Source of the DNA: Candidatus Cloacimonas acidaminovorans str. Evry
GTDB taxonomy: Bacteria; Cloacimonadota; Cloacimonadia; Cloacimonadales; Cloacimonadaceae
NCBI RefSeq assembly: GCF_000146065.2
Contig: NC_020449.1
Coordinates: 310,001-374,000 of the forward strand
DNA length: 64,000 nt
Direction of reading: 5' to 3'
Shown in pieces: positions 1-64,000 of the stretch. Within the stretch, counting starts at the first letter, position 1. The number at the start of each line of letters is the position of its first letter. The notes beneath the pieces are model-generated. The model worked only from the letters and a program-made list of their open reading frames with translations. It ran no database searches and had not been told where the DNA came from. The position numbers and the translations under genes were made by a program.

Positions 1-2
1 CC

Positions 3-296
3 AGAAAAGCAGGCAAACTTGTTTCGGGTTTTAATGCCTGTGAAAGAGCTATAGATAAGAAGGATATTTTTCTGTTGATTCTGGCATTGGACAGTTCTGA
101 ACGCACCAGAGAAAAGATGAAAAAAATGGCTGCGAATTCCGGTATTTCAACTTCTGTTATAGAAACCGGAAGCCAGGCAGAAATCAGTTCTGCTTTGGGT
201 TTGCCTTTAACAGGTGTGTTTGGAATAAAAGACAAGAATTTTGCCGGTAAAATTATGGAATATTGGCTCTCTGATACAGAGAGGAGGAGACATTGA
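3..296 (+). CDS. L7Ae/YlxQ-like RNA-binding protein, 5' truncated
   Basis: The reading frame is open from the first bases of the window, so the N-terminus is missing. The visible part, starting RKAGKLVSGFNACERAID, matches the L7Ae/L30e/Gadd45 fold family (YlxQ), small RNA-binding proteins usually encoded between nusA and infB. The stop TGA overlaps the infB TTG start by three bases, which implies translational coupling. Its place directly before infB is the classical nusA-ylxQ-infB order. The family assignment rests on the G-K-L-V-x-G motif and on context; the specific RNA target is unknown. Confidence 0.75.
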   Translation, partial: RKAGKLVSGFNACERAIDKKDIFLLILALDSSERTREKMKKMAANSGISTSVIETGSQAEISSALGLPLTGVFGIKDKNFAGKIMEYWLSDTERRRH

Positions 297-2833
297 CGAT
301 TAGAGTTCATGAATTAGCCAAAGAGCTGAAAATCAGCACAATGGCTTTAAAAAAACACCTCACCGATTTAGGAGTGAATGTAAAAAGCCATATGAGTTTG
401 GTTGAAGATGAGGTTGCAGATAAAATACGCTTAAAATATAAGGAACAAATAGATGCAGAAAAACGAGCGGAAAGAGATAGAAAGCGTCTGATAGAAATGC
501 GCCAGGCAGCTAAAGCGCAAAAATCAGCTCAGGAAGCGGAAACTATAAAGGCAGAGGAACCAGTTCCTCCTGTTGCAGAACCGGTTAAAGAAGTTCCTAA
601 AAAAGAAGAACCCAAACCAGTAAAAGAACCGGAAAAGAAAACACCCATACCGGTTAAAGAAAAACCGGCAGAAGGAAAACCGAAGGAAAAACCGCACAAA
701 CCAGTTCCCGAAAAGCCCAAAGCTGTTCCTAAACCCAAACCGGAAGTTATTCCTCCCAAAACAGCAGCTCCTGCTAAACCGGAACCTCGGAAAAAGCAAG
801 AACCGAGTGCTCCTTCTATAAAACCTATACCTACTCCTCCGTCTGTGGAAATTAAAAAAGAAGAAAAAAAATTCGGCAAAGCAAAAATCAGTCACGAAGA
901 GCTGGGTGAAAAAAGCAAACATAAAAAAGCCATTATCTCCAGCACCAAAAAAGCCAAACAAAAACTAATTGAGACCATAGAGATTGATGAAGCGGAAATT
1001 TCCCGAAATATAAAAAAGACCCTGCAAAAGAGCTCCAAACGGAAAAAATACCATCGGGAAGCTCAATATGTTGAAGATCGCAGTAATGAAATCGTAATTA
1101 GGGAATTTACCTCGGTTAGTGAGCTTGCTAAAATTATGAATGTTTCCCCTTCAGATATTATCTCCAAATTCTTTATGATGGGTCAATTGGTAACAATGAA
1201 CCAACGCTTGGACAGGGATTCTCTGGAAATGATCTGTGATGAATTCAAGGTTGATTACCGTTTTGAAGATGAATACGGAATGGATATTATAGACAAGGAA
1301 CGCGAACAATATAATAATGTAAAAGAAGAACCCCGTCCTCCCGTAGTTACTATTATGGGTCATGTAGATCATGGCAAGACCTCTATTTTGGATTATATCC
1401 GGAACACAAATGTGGTTGCAGGTGAATCAGGAAACATAACGCAACACATTGGAGCTTATCAAATTGAAATAAACAAGCATAAGATTACTTTTTTAGATAC
1501 TCCGGGGCATGAAGCATTTACAGCTATGCGGGCAAGAGGAGCTAATGTTACAGATATTGCCGTTATTGTAATTTCTGCTACGGAAGGCGTTAAAGCTCAA
1601 ACAAGAGAAGCAATTGATCACGCTAAAGCAGCTGGGGTTTCTATTATTCTTGCTATCAACAAAGTTGACCTTCCCGAAGCTAATGTAGATAAAGTTATAG
1701 CCCAATTAATGGAAATAGGAGTTTACCCGGAACAATACGGAGGAGATATCCCTTGGTGCAGAACATCTGTTGTAACCGGAGAAGGTATTTTAAATCTGAT
1801 TGAACTGATTCTTTTAACAGCAGAAATACTGGAACTGAAAGCCAAACGCGATGTTCCTGCTTCTGCAGTAGTTATTGAAGCGGGAATGGATGCCCGAATG
1901 GGTCCTTTTGCCACTATTTTGATGCAAGAAGGAACTCTGCATAAAGGTGATATTGTTGTTTGCGGAGCTGTGCATGGCAGAATCCGCAAAATGGAAAATG
2001 AGCGCGGAGCAGAATTAAAAGTTTTGTATCCTTCCGATGTTGCAAGAGTTTATGGTCTTTCCGATACTCCCAAAGCAGGAGACATACTCAATCAGGTAGA
2101 TAGCGAAAAAACAGCCCGAAACATTAGTACTGAGCGTCAACAAATACGATTGGAACGGGAAAAATACCAGAACAAGAGTTCCCTCCAGAATATTTTTGCC
2201 CGCATTAAAGAAGAACAAATAAATACACTGAATATTATTCTTAAAACCGATACAGATGGCTCTGCGGAAGCGTTGGCAGATAGTTTTCAAAAGCTTTCCA
2301 ACGAGGAAGTTAGCGTTAATATTATTCATAAAAGCGTAGGTGGAATCAGTGAAGCGGATGTTTCTTTAGCTGCTGCTTCGGATGCCATCATAATTGGATT
2401 CCATGTGCGTCCTTCACATCAAGCGCGTAAACTGGCTGAAGAGGAAGGAGTCCAAATTAAACTTTATCAGGTTATTTATGATGCTATTGATGACCTTCAG
2501 AATGCATTGGAAGGAATGCTAAAACCGGAATATGAAGAACAGGTTATTGGTAGCGCAATAGTGAAACAGGTGTTCAAAATTAAAAAAGTGGGAACCATAG
2601 CCGGATGCCAAGTAGATAAAGGTGTGATTCAGGCAAATTGTAAAGTTCGTCTTTATCGGAATGATGTTTTAGTAACGGAAGATACAATCAGCTCCTTAAA
2701 ACATTATGCGGATGATGTTAAAGAAGTCCGTGCCGGTTCAGAATGTGGATTAACCTTAGCCAATTTCTCCGATATTAAAGAAAACGATGTATTGGAAGCA
2801 TATATCGTTAATGAGGTTAATAAAAAACTGTAA
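293..2833 (+). CDS. infB: Translation initiation factor IF-2
   Basis: This GTPase places fMet-tRNA on the 30S subunit and promotes subunit joining. Residues 1-50 form the IF2-N domain ([10 protein letters not shown]). A long Lys/Pro/Glu-rich linker follows to about residue 230, and a second IF2-N-like segment lies near residues 262-310. The G domain shows G1 GHVDHGKT at 356-363, G3 DTPGH at 402-406 and G4 NKVD at 456-459, followed by domains II-IV. The length of 846 aa is normal. The start is TTG at 293, with a strong GAGGAGGA Shine-Dalgarno at about 281-288; no better ATG is present. The stop overlaps the rbfA start by one base. Confidence 0.97.
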
Positions 2834-3318
2834 TGAAAAACTATCGTATTCCCCGCTTACAGGCAGAATTGAAGAAACTCTTCAATATTGCTCTTTCCCA
2901 AAAATTGAACGACCCCAAACTGGCTTGGGTACAGATAACCGATGTAGTTATCTCCAAGGATTTACACTATGCCAAGCTATATTTTTCGCATTATAATAAC
3001 CCCGCCAGTCATGACCAAATCAGAGAACTCCTGATTAAGTCATCCGGCTTTTTAAAAAAACAAATAGCAGGAGCACAAATTATGAGAACAATCCCCGAAT
3101 TATCATTCTACTACGATGACACAGAAGATCGTGCCGCGAAAGTAGATACGCTGCTGGCATCGCTCAGAGATGATTTTGACGATGAAGATGAGGAAGACCA
3201 GGATATTGATATTGACGATATTCTGGATGATGATGATTATTTTGATTTTGATGAGGAGGACGACGAAGAGGATTACGACGATTACGAAGACGAAGAAGAG
3301 GATGAGGAAGAGGAATAA
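2833..3318 (+). CDS. rbfA: Ribosome-binding factor A with acidic tail
   Basis: RbfA binds free 30S subunits and helps 16S rRNA 5'-end maturation. Residues 1-110 are a normal KH-type RbfA domain (RIPRLQAELKKLF, then WVQITDVVISKDLHYAKLYF). From about residue 114 to 161 the protein is almost only Asp and Glu with a few Ile, Tyr and Phe, an extension absent from typical RbfA proteins of about 120 aa. The ATG overlaps the last base of the infB stop, so the two are coupled. The tail is probably disordered and may act as a nucleic-acid mimic or solubility element; that is inference. Confidence 0.92.
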   Translation: MKNYRIPRLQAELKKLFNIALSQKLNDPKLAWVQITDVVISKDLHYAKLYFSHYNNPASHDQIRELLIKSSGFLKKQIAGAQIMRTIPELSFYYDDTEDRAAKVDTLLASLRDDFDDEDEEDQDIDIDDILDDDDYFDFDEEDDEEDYDDYEDEEEDEEEE

Positions 3319-3357
3319 TTTCGCTATTTCTCCCAAACTTACAATAATATGAAAAGG

Positions 3358-3386
3358 AAAAATCGCCCTTAGTGGCGATTTTTTCT
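3358..3386 (+). terminator. Rho-independent terminator after rbfA
   Basis: AAAAATCGCC (3358-3367) pairs with GGCGATTTTT (3374-3383) around a CTTAGT loop, and the T run continues to 3386. It lies between rbfA and the next gene, whose GTG start is only 12 bases beyond. It may therefore attenuate rather than fully stop the upstream operon. Confidence 0.75.
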
Positions 3387-3397
3387 TTGGTGAAAGC

Positions 3398-4402
3398 GTG
3401 CAAAATATTAGAAAAGAATTAGTGGAGCTTATTTCCAAAGCCGAAAATATATTACTTACAACTCATATCAGTCCTGATGGAGATGGTTATTGTTCAGCTC
3501 TGGCTTTACAAAGGATTATTTCCTTTTTAGGCAAAAGTTCTTTACTGGTAACCGATGATGATGACCTGAGCCGTTATAACTATCTGCAGGATGGAAAAAG
3601 CCGGGAAAAGCGTTTCCACGAGTTAAAGGAAGAAGAGCAGAACTTTTCTTTGGCAGTTGTTTTAGATTGTAATTCTTATGATAGGTTAGGTGAAAGAAGC
3701 GTTCTGGTAGAGAAAGCGGAAAAGATAATAGTTCTGGATCATCATGAAGCGGAAAATGGTTTAATAAAAGCAGAGCTAAGTTATATTGAACCCTCTTTTG
3801 CCTGTGTAGGAGAAATTATCTTTTCCCTGCTGGAAACGGAAATTAACAGAATGCCTGTTTCCGATCGCTTATTTGTGTGTAATTGCCTTTATACTACAAT
3901 TTTGAACGATACCAACAACTTTGTTAATACCAATACCGATGCGGATGTTTTTATCTTTGCCTCAAAATTGGTGAACTTAGGAGTTAAACCCAATGAACAA
4001 TATCGGTATTTCTTTCTGCAGCATTCGGCAGAAGAACTGCGTTATATAGGTGAAACCCTTTCTACAATTGAATTGCATTACCAGCGTAAGATATTATTTA
4101 TGTATTCAACCTTGGTAATGAGCAAAAAAAATAATATTGATCCTGAAAGCATAATGAATGCAACGCGTTGGGTGCAAGGCATAATAGGGATTGAGGTAAT
4201 AACTTACTTAAGGGAAGAAAAAGAAGGGGTATACAAAATCAGTTTGCGTTCCGAGACAATAGATGTGAATAGAATTGCTGTGCGTTATGGAGGAGGAGGT
4301 CACAAACAGGCAGCCGGATGTTATTTTTATGGAACTCTGGTAGAAGCCAAAGATAAATTGTTAAAGGATGTTATTAATGCCCTTGAATGCCATAACGGAT
4401 AA
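3398..4402 (+). CDS. nrnA: DHH-family phosphoesterase, NrnA-like
   Basis: This is a DHH/DHHA1 protein of the NrnA class, which degrades short oligoribonucleotides and dephosphorylates 3'-phosphoadenosine-5'-phosphate. The first metal motif is THISPDGDG (H23, D27, D29), the DHH triad is residues 114-116 in VLDHHEA, and the DHHA1 substrate loop GGGGHKQAAG begins near residue 298. The length of 334 aa fits. The start is GTG at 3398 and its ribosome site is weak (GGTGAAAG). The gene commonly sits between rbfA and truB in bacteria, as here. The family is firm; the exact substrate preference is inferred. Confidence 0.88.
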   Translation: MQNIRKELVELISKAENILLTTHISPDGDGYCSALALQRIISFLGKSSLLVTDDDDLSRYNYLQDGKSREKRFHELKEEEQNFSLAVVLDCNSYDRLGERSVLVEKAEKIIVLDHHEAENGLIKAELSYIEPSFACVGEIIFSLLETEINRMPVSDRLFVCNCLYTTILNDTNNFVNTNTDADVFIFASKLVNLGVKPNEQYRYFFLQHSAEELRYIGETLSTIELHYQRKILFMYSTLVMSKKNNIDPESIMNATRWVQGIIGIEVITYLREEKEGVYKISLRSETIDVNRIAVRYGGGGHKQAAGCYFYGTLVEAKDKLLKDVINALECHNG

Positions 4403-5258
4403 AGCATTTCTGGCTATAGATAAGCCGTCTGGAATAACTTCCTTTGCAGTTATCAGGCGTTTGCGTAAAATTACCGGAAGCAAAAAAATCGGGCATACTG
4501 GAACACTTGATCCTTTTGCTACGGGTTTGCTAATCTGTTGTTTGGGCTCTTATACCCGTTTAGCGGGTTTATTGGAGGAAAAAGATAAGACCTATCTTGC
4601 CAGAATGATATTGGGCATAAAAACTGCAACCGGCGATCCGGAAGGCGATATTATGCAAACAGCTCCCATTCCTGAATTTGTTAGTAAACTTGATGTTTTG
4701 GCAAAAAAAGCAAGACAATTGACCGAACTTCCCGTGCCAGCTTATTCAGCTGTAAAAGTTAACGGGAAAAGAGCTTATGAACTTGCCCGCAAAGGTGAAA
4801 AGTTCAATCTGCCTAAGCGTCCTGTTCAAATTAAAGAAGTTGAATTTTTACCTTGGGAACCGAATAAATCTGATGAACTAAGCTATCGTTGCAAAGTTGG
4901 CAAAGGAACTTATATCCGGGCGTTAAGTGAATGGCTGGCAGAACAATTGAACACAATTGCTTACACAACTTTTCTACGGAGAGAAAGCATTGGCAATATA
5001 ACTTTGCAGGATGCGGTTTCTTTGGATGATTTGACTAAGGATAACTGGTTTCGCTATCAGCTTAGCTATAAAAAGGTTTTTCCTGATTATACCTGCCTCA
5101 AGCTGAATGCAGATGACTTTGCCAAAGTGATGAATGGTATGGATATAGCTCATTCTAACGAAAATAACGAAAAATACATTTTGCTTAAAGAAGAAAATAT
5201 CTGTGCTATTGGGCAAAGAATGAATAACTATATTCACCCGCTTATGGTGCTAAAATGA
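4377..5258 (+). CDS. truB: tRNA pseudouridine-55 synthase
   Basis: TruB isomerises U55 in the T-loop of tRNAs. The catalytic motif GHTGTLDPFATGLL is present, with the catalytic Asp (residue 45 from this start), and KxxGH and YSAVKVNGKRAYELAR follow as in TruB. I choose the ATG at 4377 because AAAGGA at 4363-4368 lies 8 bases upstream; an ATG at 4368 falls inside that site. The start lies within the end of the preceding DHH gene, an overlap of about 26 bases, so the pair is translationally coupled. Confidence 0.95.
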   Translation: MPLNAITDKAFLAIDKPSGITSFAVIRRLRKITGSKKIGHTGTLDPFATGLLICCLGSYTRLAGLLEEKDKTYLARMILGIKTATGDPEGDIMQTAPIPEFVSKLDVLAKKARQLTELPVPAYSAVKVNGKRAYELARKGEKFNLPKRPVQIKEVEFLPWEPNKSDELSYRCKVGKGTYIRALSEWLAEQLNTIAYTTFLRRESIGNITLQDAVSLDDLTKDNWFRYQLSYKKVFPDYTCLKLNADDFAKVMNGMDIAHSNENNEKYILLKEENICAIGQRMNNYIHPLMVLK

Positions 5259-5289
5259 ATAAGAGGAAGAACGAAGTCCTCGTTGTTTA

Positions 5290-5320
5290 TTGTTTTCCGA
5301 ATTATAAGGTTTTATATAAT
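5290..5320 (+). promoter_or_regulatory. Possible promoter before ribF
   Basis: TATAAT lies at 5315-5320, with TTGTTT at 5290-5295 as a weak -35 box and a long 19-base spacer. It lies in the 110-base gap between truB and ribF and could give ribF its own transcript. Only the -10 box is convincing. Confidence 0.3.
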
Positions 5321-5369
5321 AACTACAACAGCGAAATAATGAATTTTGTGTGGTGGACGAGGACAAGGT

Positions 5370-6281
5370 ATGAAAATGAGTAAAAAATCGGTCTTAACTA
5401 TTGGCACTTTTGACGGCTTGCATTTGGGTCATCAGAAAGTGCTTAAAAAAGTTGTAGAAATAGCAATGGCAGAAGGTCTGCAGAGTGTGGTTATCAGTTA
5501 TCAAGATCATCCTGCTTTTGTGTTAAAAACGCATCCTATGCCCAAAATGCTTTGTCCGGCAGAAATCAAACTACAGGAAATGAAAAAAATGGGTATAGAG
5601 AGAATTGAACTATTGGATTTTACTTTAGAGCTGGCAAAAACCCCTCCCTTAAAATTTTTGAAGGACTATATAATTCCCCTGTTTCAGCCAAAAGTTATAG
5701 TTATGGGTTACGATTCTCATTTTGGACACTTGCGTCAAGGTAACTATGATTTTCTTTGTAGGCATTCCGAAGAACTGGGTTACCGTGTGGAATATGTAGA
5801 GCCCTTGCTTTTTGAAGGTAAGCCAATCAGCAGCAGCAGTATCAGAAATTTACTCCTCAGCGGTAAAATTGAAGCAGCCAATTATTTATTGGGAAGACCC
5901 TACCGTTTGATAGGCAAAGTAGGACACAGCAATTCCAAAGGGAGAAAACTTGGTTTTCCTACAGCAAATTTGAATTTGCTTTGTCCGCATCAACTTATTC
6001 CTAAAAGCGGAATTTACCTTTCTAAAGTGATTTGGCAGGAAAATGTATTTTTCGGGTTGACAAATATCGGTTGCAGTCCAACAGTGAAAAATACGGGAGT
6101 TATTGAAATTGAAACCCATATTCTTGATTTTCAGGATAACCTCTATGGTCAAATTATGGAGCTGGACTTACTCAGTTATCTTAGAGAGGAAAAGATGTTT
6201 AAGAATGTAGATGAGCTTAAAACAGCCATCCAAAATGACATTGCCTTAGCAAGAGTAATGCTGAAGGAATTTTCGGGGTGA
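5370..6281 (+). CDS. ribF: Bifunctional riboflavin kinase/FAD synthetase
   Basis: This enzyme phosphorylates riboflavin to FMN and adenylates FMN to FAD. The N-terminal nucleotidyltransferase motif GTFDGLHLGH lies near residues 12-21, with the SSSIRNLL loop later. The C-terminal flavokinase motif GRKLGFPTANL is also present. The ATG at 5370 is chosen because GAGG at 5359-5362 is 7 bases away; an ATG at 5376 with AAGG upstream is equally possible, while a TTG at 5346 has no ribosome site. The gene follows truB as in many bacteria. Confidence 0.93.
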   Translation: MKMSKKSVLTIGTFDGLHLGHQKVLKKVVEIAMAEGLQSVVISYQDHPAFVLKTHPMPKMLCPAEIKLQEMKKMGIERIELLDFTLELAKTPPLKFLKDYIIPLFQPKVIVMGYDSHFGHLRQGNYDFLCRHSEELGYRVEYVEPLLFEGKPISSSSIRNLLLSGKIEAANYLLGRPYRLIGKVGHSNSKGRKLGFPTANLNLLCPHQLIPKSGIYLSKVIWQENVFFGLTNIGCSPTVKNTGVIEIETHILDFQDNLYGQIMELDLLSYLREEKMFKNVDELKTAIQNDIALARVMLKEFSG

Positions 6282-6329
6282 ACTATCTTACTTTTGGACT
6301 GCCCAATTCCAATTTGGCAGAGAGGAAAA

Positions 6330-8261
6330 ATGCGGAAAGTTAATAAACCTACCATTTATTTGGCAAAAGGGAATTTTTTATTTCCTTTAGCCGTTTTGTT
6401 TTTCCTGTTGCTACCGGTGTTTTTCTCTGCAGTTTCGCCTTTGCAAGTTGTTCCGGGAAGTGGCATTAAAGATATAGAAGATAGCAAGTTATATCATTTT
6501 CGTTATCATAATTTGGTTGACGATTATCATCTTTCAGGACCCAAAATCTGGGCAGTGCGTTTTAATTTCAAAGATGCTTATCCAATAGCCGATTCTGCCT
6601 CTTTTACGCTGAACAGTTTTAAAATTTATTCTCCCTATCCCAATCTGGAAATGCGGGTATCTTTATGGAATGAACAGTATGGGGGAAACAACGAATTAAA
6701 CTATTTTCCGGGGGTTATTATTCCGGGTGGTAACTGGCAAAACATTACTCTTTCTACAAGTCCTACTACTATTACTTTTCCTGAAATTCAAAATCCTTTG
6801 CGGATTATTTGGCTGGTGATGGATTTTACTACACCTTTAGCCGATAAATATATGAGCGCTTCGGAAGGAAGCGGAAAGAACAGTTTTTATTACAATAACA
6901 CAGTTCAGGGCAATGAATTCTGGCAAAGTTTGTTTACTGCCGGTTTTAAATGTGAATTACGAGTAAGCGCAATTGGAGATTTTAATTTATTACATACCGA
7001 TTTGGAACTGCTTAGTTTTTCTCTTCCGGAGAATATTTTGCCTGGTTCCACCGTTCATCCTTCCGTTACGGTTTACAATCACAGTCAATATCCTGTAAGT
7101 GACACTTTGGAAGTTAATTTTTCCGATCCTTTGCTGGAATTAAATCAGACCCTCCAAATTCCTTTATTAAACATAAATCCCCGGGATTCTCTTTTTACGG
7201 TAAGTTCCGAAGGCATTTCTTTCAGCCGGGAGCCAAGCCAGATAAAGGTAACTCTTGCTTTCAAAAATCATCCTAATATCATTTTTTCTGCCCGTTATTA
7301 TAATGTTTTTGGGGAGACAGGAAGTTCTCATTTGGTAGAATATTTCCGGCGTTATACTTTTGGCTTTTCCGATATTCCTCAAGAGGCATCCGAAGTTCAT
7401 CATCTGCTCTATTTTCCTAATCTGGCAGATAATCTTTCCAATCTATTCGCAGTGCAGAGGTTCAATTATTATCAGTTCAATTCATTGCCTAAAACTGTTG
7501 TAGATGGCTATAAAAAATTTCATCTGCAGATTGATGCCAATTCTGAGGAACTTGTTTCCGCTATTTCAGCCGCACAGGCAAAAAGGAGCTTTATTTCACG
7601 CAGCAGCAGTAATATCAGTATGCCCGATCCGGAAACACCTGAAAATCTATTGTTGAATATAAAACTCTATAATGATAGAACTACTTTATATGAATGGACA
7701 GCAAGTTCTGCTCTCAATCCCAAATTTTTCGCCGGTATTTTTGAAGAAAATGAGTTTGCAGGCGGAGAACTCTATTCCCTGAAAAGGTGGCTTGTATTTG
7801 AGGGCTCTTTCAGCGGAACTCTTAATAAACGGGATAGTGTGGAAATTGAATTAATTTTGAATACTACCGACCTGAATCCCTCAAAGACATACAGGGTTTA
7901 TTACTGGTTGCAGAATCCTTTCAACAGCGGAGGTCAGATTTATTATGCTCAATATGTTTCCTTGGGGCAATCCTGGATAGTTTCCAATTCTGATGAATAT
8001 ATATCTCAACCTGTTATTTCCGTTTATCCCAATCCTCTGGTAAAAGGAAATGCTTTAAAAATATCCGCTTCTGTTTTTCCTGCGGTTTTTACGGTTTATA
8101 ATATTAAGGGGCAGAAGGTCTTTAGCACTGGGAAGGTCTTTAGTGAAATATCTATTCCTGCCGATATTTTTCCTGCTTCCGGTATCTATTTCCTGCGTTG
8201 TGAAATGCAGGATAGAGACAAAACACATAAACAAATCCAAAAAATAAGTATAATAAAGTGA
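6330..8261 (+). CDS. Secreted protein with T9SS-type C-terminal sorting domain
   Basis: The protein of 643 aa starts with basic residues and a long hydrophobic stretch (NFLFPLAVLFFLLLPVFFSA), a Sec signal peptide. The body is rich in Ser, Asn, Tyr and beta-strand patterns without a recognisable catalytic motif. The last 80 residues begin VISVYPNPL, contain FTVYNIKGQKV and end in a strand with Lys residues. This is the Por secretion/T9SS type A sorting-domain pattern. The ATG at 6330 is preferred because AGAGG at 6321-6325 precedes it; an upstream frame-internal start at 6294 would bury the signal peptide. Function is unknown; it is probably cell-surface. Confidence 0.75.
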   Translation: MRKVNKPTIYLAKGNFLFPLAVLFFLLLPVFFSAVSPLQVVPGSGIKDIEDSKLYHFRYHNLVDDYHLSGPKIWAVRFNFKDAYPIADSASFTLNSFKIYSPYPNLEMRVSLWNEQYGGNNELNYFPGVIIPGGNWQNITLSTSPTTITFPEIQNPLRIIWLVMDFTTPLADKYMSASEGSGKNSFYYNNTVQGNEFWQSLFTAGFKCELRVSAIGDFNLLHTDLELLSFSLPENILPGSTVHPSVTVYNHSQYPVSDTLEVNFSDPLLELNQTLQIPLLNINPRDSLFTVSSEGISFSREPSQIKVTLAFKNHPNIIFSARYYNVFGETGSSHLVEYFRRYTFGFSDIPQEASEVHHLLYFPNLADNLSNLFAVQRFNYYQFNSLPKTVVDGYKKFHLQIDANSEELVSAISAAQAKRSFISRSSSNISMPDPETPENLLLNIKLYNDRTTLYEWTASSALNPKFFAGIFEENEFAGGELYSLKRWLVFEGSFSGTLNKRDSVEIELILNTTDLNPSKTYRVYYWLQNPFNSGGQIYYAQYVSLGQSWIVSNSDEYISQPVISVYPNPLVKGNALKISASVFPAVFTVYNIKGQKVFSTGKVFSEISIPADIFPASGIYFLRCEMQDRDKTHKQIQKISIIK

Positions 8262-8270
8262 TGTTTAATT

Positions 8271-9224
8271 ATGGCAGAACATATTTCCATAGCTGAAATG
8301 CAACAAAAAGTAAATCAGGAAATCAGCGGTTTGTATTTGGTAGCCGAAAAAGAACTCCGCGAGGGGAAAAATGACTTTTATCTGCGTTTAAAACTGCAGG
8401 ATAAGACAGGAACCATCTCTGCCAATGTGTGGAAGGATGCAGTTAAGCATTCAGACCAGTTTGATACTGGCGATATAATCAGCATTCAAGGCACGGTTGT
8501 AAATTACAAAGGGCAGATTCAGCTTTCTCTATCTCAGCTTCGTTTTGCCGATAAATCCGAATATAATATAGAGGATTATCTAACGCGCAGTAAAATTGAA
8601 CCGGAAGTTCTTTGCGACCGTTTTTTTGAGTTTGTGGATAAAGTGCATCAGCCCTATCTGAATAAATTGCTTCATCTTATCTTTGACGATAAGGAGTTCT
8701 TTAATCAATTCTTAAAAGCACCTGCAGCTAAAAACTGGCATCATAATTACATTAATGGGCTTATTGAGCATACCGTTTCAGTTGCTGCCTTATGTGAATT
8801 TGCCTCCACTCTTTATCCCGTAAATTACGATTTGCTGATAACCGGAGCTTTATTGCACGATGTAGCCAAAGTTCAGGAATATGACCACCGCAGAAATATT
8901 GATTTTACGGATGCAGGACGCCTTATCGGGCATTTAGCTCTTTCGGATCAAATGGTTTGTGAAAATGCTGCCAAAATTTTAGGTTTTCCCGAAGAATTAT
9001 TACTCCATTTACGCCATTTAATTCTGTCTCATCATGGTGAATACGAAAAAGGGTCTGTGCGTTTGCCTCAAACCCTGGAAGCCATTGTTTTACACCATTG
9101 TGATAATCTGGATGCTCAGGCAACAGGTGTGGCACAATTGATTGCTGCAATTCCTCAAAATGCTGTCTGGAGCGAATATGACAAACTGAATAACCGCTAT
9201 TATAAAATTTACCGACCTGTTTAA
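8271..9224 (+). CDS. 3'-5' exoribonuclease YhaM-like OB-fold/HD protein
   Basis: Residues 1-95 form an OB-fold nucleic-acid binding domain (AEKELREGKNDFYLRLKLQD). Residues 150-300 form an HD phosphohydrolase domain with NGLIEHTVSVA, GALLHDVAK (the HD pair) and LILSHHGEYE. This order and the length of 317 aa match the YhaM family of 3'-5' exonucleases acting on RNA and ssDNA. It begins 9 bases after the secreted-protein gene and probably shares its transcript. The family is secure; the substrate is inferred. Confidence 0.82.
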   Translation: MAEHISIAEMQQKVNQEISGLYLVAEKELREGKNDFYLRLKLQDKTGTISANVWKDAVKHSDQFDTGDIISIQGTVVNYKGQIQLSLSQLRFADKSEYNIEDYLTRSKIEPEVLCDRFFEFVDKVHQPYLNKLLHLIFDDKEFFNQFLKAPAAKNWHHNYINGLIEHTVSVAALCEFASTLYPVNYDLLITGALLHDVAKVQEYDHRRNIDFTDAGRLIGHLALSDQMVCENAAKILGFPEELLLHLRHLILSHHGEYEKGSVRLPQTLEAIVLHHCDNLDAQATGVAQLIAAIPQNAVWSEYDKLNNRYYKIYRPV

Positions 9225-9328
9225 AATTTATGTCATTTAAGAGCGAAAGTTCTTTGTTATTCTCGCAATAGCGGAAATCCAGATAAATTTTAATAAAACA
9301 GCTGAATATTCAATAGGGAAATTATATT

Positions 9329-10114
9329 ATGTTTCAAACCGTGATTATTGCCAGTGGCAGTAAAGGAAATTGCGTTTTAATTCAAACTGAAAATACCGCT
9401 CTCCTTTTGGATGCCGGAATAAGTATGCACAGAATTATGGAGTGTTTGGAATCATATCACATAGAATCAGCAAAAATAAATGGCATTCTCGTAAGCCATG
9501 AACATTCTGATCATATCAAAGGTGTAGGAGCTATTTCCCGTAAACTGAAAATTCCCGTTTATATTAATAGACCTACTCTTTCTTCTTGTGCAGAGCGTTT
9601 GGGCGATGTGCAGGATAGGATAGTGCTCTTTAACACAGGCAACAGTTTTACCATTGGAGATATAATTATTGAGCCGTTTGTTTCTACTCATGATGCTGCC
9701 GAGAGCTGTAATTTCGTTTTTTATCCCGTTTCTGAGCCCAAGCGTAAATTGGGTGTGGCTACAGACCTGGGCTATCCAACGCAATTATGTCTGCTAAAAT
9801 TGAGCGGTGTAAGCACTTTAATCCTGGAAAGCAATCACGATGAAAAAATGCTGATGGAAGGACCTTACGACTGGAAACTGAAACAACGCATTCGCAGTGT
9901 GCAAGGTCATCTTTCCAATGTGCAAGCAGTTGGCTTAATTTCTACCCTTATTCATCCCGGTTTGAAAAACCTTATTCTGGCACATTTAAGCGAAACAAAT
10001 AACCTTCCTTCCCTGGCAGAACAAACAATGCAGGATTATCTGAATAGTATCCGCAGCGATATAAAACTGTTTGTGGCAGAACAAAATAGGCCTACTCCCC
10101 TAATAGAAATTTAA
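9329..10114 (+). CDS. MBL-fold metallo-hydrolase, YycJ/WalJ-like
   Basis: A metallo-beta-lactamase fold protein of 261 aa. Metal ligands are visible in SHEHSDHIKG, in the STHDA histidine, in the conserved Asp of GVATDLG and in LAHLSETNN. The profile (IIASGSKGNCVLIQ start) is that of YycJ/WalJ, linked in Bacillus to coordination of cell division and DNA repair, with 5'-exonuclease activity. The start ATG follows AATAGGGAAA. It is the last + strand gene before the first repeat island. Confidence 0.8.
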   Translation: MFQTVIIASGSKGNCVLIQTENTALLLDAGISMHRIMECLESYHIESAKINGILVSHEHSDHIKGVGAISRKLKIPVYINRPTLSSCAERLGDVQDRIVLFNTGNSFTIGDIIIEPFVSTHDAAESCNFVFYPVSEPKRKLGVATDLGYPTQLCLLKLSGVSTLILESNHDEKMLMEGPYDWKLKQRIRSVQGHLSNVQAVGLISTLIHPGLKNLILAHLSETNNLPSLAEQTMQDYLNSIRSDIKLFVAEQNRPTPLIEI

Positions 10115-10140
10115 AGTATCGTCCCTCTTTGAGTTAAAAT

Positions 10141-10545
10141 CGGCTTTTCTCAATCCTTTTTTCTCGTTTCATTATTGTCAATATCTTTCAAACCCTTTTC
10201 TCTTTTACGGTTGCCTTCTGCCGATTTTGACTCAAAGCTGTGGTTGCCTTCTGCCGATTTTGCCTCAAAGCTGTGGTAAACCCGTGTTCTGAATCGGCTT
10301 TTCTCAATCCTTTTTTCTCGTTTCATTATTGTCAATATCTTTCAAACCCTTTTCTCTTTTACGGTTGCCTTCTGCCGATTTTGACTCAAAGCTGTGGTTG
10401 CCTTCTGCCGATTTTGCCTCAAAGCTGTGGTAAACCCGTGTTCTGAATCGGCTTTTCTCAATCCTTTTTTCTCGTTTTATTATTGTAAATATCTTTCAAA
10501 CCCTTTTCACTTTTACGGTTGCCTTCTGCCGATTTTGACTCAAAC
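10141..10545. repeat. 154-bp tandem repeat, 2.6 copies
   Basis: A unit beginning CGGCTTTTCTCAATCC starts at 10141, 10295 and 10449, an exact 154-base period; the third copy is cut after about 97 bases and has several point changes. Inside each unit a 33-base subunit starting GGTTGCCTTCTGCCG is duplicated (10209, 10242, 10363, 10396, 10517). The period is not a multiple of three, and the small open frames through it shift between copies, so I regard it as non-coding. Confidence 0.9.
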
Positions 10546-10556
10546 CCGCATTAAAA

Positions 10557-10678
10557 TTCCGTAGGAATGACAGAAAAATAACGACGGTTTTTAACCCGGC
10601 GAAAATATATCTCTGTGAAAAATAAAGAGTTCCGTAGGAACGACAGATACTAACGACGGGTTTTTAACCCGGCGAAAA
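10557..10678. repeat. Two copies of a ~49-bp dispersed repeat
   Basis: Copies start at 10557 and 10630 with TTCCGTAGGAA and end with ACCCGGCGAAAA. The core holds a small hairpin, GGGTT-TTT-AACCC. Related words (GCAGGAACGACA) occur just downstream near 10720. The copies differ at a few positions. This is a small intergenic repeat with no coding content. Confidence 0.75.
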
Positions 10679-11025
10679 GTAAGCATAAGTTATTTTTATT
10701 ATTAACTGGATTCCGGCTTTCGCAGGAACGACATTAGAACAACAGAATTTATATCCTCTAATAAAATTACGCGTTTTATGCCTGATAATTATTACCATTT
10801 AGGGATAAATTGCCTTTCTTTATATTCTTTATCTGCCCTATTTTTAGGATTTTTTCTCTTTATTATTTAACTATTCTCAGGGTTAAAATCCGAGCTTTTT
10901 GTTTTGCTATTTCCCCGGGATTTTCTCAACCATTGATGTTTTATAAATAAAAATATGATATGATTCCTATTTCTGAAAAATCAGGATAGGTAGCATTCTT
11001 GCCTGCTTGAATATTTTATGACAAA

Positions 11026-11095
11026 GTAACAACCAAGTAACAACTCCGTAACGAGACAACGGAAGTGTTACGGAAGTGTTACGGAGTCATTACTT
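11026..11095. repeat. 11-bp-phased dyad array A (GTAAC/GTTAC)
   Basis: GTAAC occurs at 11026, 11037 and 11048, and its complement GTTAC at 11067 and 11078, with ATTAC at 11089; all steps are 11 bases. The set is mirrored about 11059.5. In another register, 11035-11052 pairs with 11078-11095 over 18 bases with two mismatches around a 25-base loop. About 90 bases of this element recur at 38274-38360. It lies in the convergent gap between the metallo-hydrolase gene and priA. Confidence 0.9.
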
Positions 11096-11282
11096 AATCA
11101 TCTATATAACAAGCAATTACATAAATATAGTTCAGGGTGGGCAAAATATTTAGTTATCTATTTAGTTTTTATAGGGTTAAGATTAATATTTAGGAGTTAT
11201 AATGATTTTTAAAAAGGAAGTTTGACCTCCTAATCAACTAACTTTTAACCTCTATTTCGTTACCGTAAAAATCGTAATTTCC

Positions 11283-11845
11283 CGAGGGGTTTACACACCC
11301 ATCGCTATCATTGTGTCGCCCTTTGGGGCTTTTTTTAGTGGGGAAGAGAAAAAGAAAAAGAAGTCGGGGCTTTCATTTTCCGAGGGGCTTACGCCACCAT
11401 CGCTATCATTGTGTCGCCCTTTGGGCTTTCAAAGGTAATAAATCGTAAATTTGACAGTTATTTTCCTGTTTTCCTGGTTAGATTCATTCTTCATTTTTCA
11501 TTCTTCATTTTCCGAGGGGCTTACGCCTCCATCGCTATCATTGTGTCGCCCTTTGGTATTTCAAAGGTAATAAATCGTAAATTTGACAGTTATTTTCCTG
11601 GTTTCCATGTTAAATTCATTCTTCATTTTTCATTCTTCATTTTCCGAGGGGCTTACGCCTCCATCGCTATCATTGTGTCGCCCTCCGGGCTTTTTGGCAA
11701 AGGGCAAAGAGCAGAGGGCATCTCAACCCTCTCAACCATCTCAACCTTCTCAACCTTCTTTAATTTTACATTCTACATTCTACATTTTACATTTTCTGAG
11801 GGGCTTACGCCTCCATCGCTATATTTGTTTCGCATTGTGAAATTG
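11283..11845 (+). repeat. Five copies of the GAGGGGCTTACGCC repeat
   Basis: Copies begin at 11283, 11381, 11513, 11645 and 11797. Each runs for about 50 bases through a CATCGCTATCATTGTGTCG core; most finish with GCCC-loop-GGGC and a T run, like a small terminator, while the last copy is degenerate. Copies two to four sit in 132-base tandem units that also carry AATAAATCGTAAATTTGACA and pyrimidine-rich CATTCTTCATTTT words. Open frames through the region are by-products of the repeat. Other copies occur near 24 kb and 54.7 kb. Confidence 0.88.
11720..11759 (+). repeat. Decamer tandem repeat (TCTCAACCNT)
   Basis: Four units of ten bases of the type TCTCAACC plus two variable bases follow one another. 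The same decamer appears on the other strand at 23951-24000 and on this strand near 24995-25030 and 54722-54760, always beside the GAGGGGCTTACGCC repeat. Confidence 0.8.
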
Positions 11846-11934
11846 TTACAATTTAAATATATTTTTCCTTGTTTAGTGAACAAAAATGAACATATATTTT
11901 TGGGTATAAAGGTGTTACCACTCCGCATTTTATA

Positions 11935-14304
11935 TTACATCAGGGTATTGGGGTCAATATCAATCTGCTTTCGGATATTGGAAGGGCAATTATAAAGGGA
12001 ATTAAATAATCTTATAGCGTTCTGCAAAATTTTTACGGTTTGGGCTTTAAAAATAAGATGATAGCGGTAATAAGAACTGATTTTGCTGAAAGGAGCCACT
12101 GAAGGACCAAGTAATAATAGTTGTGGCATAGGAATTTGTTTGCGTAAAAGATAAAGGACTTCTCTCATATTGCTCATTTCTTTTTTCAGGGTTTCCAAAT
12201 CGGTGCTTTGAAACAAAATTCTGGCTAAACGGTAATAGGGCGGGTAATAGAGCTTTTTTCGGTAACCAAGTTCTTCTGTGGCAAAACGAATATAGTTTTG
12301 TTGGCTGGCTGATTCAATAGCGTAGTGCTCGGGATTATATGTCTGAATAATAACTTCTCCTGCTTTATCTCTGCGTCCTGAGCGTCCTGCAACCTGAGTA
12401 AGCAATTGAAAAGTTCTTTCTGCGGCTCTAAAATCGGGCAAATTTAAGGAAATATCAGCCATCACAATTCCTACCAAGGTTACAAGAGGAAAATCCAGAC
12501 CTTTGGAAATCATCTGCGTTCCCAGTAATATATCCACTTCCTTATTTTTCATACGGTTATACATTGATTTATAGGTATCCCTTTTGCGAGCCGAATCCGA
12601 ATCCATTCTTAAGATTTTTGCCTCTGGAAACAGGATTTTTAAGTTCTGTTCAATTTTTTGAGTTCCTGGGGCTCCATAGGCAAAAGAATAAGAGCCACAA
12701 TAAGGACATTTACGCGGACTGGGAATTGTGTTTCCGCAATAGTGACATTGCATTTCTTCGCGGTCACGATGATAACTCATACTGATTTCACAATTCTTAC
12801 AGGTAATTAGTTTTCCGCATTTCAGGCATTGCATAAAAGATGAATAACCCCGGCGATTTTGAAAAAGGATAACCTGCTCTTTTCTTTGGAGGCGTTTATC
12901 TATTGCTTCCAAAAGAGGAGCGGAAATCAAGCTGTGTTCATATTCATCTCTCAAATCAACAACTTGCACATCTGGCAGACAATAATCCAAAGGACGGCTT
13001 TCAATTTTTTGCAATTTATATTTTCCGTTTTGGGCATTATGCCAGGATTCCAAAGCCGGTGTAGCGCTGCCTAAAATTACTTGTGCATTTTGTATTTGAG
13101 CTCTTACAATAGCTAAATCCCTGCCTTGATAACGAGGAGCGCTTTCCTGTTTGTATGTACCCTCATGTTCTTCATCTACAATAATTAAGCCCAAATCGGG
13201 TAAAGGAGCAAAAACGGCACTGCGCGCTCCGATAACAATTCTTTTTTCTCCGCTTTTTATTTTCTGCCACTGGATTAAACGGTCTTTTTCAGTTAGCTGA
13301 CTATGCTGAATTGCCAGAATTTGTCCAAAATTACTCTGAAAACGATCAACCATTTGCGGAGTGAGAGCAATTTCCGGAATCAGGAAAATAACGGTTTTGT
13401 TTACGGATAGATAATGCCTGATAAGCTCAATATAGACCTCTGTTTTGCCACTTCCGGTAATGCCATACAGCAAGTTTACATTAAAAGTGCCAAAGCCCTC
13501 TGTAATATCTTTAATTGCTTCAACTTGGGCATAGTTGAGTGTAATTTGTTTTAAAGGCGAGGAATTTTCAAAAGAAACGGACTCGGGCTCAAAACGGCGT
13601 GGTTCTATTTTAATAAACCCTTTTTTAACTAATGCCTTAATTGCACTGTAAGAGATTGTGGAACTTATATTGGACATTGGAAAAGAGGGTTCTTCCTCTT
13701 TAATTTTTTCCCATGCCTCTCTTTGTTTTAAGGGTAAAGTATCTTCCTCCAAAGTTGGTTGCAAACGGATTATAAAATTTACTGTTCGGGGCTTATCTTT
13801 ATGATTTAATCTTCTCTCTATTTTCAACAATCCCAGTTCTTCACCTTCTTCTATTCTTTTATAGAGAGGATATGAAGTCAGCTCTTTCCGTAATGTTTTA
13901 AGAACAGGATTTTCACTTTTATCTATTGCCTTTTTTAAGGGTATAAAAGGTTCCGGAACATTCTCTGAAAGCCAAATAACATTTGCCTCCATTTCCGGTA
14001 GCAAACGCGCAGGCAACATCGCGAAAAGTGCCTTGCCCACTGAACAATGATAGTAATCAGCCATCCAATAACCCAATTTCATCAATTCCGGTGAAAGCAC
14101 GGGAACTGTATCCAAAACCTCTATAACTGCCTTATATCTAATATCCTTATCCTCTTCGGGACGGGTTTTTGCTCCGCAAATTCCTGTCCATAAACGCCCG
14201 GAAAGATTTACTATTACTCTTGCTCCTTCCACAATTTCTGCGGATGAACAATAAATCAGTTCCTTGGGTATTTCCAAAGGCAAATGAATTACATAATAAT
14301 GCAT
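11935..14304 (-). CDS. priA: Primosomal protein N' (replication restart helicase)
   Basis: PriA recognises stalled forks and reloads the replicative helicase. The 789-aa protein has an N-terminal 3'-DNA-binding domain, Walker A GITGSGKTEVY (GSGKT 284-288), the DEEH box at 377-380, and a zinc-binding module with CLKCGKLITCKNC followed by CHYCGN and CPYCGS. Helicase motifs V/VI (TQVAGRSGRRDKAGEV) follow. All catalytic parts are intact. It is a single gene transcribed away from the secreted-protein gene at 14429. Confidence 0.96.
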   Translation of the reverse strand: MHYYVIHLPLEIPKELIYCSSAEIVEGARVIVNLSGRLWTGICGAKTRPEEDKDIRYKAVIEVLDTVPVLSPELMKLGYWMADYYHCSVGKALFAMLPARLLPEMEANVIWLSENVPEPFIPLKKAIDKSENPVLKTLRKELTSYPLYKRIEEGEELGLLKIERRLNHKDKPRTVNFIIRLQPTLEEDTLPLKQREAWEKIKEEEPSFPMSNISSTISYSAIKALVKKGFIKIEPRRFEPESVSFENSSPLKQITLNYAQVEAIKDITEGFGTFNVNLLYGITGSGKTEVYIELIRHYLSVNKTVIFLIPEIALTPQMVDRFQSNFGQILAIQHSQLTEKDRLIQWQKIKSGEKRIVIGARSAVFAPLPDLGLIIVDEEHEGTYKQESAPRYQGRDLAIVRAQIQNAQVILGSATPALESWHNAQNGKYKLQKIESRPLDYCLPDVQVVDLRDEYEHSLISAPLLEAIDKRLQRKEQVILFQNRRGYSSFMQCLKCGKLITCKNCEISMSYHRDREEMQCHYCGNTIPSPRKCPYCGSYSFAYGAPGTQKIEQNLKILFPEAKILRMDSDSARKRDTYKSMYNRMKNKEVDILLGTQMISKGLDFPLVTLVGIVMADISLNLPDFRAAERTFQLLTQVAGRSGRRDKAGEVIIQTYNPEHYAIESASQQNYIRFATEELGYRKKLYYPPYYRLARILFQSTDLETLKKEMSNMREVLYLLRKQIPMPQLLLLGPSVAPFSKISSYYRYHLIFKAQTVKILQNAIRLFNSLYNCPSNIRKQIDIDPNTLM

Positions 14305-14379
14305 AAGACGAAACTTTTGTTTTGCTATAGCTTGTCAACCCCAAAAAAGGTCTGGAGGTCTTGGAGTAAAATCTAAAGA

Positions 14380-14408
14380 TTGACAATAAAACAAAGTTCC
14401 AATAAATT
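14380..14408 (+). promoter_or_regulatory. Promoter for the 14429 operon
   Basis: A perfect -35 box TTGACA (14380-14385) and TAAATT (14403-14408) are separated by 17 bases. The predicted transcript starts near 14415, just upstream of the AAGAGGA ribosome site and ATG at 14429. The divergent priA start lies 76 bases upstream. Confidence 0.6.
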
Positions 14409-14428
14409 GAAACAGTGAAGAGGATAAT

Positions 14429-16999
14429 ATGAGGAAAAAGGTTTTAACGGCATTTATGTTGGGTTTTATGCTTATTTCAACCTTAATGGGAGAAAATATA
14501 TCTTCTCCTATTCTCTCCCAGACAAAATCCGATACTTTATATTTACAGGATTTTTCCCTGCTTTCCGAAAATGATTTCAGGGAGCTGGAAAATTTATTGA
14601 AAGAACAACAATTAAACCCTCAAGACCTGAATTTTGAGAAGGATTGGGACCTCTCTACCTGGGGTAAAAGCAAAAGTTTTTTACGCTCTTTGCAAGAGCC
14701 CTATTACGGTTTGGGTTTAATGCAGGAAATTAGAGAAGCAGCTAATAAAGCTAATACGGATGAGGGCTTTGCTTTTCTGGTTGATTTACTGTATAAAAAT
14801 GCGACTGATGGTGCAGGTTCATTTCCTCTTTATCTGAATTACAAGGACTTATATCAACAGGAATTCAATAAAAAAGTAAAACAGCCCAAAGATCTGTTCC
14901 GCTTTTATGAAAAAGCATTAAAAGATATTATTCCCGTTTTGGTGAATGCCTATTCGCATTATAACCTTGATTTATGGAACAAATATGTTTTCTATCTTTT
15001 CGTTGCCTTAAGGGAAAATGAGGATAGCGAAGCTTATAATGCCTATTTTAATAAGCATAATATACCTCTTTGGGAAGAAATAGAAAATCAGGAAATCAAG
15101 GAACTAATGGAGCTTTTTCAGGAAGCTGATGTTTTAAAAGCCGCTATGCAGTTTTTGGCTCTATGCGATGTAATAAAAAATGAAGCAGGTAAATTAAACT
15201 ACACTAATAAAAAGCCCATAATTCAAGAATGCGAATTCGGAACTATGGTTATCGGAACGGGAAAAGATGATGTTTATAACGCTAAAATGTTCAAAAAGCC
15301 GCTTATTTTGCTTATTGAACCCGCAGGAAATGAAAAATATACGATGACTTTAGCAACGGGAGCTAAAAATTATACTTATCTGCTGATTGATTATAAAGGA
15401 AATGACAGTTATGTGAACCCTGATATTGGAAGTTTGTTTTTTGCTCTTTCGGGCTTAGGAATTTCTTATGATTTGGAAGGAAATGATATTTACAGAACAG
15501 GGGATTTTTCTTTTGCGGGAATGATGGGAATTCAACTCCATCGTGATTTTCAAGGTACAGATATTTATGAAAACGGTTTTTTCAGCCAAGGTGCCGCTAT
15601 ACGCGGTCTTTCCATCCTTCAAGATATGCAGGGAAATGATATTTACAGCGCTACTTGTCTGGCTCAGGGTTTTGGTTCTATCCGTGCTGCAGGTGTTTTA
15701 TTGGATTTTGATGGAGCGGATAATTATCTTTTAGGGGGAAAATACTTTCATTCACCCTTGATGCCAAACGATTATCTTACTCTGGGACAAGGTGTTGGTT
15801 TTGGTTTGCGTCCCGATTTTGCCGGTGGATTAGGGCTTCTTTTTGATAAAAATGGCAACGATCGTTATCTGGGAGGTGTTTATGCACAAGGAGTTGGCTA
15901 TTGGTATGCTTTGGGAATGTTGATTGATGAAGCTGGAAATGATGTTTACAATGCTGTCTATTATCCTCAAGGGTCTGGAATTCATCTTGCTTCTGGTTTT
16001 CTTTTTGATGGCAGTGGAGATGATGCATATTACAGCAGACACGGTCCTGGTCAAGGTGCAGGTCACGATTGGGGTTTGGGAATTTTTATTGATGCTAAAG
16101 GGAATGATGCCTATTCCATTGAAGGAGGAAACGGTTTGGGTTTAAGTAATTCAGTGGGAATTTTTATAGATAAAGGCGGAAATGATCGTTATGAACGCAA
16201 TAATCCTCAAAATTATGGTAATGCTGTCTATAGCAGAGCAACCGGTGGTATAGGTCTTTTTTTGGATAAAGATGGCAAAGATAGCTATCCGGATACTTTG
16301 ATGACTGAGGGAACAACCTGGAAAAAAGGCACTTATGGCATTGGCAGAGATTTGGATTCTGGAAAGTTGATGTCCTCATCAACAACCGATTCCGAAACAA
16401 AAAAACCGGCAGAAATTCCAATGTTGCCTCCTCCTTCTCCCGATGAGCCAATAGCAGATATTTTTTCTGCTGCTGCCGAATGGGAAGTTGGCAACGCTAT
16501 TGAAAGAGTGAAAAAAGCCCGGGAAATTATGCTTGCCAGAGCTGATGAAGCAATTGATTATGTGATAAAGAATAAGCTTGATACCAAGTCCGGATTGGAA
16601 TATAGAGCTTTAGAGGTTCTGGTGAAAGAAAATGAGCAGTTTAAACAACTTCTTTTTGATTATACCGATGATATAGATAGTTTGAAAGCTAAAAATGCCC
16701 TGTCTCTAATTGCCGGAGTTGGAGATAGCACTTTAATTGAAACCTTGCGCAAACATTTAAACAACGGTAAATATATCACCACCTGTCTTTCGCTTTTGGG
16801 TAGCATAAAAAGTGCGGAAAGCGTTGATTTGCTTTTCCAATATGCTTTTCATCCTTCAGAGCGTTATCGCTATATTGTAGCCCGTTCCTTAAAACAAATT
16901 GGAACTCCTGAAGCCCATAACTGTCTGAAGCAAATGGCAAATGACAATTCCTTTCTGGTGAAAACCTTAGTTCGTAAATGGGAAGAGGAACAACAATGA
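14429..16999 (+). CDS. Secreted G-N-D-x-Y repeat protein with HEAT-like C-terminus
   Basis: An 856-aa protein with a Sec signal peptide (KKVLTAFMLGFMLISTLMG). Residues 90-260 are helical. From about residue 270 to 640 there are roughly ten units of about 25-40 residues of the form L-x-D-x-x-G-N-D-x-Y followed by a Gly-rich turn with QG-x-G (for example LLFDKNGNDRYLGG and LIDEAGNDVYN). These resemble a calcium-binding beta-solenoid but not the canonical RTX nonapeptide. After a Pro-rich linker, the last 150 residues look like HEAT repeats (DSTLIETLRKHL, SAESVDLLFQYAF). No enzyme motif is seen. Its stop overlaps the rsmG start, so it heads that operon. Confidence 0.7.
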   Translation: MRKKVLTAFMLGFMLISTLMGENISSPILSQTKSDTLYLQDFSLLSENDFRELENLLKEQQLNPQDLNFEKDWDLSTWGKSKSFLRSLQEPYYGLGLMQEIREAANKANTDEGFAFLVDLLYKNATDGAGSFPLYLNYKDLYQQEFNKKVKQPKDLFRFYEKALKDIIPVLVNAYSHYNLDLWNKYVFYLFVALRENEDSEAYNAYFNKHNIPLWEEIENQEIKELMELFQEADVLKAAMQFLALCDVIKNEAGKLNYTNKKPIIQECEFGTMVIGTGKDDVYNAKMFKKPLILLIEPAGNEKYTMTLATGAKNYTYLLIDYKGNDSYVNPDIGSLFFALSGLGISYDLEGNDIYRTGDFSFAGMMGIQLHRDFQGTDIYENGFFSQGAAIRGLSILQDMQGNDIYSATCLAQGFGSIRAAGVLLDFDGADNYLLGGKYFHSPLMPNDYLTLGQGVGFGLRPDFAGGLGLLFDKNGNDRYLGGVYAQGVGYWYALGMLIDEAGNDVYNAVYYPQGSGIHLASGFLFDGSGDDAYYSRHGPGQGAGHDWGLGIFIDAKGNDAYSIEGGNGLGLSNSVGIFIDKGGNDRYERNNPQNYGNAVYSRATGGIGLFLDKDGKDSYPDTLMTEGTTWKKGTYGIGRDLDSGKLMSSSTTDSETKKPAEIPMLPPPSPDEPIADIFSAAAEWEVGNAIERVKKAREIMLARADEAIDYVIKNKLDTKSGLEYRALEVLVKENEQFKQLLFDYTDDIDSLKAKNALSLIAGVGDSTLIETLRKHLNNGKYITTCLSLLGSIKSAESVDLLFQYAFHPSERYRYIVARSLKQIGTPEAHNCLKQMANDNSFLVKTLVRKWEEEQQ

Positions 17000-17637
17000 C
17001 GGAAGAAAAACAAATTTTTGAGGACTATCTGCGCTTTCTCGGTTTGGAGGATATAGACCATTTAATGGCTCGTTTTGAACATTACCTGCATTTACTTTAT
17101 AATGCCAACCGCAAAGTAAATCTCGTTTCCCGAAACATTCCTCTGGAAAGATATTGGGTTCAGCATTTCCTTGACAGCATAGTTGCTTTGGAATGTTTGG
17201 ATTTTACAGATAAAACCGTTTTGGATTTTGGTTCGGGAGGTGGTTTACCAGGAATTCCTCTGAAACTTGCTGTTCCGGATTTTAATTTGACGCTTTTGGA
17301 TTCGGTGCAGAAAAAAGCCAGGGTTTTGCGTGAATTTGTGGATGCCTTATCTCTTTCTGCTACAAATGTGGAAGCCAGTCGTTTAGAGGACTATGCTTAT
17401 GTGGCAAAGCGTCCCAGCTACGATTTTATTGTTTGTAGAGCTGTTGCTTTGGAAGAAAGATACTTTTCGCCTTTGCGAAGATTGCTGAAACCAAGCGGAA
17501 TGGCTGTTTTTTACAAGGCACAGAAATTAGACGATGTGCAAGTTCTAAAATATGAGATTCTTTTGGATAAAGATTATCCTGCTTTAGGTCAACGCCAATT
17601 AATTGGTATCAAACAGCGTGACCTTCTCTTTCATTAA
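16996..17637 (+). CDS. rsmG: 16S rRNA (guanine-527-N7) methyltransferase
   Basis: RsmG (GidB) uses S-adenosylmethionine to methylate G527 of 16S rRNA. The SAM motif VLDFGSGGGLPGIPLKL and the upstream NLVSRN/HFLDSI motif of the family are present, and the length is normal at 213 aa. The ATG at 16996 overlaps the preceding TGA stop (ATGA). A frame-internal start at 16978 would lie inside the upstream gene and has no better ribosome site. The gene precedes parA/parB, the conserved chromosomal order. Confidence 0.94.
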   Translation: MTEEKQIFEDYLRFLGLEDIDHLMARFEHYLHLLYNANRKVNLVSRNIPLERYWVQHFLDSIVALECLDFTDKTVLDFGSGGGLPGIPLKLAVPDFNLTLLDSVQKKARVLREFVDALSLSATNVEASRLEDYAYVAKRPSYDFIVCRAVALEERYFSPLRRLLKPSGMAVFYKAQKLDDVQVLKYEILLDKDYPALGQRQLIGIKQRDLLFH

Positions 17638-17661
17638 GTTCTTAAAAATTAAAGGATATAT

Positions 17662-18426
17662 ATGCCCAAGGTAATAACTGTTGTAAACCAGAAAGGTGGT
17701 GTAGGAAAAACAACTACCGCCGTAAATCTTTCTGCCGGTTTGGCAGTTCTGGAAAAAAGGACTCTGCTAATTGACTTTGATCCTCAAGGTAATGCAACCA
17801 GCGGAGTAGGAATTGATAAAGATAAAGTGGAACTCCAAATTTATGATGCTCTTATAGGCAGAGCTCCTATAGAAAAAACTATTCTCTCCACAGCCACCAA
17901 AAACCTTTTTTGCATTCCGGGAAACATCAATTTAACCGGAGCGGAAATTGAACTGGTGCATGAATTTGCCCGCGAACAGAAATTAAAAGAAGCACTCCAA
18001 CCCATTTTAAATAGTTTTGATTACATTATAATTGATTGTCCTCCCTCACTTGGTTTATTAACGGTGAATGCAATGACTGCGGCAATGGAGGTCTTGATAC
18101 CTATTCAATGCGAATATTATGCTCTGGAAGGAGTTAGTCAGTTGCTAACAACCATTCGCTTGATTCAAAAGAACTTAAACCCTGGTTTAAACATTCTGGG
18201 TGTGCTGTTAACGATGTTTGATAAAAGGGTAAACCTCTCTTTGCAGGTTGCTAAAGAGGTTCATCGCTATTTTAAGGAAAAGGTCTTCCGCACTATTATT
18301 CCCCGGAATATTAAATTAACTGAAGCTCCTGGTTTTGGTAAACCTATATTTCTCTATGACATAAGGTCTCCAGGCGCGATGAGTTACCTCAATTTGGCAA
18401 ATGAAGTTATCAATAGAAGCGAATAA
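17662..18426 (+). CDS. parA: Chromosome partitioning ATPase ParA/Soj
   Basis: A 254-aa Walker-type ATPase with the deviant Walker A KGGVGKTTT near residue 11, DFDPQGNATSG and IIDCPPSLG. It segregates origin regions together with ParB and may control DnaA. The short N-terminus without a helix-turn-helix places it with chromosomal Soj rather than plasmid ParA. The ribosome site is AAAGGA, 6 bases before ATG. The neighbours rsmG and parB suggest a locus often found close to oriC, although no dnaA boxes or dnaA gene are visible in this window. Confidence 0.95.
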   Translation: MPKVITVVNQKGGVGKTTTAVNLSAGLAVLEKRTLLIDFDPQGNATSGVGIDKDKVELQIYDALIGRAPIEKTILSTATKNLFCIPGNINLTGAEIELVHEFAREQKLKEALQPILNSFDYIIIDCPPSLGLLTVNAMTAAMEVLIPIQCEYYALEGVSQLLTTIRLIQKNLNPGLNILGVLLTMFDKRVNLSLQVAKEVHRYFKEKVFRTIIPRNIKLTEAPGFGKPIFLYDIRSPGAMSYLNLANEVINRSE

Positions 18427-18437
18427 GGTAATAAAAA

Positions 18438-19295
18438 ATGAATGAACATTTGGGAAGAGGACTTTCCGCTCTGATTCCGGATAACGATAGAGAACAAACT
18501 CCTCAATTGGGAATTACTACTTTGCCTATTGCAAGTATTAAGCCCAATCGCTATCAGCCCCGAAAAAAATTTGACCCGGAAAAAATGGCGGAATTAACTG
18601 AATCCATCAAAGAAAACGGTATTATTCAACCCCTGATTGTTACTAAAACAAGCTCTTCGGAATATGAACTTGTGGCAGGTGAAAGACGACTGGAAGCAGC
18701 AAAACAAGCAGGACTGGAAAAAGTGCCTGTTGTTATTCGTAGCGTTTCTAAAAAAGAACAGCTCCAGCTCGCTCTAATAGAAAACATTCAACGGGAGGAC
18801 TTGAATCCTATTGAAGAAGCAATTGCCTATAATACTCTGGTTGAGGATTTTGGTTTAACGCATAACCAAATTTCCGAAATTGTAGGTAAGGACAGAGCTA
18901 CAGTCACTAATTCCCTGCGTTTGCTAAAACTTCCTGAAGAAGTAAAACAAATGCTTGTTTCCGGAGAATTGAATTCCGGATTGGCTCGCACTGTTTTATC
19001 TGTGCCTCCGGAATTGCAAAATAGCTTTGCGGAATACATAATAAAGTATAATTTAACGGTGCGTCAGGCAGAAGAAAAAGCAAAAACCTTTTCTCTCGCT
19101 AATAAGGAAGAACCGGAAAAGGCAAAAACAAATGCCCGCACCAAAGAACTGGAAAGGGAACTAAGCAATTTGTTTTGCCTGAAAGTGAAAGTGCAGGAAA
19201 ATAATGGCAAGGGCAAAATTACTTTAGTGTATAAATCTCCAGAAGAACTGGAGGCATTTAAAACAATCCTAAATAAAATAAGGCAGGAAAAATGA
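18438..19295 (+). CDS. parB: Chromosome partitioning protein ParB/Spo0J
   Basis: A 285-aa protein starting GRGLSALIP, as is typical of ParB. The CTP-binding N-terminal domain has NRYQPRKKF and AGERRLEAAKQAG (the GERRxRA box), followed by the helix-turn-helix region LTHNQISEIVGKDRATVTN and a C-terminal dimer domain. It loads at parS and slides on DNA as a clamp. The stop overlaps the rfbB ATG by four bases. Confidence 0.95.
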   Translation: MNEHLGRGLSALIPDNDREQTPQLGITTLPIASIKPNRYQPRKKFDPEKMAELTESIKENGIIQPLIVTKTSSSEYELVAGERRLEAAKQAGLEKVPVVIRSVSKKEQLQLALIENIQREDLNPIEEAIAYNTLVEDFGLTHNQISEIVGKDRATVTNSLRLLKLPEEVKQMLVSGELNSGLARTVLSVPPELQNSFAEYIIKYNLTVRQAEEKAKTFSLANKEEPEKAKTNARTKELERELSNLFCLKVKVQENNGKGKITLVYKSPEELEAFKTILNKIRQEK

Positions 19296-20362
19296 ACAGA
19301 GTTATTGTTACCGGTGGAGCTGGTTTTATCGGTGCCAACTATTTACATACCCTTTTTGCAGACCCTTCTTTTACTGGTAAGATATTGAACATAGATAAAC
19401 TTACCTACGCAGGTAATTTGGAAAGCTTGCAGGATTTGGAAGCCAAGTATGGAAATTCGCGTTATTTCTTTGAGCAGGCAGATATCTGCGATGCACCAAA
19501 AATGAAAGAAATTATGCATCAGTTTCAACCGGATACAATTGTCCATTTTGCTGCCGAATCCCATGTGGATAGAAGTATTGACGGTCCTATGGAATTTGTC
19601 CAAACCAATTTAGTAGGAACGGCAACTTTGCTGAATTCCGCTTTGGAATACTATCGCACTTTGGATGAAGAAGCAAAAAAGCGCTTTCGCTTTCATAATG
19701 TATCTACGGATGAGGTTTTTGGTTCTTTAGGGGAAAACGGAATGTTTACAGAGGAAACACCTTACGATCCTTCTTCACCCTATTCGGCATCAAAAGCTGG
19801 TTCAGACCATTTAGTGCGTGCTTGGCAAAGAACTTTCGGACTGCCAATCACCATCTCCAATTGCTCCAATAACTACGGACCTTATCAATTTCCTGAAAAG
19901 CTGATTCCTTTAATGATTTTGAACTGCCTGGCTCATCAGCCCCTGCCTGTTTATGGGAAAGGAATTAATGTGCGGGACTGGCTTTTTGTTACAGACCATT
20001 GTGAAGCCATCAATATTATTATTCGGAAAGGAAAAGTAGGCGAGACATATAATATTGGCGGTCATAATGAAATGAAGAATATTGATATTGTTACCACTAT
20101 CTGCAAGATTTTGGATGAGATGGAGCCCTCAAAGAAACTGAAAAGCTATACGGAACTGATAACTTTTGTGCAAGATAGACCAGGTCACGATTTACGCTAT
20201 GCCATTGATGCCACTAAAATTGAAAAAGAACTTGGTTGGAAACCTGCCGAAACATTTGCCACAGGAATCAGAAAAACAGTTGCCTGGTATCTGGAAAACA
20301 AACAGTGGTGGCAAAATATTCAAAATAATAAATACCGTCAGGAACGCCTGGGAATTGGATAA
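19292..20362 (+). CDS. rfbB: dTDP-glucose 4,6-dehydratase
   Basis: A short-chain dehydrogenase-type enzyme that converts dTDP-glucose to dTDP-4-keto-6-deoxyglucose, the second step of dTDP-rhamnose synthesis. It shows the NAD motif GGAGFIGANY, HFAAESHVDRSI, STDEVFG and the catalytic YSASKAG. The 356-aa length is typical. It is fused by overlap to the parAB operon; rfbA, rfbC and rfbD are not in this window. Confidence 0.94.
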   Translation: MNRVIVTGGAGFIGANYLHTLFADPSFTGKILNIDKLTYAGNLESLQDLEAKYGNSRYFFEQADICDAPKMKEIMHQFQPDTIVHFAAESHVDRSIDGPMEFVQTNLVGTATLLNSALEYYRTLDEEAKKRFRFHNVSTDEVFGSLGENGMFTEETPYDPSSPYSASKAGSDHLVRAWQRTFGLPITISNCSNNYGPYQFPEKLIPLMILNCLAHQPLPVYGKGINVRDWLFVTDHCEAINIIIRKGKVGETYNIGGHNEMKNIDIVTTICKILDEMEPSKKLKSYTELITFVQDRPGHDLRYAIDATKIEKELGWKPAETFATGIRKTVAWYLENKQWWQNIQNNKYRQERLGIG

Positions 20363-20534
20363 AACAGGATGAACGAACTCCCTGTCGTTTCCTATAAGTT
20401 GACCGGGAGGTAAACCTTCTGGAAAGTCAATAGAGCCATATATTAGCAACCCGGATTTTTGCTGTTTTTTCTTTCTACTTGGTGTTCTCAGTGATTTCGG
20501 TGGTTTCGGTGTAAAAAATCCATAGAATAAATAG

Positions 20535-20563
20535 TTGCTATATACCGAAATTTTGGCTATTAT
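20535..20563 (+). promoter_or_regulatory. Promoter for the PepT-like/dap operon
   Basis: TTGCTA (20535-20540) and TATTAT (20558-20563) are spaced by 17 bases, 35 bases before the ATG at 20598. The preceding 20363-20534 is gene-free and carries a GGTGTTCTCAGTGATTTCGG word related to one near 29490. Confidence 0.5.
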
Positions 20564-20597
20564 ATATTTAGTAAGGAATGTATAAAAGGAAGTCCCA

Positions 20598-21722
20598 ATG
20601 AAAAACGATGTAGTAAGCTACTTTCTTGAGCTCGTCTCTATTGATAGCGAATCCGGTAACGAAAGAGCCATTGTGGATAAGCTAAAAAAGGATTTGGAAG
20701 AACTTGGTGCTATTGTAGAAGAAGATGACTGCGCCTCAAAAATTGAGGGTAACGCGGGTAATCTCTATGCCTATTTTCCCGGAACTATCAATAAAAAGCC
20801 AATCCTTCTTTGTGCTCATTGTGATACTGTAGTTCCCGGCAAAGACATTCAGCCAATTATGGAAAACGGTCGCATTTTTACGGATGGCACAACTATTTTA
20901 GGCGGAGATGATAAATCCGGCATTGCGGAAATCCTTATGGCTATTAAACAAATTAAGGAAAAGGGCATTGAGCATCCTCCCATTGAGGTTTTGATAACTG
21001 TCTCCGAAGAAATAGGGCTTTTGGGTGCCAGGAATTTTGATATTTCCAAGCTGCAAGCCGGTTTTGGTTATGCATTGGATACTCATCAGGTTGGGGAAGT
21101 GGTTATTGGAGCGCCTTCTCAAATTTCTTTCCAGATTAACTTTTATGGCAAGGAAGCGCATGCGGGTGTAGAACCTGAAAAAGGATTAAATGCCATTCGC
21201 CTGGCTGCAGAAGCAATTGCACTTATGCCTAATGGCAGAATTGATTTTGAAACTACTTGTAATCTCGGTATCATTAAAGGTGGAACAGCTACTAATATTG
21301 TTCCCGGGTTAGTAACTGTTGAAGGTGAAGTTCGCAGTCATAATAAGGGAAAACTGCAAAAGGTCTGTGAGGAGATTGAACAGGCAGTTATTTCTACTGT
21401 CCATAAATTTAATGCGAATGGAGCCAAAGCATCCTTTCATTTTGAACTGAAAAAGGAATACGAGGCATTTTTAATTGATCGTAATGCTCCGGTAGTAACC
21501 CTTGCAGAAAAAGCATTGCAGAATTTGCATCTTTCGGTAGACATCAAAGTTGGAGGTGGTGGAAGTGATGCTAATATTTTTAATGCCAACGGCTTGCCAA
21601 TGATTATTGTCGGCACCGGAATGAATAATGTGCATACTACGGAAGAAGATATTCTGGTGGATGAACTCTATAGAGGAACTGCTTTTATAGAAGAACTCAT
21701 CCATCTTTATGCGGAGGAATAA
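20598..21722 (+). CDS. M20 family metallopeptidase, PepT-like
   Basis: A 374-aa zinc peptidase of the M20 family, closest in pattern to PepT-like tripeptidases. Metal and catalytic motifs are AHCDTVVPG, GGDDKSGIA, the SEEIGLLGA glutamates and a GGGSDANIF segment near the C-terminus; the central dimerisation domain (KEAHAGVEPEKG) is intact. It would act on short peptides, in keeping with amino acid fermentation. The ribosome site is AAAGGAAG. The stop is one base before the dapB ATG. Confidence 0.85.
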   Translation: MKNDVVSYFLELVSIDSESGNERAIVDKLKKDLEELGAIVEEDDCASKIEGNAGNLYAYFPGTINKKPILLCAHCDTVVPGKDIQPIMENGRIFTDGTTILGGDDKSGIAEILMAIKQIKEKGIEHPPIEVLITVSEEIGLLGARNFDISKLQAGFGYALDTHQVGEVVIGAPSQISFQINFYGKEAHAGVEPEKGLNAIRLAAEAIALMPNGRIDFETTCNLGIIKGGTATNIVPGLVTVEGEVRSHNKGKLQKVCEEIEQAVISTVHKFNANGAKASFHFELKKEYEAFLIDRNAPVVTLAEKALQNLHLSVDIKVGGGGSDANIFNANGLPMIIVGTGMNNVHTTEEDILVDELYRGTAFIEELIHLYAEE

Positions 21723-22472
21723 ATGGCTGTTAAAATCTGTTTGTTAGGTTATGGCAAAATGGGAAAAATGCTTGCCGAATTGGCTTCTGATTTTGATTGC
21801 ACCGTTGTTTCTATGATAGACCCTAACCAAAAGGATTGCTACCAGGAAATAAGTGAGCAGTCCCTGCAAGATGCAGATGTTTGCATTGATTTCAGCCATC
21901 CCTCTGTAGTTCTGGAGAATATTCATAAAGTTCTTGCTCTCAAGAAAAATATGGTAGTTGGCACAACCGGTTGGTTGGAACACCTAAAAGAAATAAAACA
22001 GCAGGTTCAGCAAGCAGGAACAGGTTTTCTTTACGGAGCCAATTTTTCTATCGGAATGAATATCTTTAAGCGACTTGTAGCAGAAGCAACTAAGGCATTT
22101 GACCGTTTTCCGGAATTTGATGTTTACGGCTGGGAAATGCACCACAATCAAAAGGCGGATAGTCCTTCGGGAACTGCCATTGAACTTTCTAAAACTATTT
22201 TAACCAACAGCAGCAGGAAAAAAACCGCTCTTTTTGACCCTGCTTACCGTAAAATAGAACCTGAAGAATTACATTTTGCTTCACTTCGCGCCGGTTCTTT
22301 TCCCGGAACGCATATAATTGGTTTTGATAGTGCAACCGAAACCATAGAGCTTAGCCATTGTGTCCGTTCGCGTAGCACTTTTGCCTACGGAGCGTTACAG
22401 GCAGCAAAATGGATTAAAGACCGCAAGGGATTTTACAGTTTTGCGGAAATGGTAGAGGAAGTATTGTGCTGA
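21723..22472 (+). CDS. dapB: 4-hydroxy-tetrahydrodipicolinate reductase
   Basis: DapB reduces the cyclic product of DapA on the way to diaminopimelate and lysine. The NAD(P) motif GYGKMG lies near the N-terminus, with VVGTTGW, GANFSIGMN, the catalytic EMHHNQKADSPSGTA and a C-terminal SRSTFAYGAL. The length is 249 aa. It overlaps dapF by 7 bases; the two form a lysine/peptidoglycan pair. Confidence 0.95.
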   Translation: MAVKICLLGYGKMGKMLAELASDFDCTVVSMIDPNQKDCYQEISEQSLQDADVCIDFSHPSVVLENIHKVLALKKNMVVGTTGWLEHLKEIKQQVQQAGTGFLYGANFSIGMNIFKRLVAEATKAFDRFPEFDVYGWEMHHNQKADSPSGTAIELSKTILTNSSRKKTALFDPAYRKIEPEELHFASLRAGSFPGTHIIGFDSATETIELSHCVRSRSTFAYGALQAAKWIKDRKGFYSFAEMVEEVLC

Positions 22473-23254
22473 TTCCTTTTCTCAAAATGCACGCTCAAGG
22501 TAACGATTTTGTTATCCTGGACTACTTTGCTCCGGAGTCATTTGCTTTGGCAAAGCTGGATTTTTCTTCTGTAGCGGAAGAACTTTGTAAACCGCATTTT
22601 GGCATTGGAGCAGATGGATTGGTTTTACTTATGCCTAATGAATCCTGCGATGCGCAAATGTTTATTCACAATGCAGATGGCTCAACAGCTGAAATGTGCG
22701 GTTCTGCATTACGCTGTGTAACTTGGATTTTGCATCAAAAAACCGGAAAAAAGGAATTTAGAGTCCAAACCGAGGCGGGACTTAAAACCTGTTATGTAAA
22801 TGAGGATAACACTATAACCGTTAACCTGGGAATGCCTTCAATGCTGAAAAGTGCCTATCAGGTAATGGATTTTACCGGCGACTTGGTGGAAATTGGCAAT
22901 CAGCATTTTATTGTTTGGGTTAATTCTTTGAAAGATGATCCCCATCTTCAATACGGTTCTGCTATAGAACATCACAAGGGCTTTGCACAAACGGTAAATG
23001 TGCATTTTGCCGTTTTACTGAATAGAACAGCGGTAGCCATCAAAATCTGGGAAAAAGGTTGCGGAGCTACTCTGGCTTGTGGAACAGGTGCTTCCGCTAC
23101 AGTTTTTAGCGGTATTGCCAAGGGCTTATTAAATAATGAAGTTGAGGTCTTAATGCCAGGAGGAATAGTTAAAATCAATGCTTCCGCTAATGGCTATTTA
23201 CTAAGCGGAGAGGTCTGCCAGTCATTTCAGGGAGTTTACAATTGGAAAATTTAG
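22466..23254 (+). CDS. dapF: Diaminopimelate epimerase
   Basis: DapF interconverts LL- and meso-diaminopimelate by two cysteines. Both are present: C78 in EMCGSALRC and C205 in ACGTGAS, plus the N-terminal HAQGNDFVILD. The start is GTG at 22466 within the end of dapB, preceded by GAGGA. The family GNPHFVVF motif reads GNQHFIVWV here, a small divergence. The length is 262 aa. Confidence 0.94.
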   Translation: MLIPFLKMHAQGNDFVILDYFAPESFALAKLDFSSVAEELCKPHFGIGADGLVLLMPNESCDAQMFIHNADGSTAEMCGSALRCVTWILHQKTGKKEFRVQTEAGLKTCYVNEDNTITVNLGMPSMLKSAYQVMDFTGDLVEIGNQHFIVWVNSLKDDPHLQYGSAIEHHKGFAQTVNVHFAVLLNRTAVAIKIWEKGCGATLACGTGASATVFSGIAKGLLNNEVEVLMPGGIVKINASANGYLLSGEVCQSFQGVYNWKI

Positions 23255-23862
23255 GCAAGTATTTTCTGGAATTGCGTTTACAGCGTGAATACAGCTATCA
23301 GGATATCTGGAATGAACTGCGTATTCCGGAAAACCAGATAAAGGCAATTGAAGAAAATCGCTTTGCCGAACTTGGTCCCTATGGAGTTGCTAAAACATTG
23401 GTCTATAACTATGCCCGTTTTTTGGAAGCGGATGTGGATGCCGTAATGTATACTTTTTCCAGTTTAATGCCGGAAAGTGCCAAACCGGAATTCCAACCTG
23501 CAATTCCTGTGAAAGAAAAAAAGATTATGCTTTCCACCAACTTTATGTGGCTGATTGGCATTTTATTGATTATTATTATTCTCGGTTCCATTTTATGGTA
23601 TGCCTACAATCAAAATTGGCTGAAAATGCCCGATTTTTTTGCTTCTAAAAAACCCGATTCCACTGCCGTTATAATTAAAGAAGAAAAAGAAGAAACCAAA
23701 CCAGATACCTTGCGTCAACGCTTGCGTGCTATCAGTGAATCCATCCCTCAAACTAATAGTGTATCTTCTCCCAAATCCGAAACAAAAACTGTTCCACCGG
23801 ATACAACTGACTACATTGGCAATATTTTAGGCGATAGCCCAGTCAATGTGCCAATCCACTAA
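23242..23862 (+). CDS. RodZ-like helix-turn-helix membrane protein
   Basis: A 206-aa protein. Residues 4-68 resemble the HTH_25 domain of RodZ (LRLQREYSYQDIWNELRI, YGVAKTLVYNYARFLE). One transmembrane segment, WLIGILLIIIILGSILWYAY, lies near residues 96-115, and a Ser/Thr/Pro-rich C-terminal region without a clear domain follows. RodZ links MreB to the cell wall machinery. The start is TTG at 23242 with CAGGGAG upstream, overlapping dapF by 13 bases. The assignment is by domain order; the beta-sheet C-domain of Escherichia coli RodZ is not evident. Confidence 0.7.
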   Translation: MENLGKYFLELRLQREYSYQDIWNELRIPENQIKAIEENRFAELGPYGVAKTLVYNYARFLEADVDAVMYTFSSLMPESAKPEFQPAIPVKEKKIMLSTNFMWLIGILLIIIILGSILWYAYNQNWLKMPDFFASKKPDSTAVIIKEEKEETKPDTLRQRLRAISESIPQTNSVSSPKSETKTVPPDTTDYIGNILGDSPVNVPIH

Positions 23863-23880
23863 CCTTTTACCTCTGCCAAA

Positions 23881-24060
23881 AGCCCTGTCACAACTATAGC
23901 GATGGGTGTGTAAACCCCTCGGAAAATGAAAAATGTAGAATGTAGAATTAAAGAGGGTTGAGAAGGTTGAGAGGGTTGAGAAAGTTTAGAGGGTTGAGAT
24001 TTCATTAAAGCCCGGAGGGCGACACAACTATAGCGATGGGTGCGTAAGCCCCTCGTTAAA
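23881..24060 (-). repeat. Reverse GAGGGGCTTACGCC copies with decamer block
   Basis: Copies of the dispersed repeat on the minus strand lie at about 23881-23927 and 24010-24055. Between them is a minus-strand block of TCTCAACC decamers (23951-24000) and TACATTCTACATTTT words. The whole segment is an inverted, diverged copy of 11690-11840, about 12 kb away. It follows the RodZ-like gene. Confidence 0.82.
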
Positions 24061-24102
24061 ATGAAATCCCCGAGTTCCTTTTTTCACCATAGCTGGAAAA
24101 AT

Positions 24103-24725
24103 AAGCCCCTTAGGGCGACACAATGATGTAGATGGTGGCATAAGCCCCTCGGAAAATTCACGATTTAATCGGCGGGAGGTTTTGACTTACAATTTTCACC
24201 TACCTTTAAGGTAACTACACCCTGCAATCATTTTTAACATATAAACGCAGTTTCATTGGTCTCCAAACCGAAAAATTGAGAGTTAAAAACAGAAACAAAA
24301 TAGTTGTGTATGAATTCCTACTTTTTTGCGTTATGCAGCGGATGAGATTCCCATATCATTCCCATATCGCGATATGGGAATGATATGGGAGTCATATTGG
24401 AGTTTTATTGAAATAATTTTGGGATTTCTTTGGGAATGATATTTGTTCCGTTTGCTAATAGCAAGCTGTGATTTGATTTAGCCAGTTCTTTCAGAAAAGA
24501 AAGAATGTGCCGACCCGTTTTTAAATAATGTTTTGTTTTGACTCACAATTTCTCAGATTTATTAACCAGTTGCAGATTGGTTGAAAGTGAGAAAAGAATG
24601 TGGGGTGTGGGAACATTGAAGGCAGGTGAAAATTGTAAGTTAAAACTTTCCACCGATTAAATCGTTAATTTTTCGAGGGGCTTACGCCACCTTCTACATC
24701 ATTGTGTCGCCCTGACGGGCTTTTG
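24103..24725. repeat. Inverted-repeat composite element enclosing array C
   Basis: The left end 24103-24209 and right end 24618-24725 are inverted copies of each other over about 105 bases, with roughly a dozen differences. Each end contains a GAGGGGCTTACGCC copy and a shared AGGTGAAAATTGTAAGT word. The about 410-base interior contains no gene but holds the perfect 42-base palindrome at 24349-24390. No transposase or obvious target duplication was seen. A diverged relative is at 54174-54716. Confidence 0.75.
24349..24400. repeat. 11-bp-phased dyad array C with 42-bp perfect palindrome
   Basis: CCCATATC at 24350 and 24361 is mirrored by GATATGGG at 24371 and 24382, and a weaker CATATTGG follows at 24393; steps on each side are 11 bases. 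Positions 24349-24390 are a perfect palindrome with the dyad between 24369 and 24370 (CG|CG). It has the same geometry as array A but an unrelated core word. It lies in the convergent gap between the RodZ-like gene and the pyridoxal kinase gene. Confidence 0.93.
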
Positions 24726-24772
24726 GAAAAGGGAAGGATAAAAGGAAAAAGGAACTCAGGGCTTACATTTTT

Positions 24773-24920
24773 CGAGGGGCTTACGCCACCATCGCTATCA
24801 TTGTGTCGCCCTGACGGGCTTTTGGAAAAGGTAAGGATAAAAGGAAAAAGGAACTCAGGGCTTACATTTTTCGAGGGGCTTACGCCACCATCGCTATCAT
24901 TGTGTCGCCCTACGGGCTTT
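24773..24920 (+). repeat. 99-bp tandem units with GAGGGGCTTACGCC copies
   Basis: Copies at 24674 (the right end of the composite element), 24773 and 24872 are exactly 99 bases apart. The intervening TTTTGGAAAAGG / AAAGGAACTCAGGGC segments are nearly identical. Each copy ends in GCCC-loop-GGGC-TTTT. The decamer-like TCTCAACC words follow to 25030. Open frames across this stretch only reflect 99 being divisible by three. Confidence 0.88.
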
Positions 24921-25060
24921 AAGGTATCTAAACCTGCTAAACCTTCTCAACCTATTGCTATTTTAGCTACCCTGATATCAATATTTGAGCTTTAAGGTAT
25001 CTCAACCCTCTAAACCTTCTAAACCCTTTTCTCTTTTCTCTTTGTAGAAAAGAAACACGG

Positions 25061-25912
25061 TTACTCTTTGTGAGAATAGAAGAGGTGGGGGTCTTTTTTT
25101 AAGGCAGAAATAAGGTCAATGCCTGTTTTACGATCCTGCACAACAGGGATGCTAATTGTTATTGCCTCCTGCAAAAAGGCGATAGTTCCTTCTATTGATT
25201 GAACAATATCACAGCCATTTAAGATACCGGCTAAAAGCAATGCAGAAAAGCAATCACCTGCTCCTGGGAAAATTACGGGGGCATAGTTACATTCAAATTC
25301 CCGGAAAAAATTGTTTTTAGCAGCAAAAAAGGCAACCGAGGAAAAATTTCCTTGAGAATTCGGGGCACTGGTTATAACTATATTTTGAGGTCCTAAAGCG
25401 GCTAATTTTTTACAGCATTCATATACTTGGACGGTTTTTAAGTCCTTCCCATTTTTATAACCGCTTAAAAAAATTGCTTCTGTCCAATTGGGAGTAATAA
25501 TATGACTGATTGAAACAAGAGAACGCATTGCCTCTACCATTTCCCAAGTGTAACAACTATATAATTTTCCCTCATCTGCTAAAACGGGGTCAACTAAAAC
25601 GATTCCCTCTTTTTTAAGCAGAGAAGGCAGATTTTCAAGTAAGAGATATACTTGAGCAGGAGAGCCCAAAAAACCTGTATAAACTGCATCAAAGCTAAGC
25701 TGAAGTTCTTTCCAATGCGTTAGGGATTTTTTTAAAAGCTCGCTATTATCCTGCAGAATATAATCAGGATAATCGGTATTGGCAGAAAGTAAAGCACTGG
25801 GCATAGCGGTAACTTCAATTCCCATCCTGTTCATAATAGGGATAATTGCCATTAAGGAAGTGTTACCAAAACCGGAAAGATCGTGAATTGCTAAAACCTT
25901 GGGATGGGGCAT
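25061..25912 (-). CDS. Pyridoxal/pyridoxamine kinase family protein
   Basis: A 283-aa ribokinase-fold kinase of the PdxK/PdxY group, which phosphorylates B6 vitamers. The N-terminal HDLSGFGNTSL, the TGFLGSPAQV segment, VDPVLADEGKLY and the anion-hole motif PGAGDCFSALL are visible. Its start lies two bases after the phosphoesterase stop, so it is the downstream member of a two-gene unit. Its substrate could also be hydroxymethylpyrimidine, but the opening motif favours pyridoxal or pyridoxamine. Confidence 0.83.
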   Translation of the reverse strand: MPHPKVLAIHDLSGFGNTSLMAIIPIMNRMGIEVTAMPSALLSANTDYPDYILQDNSELLKKSLTHWKELQLSFDAVYTGFLGSPAQVYLLLENLPSLLKKEGIVLVDPVLADEGKLYSCYTWEMVEAMRSLVSISHIITPNWTEAIFLSGYKNGKDLKTVQVYECCKKLAALGPQNIVITSAPNSQGNFSSVAFFAAKNNFFREFECNYAPVIFPGAGDCFSALLLAGILNGCDIVQSIEGTIAFLQEAITISIPVVQDRKTGIDLISALKKDPHLFYSHKE

Positions 25913-25913
25913 A

Positions 25914-26741
25914 TTACATTCCGTTTATAGTAAAGCTATCTATAAGCTCATTATCTAAGTTAAAGACCTTAAAGATAATGGACTTATCTTCTCGCTCTCC
26001 AATAAGATAGTGATGGGTTTTTACGAAGACCAAAGAATAGGGATTTTCGTGAACCTTTTCCCTTAAAGGAGCTCCTCCACCGCCGGTAACAATGTAGGTT
26101 ATACCTTTAAATTCGGAACGCTCGTAATTATGATCATGAGCGCTAAAAACGGCTTTTACGGATGTATTTTGCAATAATTCCGGCAAAAAAAACTGTAAAC
26201 CAAGCTCGTCATTATGCTCTCCGGAAGAAAAAACCGGATGATGTAAAATAAGCAGTGAAGGAATATCTTCTTTAAGCTGTTTTTGCAGCCAGCTAAATTG
26301 TTCGGAACCCGGGGAAAGGTCTAAAACACTATCCAGAATGATAAAACGGATGCCATCCTGAAAAACAGTGTAATAAGAACTGCCGTTTAAATAAGGAAAA
26401 TTCTGCAGAAATAAAGTAAGGTCTTTTTCGTGATTGCCTCGTGCCGGAAAAAAACGGGCAGATTGAGAGATGGGAGAAATAATCTGCAAAAAATTGTCAT
26501 ACTCTTTTTGCGTTTTGCCTGAACTGTTCAAATCCCCCGTATGAAAAACTGCCTCGGGCTTGCGGAATACGATTTGTTGAACAATTTGCTGATGAATTTT
26601 TGGATTACTGCGTGTATCTCCATAAATGGCAAAACGGGCATCCAAACCTACAACTAAAAAAGTTAAAAGAAAAGTTATAAGAAGAGATATAGGTAAATTC
26701 AGTTTGAAAATAGAGAGAGGGGAATTTCTCTGTTTAATCAT
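25914..26741 (-). CDS. Exported metallophosphoesterase
   Basis: A calcineurin-like phosphoesterase. All metal motifs are present: GDTRSN, HTGDLN, RGNHEKD, LHHPVFSSGEHN and FSAHDHNYER, which places it near purple acid phosphatase-like enzymes. The ATG at 26741 is chosen because AAGGAGATAAC lies just upstream; it gives an N-terminal signal anchor (ISLLITFLLTFLVVG). A start at 26792 would add 17 residues with no ribosome site. Phosphoester substrates are unknown; the location is periplasmic or membrane-anchored. Confidence 0.8.
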   Translation of the reverse strand: MIKQRNSPLSIFKLNLPISLLITFLLTFLVVGLDARFAIYGDTRSNPKIHQQIVQQIVFRKPEAVFHTGDLNSSGKTQKEYDNFLQIISPISQSARFFPARGNHEKDLTLFLQNFPYLNGSSYYTVFQDGIRFIILDSVLDLSPGSEQFSWLQKQLKEDIPSLLILHHPVFSSGEHNDELGLQFFLPELLQNTSVKAVFSAHDHNYERSEFKGITYIVTGGGGAPLREKVHENPYSLVFVKTHHYLIGEREDKSIIFKVFNLDNELIDSFTINGM

Positions 26742-26884
26742 CGTTATCTCCTTGTGAGAATAAAATAATTGCTTTTTTCTTCCCTCTTTCATTAAGCATC
26801 CTTGTTATTCCTGTGAAATCAGAAATCTGTATGTTCAATCATAAAACGATATACATTATTTGTGCAGTATAATTCGGCAATCCT

Positions 26885-27538
26885 TTAGCTAATAGTTGCA
26901 GCAAGCAATTTTTCATATTCTTTCTGGAATTCCTGGAGGTCAATCCAGGCAGGTTTTTTCCATTCCTGATTTCTTAACAAAGCTGAAGGATGGTAGGTTA
27001 CAAAAGCAGGAATATCCATAAAATAATGAATTTTTCCTCTATGCCAGCCAAGAGTATTATTATTATTTAGCAAGGTCTGCGCTGCCACCAAACCTAAAAT
27101 TAATAGTATTTTAGGTTGAATAATTTGAATCTGTTCCAATAAATAGGGTAAACAAGCTTTTCTTTCCTCGGATTCGGGATTTCGGTTTCCCGGAGGACGA
27201 CATTTTACAATATTGGTAATATAAACATCACTGCGTTGCAGATTAATAGCAGAGAGCATTTTTTCCAAAAGCTGACCTGCAGCACCCACAAAAGGTCTTC
27301 CTGTAATGTCTTCCTGTTCGCCGGGACCTTCTCCAATCAACATTGCAATGGCATTAGGATTTCCTTCCCCGTAAACAAATTTACGGCGTGAATTATGCAG
27401 AGGGCATTTTGTGCAGGTAGAATATTGTTTTTGCAGTTCGGTTAATTTCTTTTGTTTATCGCTTGGGGGATAATAAAGTTCCTTGATACCGCTGTTTTTT
27501 AAGAATTCCAGATATTGGCGCAAAGCATTTACAGACAT
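26885..27538 (-). CDS. Type-4 (iron-sulfur) uracil-DNA glycosylase
   Basis: It removes uracil from deaminated DNA. Four cysteines for a 4Fe-4S cluster are at residues 42, 45, 113 and 129 (CTKCPLH, CRPPGNRNP). The catalytic motif GEGPGEQED and GRPFVGAAGQLLEKML follow, and the C-terminal HPSALLR loop is intact. The length is 217 aa, standard for the family. It begins three bases after the omega-like gene and shares that operon. Confidence 0.92.
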   Translation of the reverse strand: MSVNALRQYLEFLKNSGIKELYYPPSDKQKKLTELQKQYSTCTKCPLHNSRRKFVYGEGNPNAIAMLIGEGPGEQEDITGRPFVGAAGQLLEKMLSAINLQRSDVYITNIVKCRPPGNRNPESEERKACLPYLLEQIQIIQPKILLILGLVAAQTLLNNNNTLGWHRGKIHYFMDIPAFVTYHPSALLRNQEWKKPAWIDLQEFQKEYEKLLAATIS

Positions 27539-27541
27539 AAT

Positions 27542-27931
27542 TTAACTTTCGTCGTTGTCTTCGTTATCTTCATCATAGAATTCTTCTTCTTCCTCTTCTT
27601 CCTCTTCATAATCTTCGGTTCCGGTAAGCTCTTCAATGAACTTTTTAGAATCATCAATTGTTTCTTCCGCTTCTTCTTCCGCGCCTTCTTCTTCCTGGAA
27701 AGGACTTTCCTGTGCTTCTGCAAGCTCTGCTTCAGCAAGTTCGGTAATATAATCCGGTACTTCATTTTCAGCTACATGGTTCATAGCCATAATGGTAATT
27801 TTATCTTGAAATTTTTGTTTCACATAAGTTGGAAGCTGAAGTAAGCGGTATGCTTCCAATTGAGCTAAAAGACAGAACAAATAGTTCATATCCGCTTTTT
27901 CCAGAAAGTTCTCAAGTTTTTCGTTAATCAT
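27542..27931 (-). CDS. Putative RNA polymerase omega-like protein with acidic tail
   Basis: This 129-aa protein lies directly after gmk, the usual position of rpoZ, and its first 70 residues (FLEKADMNYLFCLLAQLEAYRLL) loosely fit the helical omega pattern, although the normal RxxxL/AAKRA signature is not clear. From about residue 70 it is dominated by Glu and Asp (with a run of nine Glu). The ATG at 27931 has AGGAG 8 bases upstream and overlaps the gmk end by 8 bases. An omega function is inferred from position and size; it may be another small acidic protein. Confidence 0.5.
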   Translation of the reverse strand: MINEKLENFLEKADMNYLFCLLAQLEAYRLLQLPTYVKQKFQDKITIMAMNHVAENEVPDYITELAEAELAEAQESPFQEEEGAEEEAEETIDDSKKFIEELTGTEDYEEEEEEEEEFYDEDNEDNDES

Positions 27932-28553
27932 CTTTTTCTCCTGTAGATATAAAATCCATAGCGGGATGGTTATAGCGGCATACACGATTTTCTTCAGCCC
28001 GAATAATAGCTAAAACATCCTGAACCGCTATATCCAATTTATCGTTAATTACAAGATAGTCATATTGAGGTATATAAGCAACTTCGTCTTTGGCAATTTG
28101 CAGTCGCTTGGCAATTTCCTCTTCACTATCCGTAGCTCTTAAAACTAAACGCTGATGCAACACTTCCATAGAAGGTGGTAAAATAAATATTTTTACATAG
28201 GGAATATCCGTGGCACTGATTAAAGAAGCACCCTGAACATCAATGTCCAGAATAACATGATGCTTTTTTGCCAAACGGTCTTTAATAAAACTTTTGGAAG
28301 TGCCATACCAGTTTCCGAAAACCTTTGCATACTCTAAAAAGTCACCCTCGTCAATGCGTCTCTGAAATTCCTCTTCGGTTACAAAGTGATAATGAATTCC
28401 ATTTTGTTCTGTTCCTCTTGGACTGCGCGTGGTGTAAGAAACGGAATAATCTATATCGTTAGTAACTTTCAGGATTTCGTTTAGGATCGTACTTTTTCCT
28501 CCTCCGGAAGGAGCAGAAAGTATTATAAGAAAGTGATTGTCCTTCGTAATCAC
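27924..28553 (-). CDS. gmk: Guanylate kinase
   Basis: It phosphorylates GMP to GDP with ATP. The P-loop SAPSGGGKST lies at about residues 13-22, with SYTTRSPRGTEQNGIHYHFV and the GMP-binding segment following. The length of 209 aa is normal. The start is GTG at 28553 with only a weak ribosome site; an in-frame stop lies close upstream, so no other start is available. Translation may be coupled to gcvH 25 bases upstream. Confidence 0.95.
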   Translation of the reverse strand: MITKDNHFLIILSAPSGGGKSTILNEILKVTNDIDYSVSYTTRSPRGTEQNGIHYHFVTEEEFQRRIDEGDFLEYAKVFGNWYGTSKSFIKDRLAKKHHVILDIDVQGASLISATDIPYVKIFILPPSMEVLHQRLVLRATDSEEEIAKRLQIAKDEVAYIPQYDYLVINDKLDIAVQDVLAIIRAEENRVCRYNHPAMDFISTGEKDD

Positions 28554-28578
28554 AAGGTGATATTATTCTCTGAAGGGA

Positions 28579-28956
28579 TTAGGGAATTATTTTCTGATAC
28601 TCTGCAGCAGAAAGCAGATTTTCCAGTTCTTCCGGATTGGACATCCGAATTTTGAATAACCACCCTTCTTCGTAAGGCGATTTATTGATCAGTTCAGGAC
28701 TGTCTTCCAGGTCAATGTTTTTCTCTTCAACTCTGCCACTTAGAGGACTGATCAGGTCTTCTACCGCTTTCACGGCTTCAATTGAACCACAGGGTTCACT
28801 GGCTGCTACTTTTTGTCCTACTTCGGGAAGCTCTACAAAAACAATATCGCCAAGCTCATGCTGAGCAAAATCACTGATACCGATTGTGGCTATATCGCCA
28901 TCTAAATGTATCCATTCGTGGGTGTCCGTGTAATATAAATCATCCCGGATTTCCAT
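28579..28956 (-). CDS. gcvH: Glycine cleavage H-type lipoyl carrier protein
   Basis: A 125-aa H-protein whose lipoyl lysine is K63 in GSIEAVKAVEDLISP. The surrounding IGISDFAQHELGDIVFVELP and the C-terminal PYEEGWLFKI are canonical. It shuttles the aminomethyl group in glycine cleavage or acts in lipoate relay. ATG at 28956 is preceded by GGAGG with 5 bases spacing; an upstream ATG at 28968 overlaps that site. No gcvT or gcvP is nearby, so its partners are elsewhere or it serves lipoate transfer. Confidence 0.93.
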   Translation of the reverse strand: MEIRDDLYYTDTHEWIHLDGDIATIGISDFAQHELGDIVFVELPEVGQKVAASEPCGSIEAVKAVEDLISPLSGRVEEKNIDLEDSPELINKSPYEEGWLFKIRMSNPEELENLLSAAEYQKIIP

Positions 28957-29041
28957 TATTACCTCCAAAACCGGACTTTTTTTGTTGTGTTCAACTCTTG
29001 AGATTGCCTTTTTATGTCAAGCACAATCACCCTTTTTGCTT

Positions 29042-29467
29042 TTACTTCGTTACTAAGTCACTTTCCCTCAGTTCCATTTTTCCTTCTGGGAATGTGACAG
29101 TAACAACAACTTTAGGGCTTTTGCCGTTCTTTTTGGCTTTTGCATATCCCGTAATAATTACGGAAGAGTCAGAAACGGCAGTAATGTTAAAAGTTCCTGC
29201 TTCTGTCTTTATGAAATTGCCTTCCCAGCCAAGATACTTTATCAGCTTAGTTGTATCTACAGAAGCACTTTGTAAATTATCTTTCTTTAAAGAAGCAAGG
29301 TCTTGACAATATTTGGTAATTCTCTTACCATAATTTTGGGCTTCTGCAACAAGAGCAGTTTTATTGGCTGTGTATGCTTGATCCTTATATAAAGTGATGC
29401 CTACGATAATGGTAGTTCCGATGATTATGATACTAAGTATAAGCAGAAGAATTTGTTGTGCTTCCAT
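29042..29467 (-). CDS. Small membrane-anchored pilin-like protein
   Basis: A 141-aa protein with a hydrophobic N-terminal helix right at the start (ILLLILSIIIIGTTIIVGITLY), a polar helix (NKTALVAEAQNYGKRI) and a beta-rich tail (TFNITAVSDSSVIITG). This layout resembles type IV pilin or pseudopilin subunits after processing, but a classic GFTLIE prepilin peptidase site is not visible. The ribosome site is AAGGAG before ATG. I do not recognise a closer family. It stands between rpmA and gcvH on the same strand. Confidence 0.6.
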   Translation of the reverse strand: MEAQQILLLILSIIIIGTTIIVGITLYKDQAYTANKTALVAEAQNYGKRITKYCQDLASLKKDNLQSASVDTTKLIKYLGWEGNFIKTEAGTFNITAVSDSSVIITGYAKAKKNGKSPKVVVTVTFPEGKMELRESDLVTK

Positions 29468-29601
29468 CTTTTCTCCTTATAGTTTTATTTACACCGAGAA
29501 CACCGAAATTATTTAGAAGTTATGCTTTTTTTGTTAGTCACAGAATTCACCGAAAGTTATTTATAATTTCCTTACAAAATCCATTTTACATTCTACATTT
29601 T

Positions 29602-29865
29602 TCATTCTTCATTCATCGGTTGCACACTCACATACTTTCTGCCTTCTTTTCCAATAGTAAAAGTAACCTTACCGTCTATTAAACTATAAATAGTATAATC
29701 CCTGCCGATCCCAACATTTTTGCCGGGGTGTATTTTTGTGCCTTTTTGGCGAACTATAATATTACCAGCTAAAACACTTTCACTGGCGTGTTTTTTTACA
29801 CCACGATACTTGGGATTACTGTTACGGCCATTTCTGGAACTTCCCACACCTTTTTTATGTGCCAT
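29602..29865 (-). CDS. rpmA: 50S ribosomal protein L27
   Basis: An 87-aa protein starting [16 protein letters not shown], the hallmark L27 N-terminus that reaches the peptidyl transferase centre. No N-terminal extension of the Firmicutes type is present. It lies 16 bases after rplU in the conserved L21-L27 operon. Confidence 0.97.
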
Positions 29866-29881
29866 TTTTAACCTCTTTTTT

Positions 29882-30196
29882 TTAAGCCAAAATATCCGTG
29901 ACCCGGAGGTCTGTGTAACTTTCGCGATAACCTTTTTTCACGCGATAACCTTTCCTACGTTTATGATGGTAAATAATCTTTTTTTCTCCCTTACCATTTT
30001 CAATCACTTCTGCAACTATGCTAGCGCCTTCAACAACGGGTTGACCGACTTTTATTTCTTCTTCCTCACGCAGGAGAAGAACTTTGTCAAATGTTAATGT
30101 TTGACCCGGTTCTGCCGTTTTCAGATAGGGAACGCGCAGCACAGCGTTTTTTTCAGCCCTATACTGAAATCCTTTAATTTCTACGATGGCGTACAT
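29882..30196 (-). CDS. rplU: 50S ribosomal protein L21
   Basis: A 104-aa protein with [15 protein letters not shown] at the start and [15 protein letters not shown] near the end, both typical of L21. It is first in the rplU-rpmA pair, with TAGGAG as the ribosome site. A TTGACA at 30249-30254 on this strand has no -10 box at a proper distance. Confidence 0.97.
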
Positions 30197-30277
30197 TTTT
30201 TCTCCTATAATAGTATATATGAGTGCAGATTTTTGGAGAGGGGAAATCTGTCAAGGATTTCACGCAAAAGAAATGTC

Positions 30278-30395
30278 TCTCACAGATAACACGGATAACA
30301 CAGATAAAAGATTAGGACATGGATTTAACGGATGGACATGGATTTACACAGATAAAAGAATAGGTAGGGGATGAACAGGATTTTGAGGATTTACA
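30278..30395 (+). repeat. Dispersed CACAGATAA / GATGAACAGGATTTT repeat block
   Basis: The 328-base gap between rplU and the epimerase gene holds no gene. Words CACAGATAA, CGGATAACACAGATAAAAGA and ATGGATTTA recur, followed by GGGGATGAACAGGATTTTGAGGATT. The latter phrase recurs at 36425-36455 with one or two changes. A CTCACCATCTCACCATT stretch follows near 30436. A small open frame here is a by-product of the repeated words. Confidence 0.65.
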
Positions 30396-30524
30396 GTATT
30401 TTATTTATATATAAGAAAAATCTTTTATAATTCTCACCATCTCACCATTTTACTATCTCACTGTCTCATTAATTCTCTATTTCCAACGCGTGTTTCACCT
30501 GTTAACCCGTTCACCTGTTTAGCT

Positions 30525-30926
30525 TTAGCTGTGTTCCTGGCAAAATTCTATCAGGACTCCCAAAGCGGATTTTGGATGCAGGAATGCAATATCGGAGTGA
30601 TGTGCTCCCGGACGAGGTTCTTTATCAATTAGGGCTAAACCTAATTCATTTGCCCGTTTTAAAGAAGCTTCAATATCATCAACGGCAAAGGCAATATGCT
30701 GAATTCCCTCTCCTTTCTTTTCAATGAATTTGGCAATAGGACTTTCCTCCGAAGTAGGGCAGAGAAGTTCAATTCTTGTTTCTCCACAAGGAAAGAAGGC
30801 AACTTTCACCTTTTGAGAGGGAACTTCTTCAATGCCTTCTAATTTCAAGCCCAATTTTTCGTAGAAAGCAATTCCAGCTTCCAGGTCTTTAACTGCGATG
30901 CCAATATGGCTGATGTGTTTAAGCAT
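30525..30926 (-). CDS. mce: Methylmalonyl-CoA epimerase
   Basis: A 133-aa VOC-fold enzyme that interconverts R- and S-methylmalonyl-CoA. Motifs are HISHIGIAVKDLEAGIAFY, the metal-binding His and Glu in GEGIQHIAFAVDDIE, and the C-terminal LIEFCQ. It connects propionyl-CoA with succinyl-CoA, fitting a fermenter of branched amino acids or propionate. The ribosome site AAGGAGATAACTT precedes ATG. It lies on the same strand as, and downstream of, the oxidoreductase operon, separated by a small MITE-like element. Confidence 0.92.
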   Translation of the reverse strand: MLKHISHIGIAVKDLEAGIAFYEKLGLKLEGIEEVPSQKVKVAFFPCGETRIELLCPTSEESPIAKFIEKKGEGIQHIAFAVDDIEASLKRANELGLALIDKEPRPGAHHSDIAFLHPKSALGVLIEFCQEHS

Positions 30927-31049
30927 AAGTTATCTCCTTTATGAAATGGTGGTAAGAGTCGTCATAAGTCCTCTCTGCCAAATCAATTTGTGGGTTGTGT
31001 ATAACTCCTTTCGGTAGTGACGACTCCTGACTCTATGATTGTTATAGTC

Positions 31050-31150
31050 GTGTAGCCGGAGCTCGCTGAAGCTCCACATTTTTTATCAGATATTCGCTTC
31101 AGGTTTTATCTTTATGCTTTTTGCGGAGGAACGGCGTCCTCCGACTACAC
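31050..31150. repeat. 101-bp MITE-like element
   Basis: GTGTAGCCGGAG at 31050-31061 and CTCCGACTACAC at 31139-31150 are inverted ends with one mismatch. The interior, with GCTCGCTGAAGCTCC and GGAGGAACGGCGTCCTCC hairpins, has no open frame. Shorter relatives lie at 38120-38153 and 51783-51810. A transposon-derived origin is inferred; no transposase is seen. Confidence 0.65.
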
Positions 31151-31161
31151 ATTATTTTTTT

Positions 31162-31698
31162 CTATTTTTTTGCCAGGTCAAAACCAATCTGCATTGCTTT
31201 CAAATTAAGGTCTACAAATGCTGGCTTGACCGTTTCCTCTATTGCTTTTTTTAGAGAGCTTTCTTTTACGATACCTGTAATTTTTACCAGGAAGGCAAGT
31301 GCCATAATATTGGTAGAAATAGGGCTGCCTAATTTTTCCTGGGCAATTTCCGTGAAAGGGATTTCGTAAGTATTTTCAGCAGCTAAAGCCAGATTTTTTA
31401 CGAAGGTAGTATCAATAATCAGGATTCCGTTTTCGCACAAGTCAAAAAGAAACTTATCGCATGCTTCCTGAGTTAATGCCAGCAGGCAATTAATATTCGT
31501 TGCTTCAGGAAAGTATATTTCCTTATCACTAATAATCACATCGGCATGCGAATAACCGCCTCGGGATTCAGGACCGTAACTTTGCGTCTGTGTTACTTTT
31601 CTGTTTTCCAAAACAGCTGCTTTAGCCAAAATGATTCCTGCCAGGATTAAGCCCTGGCCACCACTTCCGGAAAGGCGAACTTCAAATGTTTTAGCCAT
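31162..31698 (-). CDS. 2-oxoacid:ferredoxin oxidoreductase, gamma subunit
   Basis: A 178-aa gamma subunit of the pyruvate/2-oxoglutarate/branched 2-oxoacid:ferredoxin oxidoreductase family. It shows RLSGSGGQGLILAGIILAKAA and SYGPESRGGYSHADVIIS, both diagnostic. It closes the order delta, alpha, beta, gamma. The start lies at the beta-subunit stop, with GGGAGGTG as ribosome site. Confidence 0.92.
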   Translation of the reverse strand: MAKTFEVRLSGSGGQGLILAGIILAKAAVLENRKVTQTQSYGPESRGGYSHADVIISDKEIYFPEATNINCLLALTQEACDKFLFDLCENGILIIDTTFVKNLALAAENTYEIPFTEIAQEKLGSPISTNIMALAFLVKITGIVKESSLKKAIEETVKPAFVDLNLKAMQIGFDLAKK

Positions 31699-32537
31699 TA
31701 TTCACCTCCCTCGGTTTGCACTCTTTTGCACAGAGCTGCATATTCGGCAGCGAATTCGGGACGGATTTCTTTGCGTAAAATACCGCGAATGATTTTTCCT
31801 TCCACTTTTTCCGGAGGCAGTTTTTCCACGGCGGCAAGAGGAAGGGAATTATCGCGGAAGTCCTTCAGCATTTGAGCTGCACCGCCTTTTTTATTCAAGC
31901 GTCCGTAAATTACAGGACAGGCACTTACTACTTCAATTAAAGAAAAACCTGGATGCTGAAGAGCGTCTTTTATCATTGATTGCATTTCCAGAACATGGAA
32001 AGCTGTTGTTCTGGCAACAAAAGAAGCACCTGCACCCATAGCCAGATTGCAGATATCAAAATCGGGTTCTATATTTCCATAGGGAGCAGTAGTAGCATAA
32101 GCATTATGAGGAGTAGTAGGACTGCATTGTCCACCTGTCATTCCATAAATGTTATTATTGATCATAATCACTTTCAGGTCTATATTTCTGCGCGCTGCAT
32201 GGATTAAATGATTACCTCCAATAGCTGCACAATCGCCATCTCCAGTTACAACGATTACTTTCAAATGCGGTTTGTGCATTTTTACGCCTGTAGCAAAAGC
32301 AATACTGCGTCCATGTAAGGTATGAAGTGTATTAAAATCCACATAAACAGGCATCCGGGAAGAGCAGCCAATACCTGAAACCATTACAATATCATTACGG
32401 TCTATATTCAAAGAGGCAACGGCACGGATAATGGCACCTAAAACGATACCGTTACTGCATCCGGCACACCAGACATGGGGAAATTTCTTATCGTGACGCA
32501 GGTATTCATGAATAATGCGTTGAGGAATATTAGCCAT
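31698..32537 (-). CDS. 2-oxoacid:ferredoxin oxidoreductase, beta subunit
   Basis: The thiamine diphosphate-binding subunit, 279 aa. The cofactor motif GDGDCAAIGGNHLIHAARRN and MINNNIYGMTGGQ is complete, and CAGCSNG near the N-terminus provides conserved cysteines. It decarboxylates the 2-oxoacid and passes electrons to ferredoxin. AAGGAGG inside the alpha gene precedes its ATG. Confidence 0.94.
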   Translation of the reverse strand: MANIPQRIIHEYLRHDKKFPHVWCAGCSNGIVLGAIIRAVASLNIDRNDIVMVSGIGCSSRMPVYVDFNTLHTLHGRSIAFATGVKMHKPHLKVIVVTGDGDCAAIGGNHLIHAARRNIDLKVIMINNNIYGMTGGQCSPTTPHNAYATTAPYGNIEPDFDICNLAMGAGASFVARTTAFHVLEMQSMIKDALQHPGFSLIEVVSACPVIYGRLNKKGGAAQMLKDFRDNSLPLAAVEKLPPEKVEGKIIRGILRKEIRPEFAAEYAALCKRVQTEGGE

Positions 32538-32538
32538 T

Positions 32539-33783
32539 TTAGCATACCTCCTTGATTTTGTTCAGGATATCATTCGGAGTAATCAATTCACTGCTTACTT
32601 TGTTAATAGGAATTAAACCGCCGTCACTTTTTTCTTTAGTCAACCGTTGCACTTCGTGAATCAGCTGACCCTGATTAAGTTCCGGAACAATAACTGTCTC
32701 TACATTACGGAGCATTTTACGAACTGCGTCATCAGGGAAGGGCCAGATAGTTAAAGGTCTTAAAAGTCCAACTTTAATACCTTCGGCTCGGGCAGAGGCA
32801 ATTGCCGCTTTAGCAGCGCGGGAAGTGATTCCGGCTGCAAAAATAGCAATTTTGGCATCTTCCATCTGGTAGCTTTCAATTTGAACGAGGTCACGAATGT
32901 TATAGGATATTTTTTTCCGTAAGCGTTCCATCATTTCTGCTGCTTCACTTGGTTTGTTTGTCGGAAAGCCATGAGAATCGTGAGTTAAACCGGTAACATG
33001 AAAACGGTAGCCCTCTCCAAAACTGGCAAGGGGAGAAAGGTATTTTTGATTTTCATCGTAGTGCTTATACCATTGAGGAGGCACAGTCGGTTTAATTCTA
33101 TTGATAATTCTCACATTGGCAATATCAGGAAGGCAAACTGCTTCCCGCATATGAGCAATTACTTCATCCAACAGCAAAATTACGCAAGTGCGGTATTTTT
33201 CGCTTAAATTCACAGCTCGGATAGTTAGTTCATAGCTTTCTTTAACTGAATCCGGGTAAAGAACTATAGCGGGAGAATCACCATGCGAACCCCATTTGGA
33301 TTGCATAATATCACCCTGAGCAGGACTTGTTGGCATTCCCGTGCTGGGTCCTACTCTTTGAACATCAACAACTACGCAAGGTGTTTCCGTAATTTTGGCA
33401 AAACCGATTCCTTCCTGCATCAAAGAAAAACCTGGTCCGCTTGTAGCAGTGAGGGCTTTAGCTCCTGCCAAAGAAGCACCTATTATAGCACAAATAGAGG
33501 CAAGCTCATCTTCCATTTGAATAAATACACCGTTCCTTTTGGGAAGTTCAGCGGCTAAAATTTCCGCTATTTCCGTGGAAGGAGTAATAGGATAGCCGGC
33601 AAAAAAATTCACTCCAGCATCCAAAGCACCGTAAGCAACAGCTTCATTGCCTTGCATTAAAACTGTTTTGCGTTCGCGTTTTGCTTGAATTTCTTCCAGT
33701 TTGCTTTCCGGTTTTGCAGCCAGTGATGCTTTATCGGAGGTGGTTTTATGTTTGGTCTTTTTACTTTTATCTTTTTCTGTCAT
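32539..33783 (-). CDS. 2-oxoacid:ferredoxin oxidoreductase, alpha subunit
   Basis: A 414-aa alpha subunit with GNEAVAYGALDAGVNFFAGYPITPSTEI, here preceded by a Lys-rich extension of about 40 residues that most KorA proteins lack. Later come TSGPGFSLMQEGIGFA and VPELNQGQLI. The pattern fits 2-oxoglutarate or branched-chain 2-oxoacid enzymes (Kor/Vor) rather than pyruvate enzymes; the substrate is not fixed by sequence alone. Confidence 0.92.
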   Translation of the reverse strand: MTEKDKSKKTKHKTTSDKASLAAKPESKLEEIQAKRERKTVLMQGNEAVAYGALDAGVNFFAGYPITPSTEIAEILAAELPKRNGVFIQMEDELASICAIIGASLAGAKALTATSGPGFSLMQEGIGFAKITETPCVVVDVQRVGPSTGMPTSPAQGDIMQSKWGSHGDSPAIVLYPDSVKESYELTIRAVNLSEKYRTCVILLLDEVIAHMREAVCLPDIANVRIINRIKPTVPPQWYKHYDENQKYLSPLASFGEGYRFHVTGLTHDSHGFPTNKPSEAAEMMERLRKKISYNIRDLVQIESYQMEDAKIAIFAAGITSRAAKAAIASARAEGIKVGLLRPLTIWPFPDDAVRKMLRNVETVIVPELNQGQLIHEVQRLTKEKSDGGLIPINKVSSELITPNDILNKIKEVC

Positions 33784-33794
33784 TATAAACTCCT

Positions 33795-34094
33795 TTAGCG
33801 TTCCTTGGCACCGGTTATGGCAAAATCAGGACAAAGCCGATCACAATTCTCGCAATGAGTACATTTTTCCGGTGCCTGCACAAAAGGAGAGCCGTCACTT
33901 TTTCTTCCCAGGCAACCAGTTGGACAAAAAGCCACACAGATTCCGCATTTTTTGCACCAGTTATAATAGATGAGGACAGGTGAATCCTCATCGCCGGGAG
34001 CTTTTATTTCTGTTATTTCTACTTCCATTTTTTCGGGAGTATCTTCTTCGCGTATAATCATGCCCATACGGTCTTTTTCGACTTTTTTGGACAT
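33795..34094 (-). CDS. 2-oxoacid:ferredoxin oxidoreductase, delta (ferredoxin) subunit
   Basis: A 99-aa 2x[4Fe-4S] ferredoxin-like subunit with WCKKCGICVAFCPTGCLG and CTHCENCDRLCPDFAI. It carries electrons from the thiamine centre to external ferredoxin. The ATG at 34094 is chosen because GGAGG lies 5 bases upstream; a start at 34106 would overlap that site. It is 12 bases before the alpha gene. Confidence 0.93.
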   Translation of the reverse strand: MSKKVEKDRMGMIIREEDTPEKMEVEITEIKAPGDEDSPVLIYYNWCKKCGICVAFCPTGCLGRKSDGSPFVQAPEKCTHCENCDRLCPDFAITGAKER

Positions 34095-34113
34095 TCTTTC
34101 CTCCAATACTTAT

Positions 34114-35328
34114 TTATTTTTGCAATACCTTTTTGAAGAAACTACCTAAGCGTTTGCATCCCTCAATATTGGTTTCAATGCTTTCGTAGCTGAAATTCAA
34201 ACGCATTGTGTTATAACCCTTGCCATTGCAGAAGAAACTGTTTCCGGCAACATAAGCTACATTTGCTTCTTTAATACATTCCAGCAGAAGAGCATTAGTA
34301 TCCAAATCTTCAGGTCCTGTAACCATCAGGAATAAACCACCTTGAGGATGAGTCCATTTCATTTCTTCGGGCATATATTTTTCCAGGGATTCCAGCATCA
34401 CTTTTTGTTTCACGGAATACATCTTTTTAATATCTTCAATTTTGGGATCAAGATAACCCTTTTCCATATAGCGGGCAGCTATTCTTTGAGTGAAAGGCGG
34501 AGTACATAAATCGGTTGCCTGTTTTCCTACAACTATTTTATCTAAAACATCGGGATTGCCTACAACCCAGCCAATTCTAAAACCGGGGCAGAAGATTTTG
34601 CTGAAAGTGCCTAAAATAACAACCTGACCTGTTCCATCAAGTTCATAGAGAGTTCTTTGAGTTTCACCTTCATAGCGAAGTTCCCGGTAAGGACTATCTT
34701 CCAGGATCAGAACATCATATTTATGAGCCAGTTCCAGCATTTCTTTCCGGCGGCGTTCACTCATTGTAATTCCGGTAGGATTTTGGAAATCGGGAATCAG
34801 ATAGATAAATTTAGGTTTTTTACCTTTAGAAGCAAGGTCTTTTAATGCTTCTTCCATCAGGTTTGGGTCTTCACCTTCATCATCCATAGGAATACCAATC
34901 ATATTAGCTCCATAAGAACCAAATGCCTGAAGTGCTCCTAAGTAGGAAGGCAAACCAACGATAACATCATCGCCTGGGTCAATAAACATTTTGGAAATAA
35001 GGTCTAATGCTTGTTGAGAGGCAGTTGTAATAATGATATTATCTTTGGTAACATCTATGCCATTGGCTTTATAACGATTAGCCAGCATAGTTCTTAATAA
35101 ATCATCACCTTCAGTTGTTCCATATTGAAGTGCAAAAGCAGCTTCGTTTTCCATAACTTCGGCAATGATGCTTTTCAGCTCTTCAATCGGGAAAGAAAGA
35201 GGGCTGGGAAAACCACCGGAAAATGAAATCAAACCAGGTTGTCCGAGAAACTTTAAAAGTTCGCGGATAGCAGAACGTTTCATACCTTTAATGTTGGTGG
35301 AGAGAATGTTTTGCAAATCGGTGATCAT
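34114..35328 (-). CDS. PLP-dependent aminotransferase, class I (2-aminoadipate/aromatic type)
   Basis: A 404-aa fold-type I aminotransferase. The PLP lysine is in GTFSKIFCPGFRIGWV, with the upstream IPDFQNPTGITMSERRR and ILEDSPYRELRYEG of the MocR/LysN-like subgroup. It makes 2-oxoacids from amino acids, which the adjacent oxidoreductase can oxidise to acyl-CoA. The ribosome site is GGAGGATCATAAA before ATG, and the gap to the delta subunit is 19 bases. Confidence 0.88.
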   Translation of the reverse strand: MITDLQNILSTNIKGMKRSAIRELLKFLGQPGLISFSGGFPSPLSFPIEELKSIIAEVMENEAAFALQYGTTEGDDLLRTMLANRYKANGIDVTKDNIIITTASQQALDLISKMFIDPGDDVIVGLPSYLGALQAFGSYGANMIGIPMDDEGEDPNLMEEALKDLASKGKKPKFIYLIPDFQNPTGITMSERRRKEMLELAHKYDVLILEDSPYRELRYEGETQRTLYELDGTGQVVILGTFSKIFCPGFRIGWVVGNPDVLDKIVVGKQATDLCTPPFTQRIAARYMEKGYLDPKIEDIKKMYSVKQKVMLESLEKYMPEEMKWTHPQGGLFLMVTGPEDLDTNALLLECIKEANVAYVAGNSFFCNGKGYNTMRLNFSYESIETNIEGCKRLGSFFKKVLQK

Positions 35329-35351
35329 TTTATGATCCTCCTTTTCTTTTT

Positions 35352-35642
35352 TTATTTTTCTTCGTAAATTAGCACTTTCTTGTTAGCTTTTCGCCATTCC
35401 CTGTAAGCATTTTTAATTTCCAGTTCCCACACAATCCGTTTATCATTATCTTCAAAAGTAATAATATCTATATAGTAGGTGCGTTTGGATTTACCTACAA
35501 AACTCTTGCGAGGAAATTCCACTACTATTTCACCATCAATATTCAAAATGGTAACTTCATTTAAAAAAACGCCATCCGTAATTTCTATAATCGCTCTGGC
35601 TTCAACACTACCACTTTGGACATCTCTGAAATGTATGTTCAT
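35352..35642 (-). CDS. SpoVG-like RNA/DNA-binding protein
   Basis: A 96-aa protein with ARAIIEITDGVFLNEVTIL and EIVVEFPRKSF, close to the SpoVG pattern (ATVTLNDEFVVHDI, GLFVAMPSRK). The C-terminal helix WELEIKNAYREWRKA also fits. SpoVG proteins bind nucleic acids and act as global regulators. It is first in the aminotransferase/oxidoreductase operon, 23 bases ahead of the aminotransferase gene. The ATG at 35642 has GGAG 5 bases upstream; a GTG at 35648 lies inside it. Confidence 0.6.
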   Translation of the reverse strand: MNIHFRDVQSGSVEARAIIEITDGVFLNEVTILNIDGEIVVEFPRKSFVGKSKRTYYIDIITFEDNDKRIVWELEIKNAYREWRKANKKVLIYEEK

Positions 35643-35756
35643 ATTCACTCCAAATTCTTATCTTTTTCTTTAAAAAATAAATGCCTTAATTGGTCAAGTT
35701 ATTTATTGCTACATAGCATACTGTTAAAAGTATGAATATTTTTTAGATAAAACTAA

Positions 35757-36323
35757 TTATCTCGTGTCTTCAGCAGAAGGTGCAGGTTTAGAGTCCTCAG
35801 GTAAAGTATTATTTTCGGTTTCAGAATCTTTCCGTGAAGCTTTTTTATCTTTGAGGTGGAAAAGTTCAGGGAAATAAGAATCATAATAGAGAACCGTTAA
35901 ACTGTTATCATCAGCATACATAATATGAACACTTCGAGTAGTGGATAAAAACCAGATAAGTTGTTGTGTTTCTTCATCAAAATAATTGTTTTTGCCATGC
36001 ATTTCCTGTAAGGTCTGAAGCACATAAGCATCATCTTCTTCAGAATTATCAGGACTGTATTTTATGAACCATCCAATAATACGCCTTGTTTGGGGCTCTA
36101 CAAAAACCAGAATTGCCTCTACAAAAGTACTATTTTCAGGATAATAGCGCACTAAGTTGTCGTTTATGTTTGGGGTGTAAAAGTCGCTTAAGGCAAGCAG
36201 GGAATCGGCTTCTTCAATTGGAATAGCATAGCTTAAATTAAAAAGTCCGGTTTGGGCATTAAGTCCAAAACAACCTATCAGCAGAAGTAAGAGGATAAAT
36301 AATCTCTTCATTAGGTAGTCCAT
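35757..36323 (-). CDS. Exported protein of unknown function
   Basis: A 188-aa protein with a signal peptide (LFILLLLLIGCFGLNAQTG), possibly lipidated at the Cys if cleaved there, though QTG suggests a normal signal peptidase site after NAQ. The body contains TRRIIGWFIKYS and a low-complexity Ser/Asp/Glu tail. No known domain is recognised. Two in-frame ATGs (36323 and 36311) lack a good ribosome site; the second would give a standard signal peptide. Confidence 0.6.
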   Translation of the reverse strand: MDYLMKRLFILLLLLIGCFGLNAQTGLFNLSYAIPIEEADSLLALSDFYTPNINDNLVRYYPENSTFVEAILVFVEPQTRRIIGWFIKYSPDNSEEDDAYVLQTLQEMHGKNNYFDEETQQLIWFLSTTRSVHIMYADDNSLTVLYYDSYFPELFHLKDKKASRKDSETENNTLPEDSKPAPSAEDTR

Positions 36324-36533
36324 TATATAATATTTATTCCATTTTTAGAGGCATAGAAGGTTCGTCAATTAAAATCTGAAAAAATGAAGTAGTTCACAGA
36401 TTTCGCAGATGAAAGAATAGGTCTGGGATGAACAGAATTTTGAGGATTTTCAGGATGAAAGATTTACAATTATATTACCATTTTCTCTGTTTAGAGTGTG
36501 TTAAACCTTAAGACCTAAAGACCTCAAGACCTC

Positions 36534-37994
36534 CTACAATTTCAGCTGCATTTGCAATTCATAAAAATCTTTCCGGTTATCAATTATCTGAACTTTCTGG
36601 CGTTGTTCAAGATACCATTGATTGAGATGATCTTCCTGTAATTTTGCTTCTGCGTCGGCAATGATTTTCTTTTTATCTTTTTCCCAGAGAGTTAAGTCGG
36701 GATATTGGCGTTTGGTAACGAGGGCAAGATACCAGTGTTTTTCATTTTCTATAAGAGGTGTAAAAGAGCCCTCGGGAGTATTTAAAATTGCAGTATTCAA
36801 AGAGGGAATTTTGCCTAAGGGTTTAATTTCGTTATCGGCAATCACTTTTTCCGCTTCAATAACCGCAATGCTATCTCTAATTGCTGCTTCCAAATATGTT
36901 TCCGGTGTTTCACTTTGCATAAAATTTTGCACATAATTTTCCATTGTGTACATTCGTTTAGCGCGATTTGCCCGGATAATCATTTCCTGTTTCTTAATCT
37001 CAAAATCAATGTAATATTCAGGGATTTCACTTTTCAGTTCCAAAACCAGAATATCCCCTGTAGGAGCATAAAAAATATCCGGAATGGAACCAACGGGATT
37101 ATTGAAGGCAAAAGAAACCAAATCGGGAGCACGACCTATATGAGGAATAATTTGATCCTGGGAATTAAAATAGGTACTTTCTTCCAGAGGAATGTTCATT
37201 TCTTCCGCTGCCTTTTGTAAACCTACTTCTTTTGCCCGGTTATAAAGTGCTGTGCTTAAAATTTTATTTTCCTGTGCCTTTTGTTCCGCATTTTCTGCTT
37301 TACTCAAATTGCCTGGAAAACGAGCCAGAAGATAGCTGCGTCCATTTTCTCTTTTAAATTCATCTTTATGGGCTTCATAGAATGCTCGGACTTCATCATC
37401 AGTAGCATTAACAGAAGTCAATTTATTGTAATCAAAATGAATAATTTTGGCACTGGCATAATCATTTTCTTTCAGCCAGGCATTTTTAACGCTATCCGGA
37501 TTGGCTTTTACCTCATTTTTAATGGTTTTAATCAGTTTGTTATAGGAATAGAGGTCACGGGAATAATTCATAACTTCCCGTTTAAAATCGGGATGGTCTT
37601 TTAATGCCTGTTCATATTTGGCTTTATCAAATTTGCCATTGGTTTGAAAATCCTTAATCTGTTTAATTTCTGCGGGAATATTTTTCTTGATTTCTGCTTC
37701 CAGTTCGGCATCGGTAACTTTTATTTTACCAGCTTTTATTGCCTGGTCATAAACATACATCCCGATAAGCTCTTCCCAGTATTGATTATTCAATTTAATG
37801 CTATCCTGCTTGGTGAGGACTTTTCCTTTTCCGTGATATTGGAGATATGATTTAAATCCATCATTAAATTTTTTGTAATTGTATTCCCGATCTCCAATTT
37901 TACCGACTAAAGCATTGGGATCGGGCTTGGCAGAGATTAGGGACATTGTCCACAATAAACATATTGCCAAAACGATTTGCACTTTATATTTCAT
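36534..37994 (-). CDS. Periplasmic peptidyl-prolyl isomerase/chaperone, PpiD/SurA-like
   Basis: A 486-aa exported protein with a signal peptide (VQIVLAICLLWTMSLISA). The N-terminal helical SurA_N region (VGKIGDREYNYKKFND, NQYWEELIGMYVYDQAIKAG) is followed by parvulin-like segments near the centre and a C-terminal helix pair. Parvulin active-site residues are not fully recognisable, so it may act mainly as a chaperone. The ribosome site is TGAGGAGTAAG. Confidence 0.72.
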   Translation of the reverse strand: MKYKVQIVLAICLLWTMSLISAKPDPNALVGKIGDREYNYKKFNDGFKSYLQYHGKGKVLTKQDSIKLNNQYWEELIGMYVYDQAIKAGKIKVTDAELEAEIKKNIPAEIKQIKDFQTNGKFDKAKYEQALKDHPDFKREVMNYSRDLYSYNKLIKTIKNEVKANPDSVKNAWLKENDYASAKIIHFDYNKLTSVNATDDEVRAFYEAHKDEFKRENGRSYLLARFPGNLSKAENAEQKAQENKILSTALYNRAKEVGLQKAAEEMNIPLEESTYFNSQDQIIPHIGRAPDLVSFAFNNPVGSIPDIFYAPTGDILVLELKSEIPEYYIDFEIKKQEMIIRANRAKRMYTMENYVQNFMQSETPETYLEAAIRDSIAVIEAEKVIADNEIKPLGKIPSLNTAILNTPEGSFTPLIENEKHWYLALVTKRQYPDLTLWEKDKKKIIADAEAKLQEDHLNQWYLEQRQKVQIIDNRKDFYELQMQLKL

Positions 37995-38119
37995 TTCTTA
38001 CTCCTCAAAATAAGAGACGCAATTGCCTCTATAAAACAATACTTTTGAAACAATGCTTTTACTGCAAGAAAAAAATTGCACCGGCGTCCGGGAAAACGAT
38101 ATCTTGCCATTTTTAATTT

Positions 38120-38153
38120 GTGTAGCCGGAGCTCACTGCAACTCCGGCTTCAC
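38120..38153. repeat. Short derivative of the GTGTAGCCGGAG element
   Basis: GTGTAGCCGGAG at 38120 pairs with CTCCGGCTTCACA ending at 38153 around about ten bases. It shares its left end with the element at 31050 but lacks the interior. It lies in the 619-base divergent region before the HIT gene, which otherwise holds array B and a promoter. Confidence 0.6.
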
Positions 38154-38273
38154 AATCTGTCGCAAGTTATATTGCGCATGTAAAGATAGCGGAAATAATA
38201 AAAATGTTAAGACGCAAATGGCTCCTGATTTTTATTGTGTTTGAAAGGGAGGTTTACATTCCAGTTTAATCTT

Positions 38274-38354
38274 GTAATAACCAAGTAACATTCAAGTAAC
38301 AACTCCGTAACGAAACTACGGAAGTGTTACGGAAGTGTTACGGAGTCGTTACTT
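38274..38354. repeat. 11-bp-phased dyad array B (GTAAC/GTTAC)
   Basis: GTAAC at 38285, 38296 and 38307 (with GTAAT at 38274) is mirrored by GTTAC at 38326, 38337 and 38348; all steps are 11 bases. Positions 38294-38311 pair with 38337-38354 over 18 bases with one mismatch around a 25-base loop. It shares about 90 bases with array A, so the two have a common origin. This one lies between divergent genes. Confidence 0.9.
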
Positions 38355-38563
38355 AATCGTCTATATACCAAGCAAATACACATCTTCAAACAAGAAAGGC
38401 AAAACATACAGCTAACTATATAATATTATAGTGAGTTAAAAGGATAAAGAGATTTCTTACCTTATTTATTTACATCTATATTACAGCAGATTTTAGCAAA
38501 GAATAAGCGATACTGAAACATTATACTTAGCGCGCTTGTTTTTATTCCCTGCCAAACATTATT

Positions 38564-38592
38564 TTGGCTTAGCTGAAAGAATGAATTATAAT
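38564..38592 (+). promoter_or_regulatory. Promoter for the HIT/subtilase genes
   Basis: TTGGCT (38564-38569), a 17-base spacer and TATAAT (38587-38592). The predicted start is near 38599, close to GAGGTAA before the ATG at 38614. Confidence 0.6.
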
Positions 38593-38613
38593 ATAAAAAA
38601 GAGGTAACAACTT

Positions 38614-38967
38614 ATGGCTTGTGAATTTTGTAATCTTGATTGCTCAGTTTATCTGGCAGAAAATGAACATTTTTTTGCAATTTGGGATAAATATCCTGTT
38701 AGCAAGGGTCATACCCTGATTATTTCCAAGCGTCATACACCCGATTATTTTAATCTAAATGCGGAAGAAGCGATTTCTTTGCACGATATAACTCTGAAAG
38801 TGAAAAAAGTTTTAGAGGAAAAATTTGAGCCGCGTGGTTACAATTTGGCTATGAATTGCGGTTCTGTTGCGGGACAAAGTATTCCCCATTTTCATCTGCA
38901 TATCATTCCTCGTTTCGGTAAAGGAGATAAAGGTCTTTTTCCAAGAAGGCGAGAATCCGTTTTTTAG
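38614..38967 (+). CDS. HIT-family nucleotide-binding hydrolase
   Basis: A 117-aa histidine-triad protein with the triad IPHFHLHIIPR and an N-terminal CEFCNLD zinc or cysteine motif. Proteins of this family hydrolyse AMP-linked or dinucleoside substrates. GAGGTAA precedes the ATG. The stop is nine bases before the subtilase gene, with which it shares a transcript. Confidence 0.9.
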   Translation: MACEFCNLDCSVYLAENEHFFAIWDKYPVSKGHTLIISKRHTPDYFNLNAEEAISLHDITLKVKKVLEEKFEPRGYNLAMNCGSVAGQSIPHFHLHIIPRFGKGDKGLFPRRRESVF

Positions 38968-38976
38968 GAGGCGGAA

Positions 38977-41976
38977 ATGAAACATTTTACCGTTTTTTTA
39001 GCTTTATTGGTTGCTTTTGGACTTTTTGCCGCTGATTTAAAGGAAAATGAAGGAACGGCTATTTTTAAGCTGAAACCGGAATTTCGTTCTTCTTTACAAA
39101 AGTCCGATAATCGCACAGGAATTGCGTCTATAGATGAAAAACTGCAGAAATTGCAGGTCAGTTCCTTAAACCCTAAATTCAGCATTTCGCCGCAAAAAAG
39201 AGAGAAATGTGAACTTTCTCTAATTTTTACAGTGCAAAGTCCTTATCCGCCTCAGGCAGTTGTAAATTTACTTTCTTCTGACCCCTGTGTGCAATATGCG
39301 GAAATTGTTTATCCCGATGTCATTTTTGCTGTTCCCAATGACGAGCATTATTCAGAATCTCTCTATTTTGCTTTTCTGGAGGCAGAATCCGCCTGGGATA
39401 TTCATAAAGGTGAAAATGGCACTCAACCTGTAATTATTGCTCTGGTAGATACCGGCTGCAGATGGACTCATCCTGATTTGGCAGAAAATATTTGGCAAAA
39501 TTTAGGGGAAGATTTCAACCACAATGGTTACACAATTTATTATAACGGAAGCACTTGGGTTATGGATACGGGTGACTTGAATGGAATTGATGATGATGGA
39601 AATGGAAAAATTGATGACCTCATTGGTTGGGATTTTATCGCTACCAGTTCCGGTGGTGAATCCAATAATCCTTATGAAAGCAGTGGTCATGGCACAACCG
39701 TTTCCGGAATTCTTTCTGCCAGAACAAATAATACAATCGGAGTCAGTTCCCTTGCCTGGAATTTAACTTTAATGCCCGTTTCCTGCAGTTATCCTGGCTC
39801 AAGTTCAATATATAATGGCTATCAGGGTATTATTTATGCGGCTGAAAACGGAGCGGACATCATAAATTGCAGTTGGGGTGGAACTACTTATTCGCAGGCA
39901 AATCAGGAAGCTATAAATTATGCTTATTCTTTAGGGTCTATTATTGTTGCAGCTGCCGGTAATAGTAATAACACAGTTCCTGTCTATCCATCCGCCTATC
40001 AAAATGTTTTGGCAGTAGCTGCTCTGCAAAATAACGGAGTGAAATCTTCCGTTTCTTGTTACGGTGCATTTGTGGATGTCGGTGCTCCTACGGGTTCCAT
40101 TGGCACTCTTTCCGGAAGTGGTTATACGACAGTTAGTAATGCTACTTCTTATGCCAGTCCTGTAGGGAGCTCTTTAGCGGGCTTAATCAAATCATATTAT
40201 CCCGAAATCAGCCAAAGTGCTCTTCTCAATAGAATCAAAGGAAGTTGCGATGATGTGGATGCAGTAAATCCCGGAAAAGAAAATCTTTTGGGTGAAGGCA
40301 AATTGAATGCAAGGCGTGCTCTGCAAGAAGATAATCCTCTTCCTGATGAGGAAATCCGCCTTGCCTTAATAGAAAATAGAGGTGCTACAGACGCTAATGG
40401 AAATTTGGCAGTGGAGCCAGGGGAAACATTTTCGGTAAATCTGTTGTTGAGAAGTTACGGTGAATATTCTGCTTATGGCACTTTTACTATTTCTACTACC
40501 AATCCTAATGTAAATATCCTTTCCGGTAGCCACAATCAAAGCATTCCAGCCGATGCTTATTTTACTTTGGAAGAGGTCTTTAATATTTATGTTCTGCCAA
40601 CTGCAACTTCTCAATATGTAACCTTCAATTTGCAGACAACTGCGGATTTACCCGTTGTGGCAGGAAATAACCTATCTTTTAGCATTCTTATTAATGCCGG
40701 AGGAATATTTGTTTGGGAAGGCATTTCCGGCGGAAGAGATATGAGCGGAACCTTTATTAAAAACACTTTGCAGAATTTGGGTTATAATTGTGTTTACGGA
40801 ACTACTTTTCCTGCTTCATTTTATAGCTTTGATGCGGTTTTTTTAAGTTTTGGTGCGGTAGGCAGTAATATCGTGCGTTTTGATAAACCCTATATGTTTA
40901 ATGCCCTTTATAATTATTTAATTTCCGGTGGCAGGGTCTATATTGAAGGCGTTGATGTTGTCGGTTTTGATTTAACTTACTATCTTCCAGATATTCAAGG
41001 TGAATTGGATGCTTATGAAGTTCTTTGGCCCCTTTTGGGAATAATCAGTGCCGAAGATGGCGTAACTAATGCTATAGATAACCTTAGCGGTGTTTCTTAT
41101 ACACCTTCCTCTGGAATGCTGTTTACCTCTTCTTCGCAAACCAAAGTGGATTATATAGACCGCTTTACAGAGCTCTATCCTTATGCCAGAAGTGCATTTG
41201 AAGAAAGTGATTACGGATGTGTAGCCGTAGCTTGTGCCGGTGGCTATAATCAACGGAGTTTTGTCTTCAGCTATGCTTTGAGCGAATTGACGGATGGCAC
41301 TTTTCCCAATACCAGAGCAAACCTTGTAACTCGCATAATGGATTTCTTCATGGCAGAGGAAGTTACTCTGCCGGTTGAGCTTACATCTTTTTATGCTACC
41401 TACTCTAATGGGGGTAATATCTACTGGAATACCGCTTCCGAAAACAATTTGCTGGGCTACAATCTTTACCGGAATAGCAATTTATCTTTGTCCAATGCGG
41501 TTAAACTGAATGCTGCAATTATCCCGGCAACAGGTTGTGCAACGGGAAATAATTATCGCTATTACGATTCTGACACTGCTTTGTCCGATACTTTATATTA
41601 TTGGTTGGAATCGGTTTCTTACAGCGGTTTTACTCAGGTTTTTGGTCCTGCTGTTCTGATAGTGCCTTTTACTGAACCCGAAACACCTCCTCTGCCACCT
41701 GATAAAATTGAATATTTAAGCGCTTATCCCAATCCTTTTGGCAATTCTGTTTTTTTGGAATTGAAAATTGCTTTTCCCGCTCCTGTTACGGTGAAGGTCT
41801 ATAATATTAAGGGACAATTGATTAGAAACTGGGAATATCCTTATCTGGAAACAGGAATTCATCACCTTTCCTGGGATGGCTTGGATAATAAACAGCGCAA
41901 CACTACTTCCGGAATCTATTTGATGGTGGTTAAAACACAGGAACGAACATTTACCCGTAAATTGTTAAAAATGTGA
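38977..41976 (+). CDS. Secreted subtilisin-like serine protease with C-terminal sorting domain
   Basis: A 999-aa S8 peptidase. A signal peptide (FTVFLALLVAFGLFA) is followed by an inhibitor-like propeptide to about residue 130. The catalytic triad is D158 in VDTGC, H238 in SSGHGTTVSG and S391 in TSYASP, with N329 as oxyanion residue. The DDDGNGKIDD stretch may bind calcium. A second region includes an Ig-like segment and a GATase-like fold; the C-terminus YPNPFGNSVFLELK...YNIKGQLI is the FlgD/T9SS sorting pattern. It is probably exported to the cell surface. Confidence 0.9.
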   Translation: MKHFTVFLALLVAFGLFAADLKENEGTAIFKLKPEFRSSLQKSDNRTGIASIDEKLQKLQVSSLNPKFSISPQKREKCELSLIFTVQSPYPPQAVVNLLSSDPCVQYAEIVYPDVIFAVPNDEHYSESLYFAFLEAESAWDIHKGENGTQPVIIALVDTGCRWTHPDLAENIWQNLGEDFNHNGYTIYYNGSTWVMDTGDLNGIDDDGNGKIDDLIGWDFIATSSGGESNNPYESSGHGTTVSGILSARTNNTIGVSSLAWNLTLMPVSCSYPGSSSIYNGYQGIIYAAENGADIINCSWGGTTYSQANQEAINYAYSLGSIIVAAAGNSNNTVPVYPSAYQNVLAVAALQNNGVKSSVSCYGAFVDVGAPTGSIGTLSGSGYTTVSNATSYASPVGSSLAGLIKSYYPEISQSALLNRIKGSCDDVDAVNPGKENLLGEGKLNARRALQEDNPLPDEEIRLALIENRGATDANGNLAVEPGETFSVNLLLRSYGEYSAYGTFTISTTNPNVNILSGSHNQSIPADAYFTLEEVFNIYVLPTATSQYVTFNLQTTADLPVVAGNNLSFSILINAGGIFVWEGISGGRDMSGTFIKNTLQNLGYNCVYGTTFPASFYSFDAVFLSFGAVGSNIVRFDKPYMFNALYNYLISGGRVYIEGVDVVGFDLTYYLPDIQGELDAYEVLWPLLGIISAEDGVTNAIDNLSGVSYTPSSGMLFTSSSQTKVDYIDRFTELYPYARSAFEESDYGCVAVACAGGYNQRSFVFSYALSELTDGTFPNTRANLVTRIMDFFMAEEVTLPVELTSFYATYSNGGNIYWNTASENNLLGYNLYRNSNLSLSNAVKLNAAIIPATGCATGNNYRYYDSDTALSDTLYYWLESVSYSGFTQVFGPAVLIVPFTEPETPPLPPDKIEYLSAYPNPFGNSVFLELKIAFPAPVTVKVYNIKGQLIRNWEYPYLETGIHHLSWDGLDNKQRNTTSGIYLMVVKTQERTFTRKLLKM

Positions 41977-42007
41977 GTGGTGAGATAGTGCTATCTCGCT
42001 ATTTTTC
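41976..42007 (+). terminator. Hairpin terminator after the subtilase gene
   Basis: GAGATAG (41982-41988) and CTATCTC (41991-41997) pair around TG, followed by GCTATTTTTCT. It fills the 83-base convergent gap before the restriction-modification genes; on the other strand the T run is poorer. Confidence 0.5.
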
Positions 42008-42059
42008 TCTTATGATACAGCCCTAATATATTCGTTTCTAACCCTATATTTATGTTACA

Positions 42060-43112
42060 TTAAAACATCTTGCTTAATTCATTATAGCGATTCCTATTAT
42101 AATCGGGATTGATAATGTGTTGATTGAAAACACGAGTTAAGTTTCGGTTATTATTTATTTTTTCTTTTATCAACTCGCTATATTGCGCTATTTCCATTTC
42201 GCTGAATAGATTCCATTTTTCCAAGATGCTCATTATGTTAGAGTTATAATTACCATTAAAACTTTGGACTATATTGTAATTATCCATAAATTCCGGTGTG
42301 GCAATTGTATTAATTATGTTTATCAAGAATTCCATTGTGTCTTTCTGTCCAGAAAGATAATCCCAAAGCTCACTGGCAAGCAAAACTTCTTTGGGATCAA
42401 AGAAATCATTCCCACAAATAATACTATTGAGGAATCGGGGTTTATTATAACTGCAAGGTGATTCAATATCTTCATCTACTGTTGGATCAAAAGGAAAACC
42501 AATATGAAAATGAACTTCTTTATCTGGATATTTATTTTGCAATGCAGTCCTTCCGATTAGTATTTTTTGTTTTTCACTTTTCATCTCACCTGAATTTGGT
42601 TTAACTGTTTTCATTTCTATTGCCTCAATACTATTTTGGTCTATCCAAAAAACATCTGCACTAAATCCCTGGGTTTCCATTAAGTCGTTTTCCCCTGCCT
42701 TAGGAATAGCTTGCAGTTCTCTTTCTAAATCGGGTTTCTTATTTCTATTGGATAAATCCGTCATTATGTCCATAATAGCTTTTTGTTGTTCTTCCGTAAT
42801 ATATAGAGCCCCTGAGCGAGCAGAAGTAAATTCTCTTTTTTCGCCTCCACTAAGGATATGAGCTACTTTTTCAAAAAAAACCTGACCCAAAGTTGTATTT
42901 AAACCATGTAACCAGCTACTCAATCCAATGAGCTCATAATTATTTATCTGATACCGTTCCATTTTATCATAAAATGCCTGCAAAAAGGCCTTATGAAAAG
43001 GAGCATTACGGTTACGAGAGAGATCAGAAGGAAATTCCTCAAACCTTCTATAGAGGATTTTAATTACCACTTCCGATATCTTTTGAGTTTTGTCTGCAGA
43101 GAACTTATTCAT
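42060..43112 (-). CDS. Type II restriction endonuclease, TdeIII/MjaII-like
   Basis: A 350-aa protein that looks like the TdeIII family of restriction enzymes, whose known members recognise GGNCC. The segment SADVFWIDQNSIEAIEMKTVK gives a PD-(D/E)xK-type active site (D153, E166, K168). It starts four bases after the methyltransferase stop, so the two form a pair. The recognition sequence is inferred from the family only. Lysine- and Asn-rich composition differs from the flanking genes, which suits acquisition by transfer. Confidence 0.75.
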   Translation of the reverse strand: MNKFSADKTQKISEVVIKILYRRFEEFPSDLSRNRNAPFHKAFLQAFYDKMERYQINNYELIGLSSWLHGLNTTLGQVFFEKVAHILSGGEKREFTSARSGALYITEEQQKAIMDIMTDLSNRNKKPDLERELQAIPKAGENDLMETQGFSADVFWIDQNSIEAIEMKTVKPNSGEMKSEKQKILIGRTALQNKYPDKEVHFHIGFPFDPTVDEDIESPCSYNKPRFLNSIICGNDFFDPKEVLLASELWDYLSGQKDTMEFLINIINTIATPEFMDNYNIVQSFNGNYNSNIMSILEKWNLFSEMEIAQYSELIKEKINNNRNLTRVFNQHIINPDYNRNRYNELSKMF

Positions 43113-43116
43113 TCAA

Positions 43117-44706
43117 TTACTTCTCCCGTAAATGGAATATAACTTCCGAATAAGCAGTTTTATCTTTTTCGGTTCTGTTTAAAACAGGTCTTTTATATTG
43201 ATTAACAATTCTCATCCCGGCAATTTCAGCTATCTGAGGATATAAATTATATTTATCGTTTGCCACTAAAAATACATTATAGTTTGCTGCTAAAAATTTC
43301 TTACAATTAAGTAAAACCTGAACAATGCTTTCGCTGTAACTTTTTCTTGCTTCATACCCTTGCCCTTTATATAAAGGACCAATTTCCAGTTCATCATTAC
43401 GCTCAAAGTTAAAGAGATCATAAGCATAAGCATGCTGTTCGTGATAATTGATTAATCCTACATAGGGGGGAGAAGTAAAAATTCCGTTTATTCCATTCAC
43501 TTTAATTTTTTCGGCAAAATCGGGATTTACTTGTTTTACTTTGTCATAGATATCAATAGTTCTGCTATCACCGGTTACACATACTTGAGTGCTATTTGTT
43601 CTTAAGGCAGCAAATTGCATTACTCTTTTTAATGTATCTTTAGAATAGGTTTCCCACCATTTTAAAATTGAAAATTGTGGCTTGCATATTTTTCCATGTT
43701 TTTTGCAATAATAAGTTGCAGTTACAGGTTCAATTAAAGTAGCCAGATCTGAATGAGTAGTAGCTCTACAACTCCTCATAGTTCGGCTAAGAATAATACT
43801 GGCAAGTTTACGGTTATTAACATTATCAATTTTTCTTAATTCCTTTGCTTGCTTTTCCAGCTCTTCTCTAATTTGTTGAGAGAACCATTTATCCAAAAAG
43901 GTTTCAGATTTATCCTGCTGTAATTTGATTGCATATTTATCAATTAAACTGTAGTAAATTGGCAAAAACTCTTTTTCCTTCTCCTCAGTATAACTTTTCT
44001 CATCTATTAAGTTATGTGCCACTTTGTATTTAAACTCCGGAACTGGAAAGAACTTCTTGTTAAATTTGCTTAGTTCCTCAAGCAATTCCTGTTCAAATTC
44101 AAATACCTTGGAATACATCAGATAATGTTTTAGATTATTAGTCAGTTTATTTAGTTCAAAACTCAAACTCTGAAGATCATATCCCATTATTTTAGTACTG
44201 GATATTAAAACATTGAAAGCAGAAACATCAATACCTATAGCATTAATACCTAATTCATTAGCTTGCACTAAAGTTGTTCCGCTACCAACAAATGGGTCAA
44301 GAACAATGTCTCCAGGATGAAAAAATACCTCCTGCTTAAAGTTATCTGTGTGAGTATCTAAAAAATACTCAACTAACTGTGGAATAAATTTACCCTTATA
44401 AGGATGTAATCTGTGCACATGTTTCGTTGTTTCTGCTTCTGTATATTTATCAAAAGCCAGAACCCAATTTAAATCTTCACCAAGTTGCTGAGTCCATTCT
44501 TCCTTTTTATTATGGCTAATATTATGGTAATATTCTGCCAATTCTTCTTTTAACACATAGCATTGTCCATTCTCACCATATTTTTTGATTCTTCCATATT
44601 GAACTAAATACGCAATATTGGAAGAGGTAACCTTTTTCCCTAATTTTTGGGTTGCCCATTTACTGGCTTGTTTTATGCTTAAATATTCCTTTTCGGGCAT
44701 AGACAT
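43117..44706 (-). CDS. DNA N4-cytosine/adenine methyltransferase with N-terminal HTH
   Basis: A 529-aa amino-methyltransferase. SAM motif I is DPFVGSGTT (137-145) and catalytic motif IV is TSPPY (411-415), the SPPY form common in N4-cytosine enzymes. Motif I precedes IV by about 270 residues, an alpha-like arrangement with the target-recognition part between. The first 60 residues (IKQASKWATQKLGKKVTSSNIAYL) form a helix-turn-helix that may autoregulate or bind DNA. GGAG precedes the ATG at 44706. It protects host DNA from the adjacent endonuclease. Confidence 0.85.
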   Translation of the reverse strand: MSMPEKEYLSIKQASKWATQKLGKKVTSSNIAYLVQYGRIKKYGENGQCYVLKEELAEYYHNISHNKKEEWTQQLGEDLNWVLAFDKYTEAETTKHVHRLHPYKGKFIPQLVEYFLDTHTDNFKQEVFFHPGDIVLDPFVGSGTTLVQANELGINAIGIDVSAFNVLISSTKIMGYDLQSLSFELNKLTNNLKHYLMYSKVFEFEQELLEELSKFNKKFFPVPEFKYKVAHNLIDEKSYTEEKEKEFLPIYYSLIDKYAIKLQQDKSETFLDKWFSQQIREELEKQAKELRKIDNVNNRKLASIILSRTMRSCRATTHSDLATLIEPVTATYYCKKHGKICKPQFSILKWWETYSKDTLKRVMQFAALRTNSTQVCVTGDSRTIDIYDKVKQVNPDFAEKIKVNGINGIFTSPPYVGLINYHEQHAYAYDLFNFERNDELEIGPLYKGQGYEARKSYSESIVQVLLNCKKFLAANYNVFLVANDKYNLYPQIAEIAGMRIVNQYKRPVLNRTEKDKTAYSEVIFHLREK

Positions 44707-45049
44707 ATTTGATCTCCATTCTCATATATGCAAACTAAAATTTTACAATTTATAGAAACGATAAGTATACATTTAGCGACCTTTTATATATGTCAAGACC
44801 AAAATTCTTTATCCAGTTTCTATTTATTATTATCAAAGCTAAAAAAATGGAACGAGGATAACTGGATCGACTGGATCAATAGGAATAGTTTTTTTGTACT
44901 GTTTATAAGAACAAGGATAATAAACGAAGAACTTCAAAATAAGAACTCGCCATAACATACTAATTTAGATAATGTTCTAATCGCTAAAACTTCGCTTCTA
45001 AAATTAATCTGTGAAATTCGTGAGCGGCAACTTTTTATCTATGCGGGGC
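44707..45049. other. AT-rich intergenic spacer, no gene
   Basis: No convincing gene. On the minus strand TTGACA at 44796-44791 could be a -35 box for the methyltransferase, but a -10 box at normal spacing is weak (ATGTAT). A 75-codon + strand frame at 44728-44955 has low-complexity composition and no ribosome site. CTGGATCGACTGGATCA near 44860 is a small direct repeat. Confidence 0.4.
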
Positions 45050-45084
45050 AAACAAAAACGCCACTACATTTTAGCAGTGGCGTT
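45050..45084 (-). terminator. Terminator after the zinc-ribbon gene
   Basis: Read on the minus strand, AACGCCACT (45084-45076) pairs with AGTGGCGTT (45065-45057), followed by a TTTTTGTTTG run. It ends the zinc-ribbon transcript 18 bases after the stop. Confidence 0.8.
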
Positions 45085-45101
45085 AACAGATTAGAAACTA
45101 T

Positions 45102-45275
45102 CTAATTAGATTGTCTGCGTCTGTTACGATTAAACTGTGCCTTTTTTGCCTTACGACATTCGGGGCAGCGTTTGGGCTCGTTCTGAAGGCCTTTTTCCTT
45201 ATAGAATTCCTGTTCACCTTCAGTGAAAACGAATTCTCTGGAGCAGTCCTGGCAAATGAGTGTTCTGTCTGGCAT
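45102..45275 (-). CDS. Small zinc-ribbon protein
   Basis: A 57-aa protein with CQDCSREFVFTEGEQEFY followed by CPECRKAKK, the four-cysteine probable zinc-ribbon family (zf-trcl type). These small basic-tailed proteins probably bind nucleic acid; the role is unknown. The ATG at 45275 has AAGGAG 8 bases upstream; a longer frame from 45308 has no ribosome site. It is a single-gene transcript with its own terminator. Confidence 0.8.
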   Translation of the reverse strand: MPDRTLICQDCSREFVFTEGEQEFYKEKGLQNEPKRCPECRKAKKAQFNRNRRRQSN

Positions 45276-45417
45276 TTGGTATCTCCTTTTATTAACGGGA
45301 TCGAACATTCTGGTCCAAAGGCACTCCCGTAATAGAAGGAATTGGCTTAGGGCGAATGTTGAATCGCATTTGTAAATACCCTTTTTTAGTTTTCAAATTT
45401 CTGTCAATTTATTTTTT

Positions 45418-46692
45418 CTAAAAAGAGGTCTTGTCTACAAAATTGAAGTTATCAATGAGCATTGGAGGCAACAAAGAAATAGGATTTGCCAGCTCACTGA
45501 TACCTGTAGCAATAATTCTTCCGGTTGCATTATGAGGAATTTCATTAAAGCGCAAATTATTTACGGCATACTGAATTTTTCCATCTTCAAAATACCATAC
45601 ACCATCGCGAGTGGTTCCTGTAAATTCACCTGCTTTTGTATCCACAGTGCGAATATACCAAAAGCTGTTTACAATAAGCCCGCGGGGAACCATTTGCAGC
45701 ATTTCTTCTTCACTATATCCTTCACCAGGAATGAACATATTATAGATATCGCAAGGTTTACTGCCGATTTTTTTTGCCCAATAACGGCTGGTAGCAAGGT
45801 TTTTCAAAATGCCCTTTTCCACCCAGGGAATTTCTTCGGCAATTATGCCATCGTGCGCGAAAGGTGGTGCTAAAAGAGTTGGTTGCTTATAAGTAGAAAA
45901 CCAGCTGAATTTCTCTCCGAAGAAGGGGTTTCCAATTTGGTTTGTAAAAGGAGTGATACCTTCATCCGCATATCTGCGGTCCATCATCCAACCCATAAAC
46001 CAAAGTAATTCCTGAAGAGCAAGAGGTCTTAAAAGGACAGCTATTTTTTGGGGTTCAAATGTCCGTTTTACAGCAAGAGATGATGCCTGATTGAGCAGTT
46101 TCTCCAGAAGGATTTTTAGGTTAAAGTCCGCAAAATTTTTAGCTTCATAGGCAACCTTTGTTTCTACTTCTTCTTTTTTCAGCGTCATAGAGTGACCAAA
46201 ATCACTTTTTTCATATTCACCAGCAAACCCGTTTTTAGTAAATAGAGCATTGGTTTCAATATGCTTTTCGGTTAAACCGGAAACCGTTGCTCCAAATGTC
46301 TTTGCCTTGCTAATGCTGGTTTGAACAATATCTACTAATTGTTTAGGTTCCAGTGCCTTAGTTTGAGGATCACAATTTGCAATCTCCGGAATGTCCATTT
46401 TCCCTACGGAAGGAACAAATTCAGGGTCTTCGGGAGCTAATTTGGCAATTTCTTCAGCTGTTTTAACAAGGTATGCCAAACTTTCTTCATCATCCTGATT
46501 TACAGTGCAGCTTCCCGATTTACTGCCAAAAGAAACGCTTAAAGAAATTTCCTTCATTGCCCCGGCAATATGTTGAGTTATAACATTTTGAGCAAAGCGG
46601 GTTTCGTGGCTGTCATCTTTAGTAATATTTAGTGTCCAGTCATCTGCTATGCAGTGTTTCTGGATGTATTGCACAATTTTTTCGCTATTCAT
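45418..46692 (-). CDS. TldD/PmbA family protein, PmbA-like subunit
   Basis: A 424-aa member of the TldD/PmbA family, proteases that mature peptide products. This one lacks the HExxxH metal motif, like PmbA (TldE), and the Gly-rich C-terminal domain (GTTRDGVWYFEDGKIQ) is intact. Its ATG overlaps the tldD stop by four bases, and the two probably form a heterodimer in which this is the non-catalytic partner. Confidence 0.88.
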   Translation of the reverse strand: MNSEKIVQYIQKHCIADDWTLNITKDDSHETRFAQNVITQHIAGAMKEISLSVSFGSKSGSCTVNQDDEESLAYLVKTAEEIAKLAPEDPEFVPSVGKMDIPEIANCDPQTKALEPKQLVDIVQTSISKAKTFGATVSGLTEKHIETNALFTKNGFAGEYEKSDFGHSMTLKKEEVETKVAYEAKNFADFNLKILLEKLLNQASSLAVKRTFEPQKIAVLLRPLALQELLWFMGWMMDRRYADEGITPFTNQIGNPFFGEKFSWFSTYKQPTLLAPPFAHDGIIAEEIPWVEKGILKNLATSRYWAKKIGSKPCDIYNMFIPGEGYSEEEMLQMVPRGLIVNSFWYIRTVDTKAGEFTGTTRDGVWYFEDGKIQYAVNNLRFNEIPHNATGRIIATGISELANPISLLPPMLIDNFNFVDKTSF

Positions 46693-48131
46693 TGTGAACC
46701 TCCTACTCGGATATTACGAAATCTTGCCGTTGAAGCACCATGAGTCATTCTTCCTGTTTGTGGCGGCTGACCTTTGCCACAATTTACAACCCCGAAGGGA
46801 CGCCAAAAACGCTCATCACAAATAGCATCGCAGCTATTCCAGAATTCCGGATTGTAAGATTTGTAAATAACTTTTTTCAAGGGACGAATCAGTTTGCCGT
46901 TTTTTATTTCCCAGAAGAAATCGCCTCCAAACTGGAAATTTATGCGATGATGATCAATAGAATAACTACCTCTGCCTTGAATATAAACTCCGTCTTCAGT
47001 ATCGGCAATAAGTTCACCCGGAGTTAAGGGCTTTGTTCCTGGCAGTAAATATAAATTGGGAATGCGGTTAATCGGCTGATTAAAATAATAAGTTGCACGA
47101 TTACATCCGCGGGAAGCATTCAAGCCAATTTCCAAAGCAGTATCACGCGTGCTGCCATATTCTTTTAATATACCGTCTTTAATAATATACCATTTTTGAC
47201 CGGGAACCCCATCATCATCAAAACCGAGAGTAGCAAGACCTTCTTCCAAAGTGTTATCTCCCACAAAGTTAATCAGTTCACTACCGTAATGATAGTTGTT
47301 CAATTTTTCCGGTGTGGCAAAAGAAACACCAGCATAATCGGCTTCCCAACCCAAAACTCTATCCAGTTCTGTAGCATGACCAACGCTTTCATGCATTGTT
47401 AAACCCAGATGATTAGGATCAAGAATTAAAGACCTGCGTTCTTCAGCACCAAGGGTATCTGCTTTCACTTTGATAAGTGCTTCTTCGGCAATTTGTTTGG
47501 CTTTTTCCCTTAAGTCCAGTTCCAAAATCCATTCCCAACCGACAGCTCTTCCACCTTCATCAAAAGTTCGGCTTTGGCTGTCACTTTCCGTAACCGCTAC
47601 TGCTGTAATCATAGGATTGATAAACTGCGTAGTAAGGTCTAAACGCGTTCCTAAAGTGCTGGCAAAGAGTTTTTCATCCTTATGCAGAATCATTAAAAAC
47701 ACAGTTTTCATAATTCCTTCATAAGCAAGCATTGTGCGGGCAACTTCCATCATCAGGTCTATCTTTTCAGATACGGGAACAGTGAAAGGATCAATTTTAA
47801 CAGGGGTTCTGTATGTAGCTATGTAACTGCGTTCCGGGGCTAAACGCAATTTCTTTGTCTTATTCACTTCCGCAGAAAGGGTTGCTGTTTCAACTGCCTT
47901 TTTTACAGTAGCTAAAACCGCTTCTTCATTAAAAACATTGTTATGCGCAAAACCCCATGCACCATCTTTGAAAACCCGGATGCCATAACCCTGCAGAACA
48001 TTATTACTGGTATGTTTCAGGGAAAGGTTTTGCAGATAAATTACCTGATCAGTTGTTTTTTGAATGCGGATATCGGCATATTCAGCACCGAGTTTTTCCG
48101 CCGCATTCATTGCCAAATCTAAATATTTCAT
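46689..48131 (-). CDS. tldD: TldD-type metalloprotease, catalytic subunit
   Basis: A 480-aa protein with the HExxxH motif in TMHESVGHATELDR, the zinc site of TldD. The N-terminal DIRIQKTTDQVIYL and C-terminal SARFRNIRVGG regions match the family. TldD/E degrade unfolded peptides, mature some ribosomally made peptides and process CcdA-like antitoxins. No peptide-precursor gene is seen next to it. The start has GGAGAAAG upstream. Confidence 0.92.
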   Translation of the reverse strand: MKYLDLAMNAAEKLGAEYADIRIQKTTDQVIYLQNLSLKHTSNNVLQGYGIRVFKDGAWGFAHNNVFNEEAVLATVKKAVETATLSAEVNKTKKLRLAPERSYIATYRTPVKIDPFTVPVSEKIDLMMEVARTMLAYEGIMKTVFLMILHKDEKLFASTLGTRLDLTTQFINPMITAVAVTESDSQSRTFDEGGRAVGWEWILELDLREKAKQIAEEALIKVKADTLGAEERRSLILDPNHLGLTMHESVGHATELDRVLGWEADYAGVSFATPEKLNNYHYGSELINFVGDNTLEEGLATLGFDDDGVPGQKWYIIKDGILKEYGSTRDTALEIGLNASRGCNRATYYFNQPINRIPNLYLLPGTKPLTPGELIADTEDGVYIQGRGSYSIDHHRINFQFGGDFFWEIKNGKLIRPLKKVIYKSYNPEFWNSCDAICDERFWRPFGVVNCGKGQPPQTGRMTHGASTARFRNIRVGGSQ

Positions 48132-48146
48132 ACTTTCTCCTTTTTT

Positions 48147-48434
48147 CTACATTAAAGCCATTATTTGAAAAAGCCAACCAGTCATCTGCCCGAAATAAAA
48201 GCTGGAAAGGACTAACATAACAGCCACAAAAATTAAAACTGCCTGGGCAAAACTACGGCGATTGGGATTGCCTCTTTTATCCAAAGACCATATAATCAAC
48301 ATAATAAGGTTTAATACCGGAATGCAGGTCAGGATAAAAACAATTATCCAATCACTTATTTTCATAGCAGGAGCTAAGGGTGTCTCCTCTATCTTTTTAG
48401 TCATTGAAAAAGGAGGGGATTCATAAAATTCCAT
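48147..48434 (-). CDS. Small two-helix membrane protein
   Basis: A 95-aa protein with two predicted transmembrane helices (WIIVFILTCIPVLNLIMLIIW and AVLIFVAVMLVLSSFYF) joined by a basic, Asn-rich loop (DKRGNPNRRSF). No known family is recognised. AGGAG lies 8 bases before its ATG, and it sits 15 bases upstream of tldD, suggesting cotranscription. Confidence 0.7.
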   Translation of the reverse strand: MEFYESPPFSMTKKIEETPLAPAMKISDWIIVFILTCIPVLNLIMLIIWSLDKRGNPNRRSFAQAVLIFVAVMLVLSSFYFGQMTGWLFQIMALM

Positions 48435-48541
48435 CAGTCATCTCCTATTGTGTACTTAAAATTTATTCTCTTATTCCTGAAATACCAAATCCGTCAAGTT
48501 TTATCATCTGATACCATTTCTTGACTGATAAGTCCTTTGTC

Positions 48542-48561
48542 ATTCCTGCGCGAGCAGGAAT
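48542..48561. repeat. Palindromic ATTCCTGC/GCAGGAAT repeat
   Basis: ATTCCTGC (48542-48549) and GCAGGAAT (48554-48561) pair perfectly around GCGA, flanked by GTC and CCACAT. Related forms lie near 10712 and 54334. This is a small dispersed intergenic repeat. Confidence 0.6.
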
Positions 48562-48705
48562 CCACATAAAACAAAAAAACATTTATGTATTCTCAATATG
48601 AAAGTTATCTTACCCCAAAGAAAGGGGAATTTTCTCCAATTCCTTTTTTACCAACTTATATAAAGGCAATAAGATATACCTCTGTATTACTTCAATATCC
48701 TGTGT

Positions 48706-49239
48706 TTATAGGTTTAATTCCTGAAGCTTGTAATAACTCTTTACAGGGGTTGTCAGCCGGGATCCGTCTTTGCATAAATAGACCTCATTTTCAAATATCT
48801 GTTCAATCCAATAGTCCTCTAAGGAATCAAAAAAGTCCAAACCCAAAGCCCGAATAATATTCACTATTATGCCTGAAAGTCCTGATTTATAAACCACTAC
48901 ACGAACTTTCATCCATTTATTCCAGGGTATCTGAGTTCCTGTTTGAGCAGTGTTAGAACCTGAACCTATATAGCTATCGGCAAAATATATAAAACTGGAA
49001 CTATCTTTATCCCGAATGTCAACTCCTATATTTGCTGCAGGACCATTTATTACCCAAATAGCGGAACCCTGAATAGTGCCAGGAATAAAAAACAATTCCG
49101 TATTACCAAGCAAATCGGGATCAGGACCTAAATGCGCTACCTGATCCTGATTATCATCCCGAACAGTTACTTTGGTTATATCCTCACAAGAGGATAACAA
49201 AAGCAGCAATAAGACAGGTAGAATAATAAACTTTTTCAT
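48706..49239 (-). CDS. Lipoprotein of unknown function
   Basis: A 177-aa protein with a type II signal peptide (FIILPVLLLLLLSSC) whose Cys would be lipidated. The rest, with PDLLGNTELFFIPGTIQGS and a Gly/Ser-rich centre, has no recognised domain. AAGGAG precedes the ATG. It is transcribed away from the caspase-like gene. Confidence 0.68.
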   Translation of the reverse strand: MKKFIILPVLLLLLLSSCEDITKVTVRDDNQDQVAHLGPDPDLLGNTELFFIPGTIQGSAIWVINGPAANIGVDIRDKDSSSFIYFADSYIGSGSNTAQTGTQIPWNKWMKVRVVVYKSGLSGIIVNIIRALGLDFFDSLEDYWIEQIFENEVYLCKDGSRLTTPVKSYYKLQELNL

Positions 49240-49559
49240 AAAAACTCCTTAACTACTAATCATCATAATAAATCAGTTTATTTCTTCAGGGGAACTCTGA
49301 AAATTGTCAATGTTTATTTTTCCTATCTCTAATGCGTGTTTTCCTTTTTCATTCTTCATTTACTGTAGACCTCTTGACTTTCCTCTTGACAGTTTTTCCC
49401 CAAACAATTATTAACAAAAATAAAGAATATAAGAGCTATTGGACATTGTGGGCGAATATAATCTGCAGTTAATATGAGGTCAATTTGCTTTCTTTCCAAT
49501 ATTGATTATAATATTTAAAGAGGTCTTATAGCAAAACCACTTTATCTAAGGAGGTGGGT
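49240..49559. other. Divergent intergenic region with possible promoter
   Basis: No gene. TATAAT at 49507-49512 with TTGCTT at 49485-49490 (16-base spacer) may drive the caspase-like gene. CCTCTTGAC words repeat near 49369-49390, and a CATTCTTCATTT phrase is shared with other intergenic regions. Confidence 0.4.
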
Positions 49560-51698
49560 GTGAAACAGGCGGTTATTATTATGCTTCTGCTTATCACTTG
49601 TTTAAGCCCTTTATGGGGTATGCGTAAAGCATTAGTAATTGGAAATGCCAATTACAATGAGCAGGTTTTGCGCAATTCAATAAATGATGCTTCAGATGTG
49701 TATAATGCTCTTAAAGGGTTAGGGTTTAGCGCTTCTTTATTTACTGACCTCAATCGGGAAGGTTTTTTTAGGGCAGTTGGTGAATTTGTTTCTACACTTA
49801 CTCCTTCCGATGAAGTGGTCTTTTTTTATAGTGGCCACGCTGCCCAAATTGAAGGTAAGAATTATCTTATTCCGGTGAATGAATATATTGATTCAGCAAC
49901 GCGTTGTGCTTATCTTTCTTATGATACTTCAATGCTTTTGGATGAATTGAGCAGAGCGGCTATAAGCATTGTAATTTTAGATGCCTGCCGAGATAATCCT
50001 TTTGCTTTTTCGCGTTCCATTAGAAGCGGTTTAGCCCCAATGACAGTTTCCGCCGGCTCTCAATGTGTAATTTTTGCTACGGAACAAGGAAGAACTGCCT
50101 CTGATGGAGAAGGTAGAAATAGTCCTTTCACGGAATCCTTGCTCGCCAATATTACAACTCCGGGGATTAAAATTACTGATCTTATTCAAAGGGTCAGTAA
50201 CGAAGTAGCGATTAAAACCCAAGAACGGCAAATTCCCTATAGCACAGGAACTTTAAGGCAGGATTTCTATTTTGTAAAGGCAGAACCTGTTACACCCATT
50301 TCTCCTGTTATTCCTCCTTCTATTCCTCAAGAGCGCAAACCTGTTGTTTCTCCAAGTTATGGCAGTATAAAAGTTAAAACCTCTTTTGGCGGGGACTTGT
50401 ATATAGATGGTGAATTCAGCCAAAGTTTGTTTGCAGGAGACCAGCCCATTATCAAAGATATAGCGGTTGGAGTTTATGAACTGAAATTGGTTAGTCCGAA
50501 GGAAACAATTATCCGTTTAGCTAATGTTAATAAAAATCAGACCACAATGATTGATTTTGATGCTCCCGATTCTTATAGAGAAGAACCTAAAAAAATACCG
50601 GAGCAGCAAATAATTATTCCCGAACAGCAAATTCCGCATTCCGAAAAACAATCTATAGAGCTCAATTCCTTAACTCCACTATCACCTATAACCAAAAAAG
50701 TGTCAGTGGGCACAGGTGCTTTAACCATAGAAAGTCCTCTTGCTGGAGACCTTTATTTGGGAGGTGATTTTATTGGCAAACTGACAGCAAAAACCTCTAA
50801 AAAGTTCTCTAATGTCCAAGCTGGTTCTTACACTTTGGAAGTAATGCACCAAAATTCTTTCTGTCGTAAGGAAATTAGAATTTATAACAAGGATAACCTG
50901 AAAGTAACTCTTTCCCAAACTGAGTTTTCCAAGTATCCTGATGGTTTCCAATATATTTCCGGCGGAACTTTTCAGATGGGAACTCAATTTCTGAATCGCA
51001 GTGAAGATGAACGTCCCCGTCATGAAGTGCAAATCCTTCCTTTCCTGATGAAAAAAACGGAAGTGGAACAAAAATTATGGACTGATGTAATGGGCTATAA
51101 CCCTTCGGAAATTAAAGGCGATAGTTATCCTGTTACCAATGTTTCCTTTTATGAAGCAGTGCAATTTTGCAATGCTCTAAGTATTTTAAACGGGTTAACC
51201 CCTTGTTATAAAATAGATAAATCCAAAACTGATCCTAACAATCTCTGCAATTTAGATACTTTGCGTTATATCATTTCCTGCAACTGGAATGCCTCAGGTT
51301 ACCGTTTACCTACTGAAGCAGAATGGGAATATGCATCTCGTTGCGGAGATAACTATAACAAGTTACAATTTTCCGGAAGCAACGATGCCAATGATGTCGC
51401 CTGGAATAGTAAAAACAGCGAAAACAAAATACATCCGGTGGCTACTAAAAATCCAAATCAATGGGGCTTTTATGACCTCAGCGGAAATGTATTTGAATGG
51501 TGTTGGGATTATTATGACATCTACAAAAAAGATAAAAAGGTTCATCCCAAAGGAGCGGAAAAAGGAGTTTATCGCATTGCCAGAGGCGGAAGTTTTAATG
51601 GCGATATAGATGCCTGTTCTTCTACTGCCCGAGGTGGTTTTGCTCCCAATTTTAAAGGAAACAATCTGGGCTTTCGTATAGTCCGCAATGTTCATTAG
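49560..51698 (+). CDS. Exported caspase-like/PEGA/FGE-domain fusion protein
   Basis: A 712-aa protein with a signal peptide. Residues 20-230 form a caspase-like (C14) domain: KALVIGNANYNE, catalytic His in FYSGHAAQ (H93) and Cys in ILDACRDNPF (C143). Two PEGA-type beta segments follow (GSIKVKTSFGGDLYIDGEF and GALTIESPLAGDLYLGGDF). The C-terminus from about residue 455 is a formylglycine-generating-enzyme-like domain (GGTFQMGT, YRLPTEAEWEYASR, GNVFEWCWD, ending LGFRIVRNV). I choose GTG at 49560 because AAGGAGG (49548-49554) lies 5 bases upstream; GTG at 49554 overlaps it. Substrates are unknown. Confidence 0.85.
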   Translation: MKQAVIIMLLLITCLSPLWGMRKALVIGNANYNEQVLRNSINDASDVYNALKGLGFSASLFTDLNREGFFRAVGEFVSTLTPSDEVVFFYSGHAAQIEGKNYLIPVNEYIDSATRCAYLSYDTSMLLDELSRAAISIVILDACRDNPFAFSRSIRSGLAPMTVSAGSQCVIFATEQGRTASDGEGRNSPFTESLLANITTPGIKITDLIQRVSNEVAIKTQERQIPYSTGTLRQDFYFVKAEPVTPISPVIPPSIPQERKPVVSPSYGSIKVKTSFGGDLYIDGEFSQSLFAGDQPIIKDIAVGVYELKLVSPKETIIRLANVNKNQTTMIDFDAPDSYREEPKKIPEQQIIIPEQQIPHSEKQSIELNSLTPLSPITKKVSVGTGALTIESPLAGDLYLGGDFIGKLTAKTSKKFSNVQAGSYTLEVMHQNSFCRKEIRIYNKDNLKVTLSQTEFSKYPDGFQYISGGTFQMGTQFLNRSEDERPRHEVQILPFLMKKTEVEQKLWTDVMGYNPSEIKGDSYPVTNVSFYEAVQFCNALSILNGLTPCYKIDKSKTDPNNLCNLDTLRYIISCNWNASGYRLPTEAEWEYASRCGDNYNKLQFSGSNDANDVAWNSKNSENKIHPVATKNPNQWGFYDLSGNVFEWCWDYYDIYKKDKKVHPKGAEKGVYRIARGGSFNGDIDACSSTARGGFAPNFKGNNLGFRIVRNVH

Positions 51699-51782
51699 CT
51701 ATTGCTGAAAGTAAGGAGTCGTTACTGCCGAAAATAATTAATGCACTACCCTCAAATAATTTTGGCAGTGAAAACTCATTAT

Positions 51783-51810
51783 GCGGAGGAACAGCGTCCT
51801 CCGGTTACAC
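51783..51810. repeat. Fragment of the GTGTAGCCGGAG element
   Basis: GCGGAGGAACAGCGTCCTCC followed by GGTTACAC matches the right end of the element at 31050-31150 with a few changes. It lies in the 170-base gap before the transglutaminase-like gene. Confidence 0.55.
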
Positions 51811-51868
51811 AGATCTTGGAGAAATGCTGTTCTCTGTTTACCCAAAACAAAGATAAAGGATATAGAGA

Positions 51869-54109
51869 ATGAAAAGACCGTTTATTATTCTGTTTGTGCT
51901 TCTTAGCGCAATTCTTTTTGCTGGTGAGAGAGGGCTTACCGTTAAAGAAATTGAGGTTTCGGGAGAAGTGATTTCAATTTCCTCTCCCGTGCAATCACTA
52001 ATTCAAGTAGCACCCTTAAGAAAGGCGGAAAAAGCTGAGGCACTTAAAAATTGGGATACATTACAGGAATTGAATTTGAACTTTCGTCTTCCGGCAAAAG
52101 GACAATATGGTTTGCAGTTTATAGACCTTTCTCAGAGTGTTCAGCCCTTTGGTTTCCCGGGATGTCTTTCGGAAACAGCATTTCAGGCAGTTAATAAAGC
52201 TCCAGTTTGGGTGCAGGCGGAGTTAGCATCCATTTTAGCAGAACTAATACCTGAAAAACAAACACTTTGGTCAAATCTGATTCTTTCCGCGCAAGACCCT
52301 TATGTGGATGAAATATGTTTTTGTATTGCTAATTCTTCGCCTCAGTATTTAAATTCTGCTTATGCTTTACCGGAGCTTTTTACGGAAAATGCGCAATTGC
52401 TTTATTCTATCGCTGCGGAGTTGCCTTATGTGGAAATTATGGATACTGGGACTGCCATCAGCGGAGGAGATTATTATTCCACAACCCGTTATTGGAAGAA
52501 AAATACTTCGGGTGAAATGCAACAAGTTACGGTTCCCAGAGAACTTTACTACTGGTATATTGTTCATCCCAAGCTGACAGATGAAATTCCTGCTTATATC
52601 AATCCCGCTATTATAGAAAACAATTCAACGCATAACAACAATATAGCTCCTCCACCTACGGGTAAATTCTGGCGTGGATATCTGTATAATCTTCAGGAAG
52701 GTGATTATCCCGTTCTCCGAGATACTTTAATGCAATGTCAGACACTTTTCAATCGTGACGGAACCGGAAATGATGCCATCCGCACAATTCAATGGTGGAT
52801 AAATCAACAAATGAGCTTTACTTCCAATAATGAAAGACCTCATCAGCCCGTGAGAATTATTACTAAACACATAGGACGCTGTGGAGAATATGCCGATTTA
52901 ACTTCAGCCGTAGCGCGTTTATCCTTAATTCCCTGCACCAGTATTTTATCCTATTCTTTAGACCATACCTGGAATGAATTTTGGGACGAAAATTGGGTTG
53001 CCTGGGAACCGGTAAATGGTTACATAGATATTCCTTTAGTATATGAAAATGGCTGGGGTTATGCCTTCGGCAGTGTGTTTGAAATCCGTCCTGATGGACT
53101 TTTAACCCCTGTAACGGATAAATATTCTGAGGGGGTTTCTACCATCATTATTCAGGTTACAGATACCAATCAACATCCTGTAGACGGAGCCAGAGTAATT
53201 TTATATATTATGCAAAACAGCATTCATTTTGACTGTGAACAATATACCGATAATAATGGAATCGCTACTTTCTTGGTAGGAGACAACTTGGAATATCTTA
53301 CGAGGGTGGAAACCAATTTTGGTTCATTTCCTGAATATGCTGGAAGTTATCTGACATTAACTAACAATTCTGTAGCGGGGGAAACCTATCAGTATATTAT
53401 AACAATTCCCAATATAATGCCGGTTCCGGATTTAGAAGAATTGCCACCTCCCGTTGATCCTGTTCAGGATTATCAATTTGCCGTATCTTACTATAGTGAA
53501 GGATATTACATTACAGGGGTTACTTTATGGGATGATATTTATTCTTTGGGAGTGCATCCTCTGCACTATAAATATGTGGAATCTCCTGCAGAGGTATCCT
53601 TTATGGTAATGGATAGTGATAATATTCTTATTTGGCAACTGGATAATTTTGGCTCCGGTTACAGTTATTCAGGTCCTGCATCCGAGGGAACAGCATCTTT
53701 CAGTATCCCTCTTGGCTCGGATTGGTATGCCTTTATGGATAATTCATTACACCATCGTAATGCTGTAAAAATCAATGGAGGACTGCTTTTTCAACATACC
53801 GGAACGGCTGTTCAGGATGAAACAATACCTAATGTTTTACTACAATATTCCATCTATCCTAATCCTTTTAACAAAACAACCTGCTTATCCCTGAAGGCAG
53901 ATAAAGATTTTAAGGCAGATATTTCTATCCTGAACCTGAAAGGACAGGTAGTTAAATCCTGGCAAAATACATTCATTAAACAGGGAAACTCCGATTTTTA
54001 CTGGGATGGAAAAGATAATAAGGGCTCGGATGTAAGCTCCGGAGTTTATTTCTGGAAAGTCCAAAGCAGAGAAACCGCTTTTACTAATAAGATACTTTAC
54101 CTGAAATAG
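51869..54109 (+). CDS. Secreted transglutaminase-like protein with C-terminal sorting domain
   Basis: A 746-aa protein with a signal peptide (FIILFVLLSAILFAG). A transglutaminase core is seen with the catalytic Cys at 338 (IGRCGEYADLT) and His at 366 (LDHTWNEFW), plus a downstream WVAWEPVNGY. An Ig-like insert follows (VDGARVILYIMQ), then a linker and the FlgD/T9SS sorting pattern from YPNPFNKTTC through ILNLKGQVVKSW to SSGVYFWKVQ. It is probably a cell-surface protease or crosslinker. AAAGGA precedes the ATG. Confidence 0.83.
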   Translation: MKRPFIILFVLLSAILFAGERGLTVKEIEVSGEVISISSPVQSLIQVAPLRKAEKAEALKNWDTLQELNLNFRLPAKGQYGLQFIDLSQSVQPFGFPGCLSETAFQAVNKAPVWVQAELASILAELIPEKQTLWSNLILSAQDPYVDEICFCIANSSPQYLNSAYALPELFTENAQLLYSIAAELPYVEIMDTGTAISGGDYYSTTRYWKKNTSGEMQQVTVPRELYYWYIVHPKLTDEIPAYINPAIIENNSTHNNNIAPPPTGKFWRGYLYNLQEGDYPVLRDTLMQCQTLFNRDGTGNDAIRTIQWWINQQMSFTSNNERPHQPVRIITKHIGRCGEYADLTSAVARLSLIPCTSILSYSLDHTWNEFWDENWVAWEPVNGYIDIPLVYENGWGYAFGSVFEIRPDGLLTPVTDKYSEGVSTIIIQVTDTNQHPVDGARVILYIMQNSIHFDCEQYTDNNGIATFLVGDNLEYLTRVETNFGSFPEYAGSYLTLTNNSVAGETYQYIITIPNIMPVPDLEELPPPVDPVQDYQFAVSYYSEGYYITGVTLWDDIYSLGVHPLHYKYVESPAEVSFMVMDSDNILIWQLDNFGSGYSYSGPASEGTASFSIPLGSDWYAFMDNSLHHRNAVKINGGLLFQHTGTAVQDETIPNVLLQYSIYPNPFNKTTCLSLKADKDFKADISILNLKGQVVKSWQNTFIKQGNSDFYWDGKDNKGSDVSSGVYFWKVQSRETAFTNKILYLK

Positions 54110-54173
54110 ATAAGTTATTTCCAGAATGAGAATTCAATTATCCCTATAGAAAAAATAAGGTTGAGATAAAGTC

Positions 54174-54716
54174 CCAAGGGGCGATACAATCAGAGCTCGG
54201 TTGTATGCGTAAAAGCAAGTGGTTGATGATAATTGGGGAAGCAGGTGAAAATTGTAAGTAAAAACATCTCTGCCACGAAATAATGGGTAAACCACAAATA
54301 TGTTTTATCATTTCCATTTTGAAAATTCCTTTGTCCTTCCGGAGAAAGCAGGAAACTAATTATTTGCATATAGCTAACTAAATTTTAAATATGGAATTTG
54401 GGGATTTTTGCAAGGGAGTATTGGTCACTCATTGCTTACCCATTACTAATGGCATTAGCAATGGGTAAGCAATGGGTAAGCAATGCTATTAGGGAAGAGA
54501 ATATAATCTATTGTGTTATGGTGAATTAGCAAAATAATTAGCTGTGGGTCTTTGTGAGGGAAAGTTTCAGGAAAATATCAAAAGTCGTCACGAGTCATAA
54601 GCGCCAAAAAAGTTATTTCTCAGGTCAAAGTTTTGAAGGTGCTAATGACTCCTAACTTAAATTTTTCCGAGGGGCTTACGCACCCATCGCTATCATTGTA
54701 TTGCCCTGCCAGCTTT
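54174..54716. repeat. Diverged inverted-repeat island enclosing array D
   Basis: The left part (54174-54275) contains a degenerate reverse copy of the dispersed repeat and AGGTGAAAATTGTAAGT as in 24618-24640. The right end (54668-54715) is a forward GAGGGGCTTACGCC copy. Array D lies between. The layout mirrors 24103-24725, but the ends are far more diverged. Decamers follow at 54722-54760. Confidence 0.6.
54423..54492. repeat. 11-bp-phased dyad array D with 45-bp near-perfect palindrome
   Basis: GGGTAAGC-type words at 54460-54470 and 54471-54481, with a weaker 54482-54492, are mirrored by 54434-54444 and a degenerate 54423-54433; steps are 11 bases. Positions 54430-54474 form a palindrome around G54452 with one mismatched pair. 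It lies between the convergent transglutaminase-like and N-formylglutamate amidohydrolase-like genes. Confidence 0.9.
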
Positions 54717-54752
54717 GAAAAAATCTCAACCTTAAAAACCCTTTCAACCCTC

Positions 54753-55544
54753 TTAACCTTTTTTCTCCAGGGATGTAATTTCGCTCATCCATTTGAGGAC
54801 AGCAGTTTGGAAGATTTCTTTCAGCTGAAAATAGGCGGGCAGGTTCAGTTCTCCGGTCCATTCATCCATAAAAATCTTTTTGAATTCAATAGTTAGGCAG
54901 AGAACTTTGTTGCCGAAGGTCTGATTTACCCAACGGGAAAAATGTCCTCCGCTAAATTTTATATCGCAACGGCAGTCCAATTTTATGTTTTGAAAAGGGT
55001 TACCATCCAGCAGCAAACGCAAATTTTCTACAATAGGATAAACACTTTCGGGAAGGTTATTTCTGCCCAAAATAAGATCGGGATTTTGGGTTTGAGGGTC
55101 GGGAGCAACATCAGGACCGCCTCTTCTATGATTATAGCTATGCAGGTCTAAAATAATTAGGGTGGAATGAATTTTCAGCAAGCGTTCAATTTGATAGCGG
55201 ATAATCTGATACCAGTCGGCGTATGCTTTAAGCAATTTTGTATACAGGTTATCCGCGATAGGCATTTTACGAACCTGCAAGCCCCAAGCATCTTCCGGTT
55301 TTTGATAGACAGCTTTTTCAGGAGGGCGATTCAAATCAACGGCAAAACGGCTGGTTTGCACAATAATTCTATTGGGAAAACATTCTGCAAAGCCATTGGT
55401 ATAAGGGTCTTCTTCGCGTAATCTTGTGTCCGCATCAATTCCACAGTTCTGTAAAAGTTCTGGTGGCATATAATTGCCGTTATGAATAGCAAAAGCTAAT
55501 AACGGGAATTTATTATCCCCCAGAAAGACATCACTATAAATCAT
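54753..55544 (-). CDS. N-formylglutamate amidohydrolase-like protein
   Basis: A 263-aa protein of the N-formylglutamate amidohydrolase family: AIHNGNYMPPELL, REEDPYTNGFAE, TSRFAVDLNRPPEKAVY, ILDLHSYNHRRGG. These carry the conserved zinc and active-site residues. In histidine degradation the enzyme frees glutamate, but Cloacimonadota-type fermenters may use it on other N-acyl amino acids. The last few codons run into the intergenic decamer repeat. The start overlaps the preceding gene by four bases. Confidence 0.8.
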   Translation of the reverse strand: MIYSDVFLGDNKFPLLAFAIHNGNYMPPELLQNCGIDADTRLREEDPYTNGFAECFPNRIIVQTSRFAVDLNRPPEKAVYQKPEDAWGLQVRKMPIADNLYTKLLKAYADWYQIIRYQIERLLKIHSTLIILDLHSYNHRRGGPDVAPDPQTQNPDLILGRNNLPESVYPIVENLRLLLDGNPFQNIKLDCRCDIKFSGGHFSRWVNQTFGNKVLCLTIEFKKIFMDEWTGELNLPAYFQLKEIFQTAVLKWMSEITSLEKKG

Positions 55545-56200
55545 TGATCAAGCTGTTCCAGATATTGCATTAAACCTTCTAAAATGCCCAAATACTGTTT
55601 AATATCTTCCAATGTAGCTTTATCGCCGGAAACCCAGGCAAGTATAGATTCAAATTTTACATTGGTAATAATGTTATTTTTTGCCAAAATTTCCTCAAGT
55701 TTAAAAGGAACAACACCATCATACAGATAACAAATCCCTTTCAACACGGGAATAATATTGCTCAAAGCTATAAACAGAAGGTCGGACAATTGTTTGGGAG
55801 TATTTTTCCGTTCCAAAACAGACAAACGGATAAGCAGCCATTTGCCTTTTATTTCGCGTTCCATTTGTAAACGCAGATCATCAGGATCAAATTGAAGATT
55901 CTTTAAAATATCCTCTTTAACGAAAAGGTTTTGATAATTGCTGGTAATGATATCCAGAAATTCCAGGGGATAGGAATCTAAAGAACTTTCTACAAACTTG
56001 CGGTTTACCAGTAAAGGAAAACGCAATTGACGCTGATGGGAATACTTTCTTAAAGAATCCAAAGATTCCAGAAGATCAGGAGGGTCTTTTTCCAGAATAA
56101 TTATGCATTCCGGTTTAAAATCATTATAAACGGCAACTTGTAAAAGGTAATCCTGAATTTCGGATAAAGTATTCATTACTTCAGAAAAATCGCGGGTCAC
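55541..56200 (-). CDS. Conserved hypothetical protein
   Basis: A 219-aa soluble, mainly helical protein. It has an acidic N-terminal half (ECIIILEKDPPDLLESLDSL) and no motif I recognise. The start is GTG at 56200 with AAGGAGG just upstream. It sits between glyQ (14 bases upstream) and the amidohydrolase (overlap), so it is in the same operon as translation genes. A domain from the nucleotidyltransferase or kinase families was considered, but no active site is visible. Confidence 0.6.
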   Translation of the reverse strand: MTRDFSEVMNTLSEIQDYLLQVAVYNDFKPECIIILEKDPPDLLESLDSLRKYSHQRQLRFPLLVNRKFVESSLDSYPLEFLDIITSNYQNLFVKEDILKNLQFDPDDLRLQMEREIKGKWLLIRLSVLERKNTPKQLSDLLFIALSNIIPVLKGICYLYDGVVPFKLEEILAKNNIITNVKFESILAWVSGDKATLEDIKQYLGILEGLMQYLEQLDQ

Positions 56201-56214
56201 AAGACCTCCTTTTT

Positions 56215-57060
56215 TTAAGCGTTATATTTGGCTAAATAAGCATTAGCACAGGCGCGAGCCAAATTTCGTATTCTGGCTATGTAAGATGCTCTTTCCGTAA
56301 CACTTATAACTCCTCTGGCTTCCAGTAAGTTAAAAGTGTGAGAACATTTTAACAACATATCATAAGCAGGATAAATAAGTTGTTTACCTAAAAGGGCATT
56401 GCATTCCTTTTCATAATCCTGAAAAAGCTGGAACAGTAGGGTTGTATCTGCCTCTTCAAAGTTATAGGCACTATATTCTTTTTCGCGCTCATAGAAAAGT
56501 TCCGCATAACCAATATTTTCATTCCAGGCAAGCAAGCGGTAATCATCCACATTTTGAATATACATTGCTATGCGCTCCAGTCCATAAGTTAGTTCTACAC
56601 TAACGGGAAAAACATCTATGCTGGCGACCTGTTGAAAGTATGTAAATTGAGAAATTTCCATTCCATCCAACCAGACCTCCCAACCTAAACCCCAAGCACC
56701 TAAAGTTGGTGATTCCCAATCGTCTTCCACAAAACGGATATCGTGCATTGAAATATCAATTCCAATAGCGGATAAGCTTTTTAAGTATAAATTTTGAATA
56801 TCATCCGGAGTTGGTTTGATAATCACTTGAAACTGATAATAATGTTGAAAACGATTGGGATTTTCTCCATAACGACCGTCTTTGGGTCTTCTACAAGGTT
56901 GCGGATAAGCAATGGCACAAGGTTTTTTTCCTAAAGTGCCAAAAAAGGTGGAAGGATGAAAAGTTCCTGCTCCCATTTCCAAATCGTAGGGTTGAATTAA
57001 ACAACAACCCTTTTCAGCCCAATAATTTTGCAGAGATAGTATCAGATCTTGAAAGTTCAT
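56215..57060 (-). CDS. glyQ: Glycyl-tRNA synthetase alpha subunit
   Basis: The 281-aa alpha subunit of the bacterial alpha2beta2 glycyl-tRNA synthetase: [44 protein letters not shown] and [18 protein letters not shown]-like motifs (here [19 protein letters not shown]) are all present. It carries the aminoacylation site. The beta subunit gene glyS, usually next to it, is absent from this neighbourhood. Confidence 0.96.
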
Positions 57061-57452
57061 TTTTTATCCTGATTATAGTTTTTACAGGTTTGCTGAATAA
57101 GCGTCAGGTCTTTTTTTATGTCCTGTAGTATTTCCGTTATTTCAGTTTTCATTTTTGAATCCTTTTTTGCGGAAGATAGAGAATCGTCAAGTTTCTCTTT
57201 TGTTTTAGTTTGAATTTTGGTTCTTTCCTGCTTAATAATCTTTCTGGCACCTTCAATGGTATAGCGCTGATTATAGAGTAGGTCGTAAATTCTACGCAGC
57301 AAAAGAACCTGCTGTTCATTGTATTTTCTGATGCGCCCTTCACTCTTTATGGCATTCAGCCCGGGAAATTCAGTTTCCCAATAGCGAATAATATAGGGCT
57401 TAACACCTAAAAGATTGCTAACTTCGCCTATTGTGTAATAATATTTTTTCAT
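57057..57452 (-). CDS. MerR-family transcriptional regulator
   Basis: A 131-aa MerR-type protein with the winged helix motif [24 protein letters not shown] and [18 protein letters not shown], then a coiled-coil tail ([13 protein letters not shown]). No cysteine ligand for metals is seen. It overlaps lnt by four bases and lies just before glyQ, a layout also seen in other bacteria. The effector is unknown. Confidence 0.82.
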
Positions 57453-58954
57453 AAGACCTCACCTTTTTGTTTCTTTTTAGTGAAGCTGAAGAGGAAAAGT
57501 CCTCCCGCCAGAATTACAAAAATCCACGGATACCAATAAATATAACGATAAACAGGTATACGGGAACAACGATAAAGAGGTGCTTGCAAATTTGTGATTT
57601 CAAAGAGACCCGCTTTGGCAATTATGCGGCCAAAAGGGTCTACAATTAAAGAAATTCCGGTATTGGCACTACGGTAAATTTGAATCCGGTTTTCCACTGC
57701 CCGAAATTTTGCCATAATAGAATGGAGCCAGGGACCGTAGGAAGTTCCAAACCAGGCATCATTAGTAATATTTACTAAAAAATCGGCTTTTTTTAATTTA
57801 CCTGTTGTTTTGTCTTTCCTGATTGCCATCTGCTGATGAAATTCAGCAAAAGCAAGCTCATAACATATTGAAGGGGAAAAGGTTAAACTATCTGTTTGGT
57901 AATAAACCGGTCCGTTGCCAAATTCCCAGTTTGCCTGTCCAAACTGCAATTTCCATAAAAAAGGGAAAACATTCAGCCACAGCATTCTTTCACCAACTGG
58001 AACCAGAATATTTTTATAATACAATTCCGAGATTGAGCCATCGGGATGAAAAAGAGCCGCTGCATTGTAATATAATTCACTGTTAATATGATTTTCAGGA
58101 GCTAAAGTAAAATGCGGAAAGCCGGTAAAAATTTCCAGTTCATATTTTTGCATCAGGTCATTCAAATAGTTTCGTGCCCGATAATCATACATTAGGTAAA
58201 CCGGCATTGCGGCTTCCGGAAAAATTATTAGTTTGGTGGAATCCTTTTTTGCCTGAGCACAAAGAGCATCATAACGATGTAATATTTGCTGATAGGCACT
58301 CTCATCCCATTTTTCGTCCTGAGGAATTGAGGGTTGCATAACGGTTATTTTGGGGTCTTGTTTTTGAACGGGCAAATAGTTTAAACAATATATACCATAA
58401 CCAATCCAAAGAATAAAGATGCCGGCTACATATAATAGACATTGCGTCTTCTTTTTAAGGAGAACTTCATAAAGCAAAACATTGATGAGCAAAATAAGCA
58501 AAGAAAGTAGAATTACCCCTCCCAAATCACCTGCCTGAATTAAAACAGTATAGTCCGATAGCGAATAGGCATTATTAAACCACGGAAATCTTGTTTCTCC
58601 AAAATTTTGTAAATATTCAAAGCTTAACATCACAGCAATAAAATTAGGGTAAAAAAGACGGGGATAAAATCTACCTATCCTGCTAATTGCATAAAAGCAA
58701 AGCCAGTAAAATAAGAAATAGACAATAGCGATGCCGATCAAACCAAAAAAAGTAACTCCCGCTATCCAATACATTACAACGCCGATATAAACAACAGAAA
58801 ATAGAAGTCCTGCCTGCCATAATTTCACTTTTCTTCGCTCTAAAACATAGAGCAAGGGAATCCAACCAAAGAAAACCATCCAACCACAATGTATTGGCAA
58901 ACGCGATAAGGCAAGCATTAAAGCCGAAAGTAAAACCCAAAGTAAATCCATCAC
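57449..58954 (-). CDS. lnt: Apolipoprotein N-acyltransferase
   Basis: A 501-aa membrane enzyme that adds the third acyl chain to lipoproteins in Gram-negative envelopes. Multiple N-terminal transmembrane helices precede a nitrilase domain with the catalytic triad E247 (FPEAAM), K314 (YYKNILVP) and C364 (SICYELAF), and a C-terminal helix ends in Lys residues. A GTG at 58954 and an ATG at 58951 are both possible starts. It fits the lipoproteins encoded nearby. Confidence 0.95.
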   Translation of the reverse strand: MMDLLWVLLSALMLALSRLPIHCGWMVFFGWIPLLYVLERRKVKLWQAGLLFSVVYIGVVMYWIAGVTFFGLIGIAIVYFLFYWLCFYAISRIGRFYPRLFYPNFIAVMLSFEYLQNFGETRFPWFNNAYSLSDYTVLIQAGDLGGVILLSLLILLINVLLYEVLLKKKTQCLLYVAGIFILWIGYGIYCLNYLPVQKQDPKITVMQPSIPQDEKWDESAYQQILHRYDALCAQAKKDSTKLIIFPEAAMPVYLMYDYRARNYLNDLMQKYELEIFTGFPHFTLAPENHINSELYYNAAALFHPDGSISELYYKNILVPVGERMLWLNVFPFLWKLQFGQANWEFGNGPVYYQTDSLTFSPSICYELAFAEFHQQMAIRKDKTTGKLKKADFLVNITNDAWFGTSYGPWLHSIMAKFRAVENRIQIYRSANTGISLIVDPFGRIIAKAGLFEITNLQAPLYRCSRIPVYRYIYWYPWIFVILAGGLFLFSFTKKKQKGEVL

Positions 58955-59791
58955 TTATTCCACCCGCGCATAGTTTATTTTATAAATACGGATTTCTTCT
59001 CCTATTCTTAAAGCTAATAAATCGTTACTGATACACATAAATACATTTTCCGCAGCTAAAGGTAAATAGGCAGAACTGGATAAACATTTCAGCATTCCTG
59101 CATTAAAACAAATAGCGTTATTGTATAAATCATAAACTACCTGTCCCTGTTCCGTCTTTACAAATTGACCCAGCACGGAAAATATGTTGCTTACATTATT
59201 TGCCTTGTCATAAGCAATCAGATAATCGTGATTGCAAAAAAGAGAATTTACCTGCTGAAGCTGAAATCTGCCAAACCGATTCAGTTCGGTTCCGTCAATT
59301 CCCGAATAGTTGATAATTTCCCCGCTGGCAGAATCAAAAATAAATAAACCCTGGTCTTGATATACACAAAGGCATTTGGGTTGCACACTGTTTTTAAGCT
59401 CAATACTGCCGGAAGGACTGCCGTCAGAACTGAATTTTTTCACAATGCGAGCAGATGAATCCAACACATATAAAGAATTATCACTACCCATAGCTATATC
59501 TGCCAGGTATTGAAAATTAACTTTGGAACTGCCTAAACCACCAAGCACATTTTTCCGCTCTTGATCCTGGAAAATATAAATTTCCTGACTTTTAATGCTC
59601 ATTGCATAAAGCGTATTGCTTTGGGAATGATACTGAATTTTATCTGTCTGCATTCCCAAAGGGATAGCTTTAACCAAATTGAAATATTCAATATCCATTG
59701 GAGTTCTTCTGTTGATGTCGGAACAGCAATTTAGCACGACCAAGCAGATTGCTAAAGATACAATGATGGCTAAAAATAAAACCTTCCGCAT
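58955..59791 (-). CDS. Lipoprotein with beta-propeller-like repeats
   Basis: A 278-aa protein with a type II signal peptide (FLAIIVSLAICLVVLNC) and a body of six-bladed NHL-like repeats (DNSLYVLDSSARIVKKFSSDG, YQDQGLFIFDSASGEIINY). No enzyme motif is found. It is directly upstream of lnt and five bases after recJ. The ribosome site AAAGGAT precedes ATG. Role unknown; perhaps ligand binding at the membrane. Confidence 0.65.
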   Translation of the reverse strand: MRKVLFLAIIVSLAICLVVLNCCSDINRRTPMDIEYFNLVKAIPLGMQTDKIQYHSQSNTLYAMSIKSQEIYIFQDQERKNVLGGLGSSKVNFQYLADIAMGSDNSLYVLDSSARIVKKFSSDGSPSGSIELKNSVQPKCLCVYQDQGLFIFDSASGEIINYSGIDGTELNRFGRFQLQQVNSLFCNHDYLIAYDKANNVSNIFSVLGQFVKTEQGQVVYDLYNNAICFNAGMLKCLSSSAYLPLAAENVFMCISNDLLALRIGEEIRIYKINYARVE

Positions 59792-59795
59792 AGTT

Positions 59796-61520
59796 CTAAT
59801 CCTTTAGAATTTGTAAATCCTTAAGCTTGCCTTGAATGGTTAAATTATTCCCAAAACGGTTATATTCAAGGGTGTAGGCAATATCCAGTTTGCCGTTCTT
59901 TTTCAGCAGAGGTAGATAATCCCCCAAATTATAACCAATTAAATTAAAGTAAATGCCATCTTTAACTACTTTCAGTTTCAGATGATTTCTTCCTACATTA
60001 TAAGGATAACTTGCTATAGTTACATTGCGGGTCATAAAAACAGGACGCGTATTATCAGGACCAAAAGGAGCAAAATGCTCCAAAGCATCAAGCAAGGTAT
60101 TGTTTATGTTGTAAAGCTCAATTTCGGCATCTATCTGTAAAGGCGGTTGAATTTGTTCCAGGCGTAAGTTTTCGGAAACAAACCTGGTTAATTCGTTTTC
60201 AAAACGGTCTAAATATTCCTGATAAATAGTTAAACCCACAGCATATTTATGACCTCCGAAACTATGCAAATTATGCTCTGTTTGCTTCAATGCTTCAAAA
60301 AGATCAAAATCGGCAACACTGCGTCCGGAACCACTGCCAAAACCGTCTTTGAAGGAAATCATAATCACCGGACGATAATATTTTTCTACCAGCTTGGAAG
60401 CAACAATTCCGATTACTCCTGGATGCCAGTCATCGGAAGAAACGACCATACAGGATGTTTGTTGTAAGTCCTTATATTTCTTTTCAATAATGTCACATGC
60501 CTCTTGAAAGGTTTTCTGGTCTTCCTGTTGCCGTAAAGAATTCTGATGTTCAATAATTTCAGCCAGTTCCATACTCTTTGCCTCATCGGTTGAAATTAAA
60601 AGTTCTACGGAAACGGAAGCGCTTCCCATTCTGCCTGCAGCATTTATTCTGGGTGCAATGCCAAAAACGATATCTGTGGTATCCAGGTTTTTCTGATTCA
60701 ACCCGGAAATTTGGACTAAAGCATTTAAGCCCAGGTTCTTTTTCTCTATTAAGTGCTGAAGCCCAATGGAAGCAAAAATACGGTTTTCCGAAGTGAGCGG
60801 AACAATATCGGCAATTGTTCCAACTGCTACAAGATCCATATACTTAAGCTTGTTTTCCGCACTGTCAATACCCAAGTTATTGTAGATTGCCATCAGCAGT
60901 TTATAGGCAACTCCAACTCCGGCAAGATGTTCATAAGGGTATTTTGTTCCTGGGAGTTTGGGATTGATAATAGCAAAAGCAGGAGGCAATTCATCTTTGG
61001 GATTGTGATGATCAGTAATAATAATTTCCATTCCCATAGAGTTTATAGCATTGATTTCCTCAATGGCATTCACTCCACAATCAACACTGATAATAAGAGA
61101 AGAACCATTCTCTCTTAAAGCATCCAAACTGCCAAGCGATAAACCGTAACCATCTATCATCCGATGAGGAATGTAAAAATCAATATTGGCACCGATGCGT
61201 TTCAAACCTAAATACAATAAAGCGGTAGCAGTTGTGCCATCTACATCGTAATCACCATAAATAGTTATTTTTTCTTTGCTGTCTATAGCGCGTAAAATAC
61301 GCTGAACTGCCTTTTCCATATCGGGAAAGAGATAGGGGTCATATAAATTATCCATTGAGGGCTTAAAAAACTCCTGCGCAGAATTTACGGTCTTTATCCC
61401 TTTACGGTATAATAATTCAGCTACCAAACGCGGAAGTTTGAATTCGGCACTTAACTTTTCAATTTCAGGGTTTATTTCCTTTCCTGGTGGAGATGGTATT
61501 AACCATTTTTTGTTCATCAT
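59796..61520 (-). CDS. recJ: Single-stranded-DNA-specific exonuclease RecJ
   Basis: A 574-aa 5'-3' ssDNA exonuclease. It shows the DHH-family motifs YGDYDVDGTTA (88-98), SVDCGVNA and ITDHHNPKDELPP (DHH at 170-172), APRINAAGRM, and the DHHA1 GSGSGRS and FGGHKYAVGL motifs. The C-terminal OB domain (PVFMTRNVTI) is present. The length is normal. It heads the - strand operon with lnt, merR and glyQ downstream. Confidence 0.95.
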   Translation of the reverse strand: MMNKKWLIPSPPGKEINPEIEKLSAEFKLPRLVAELLYRKGIKTVNSAQEFFKPSMDNLYDPYLFPDMEKAVQRILRAIDSKEKITIYGDYDVDGTTATALLYLGLKRIGANIDFYIPHRMIDGYGLSLGSLDALRENGSSLIISVDCGVNAIEEINAINSMGMEIIITDHHNPKDELPPAFAIINPKLPGTKYPYEHLAGVGVAYKLLMAIYNNLGIDSAENKLKYMDLVAVGTIADIVPLTSENRIFASIGLQHLIEKKNLGLNALVQISGLNQKNLDTTDIVFGIAPRINAAGRMGSASVSVELLISTDEAKSMELAEIIEHQNSLRQQEDQKTFQEACDIIEKKYKDLQQTSCMVVSSDDWHPGVIGIVASKLVEKYYRPVIMISFKDGFGSGSGRSVADFDLFEALKQTEHNLHSFGGHKYAVGLTIYQEYLDRFENELTRFVSENLRLEQIQPPLQIDAEIELYNINNTLLDALEHFAPFGPDNTRPVFMTRNVTIASYPYNVGRNHLKLKVVKDGIYFNLIGYNLGDYLPLLKKNGKLDIAYTLEYNRFGNNLTIQGKLKDLQILKD

Positions 61521-61937
61521 TCTGCCTTTATATATTTATTTATTTTCTCTATTTAGATGTGGAACTAACATAACCTTAATAGATTACAGCATATTCTTAA
61601 GAGAACTGTATGCTTTATACATTCTAAACTCTATAATTATAGAGCGCTAAATCCTGTAAAGCATTATTTTCATTCCGGAAATATGCTGTCTTTTTAGATG
61701 AATAACTTAATAAATTGAAAAGTGTAAAGGTGTAAAAGGGGAAAGGTGAAACACGAGTTAAACATAGATAACAAGCAAAAAATCTGTATGAAGCCATATT
61801 CCAAAGCTGTTTCAGCAGATCATACTCCATTTTTCATTCATTCCATCTCACCCTCTCGCCATCTTGACAAAATAAATATTGACCGAAAAAGAGAGAACAT
61901 TAAAAAGGAAACAAAATTACCTGTTAAGAGGTGTTAA
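61521..61937. other. Divergent intergenic region, no gene
   Basis: This 417-base divergent gap has two TTGAC words (61864 and 61879) upstream of the EIIA-CBS gene but no good -10 box at 16-18 bases. It shares CATCTCACCCTCTCGCC and CATTTTTCATTC words with other intergenic regions. No open frame has a plausible start. Confidence 0.4.
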
Positions 61938-62837
61938 ATGTTATTAGCCAGCTTTCTGGAAGCGCATAATATTCTGTTTGAAAACAGGGTTTTAACAAAA
62001 GAACAGGTCTATAAGGAATTGGTAGACCGATTGTGCAGTCAATATAAATTGCCGATTAGCAGTTCCAAACTTTTAGAGCTGATATTTAAACGCGAGGAAG
62101 AGGTCTCCTGTGCTTATCCAACAGGTATTGCTATTCCTCATATTCGTATGGACGGCTTTAATGATACTTTGATAGCAATGGCTTTTTTGGAGAATCCCCT
62201 TGATTATAATGGAATAAAAGTTAACTGGGTAGTTCTTATATTAACCGATAAAACAAGTTCCAAGACCTACCTGAATATTGTTGCTGCCTTGTTGAAACTT
62301 TCCAAAGATAAAGAAGCAATTAAAGCTTTGGCATCCGCAGGAGATGGGCATAGCGTTATTCATTATTTGAAAAAGAATGAAGTAGAAGTGAAAAAAGATG
62401 TAATTATTGCTGATATAATGGTGCAAAATCCAATTGCAGTTTTGCCCCAAAACAGTTTGCGGGAACTAATCAATCTGATGAGTACACATAAAGTTGCAGG
62501 AATGCCTGTAGTTGATGAAACAGGAAAATATGTAGGTGAAGTGAATGTTCTTAATTTGTTGGAAGTAGGAATTCCGAATTATGTAATGATGTTGGATAAT
62601 TTAAATTTTCTTTCTTCTTATGAACCACTGGAAAATCTTTTCAGCAAACAGGATTTGCTTTTTGTGAAAGATATTATGACTACAGACGAAATATTTGTGC
62701 GTCCTGAGGCATCTATAATTGAAACTGTGTTTTTAATGGTTAGCCATAATAAGCGTTATCTTTCTGTAGTGAAGGAGGAAAAACTTGTAGGTCTGATTAC
62801 GGCAATGGATATATTAAGAAAGGTTATAGCGGTGTAA
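61938..62837 (+). CDS. PTS EIIA-type/CBS-domain regulatory protein
   Basis: A 299-aa protein with an N-terminal PTS fructose/nitrogen EIIA domain; the phosphorylation site is likely H68 in GIAIPHIRMDG. It is followed by two CBS domains near residues 157-212 and 243-299 (DIMVQNPIAVLPQNSL and DIMTTDEIFVRPEASI). CBS pairs often bind adenine nucleotides. No EIIB or EIIC is nearby; the next gene, four bases on, is an ion transporter, so it likely senses phospho-PTS and energy status to regulate that permease. This is inference. Confidence 0.85.
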   Translation: MLLASFLEAHNILFENRVLTKEQVYKELVDRLCSQYKLPISSSKLLELIFKREEEVSCAYPTGIAIPHIRMDGFNDTLIAMAFLENPLDYNGIKVNWVVLILTDKTSSKTYLNIVAALLKLSKDKEAIKALASAGDGHSVIHYLKKNEVEVKKDVIIADIMVQNPIAVLPQNSLRELINLMSTHKVAGMPVVDETGKYVGEVNVLNLLEVGIPNYVMMLDNLNFLSSYEPLENLFSKQDLLFVKDIMTTDEIFVRPEASIIETVFLMVSHNKRYLSVVKEEKLVGLITAMDILRKVIAV

Positions 62838-62841
62838 TAAA

Positions 62842-64000
62842 ATGCTGTTAATGATTATTGCTTTATTGGTCTTTATTGTAACTTATCTATGCATCATTAC
62901 GGAGTGGGTAAATAAAATGCTTGCCGCTCTGATTGGTGGTTTTGTAATTATTGTTTTAGGAGTTGTAGATCAGTCCATTGCTTTTTCCGCAATTGACTGG
63001 AATGTAATCTTTTTCCTGATTGGAATGATGCTTACCATTTCCGTGATGCGAGAAACGGGAATGTTTATGTATATTGCTATTAAAACGGCAAAAATTGCCA
63101 AGGGTAGTCCCTTGAAAATTATGGCAATGATGTTTATAGCAACGGCGGTTATTTCTGCCATTTTAGGTAGCGTTACCACTGTAATGATTTTGGTTCCAAT
63201 CGTTTTGCTGATTGCGGAAGAACTGAAAATAACTCCTGCACCTTTTATTATAACTATGGTTGTTGCTTCCAATATGGGTGGAGCAGCAACGATGATTGGT
63301 GACCCGCCAAATATTCTTATTGCCAGTGCTACTAAATATACTTTCATTGATTTTTTCCTGAATTTAACCCCTGCTATTGTGATTATTGTAATTGGCAGTT
63401 TAGGTTTAATATGGCTTTTATACAGAGGGAAAATGTATGTTAGCAATGAAAGGCGTGCCAAAATAATGGAATACAACGATAAGAACCTGATAACTCACCC
63501 GAAACTATTGTGGATTACTCTTGGGGTTGTAGCTTTGATGTTGCTGGCATTTATTTTTCAAAAGCCGTTACATTTGGAAAATGCTACAATTGCAATGGCA
63601 GCAGGTCTTATTTTGGTATTTATAGGTAGTCGTAAAAAGGTGGAAACAATCATTCTCAATGATATTGATTGGATTACCATCTTTTTCTTCATTGGCCTTT
63701 TTATGATTGTAGAGGGTTTGGTGCATACTGGCTTTATTGATCTCTTAGCTAATGGTGTGATGTCTATCACCAATGGAGAGCCAAAAACAACTTCTATGGT
63801 CATTCTTTGGCTTTCGGGCATTCTTTCTGCTTGGATAGATAACATTCCCTTTGTAGCAGCAATGATTCCGATGATTAAAAGTATTGGCTTACATATGCAA
63901 AGTGCAGTTCAAGTTCAACCTCTTTGGTGGGCTTTATCTTTAGGAACCTGTTTAGGGGGAAATGGAACTTTAGTTGGTGCTTCTGCTAATATTGTTGCTG
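62842..64000 (+). CDS. Ion transporter superfamily permease (SLC13/ArsB/NhaD type), truncated
   Basis: The frame is open to the window end, so the C-terminus is missing; 386 codons are visible. There are at least nine hydrophobic helices. The signature GDPPNILIAS near residue 154 and the second pseudo-repeat WIDNIPFVAAMIPM and TCLGGNGTLVGASAN are typical of the ArsB/NhaD/citrate-type IT superfamily. It could be a sodium/proton antiporter or an anion permease. The ATG lies four bases after the EIIA-CBS stop, implying joint expression. Confidence 0.85.
   Translation, partial: MLLMIIALLVFIVTYLCIITEWVNKMLAALIGGFVIIVLGVVDQSIAFSAIDWNVIFFLIGMMLTISVMRETGMFMYIAIKTAKIAKGSPLKIMAMMFIATAVISAILGSVTTVMILVPIVLLIAEELKITPAPFIITMVVASNMGGAATMIGDPPNILIASATKYTFIDFFLNLTPAIVIIVIGSLGLIWLLYRGKMYVSNERRAKIMEYNDKNLITHPKLLWITLGVVALMLLAFIFQKPLHLENATIAMAAGLILVFIGSRKKVETIILNDIDWITIFFFIGLFMIVEGLVHTGFIDLLANGVMSITNGEPKTTSMVILWLSGILSAWIDNIPFVAAMIPMIKSIGLHMQSAVQVQPLWWALSLGTCLGGNGTLVGASANIVA

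Follow-up and report, generated by a model that had tools for sequence, protein, structure and literature searches.

Head-to-head arrays of an 11-bp unit form a dispersed family of intergenic palindromes in Cloacimonadaceae

A perfect 42-bp palindrome in Candidatus Cloacimonas acidaminovorans str. Evry belongs to a dispersed repeat family in which tandem copies of an 11-bp unit form two arrays placed head to head across a dyad. We favour, with confidence slightly short of even, the explanation that a non-autonomous, REPIN- or MITE-like, non-coding intergenic element of about 50–100 bp has this palindrome as its core, and that its paired arrays would be bound by a putative multimeric DNA-binding protein; mobility and recognition by a protein are the parts of this explanation that we infer. 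This identifies a major class of repeats in a lineage that has not been cultured.

The window, by which we mean the whole 64,000-nucleotide stretch that was analysed (NC_020449.1, positions 310,001–374,000), holds the palindrome at 24349–24390, where direct reading of the sequence pairs 21 of 21 positions (TCCCATATCATTCCCATATCG and CGATATGGGAATGATATGGGA) around a dyad between 24369 and 24370. Within the left arm, CCCATATC occurs at 24350–24357 and 24361–24368, and within the right arm, GATATGGG occurs at 24371–24378 and 24382–24389, the spacing being 11 bp in both, so that two units per arm stand head to head; the first-pass annotation had described both the perfect palindrome and the repeat carried twice per arm, and both descriptions are borne out. 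The arms can be extended to 24346–24393 with 23 of 24 pairs, which is the extended core of the dispersed family and the extent matched by model R1 (71 bits). No other palindrome in the window is perfect over arms of at least 10 bp; in a window of random sequence of the same composition, arms of at least 21 bp are expected 9e-8 times. The right arm (24370–24435, plus strand) runs on for about six progressively more diverged 11-bp units (CGATATGGGAA TGATATGGGAG TCATATTGGAG TTTTATTGAAA TAATTTTGGGA TTTCTTTGGGA), as shown by listing the units and by the lag-11 periodicity of the outer arms across copies (identity 0.41–0.52 at that lag vs ~0.25). The left arm (24336–24369, minus strand) has two good units followed by a diverged stretch, reading CGATATGGGAA TGATATGGGAA TCTCATCCGCT on the minus strand.

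The palindrome lies inside a repeat-rich composite, in a gene-free stretch of 1.2 kb (~23863–25060) bounded by an HTH_25 gene (23242–23862) on one side and by a convergent gene, pdxK-like by eye (25061–25912), on the other; a 97-aa ORF at 24702 consists of repeat units. The composite has outer inverted-repeat arms (24103–24238, plus strand, and 24587–24722, minus strand; pairing at 84%), and because these are centred at ~24412, the palindrome lies about 43 bp off the true middle. Four copies (L009–L012, the window copy included) have this composite and its outer inverted repeats, several hundred bases in all, and what is seen in the window is common to L010 (91% over 862 bp), L011, and L012; a fifth copy, L014, has part of it at 72–76%, and the remaining copies share the core only. 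Nested around the palindrome is a separate family, a 99-bp high-copy repeat (ATTTTTCGAGGGGCTTACGCCACC...), with tandem copies from 24668 to 24911–24922 and more, in opposite orientation, from 24006 to 24156–24160. The genome contains 71 matches to this repeat and the relative G002 contains many, and a 99-bp tandem-unit intergenic repeat (ATTTTTCGAGGGGCTTACGCCACCATCGCTATCATTGTGTCGCCCT...) also occurs at ~11270–11833 and 54665–54700 of the window.

The core is present in 13 copies in the closed 2,246,820-bp genome, and the family recurs in independent metagenome assemblies (UBA5835, UBA6081, and HGW-Cloacimonetes-3). Both observations speak against a single recent palindrome or an assembly artefact, a reading that we find scarcely credible; the artefact that the first-pass annotation had named as a possible refutation is excluded by the copies in independent genomes. 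One pair of copies, L014 and L015, was considered as a transposon and rejected as such, the palindrome there being part of a 1.4-kb segmental duplication.

Like REPs and REPINs, the copies are palindromic, intergenic, and multiple (13 for this sequence dialect). Among palindromes found de novo in 464 kb of the genome, 1 of 11 centres falls inside an ORF of at least 120 aa, at an ORF coverage of 84%; in G016, which represents another genus of the same family, 0 of 16 do, at a coverage of 91%. Gene orientation around 58 copies shows no preference (12 convergent, 14 divergent, and 32 tandem pairs). These positions bear on the possibility that the element acts as RNA, as a hairpin that, once transcribed, terminates transcription or makes mRNA more stable in the manner of many REPs. 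A stem of 19–22 bp can indeed form from either strand (z ~ -6), but the palindrome has neither a U tract nor a terminator call, the 58 copies show no bias towards 3' ends, the oriented element shows no polarity of G-U vs A-C mismatches, and no Rfam family is matched at gathering score; we therefore hold action as RNA to be very unlikely. REPs lie mostly in tandem and convergent gaps (PMC3733652). An intrinsic terminator in the strict sense, a G+C-rich hairpin followed by a T run at 3' ends, was rejected for want of a terminator call and of any 3'-end bias.

What is constant across the family is the period. A sequence-blind scan for palindromes with periodic arms, covering 464 kb (~21%) of the genome, returned 10 matches at lag 11 and 0 at lags 7, 8, 9, 10, 12, 13, and 14. 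In 400 kb of G016, which has no model match, the scan again returned 10 at lag 11 and 0 at lags 8, 9, 10, 12, and 13, with units (ACAAGGGGATC, TTTGCTCTTGA, and CATTAAAGAAT) that represent dialects other than those of C. acidaminovorans. No periodic-arm palindromes were found in 256 kb of G046, from a different family, or in 50 kb of E. coli. The strict period near one helical turn that characterises iteron-like arrays is thus found here, at lag 11 only, and the stretches sampled from the two genera hold about one 11-bp-unit palindrome per 25–45 kb.

Dissimilar dialects coexist within the one genome, with units GATATGGGAAT, GCAATGGGTAA, and ATTAACGCTTG. The second (GCAATGGGTAA) accounts for 6 of the 10 lag-11 matches, one of them near 54452 in the window, and the third (ATTAACGCTTG) for 2 of the 10; the model also detected a decayed copy with unit GTTACGGAAGT. 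The window match of the second dialect, found by the de novo scan, spans 54430–54474 (CATTGCTTACCCATTACTAATG and CATTAGCAATGGGTAAGCAATG on either side of a central G). Its right arm is one unit longer, reaching 54485 and followed by CTATTAGGGAAGAG, and the partner repeats beside it are those that also flank the palindrome at 24349–24390. It lies ~320 bp downstream of a 746-aa gene with, by eye, a T9SS-like C-terminal domain. The number of units per arm, from two to several, differs between arms and between copies, and by inspection the arms tend towards a purine-rich terminal module (e.g. CAAGCAAGGGAAGA or CTATTAGGGAAGAG). A wider interpretation, that these palindromes form an architecture-defined class of chromosomal elements in which two head-to-head 11-bp arrays take many unrelated unit sequences and are served by undescribed recognition or transposition machinery of the Cloacimonadaceae, is possible, if on the doubtful side.

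Sister genomes share the architecture with species-specific sequence, as a pattern search found for CCCATAACCCTCCCGTATC in G005 and for CCCATATCATTCCCATATC in G008, the latter with an additional inner unit. A covariance model built from 37 copies for the family search matched all nine genomes of the genus (9/9), each with its own sequence variant, and, beyond the genus and within the taxonomic family, five genomes (G024, G032, G026, G033, and G035); one of 24 more distant genomes gave two weak matches. Copy number ranges from ~1 to ~50 per genome. Across 84,980 species, a collection-wide pattern matched in Cloacimonadota only; because it was tuned to the known dialects, others are possible elsewhere. 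The same pattern found no match in viral contigs, on which ground a phage origin was rejected.

Most palindrome positions differ between species, and some are orthologous: L016 corresponds to L075 with both flanks collinear, L019 to L080, and L013 to L167, while one side is further retained at wrbA (L017/L126) and at tpiA (L017/L102). The intergenic DNA at wrbA and tpiA is too diverged for insertion boundaries to be read. In G005, 7 of the 20 copies first fetched sit in a repeat of ~330 bp with inverted ends (GCTCACTTTCAAA...TTTGAAAGTGAGC; loci L059, L061, L063, L067, L069, L070, and L074), and the rest are without it. A recurring gene family lies ~200–260 bp from many palindromes in G008, G005, and G002 (loci L037, L041, L045, L046, L098, and L167), and its products may carry a putative secretion-type C-terminal domain.

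Covariation between the arms was measured over 34 distinct copies, in which 90.3% of paired cells are complementary vs 83.5% after shuffling, and double-changed cells number 63 vs 31.5 in shuffles (0/500 shuffles), a measure that kinship among copies can inflate. A second test, comparing arms paired within with arms paired between copies of one genome, gave coupling in G008 and, for the first 11 positions (units 1-11), in G005 (p=0.0004); coupling was not significant in the 12 C. acidaminovorans copies taken alone. Uncompensated arm changes are present at the orthologous pairs L016/L075 and L019/L080. The compensating changes that the first-pass annotation had proposed to look for in relatives are thus seen as covariation, alongside some changes left uncompensated. 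The core GGGAGGGTTAYGGG hardly varies among 40 G005 copies, while the X arm (CTGCAAGCAAGGCTGAA) and Y arm (GGCTAAATCTATGTAA) on either side of it, still recognisable, have decayed to low information, which suggests that the core is maintained.

These results also bear on the annotation's argument that so long a palindrome would be unstable or selected against unless it had a role or was recent. Lengths usually called unstable in E. coli are well above 42 bp, so that instability carries little weight as an argument. The 13 dispersed copies, the homologues in all nine genomes of the genus, and the retained orthologous positions give no support to a recent one-off origin, and a role gains support only indirectly, from the arm covariation and from the near-invariant core of the relative's copies.

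Could mutation alone have built such palindromes? Slippage could expand an 11-bp unit and template switching copy one arm onto the other, leaving palindromes without function; the differing unit numbers fit this, as do the arms of individual copies (e.g. L063) that are matched beyond the family norm, as templated correction would give. Such a by-product leaves unexplained the dozens of non-homologous sites with near-identical cores, the invariant core between decayed flanks, and the exclusivity of period 11, and we judge it improbable. A serious rival is that the arrays serve the host, as iteron- or BIME-like sites, selected at fixed places, where a resident protein of nucleoid organisation, segregation, or supercoiling control would bind with one protein unit per helical turn. 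It accords with the maintained core, although an invariant core with decayed flanks fits host function and a mobile element equally, and with the orthologous positions listed above, the lack of strand polarity among mismatches, and the presence of the family in all nine genomes of the genus. Set against it are the wide range of copy numbers, the several unrelated dialects in one genome, the patchy presence in sister genera, and the majority of positions that species do not share, so that we think service to the host, while a contender, on the whole unlikely.

Under the REPIN- or MITE-like explanation, each 11-bp unit, about one helical turn long, would hold one protomer or dimer of the multimeric protein, and the dyad would orient the two arrays towards each other, or else allow the strand to form a hairpin. 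That a period of about one helical turn is kept while the sequence changes suggests a protein multimerising along one face of the duplex. Copies would spread in trans, in REPIN or MITE fashion, with each dialect suited to a recognition protein of its own; such spread, which would resemble that of REPINs by RAYTs (PMC3116915), is suggested by the dispersal of copies, the coexistence of dialects, and the patchy distribution. Y1 transposase genes do occur, but in six Y1 loci there is no R1-family palindrome within 1.5 kb of the gene, and inspection of seven G024/G032 copies by eye revealed no target-site duplication. A palindrome of another dialect, 11-bp-periodic and of the GGCAGGGTTGC type, lies ~0.7 kb from a Y1 gene in G005 (L083:770-850).

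IS-like sequences (TGTCCTAA...GACAC ends, with an HTH_Tnp_1 gene) start within ~60–100 bp of two palindromes (L019:2164-2571, and just right of the palindrome at L017), as if palindromes were insertion targets. Compared with G001/G002, gene order breaks at the window locus, at L017, and at L021, L016 is collinear, and the break at L019 is accounted for by the adjacent IS-like gene. Because the background is high (~3–4 breaks in 17 kb of a 20-kb stretch), a role of palindromes in causing rearrangements is suggestive only. GC skew in 20 samples of the C. acidaminovorans genome (L235–L254) changes sign irregularly and clearly marks neither an origin nor a terminus, as a much-rearranged genome would give.

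Among known systems, REPs and REPINs with their RAYTs are alike in being intergenic, multicopy, palindromic, and non-coding, in forming several sequence groups per genome, and in consisting of inverted doublets that can fold into hairpins; the copies inspected here likewise show no target duplication. The present arms differ as tandem arrays of a strict 11-bp unit in varying number, and the family has no GTAG/CGTC tag, no bias against divergent gene pairs, and, in the six Y1 loci, no palindrome flanking a RAYT. Such tags define the REP super-families (PMC3733652); in the outer arms examined here, GTAG occurs in 1/24, 14/80, and 8/78 and CGTC in 1, 0, and 1, both being absent from the consensus. 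With parC of plasmid R1, where ParR requires at least two 11-bp repeats (PMC9426499), any likeness would be one of working only, namely that a protein binds to 11-bp repeats set one helical turn from each other. On the plasmid, the direct repeats of parC form one locus next to parM, whereas here there are dozens of inverted chromosomal arrays with no linked gene. ERIC/IRU, RU-2, and other enterobacterial MITE-like repeats are likewise imperfect intergenic palindromes of ~100 bp with no known autonomous partner, and are set apart in that the descriptions consulted mention neither 11-bp modular arms nor coexisting dialects. Drosophila foldback elements also have inverted repeats built of short tandem units; they are eukaryotic, much larger, and of another unit length, and we claim no relation. 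Dispersed bacterial palindromes as such are already known, and what is unusual here is an 11-bp arm period that stays fixed while the sequence changes freely; this points to recognition by a count of helical turns, for which the natural dialects offer a ready set of matched sites with which to seek a co-varying protein.
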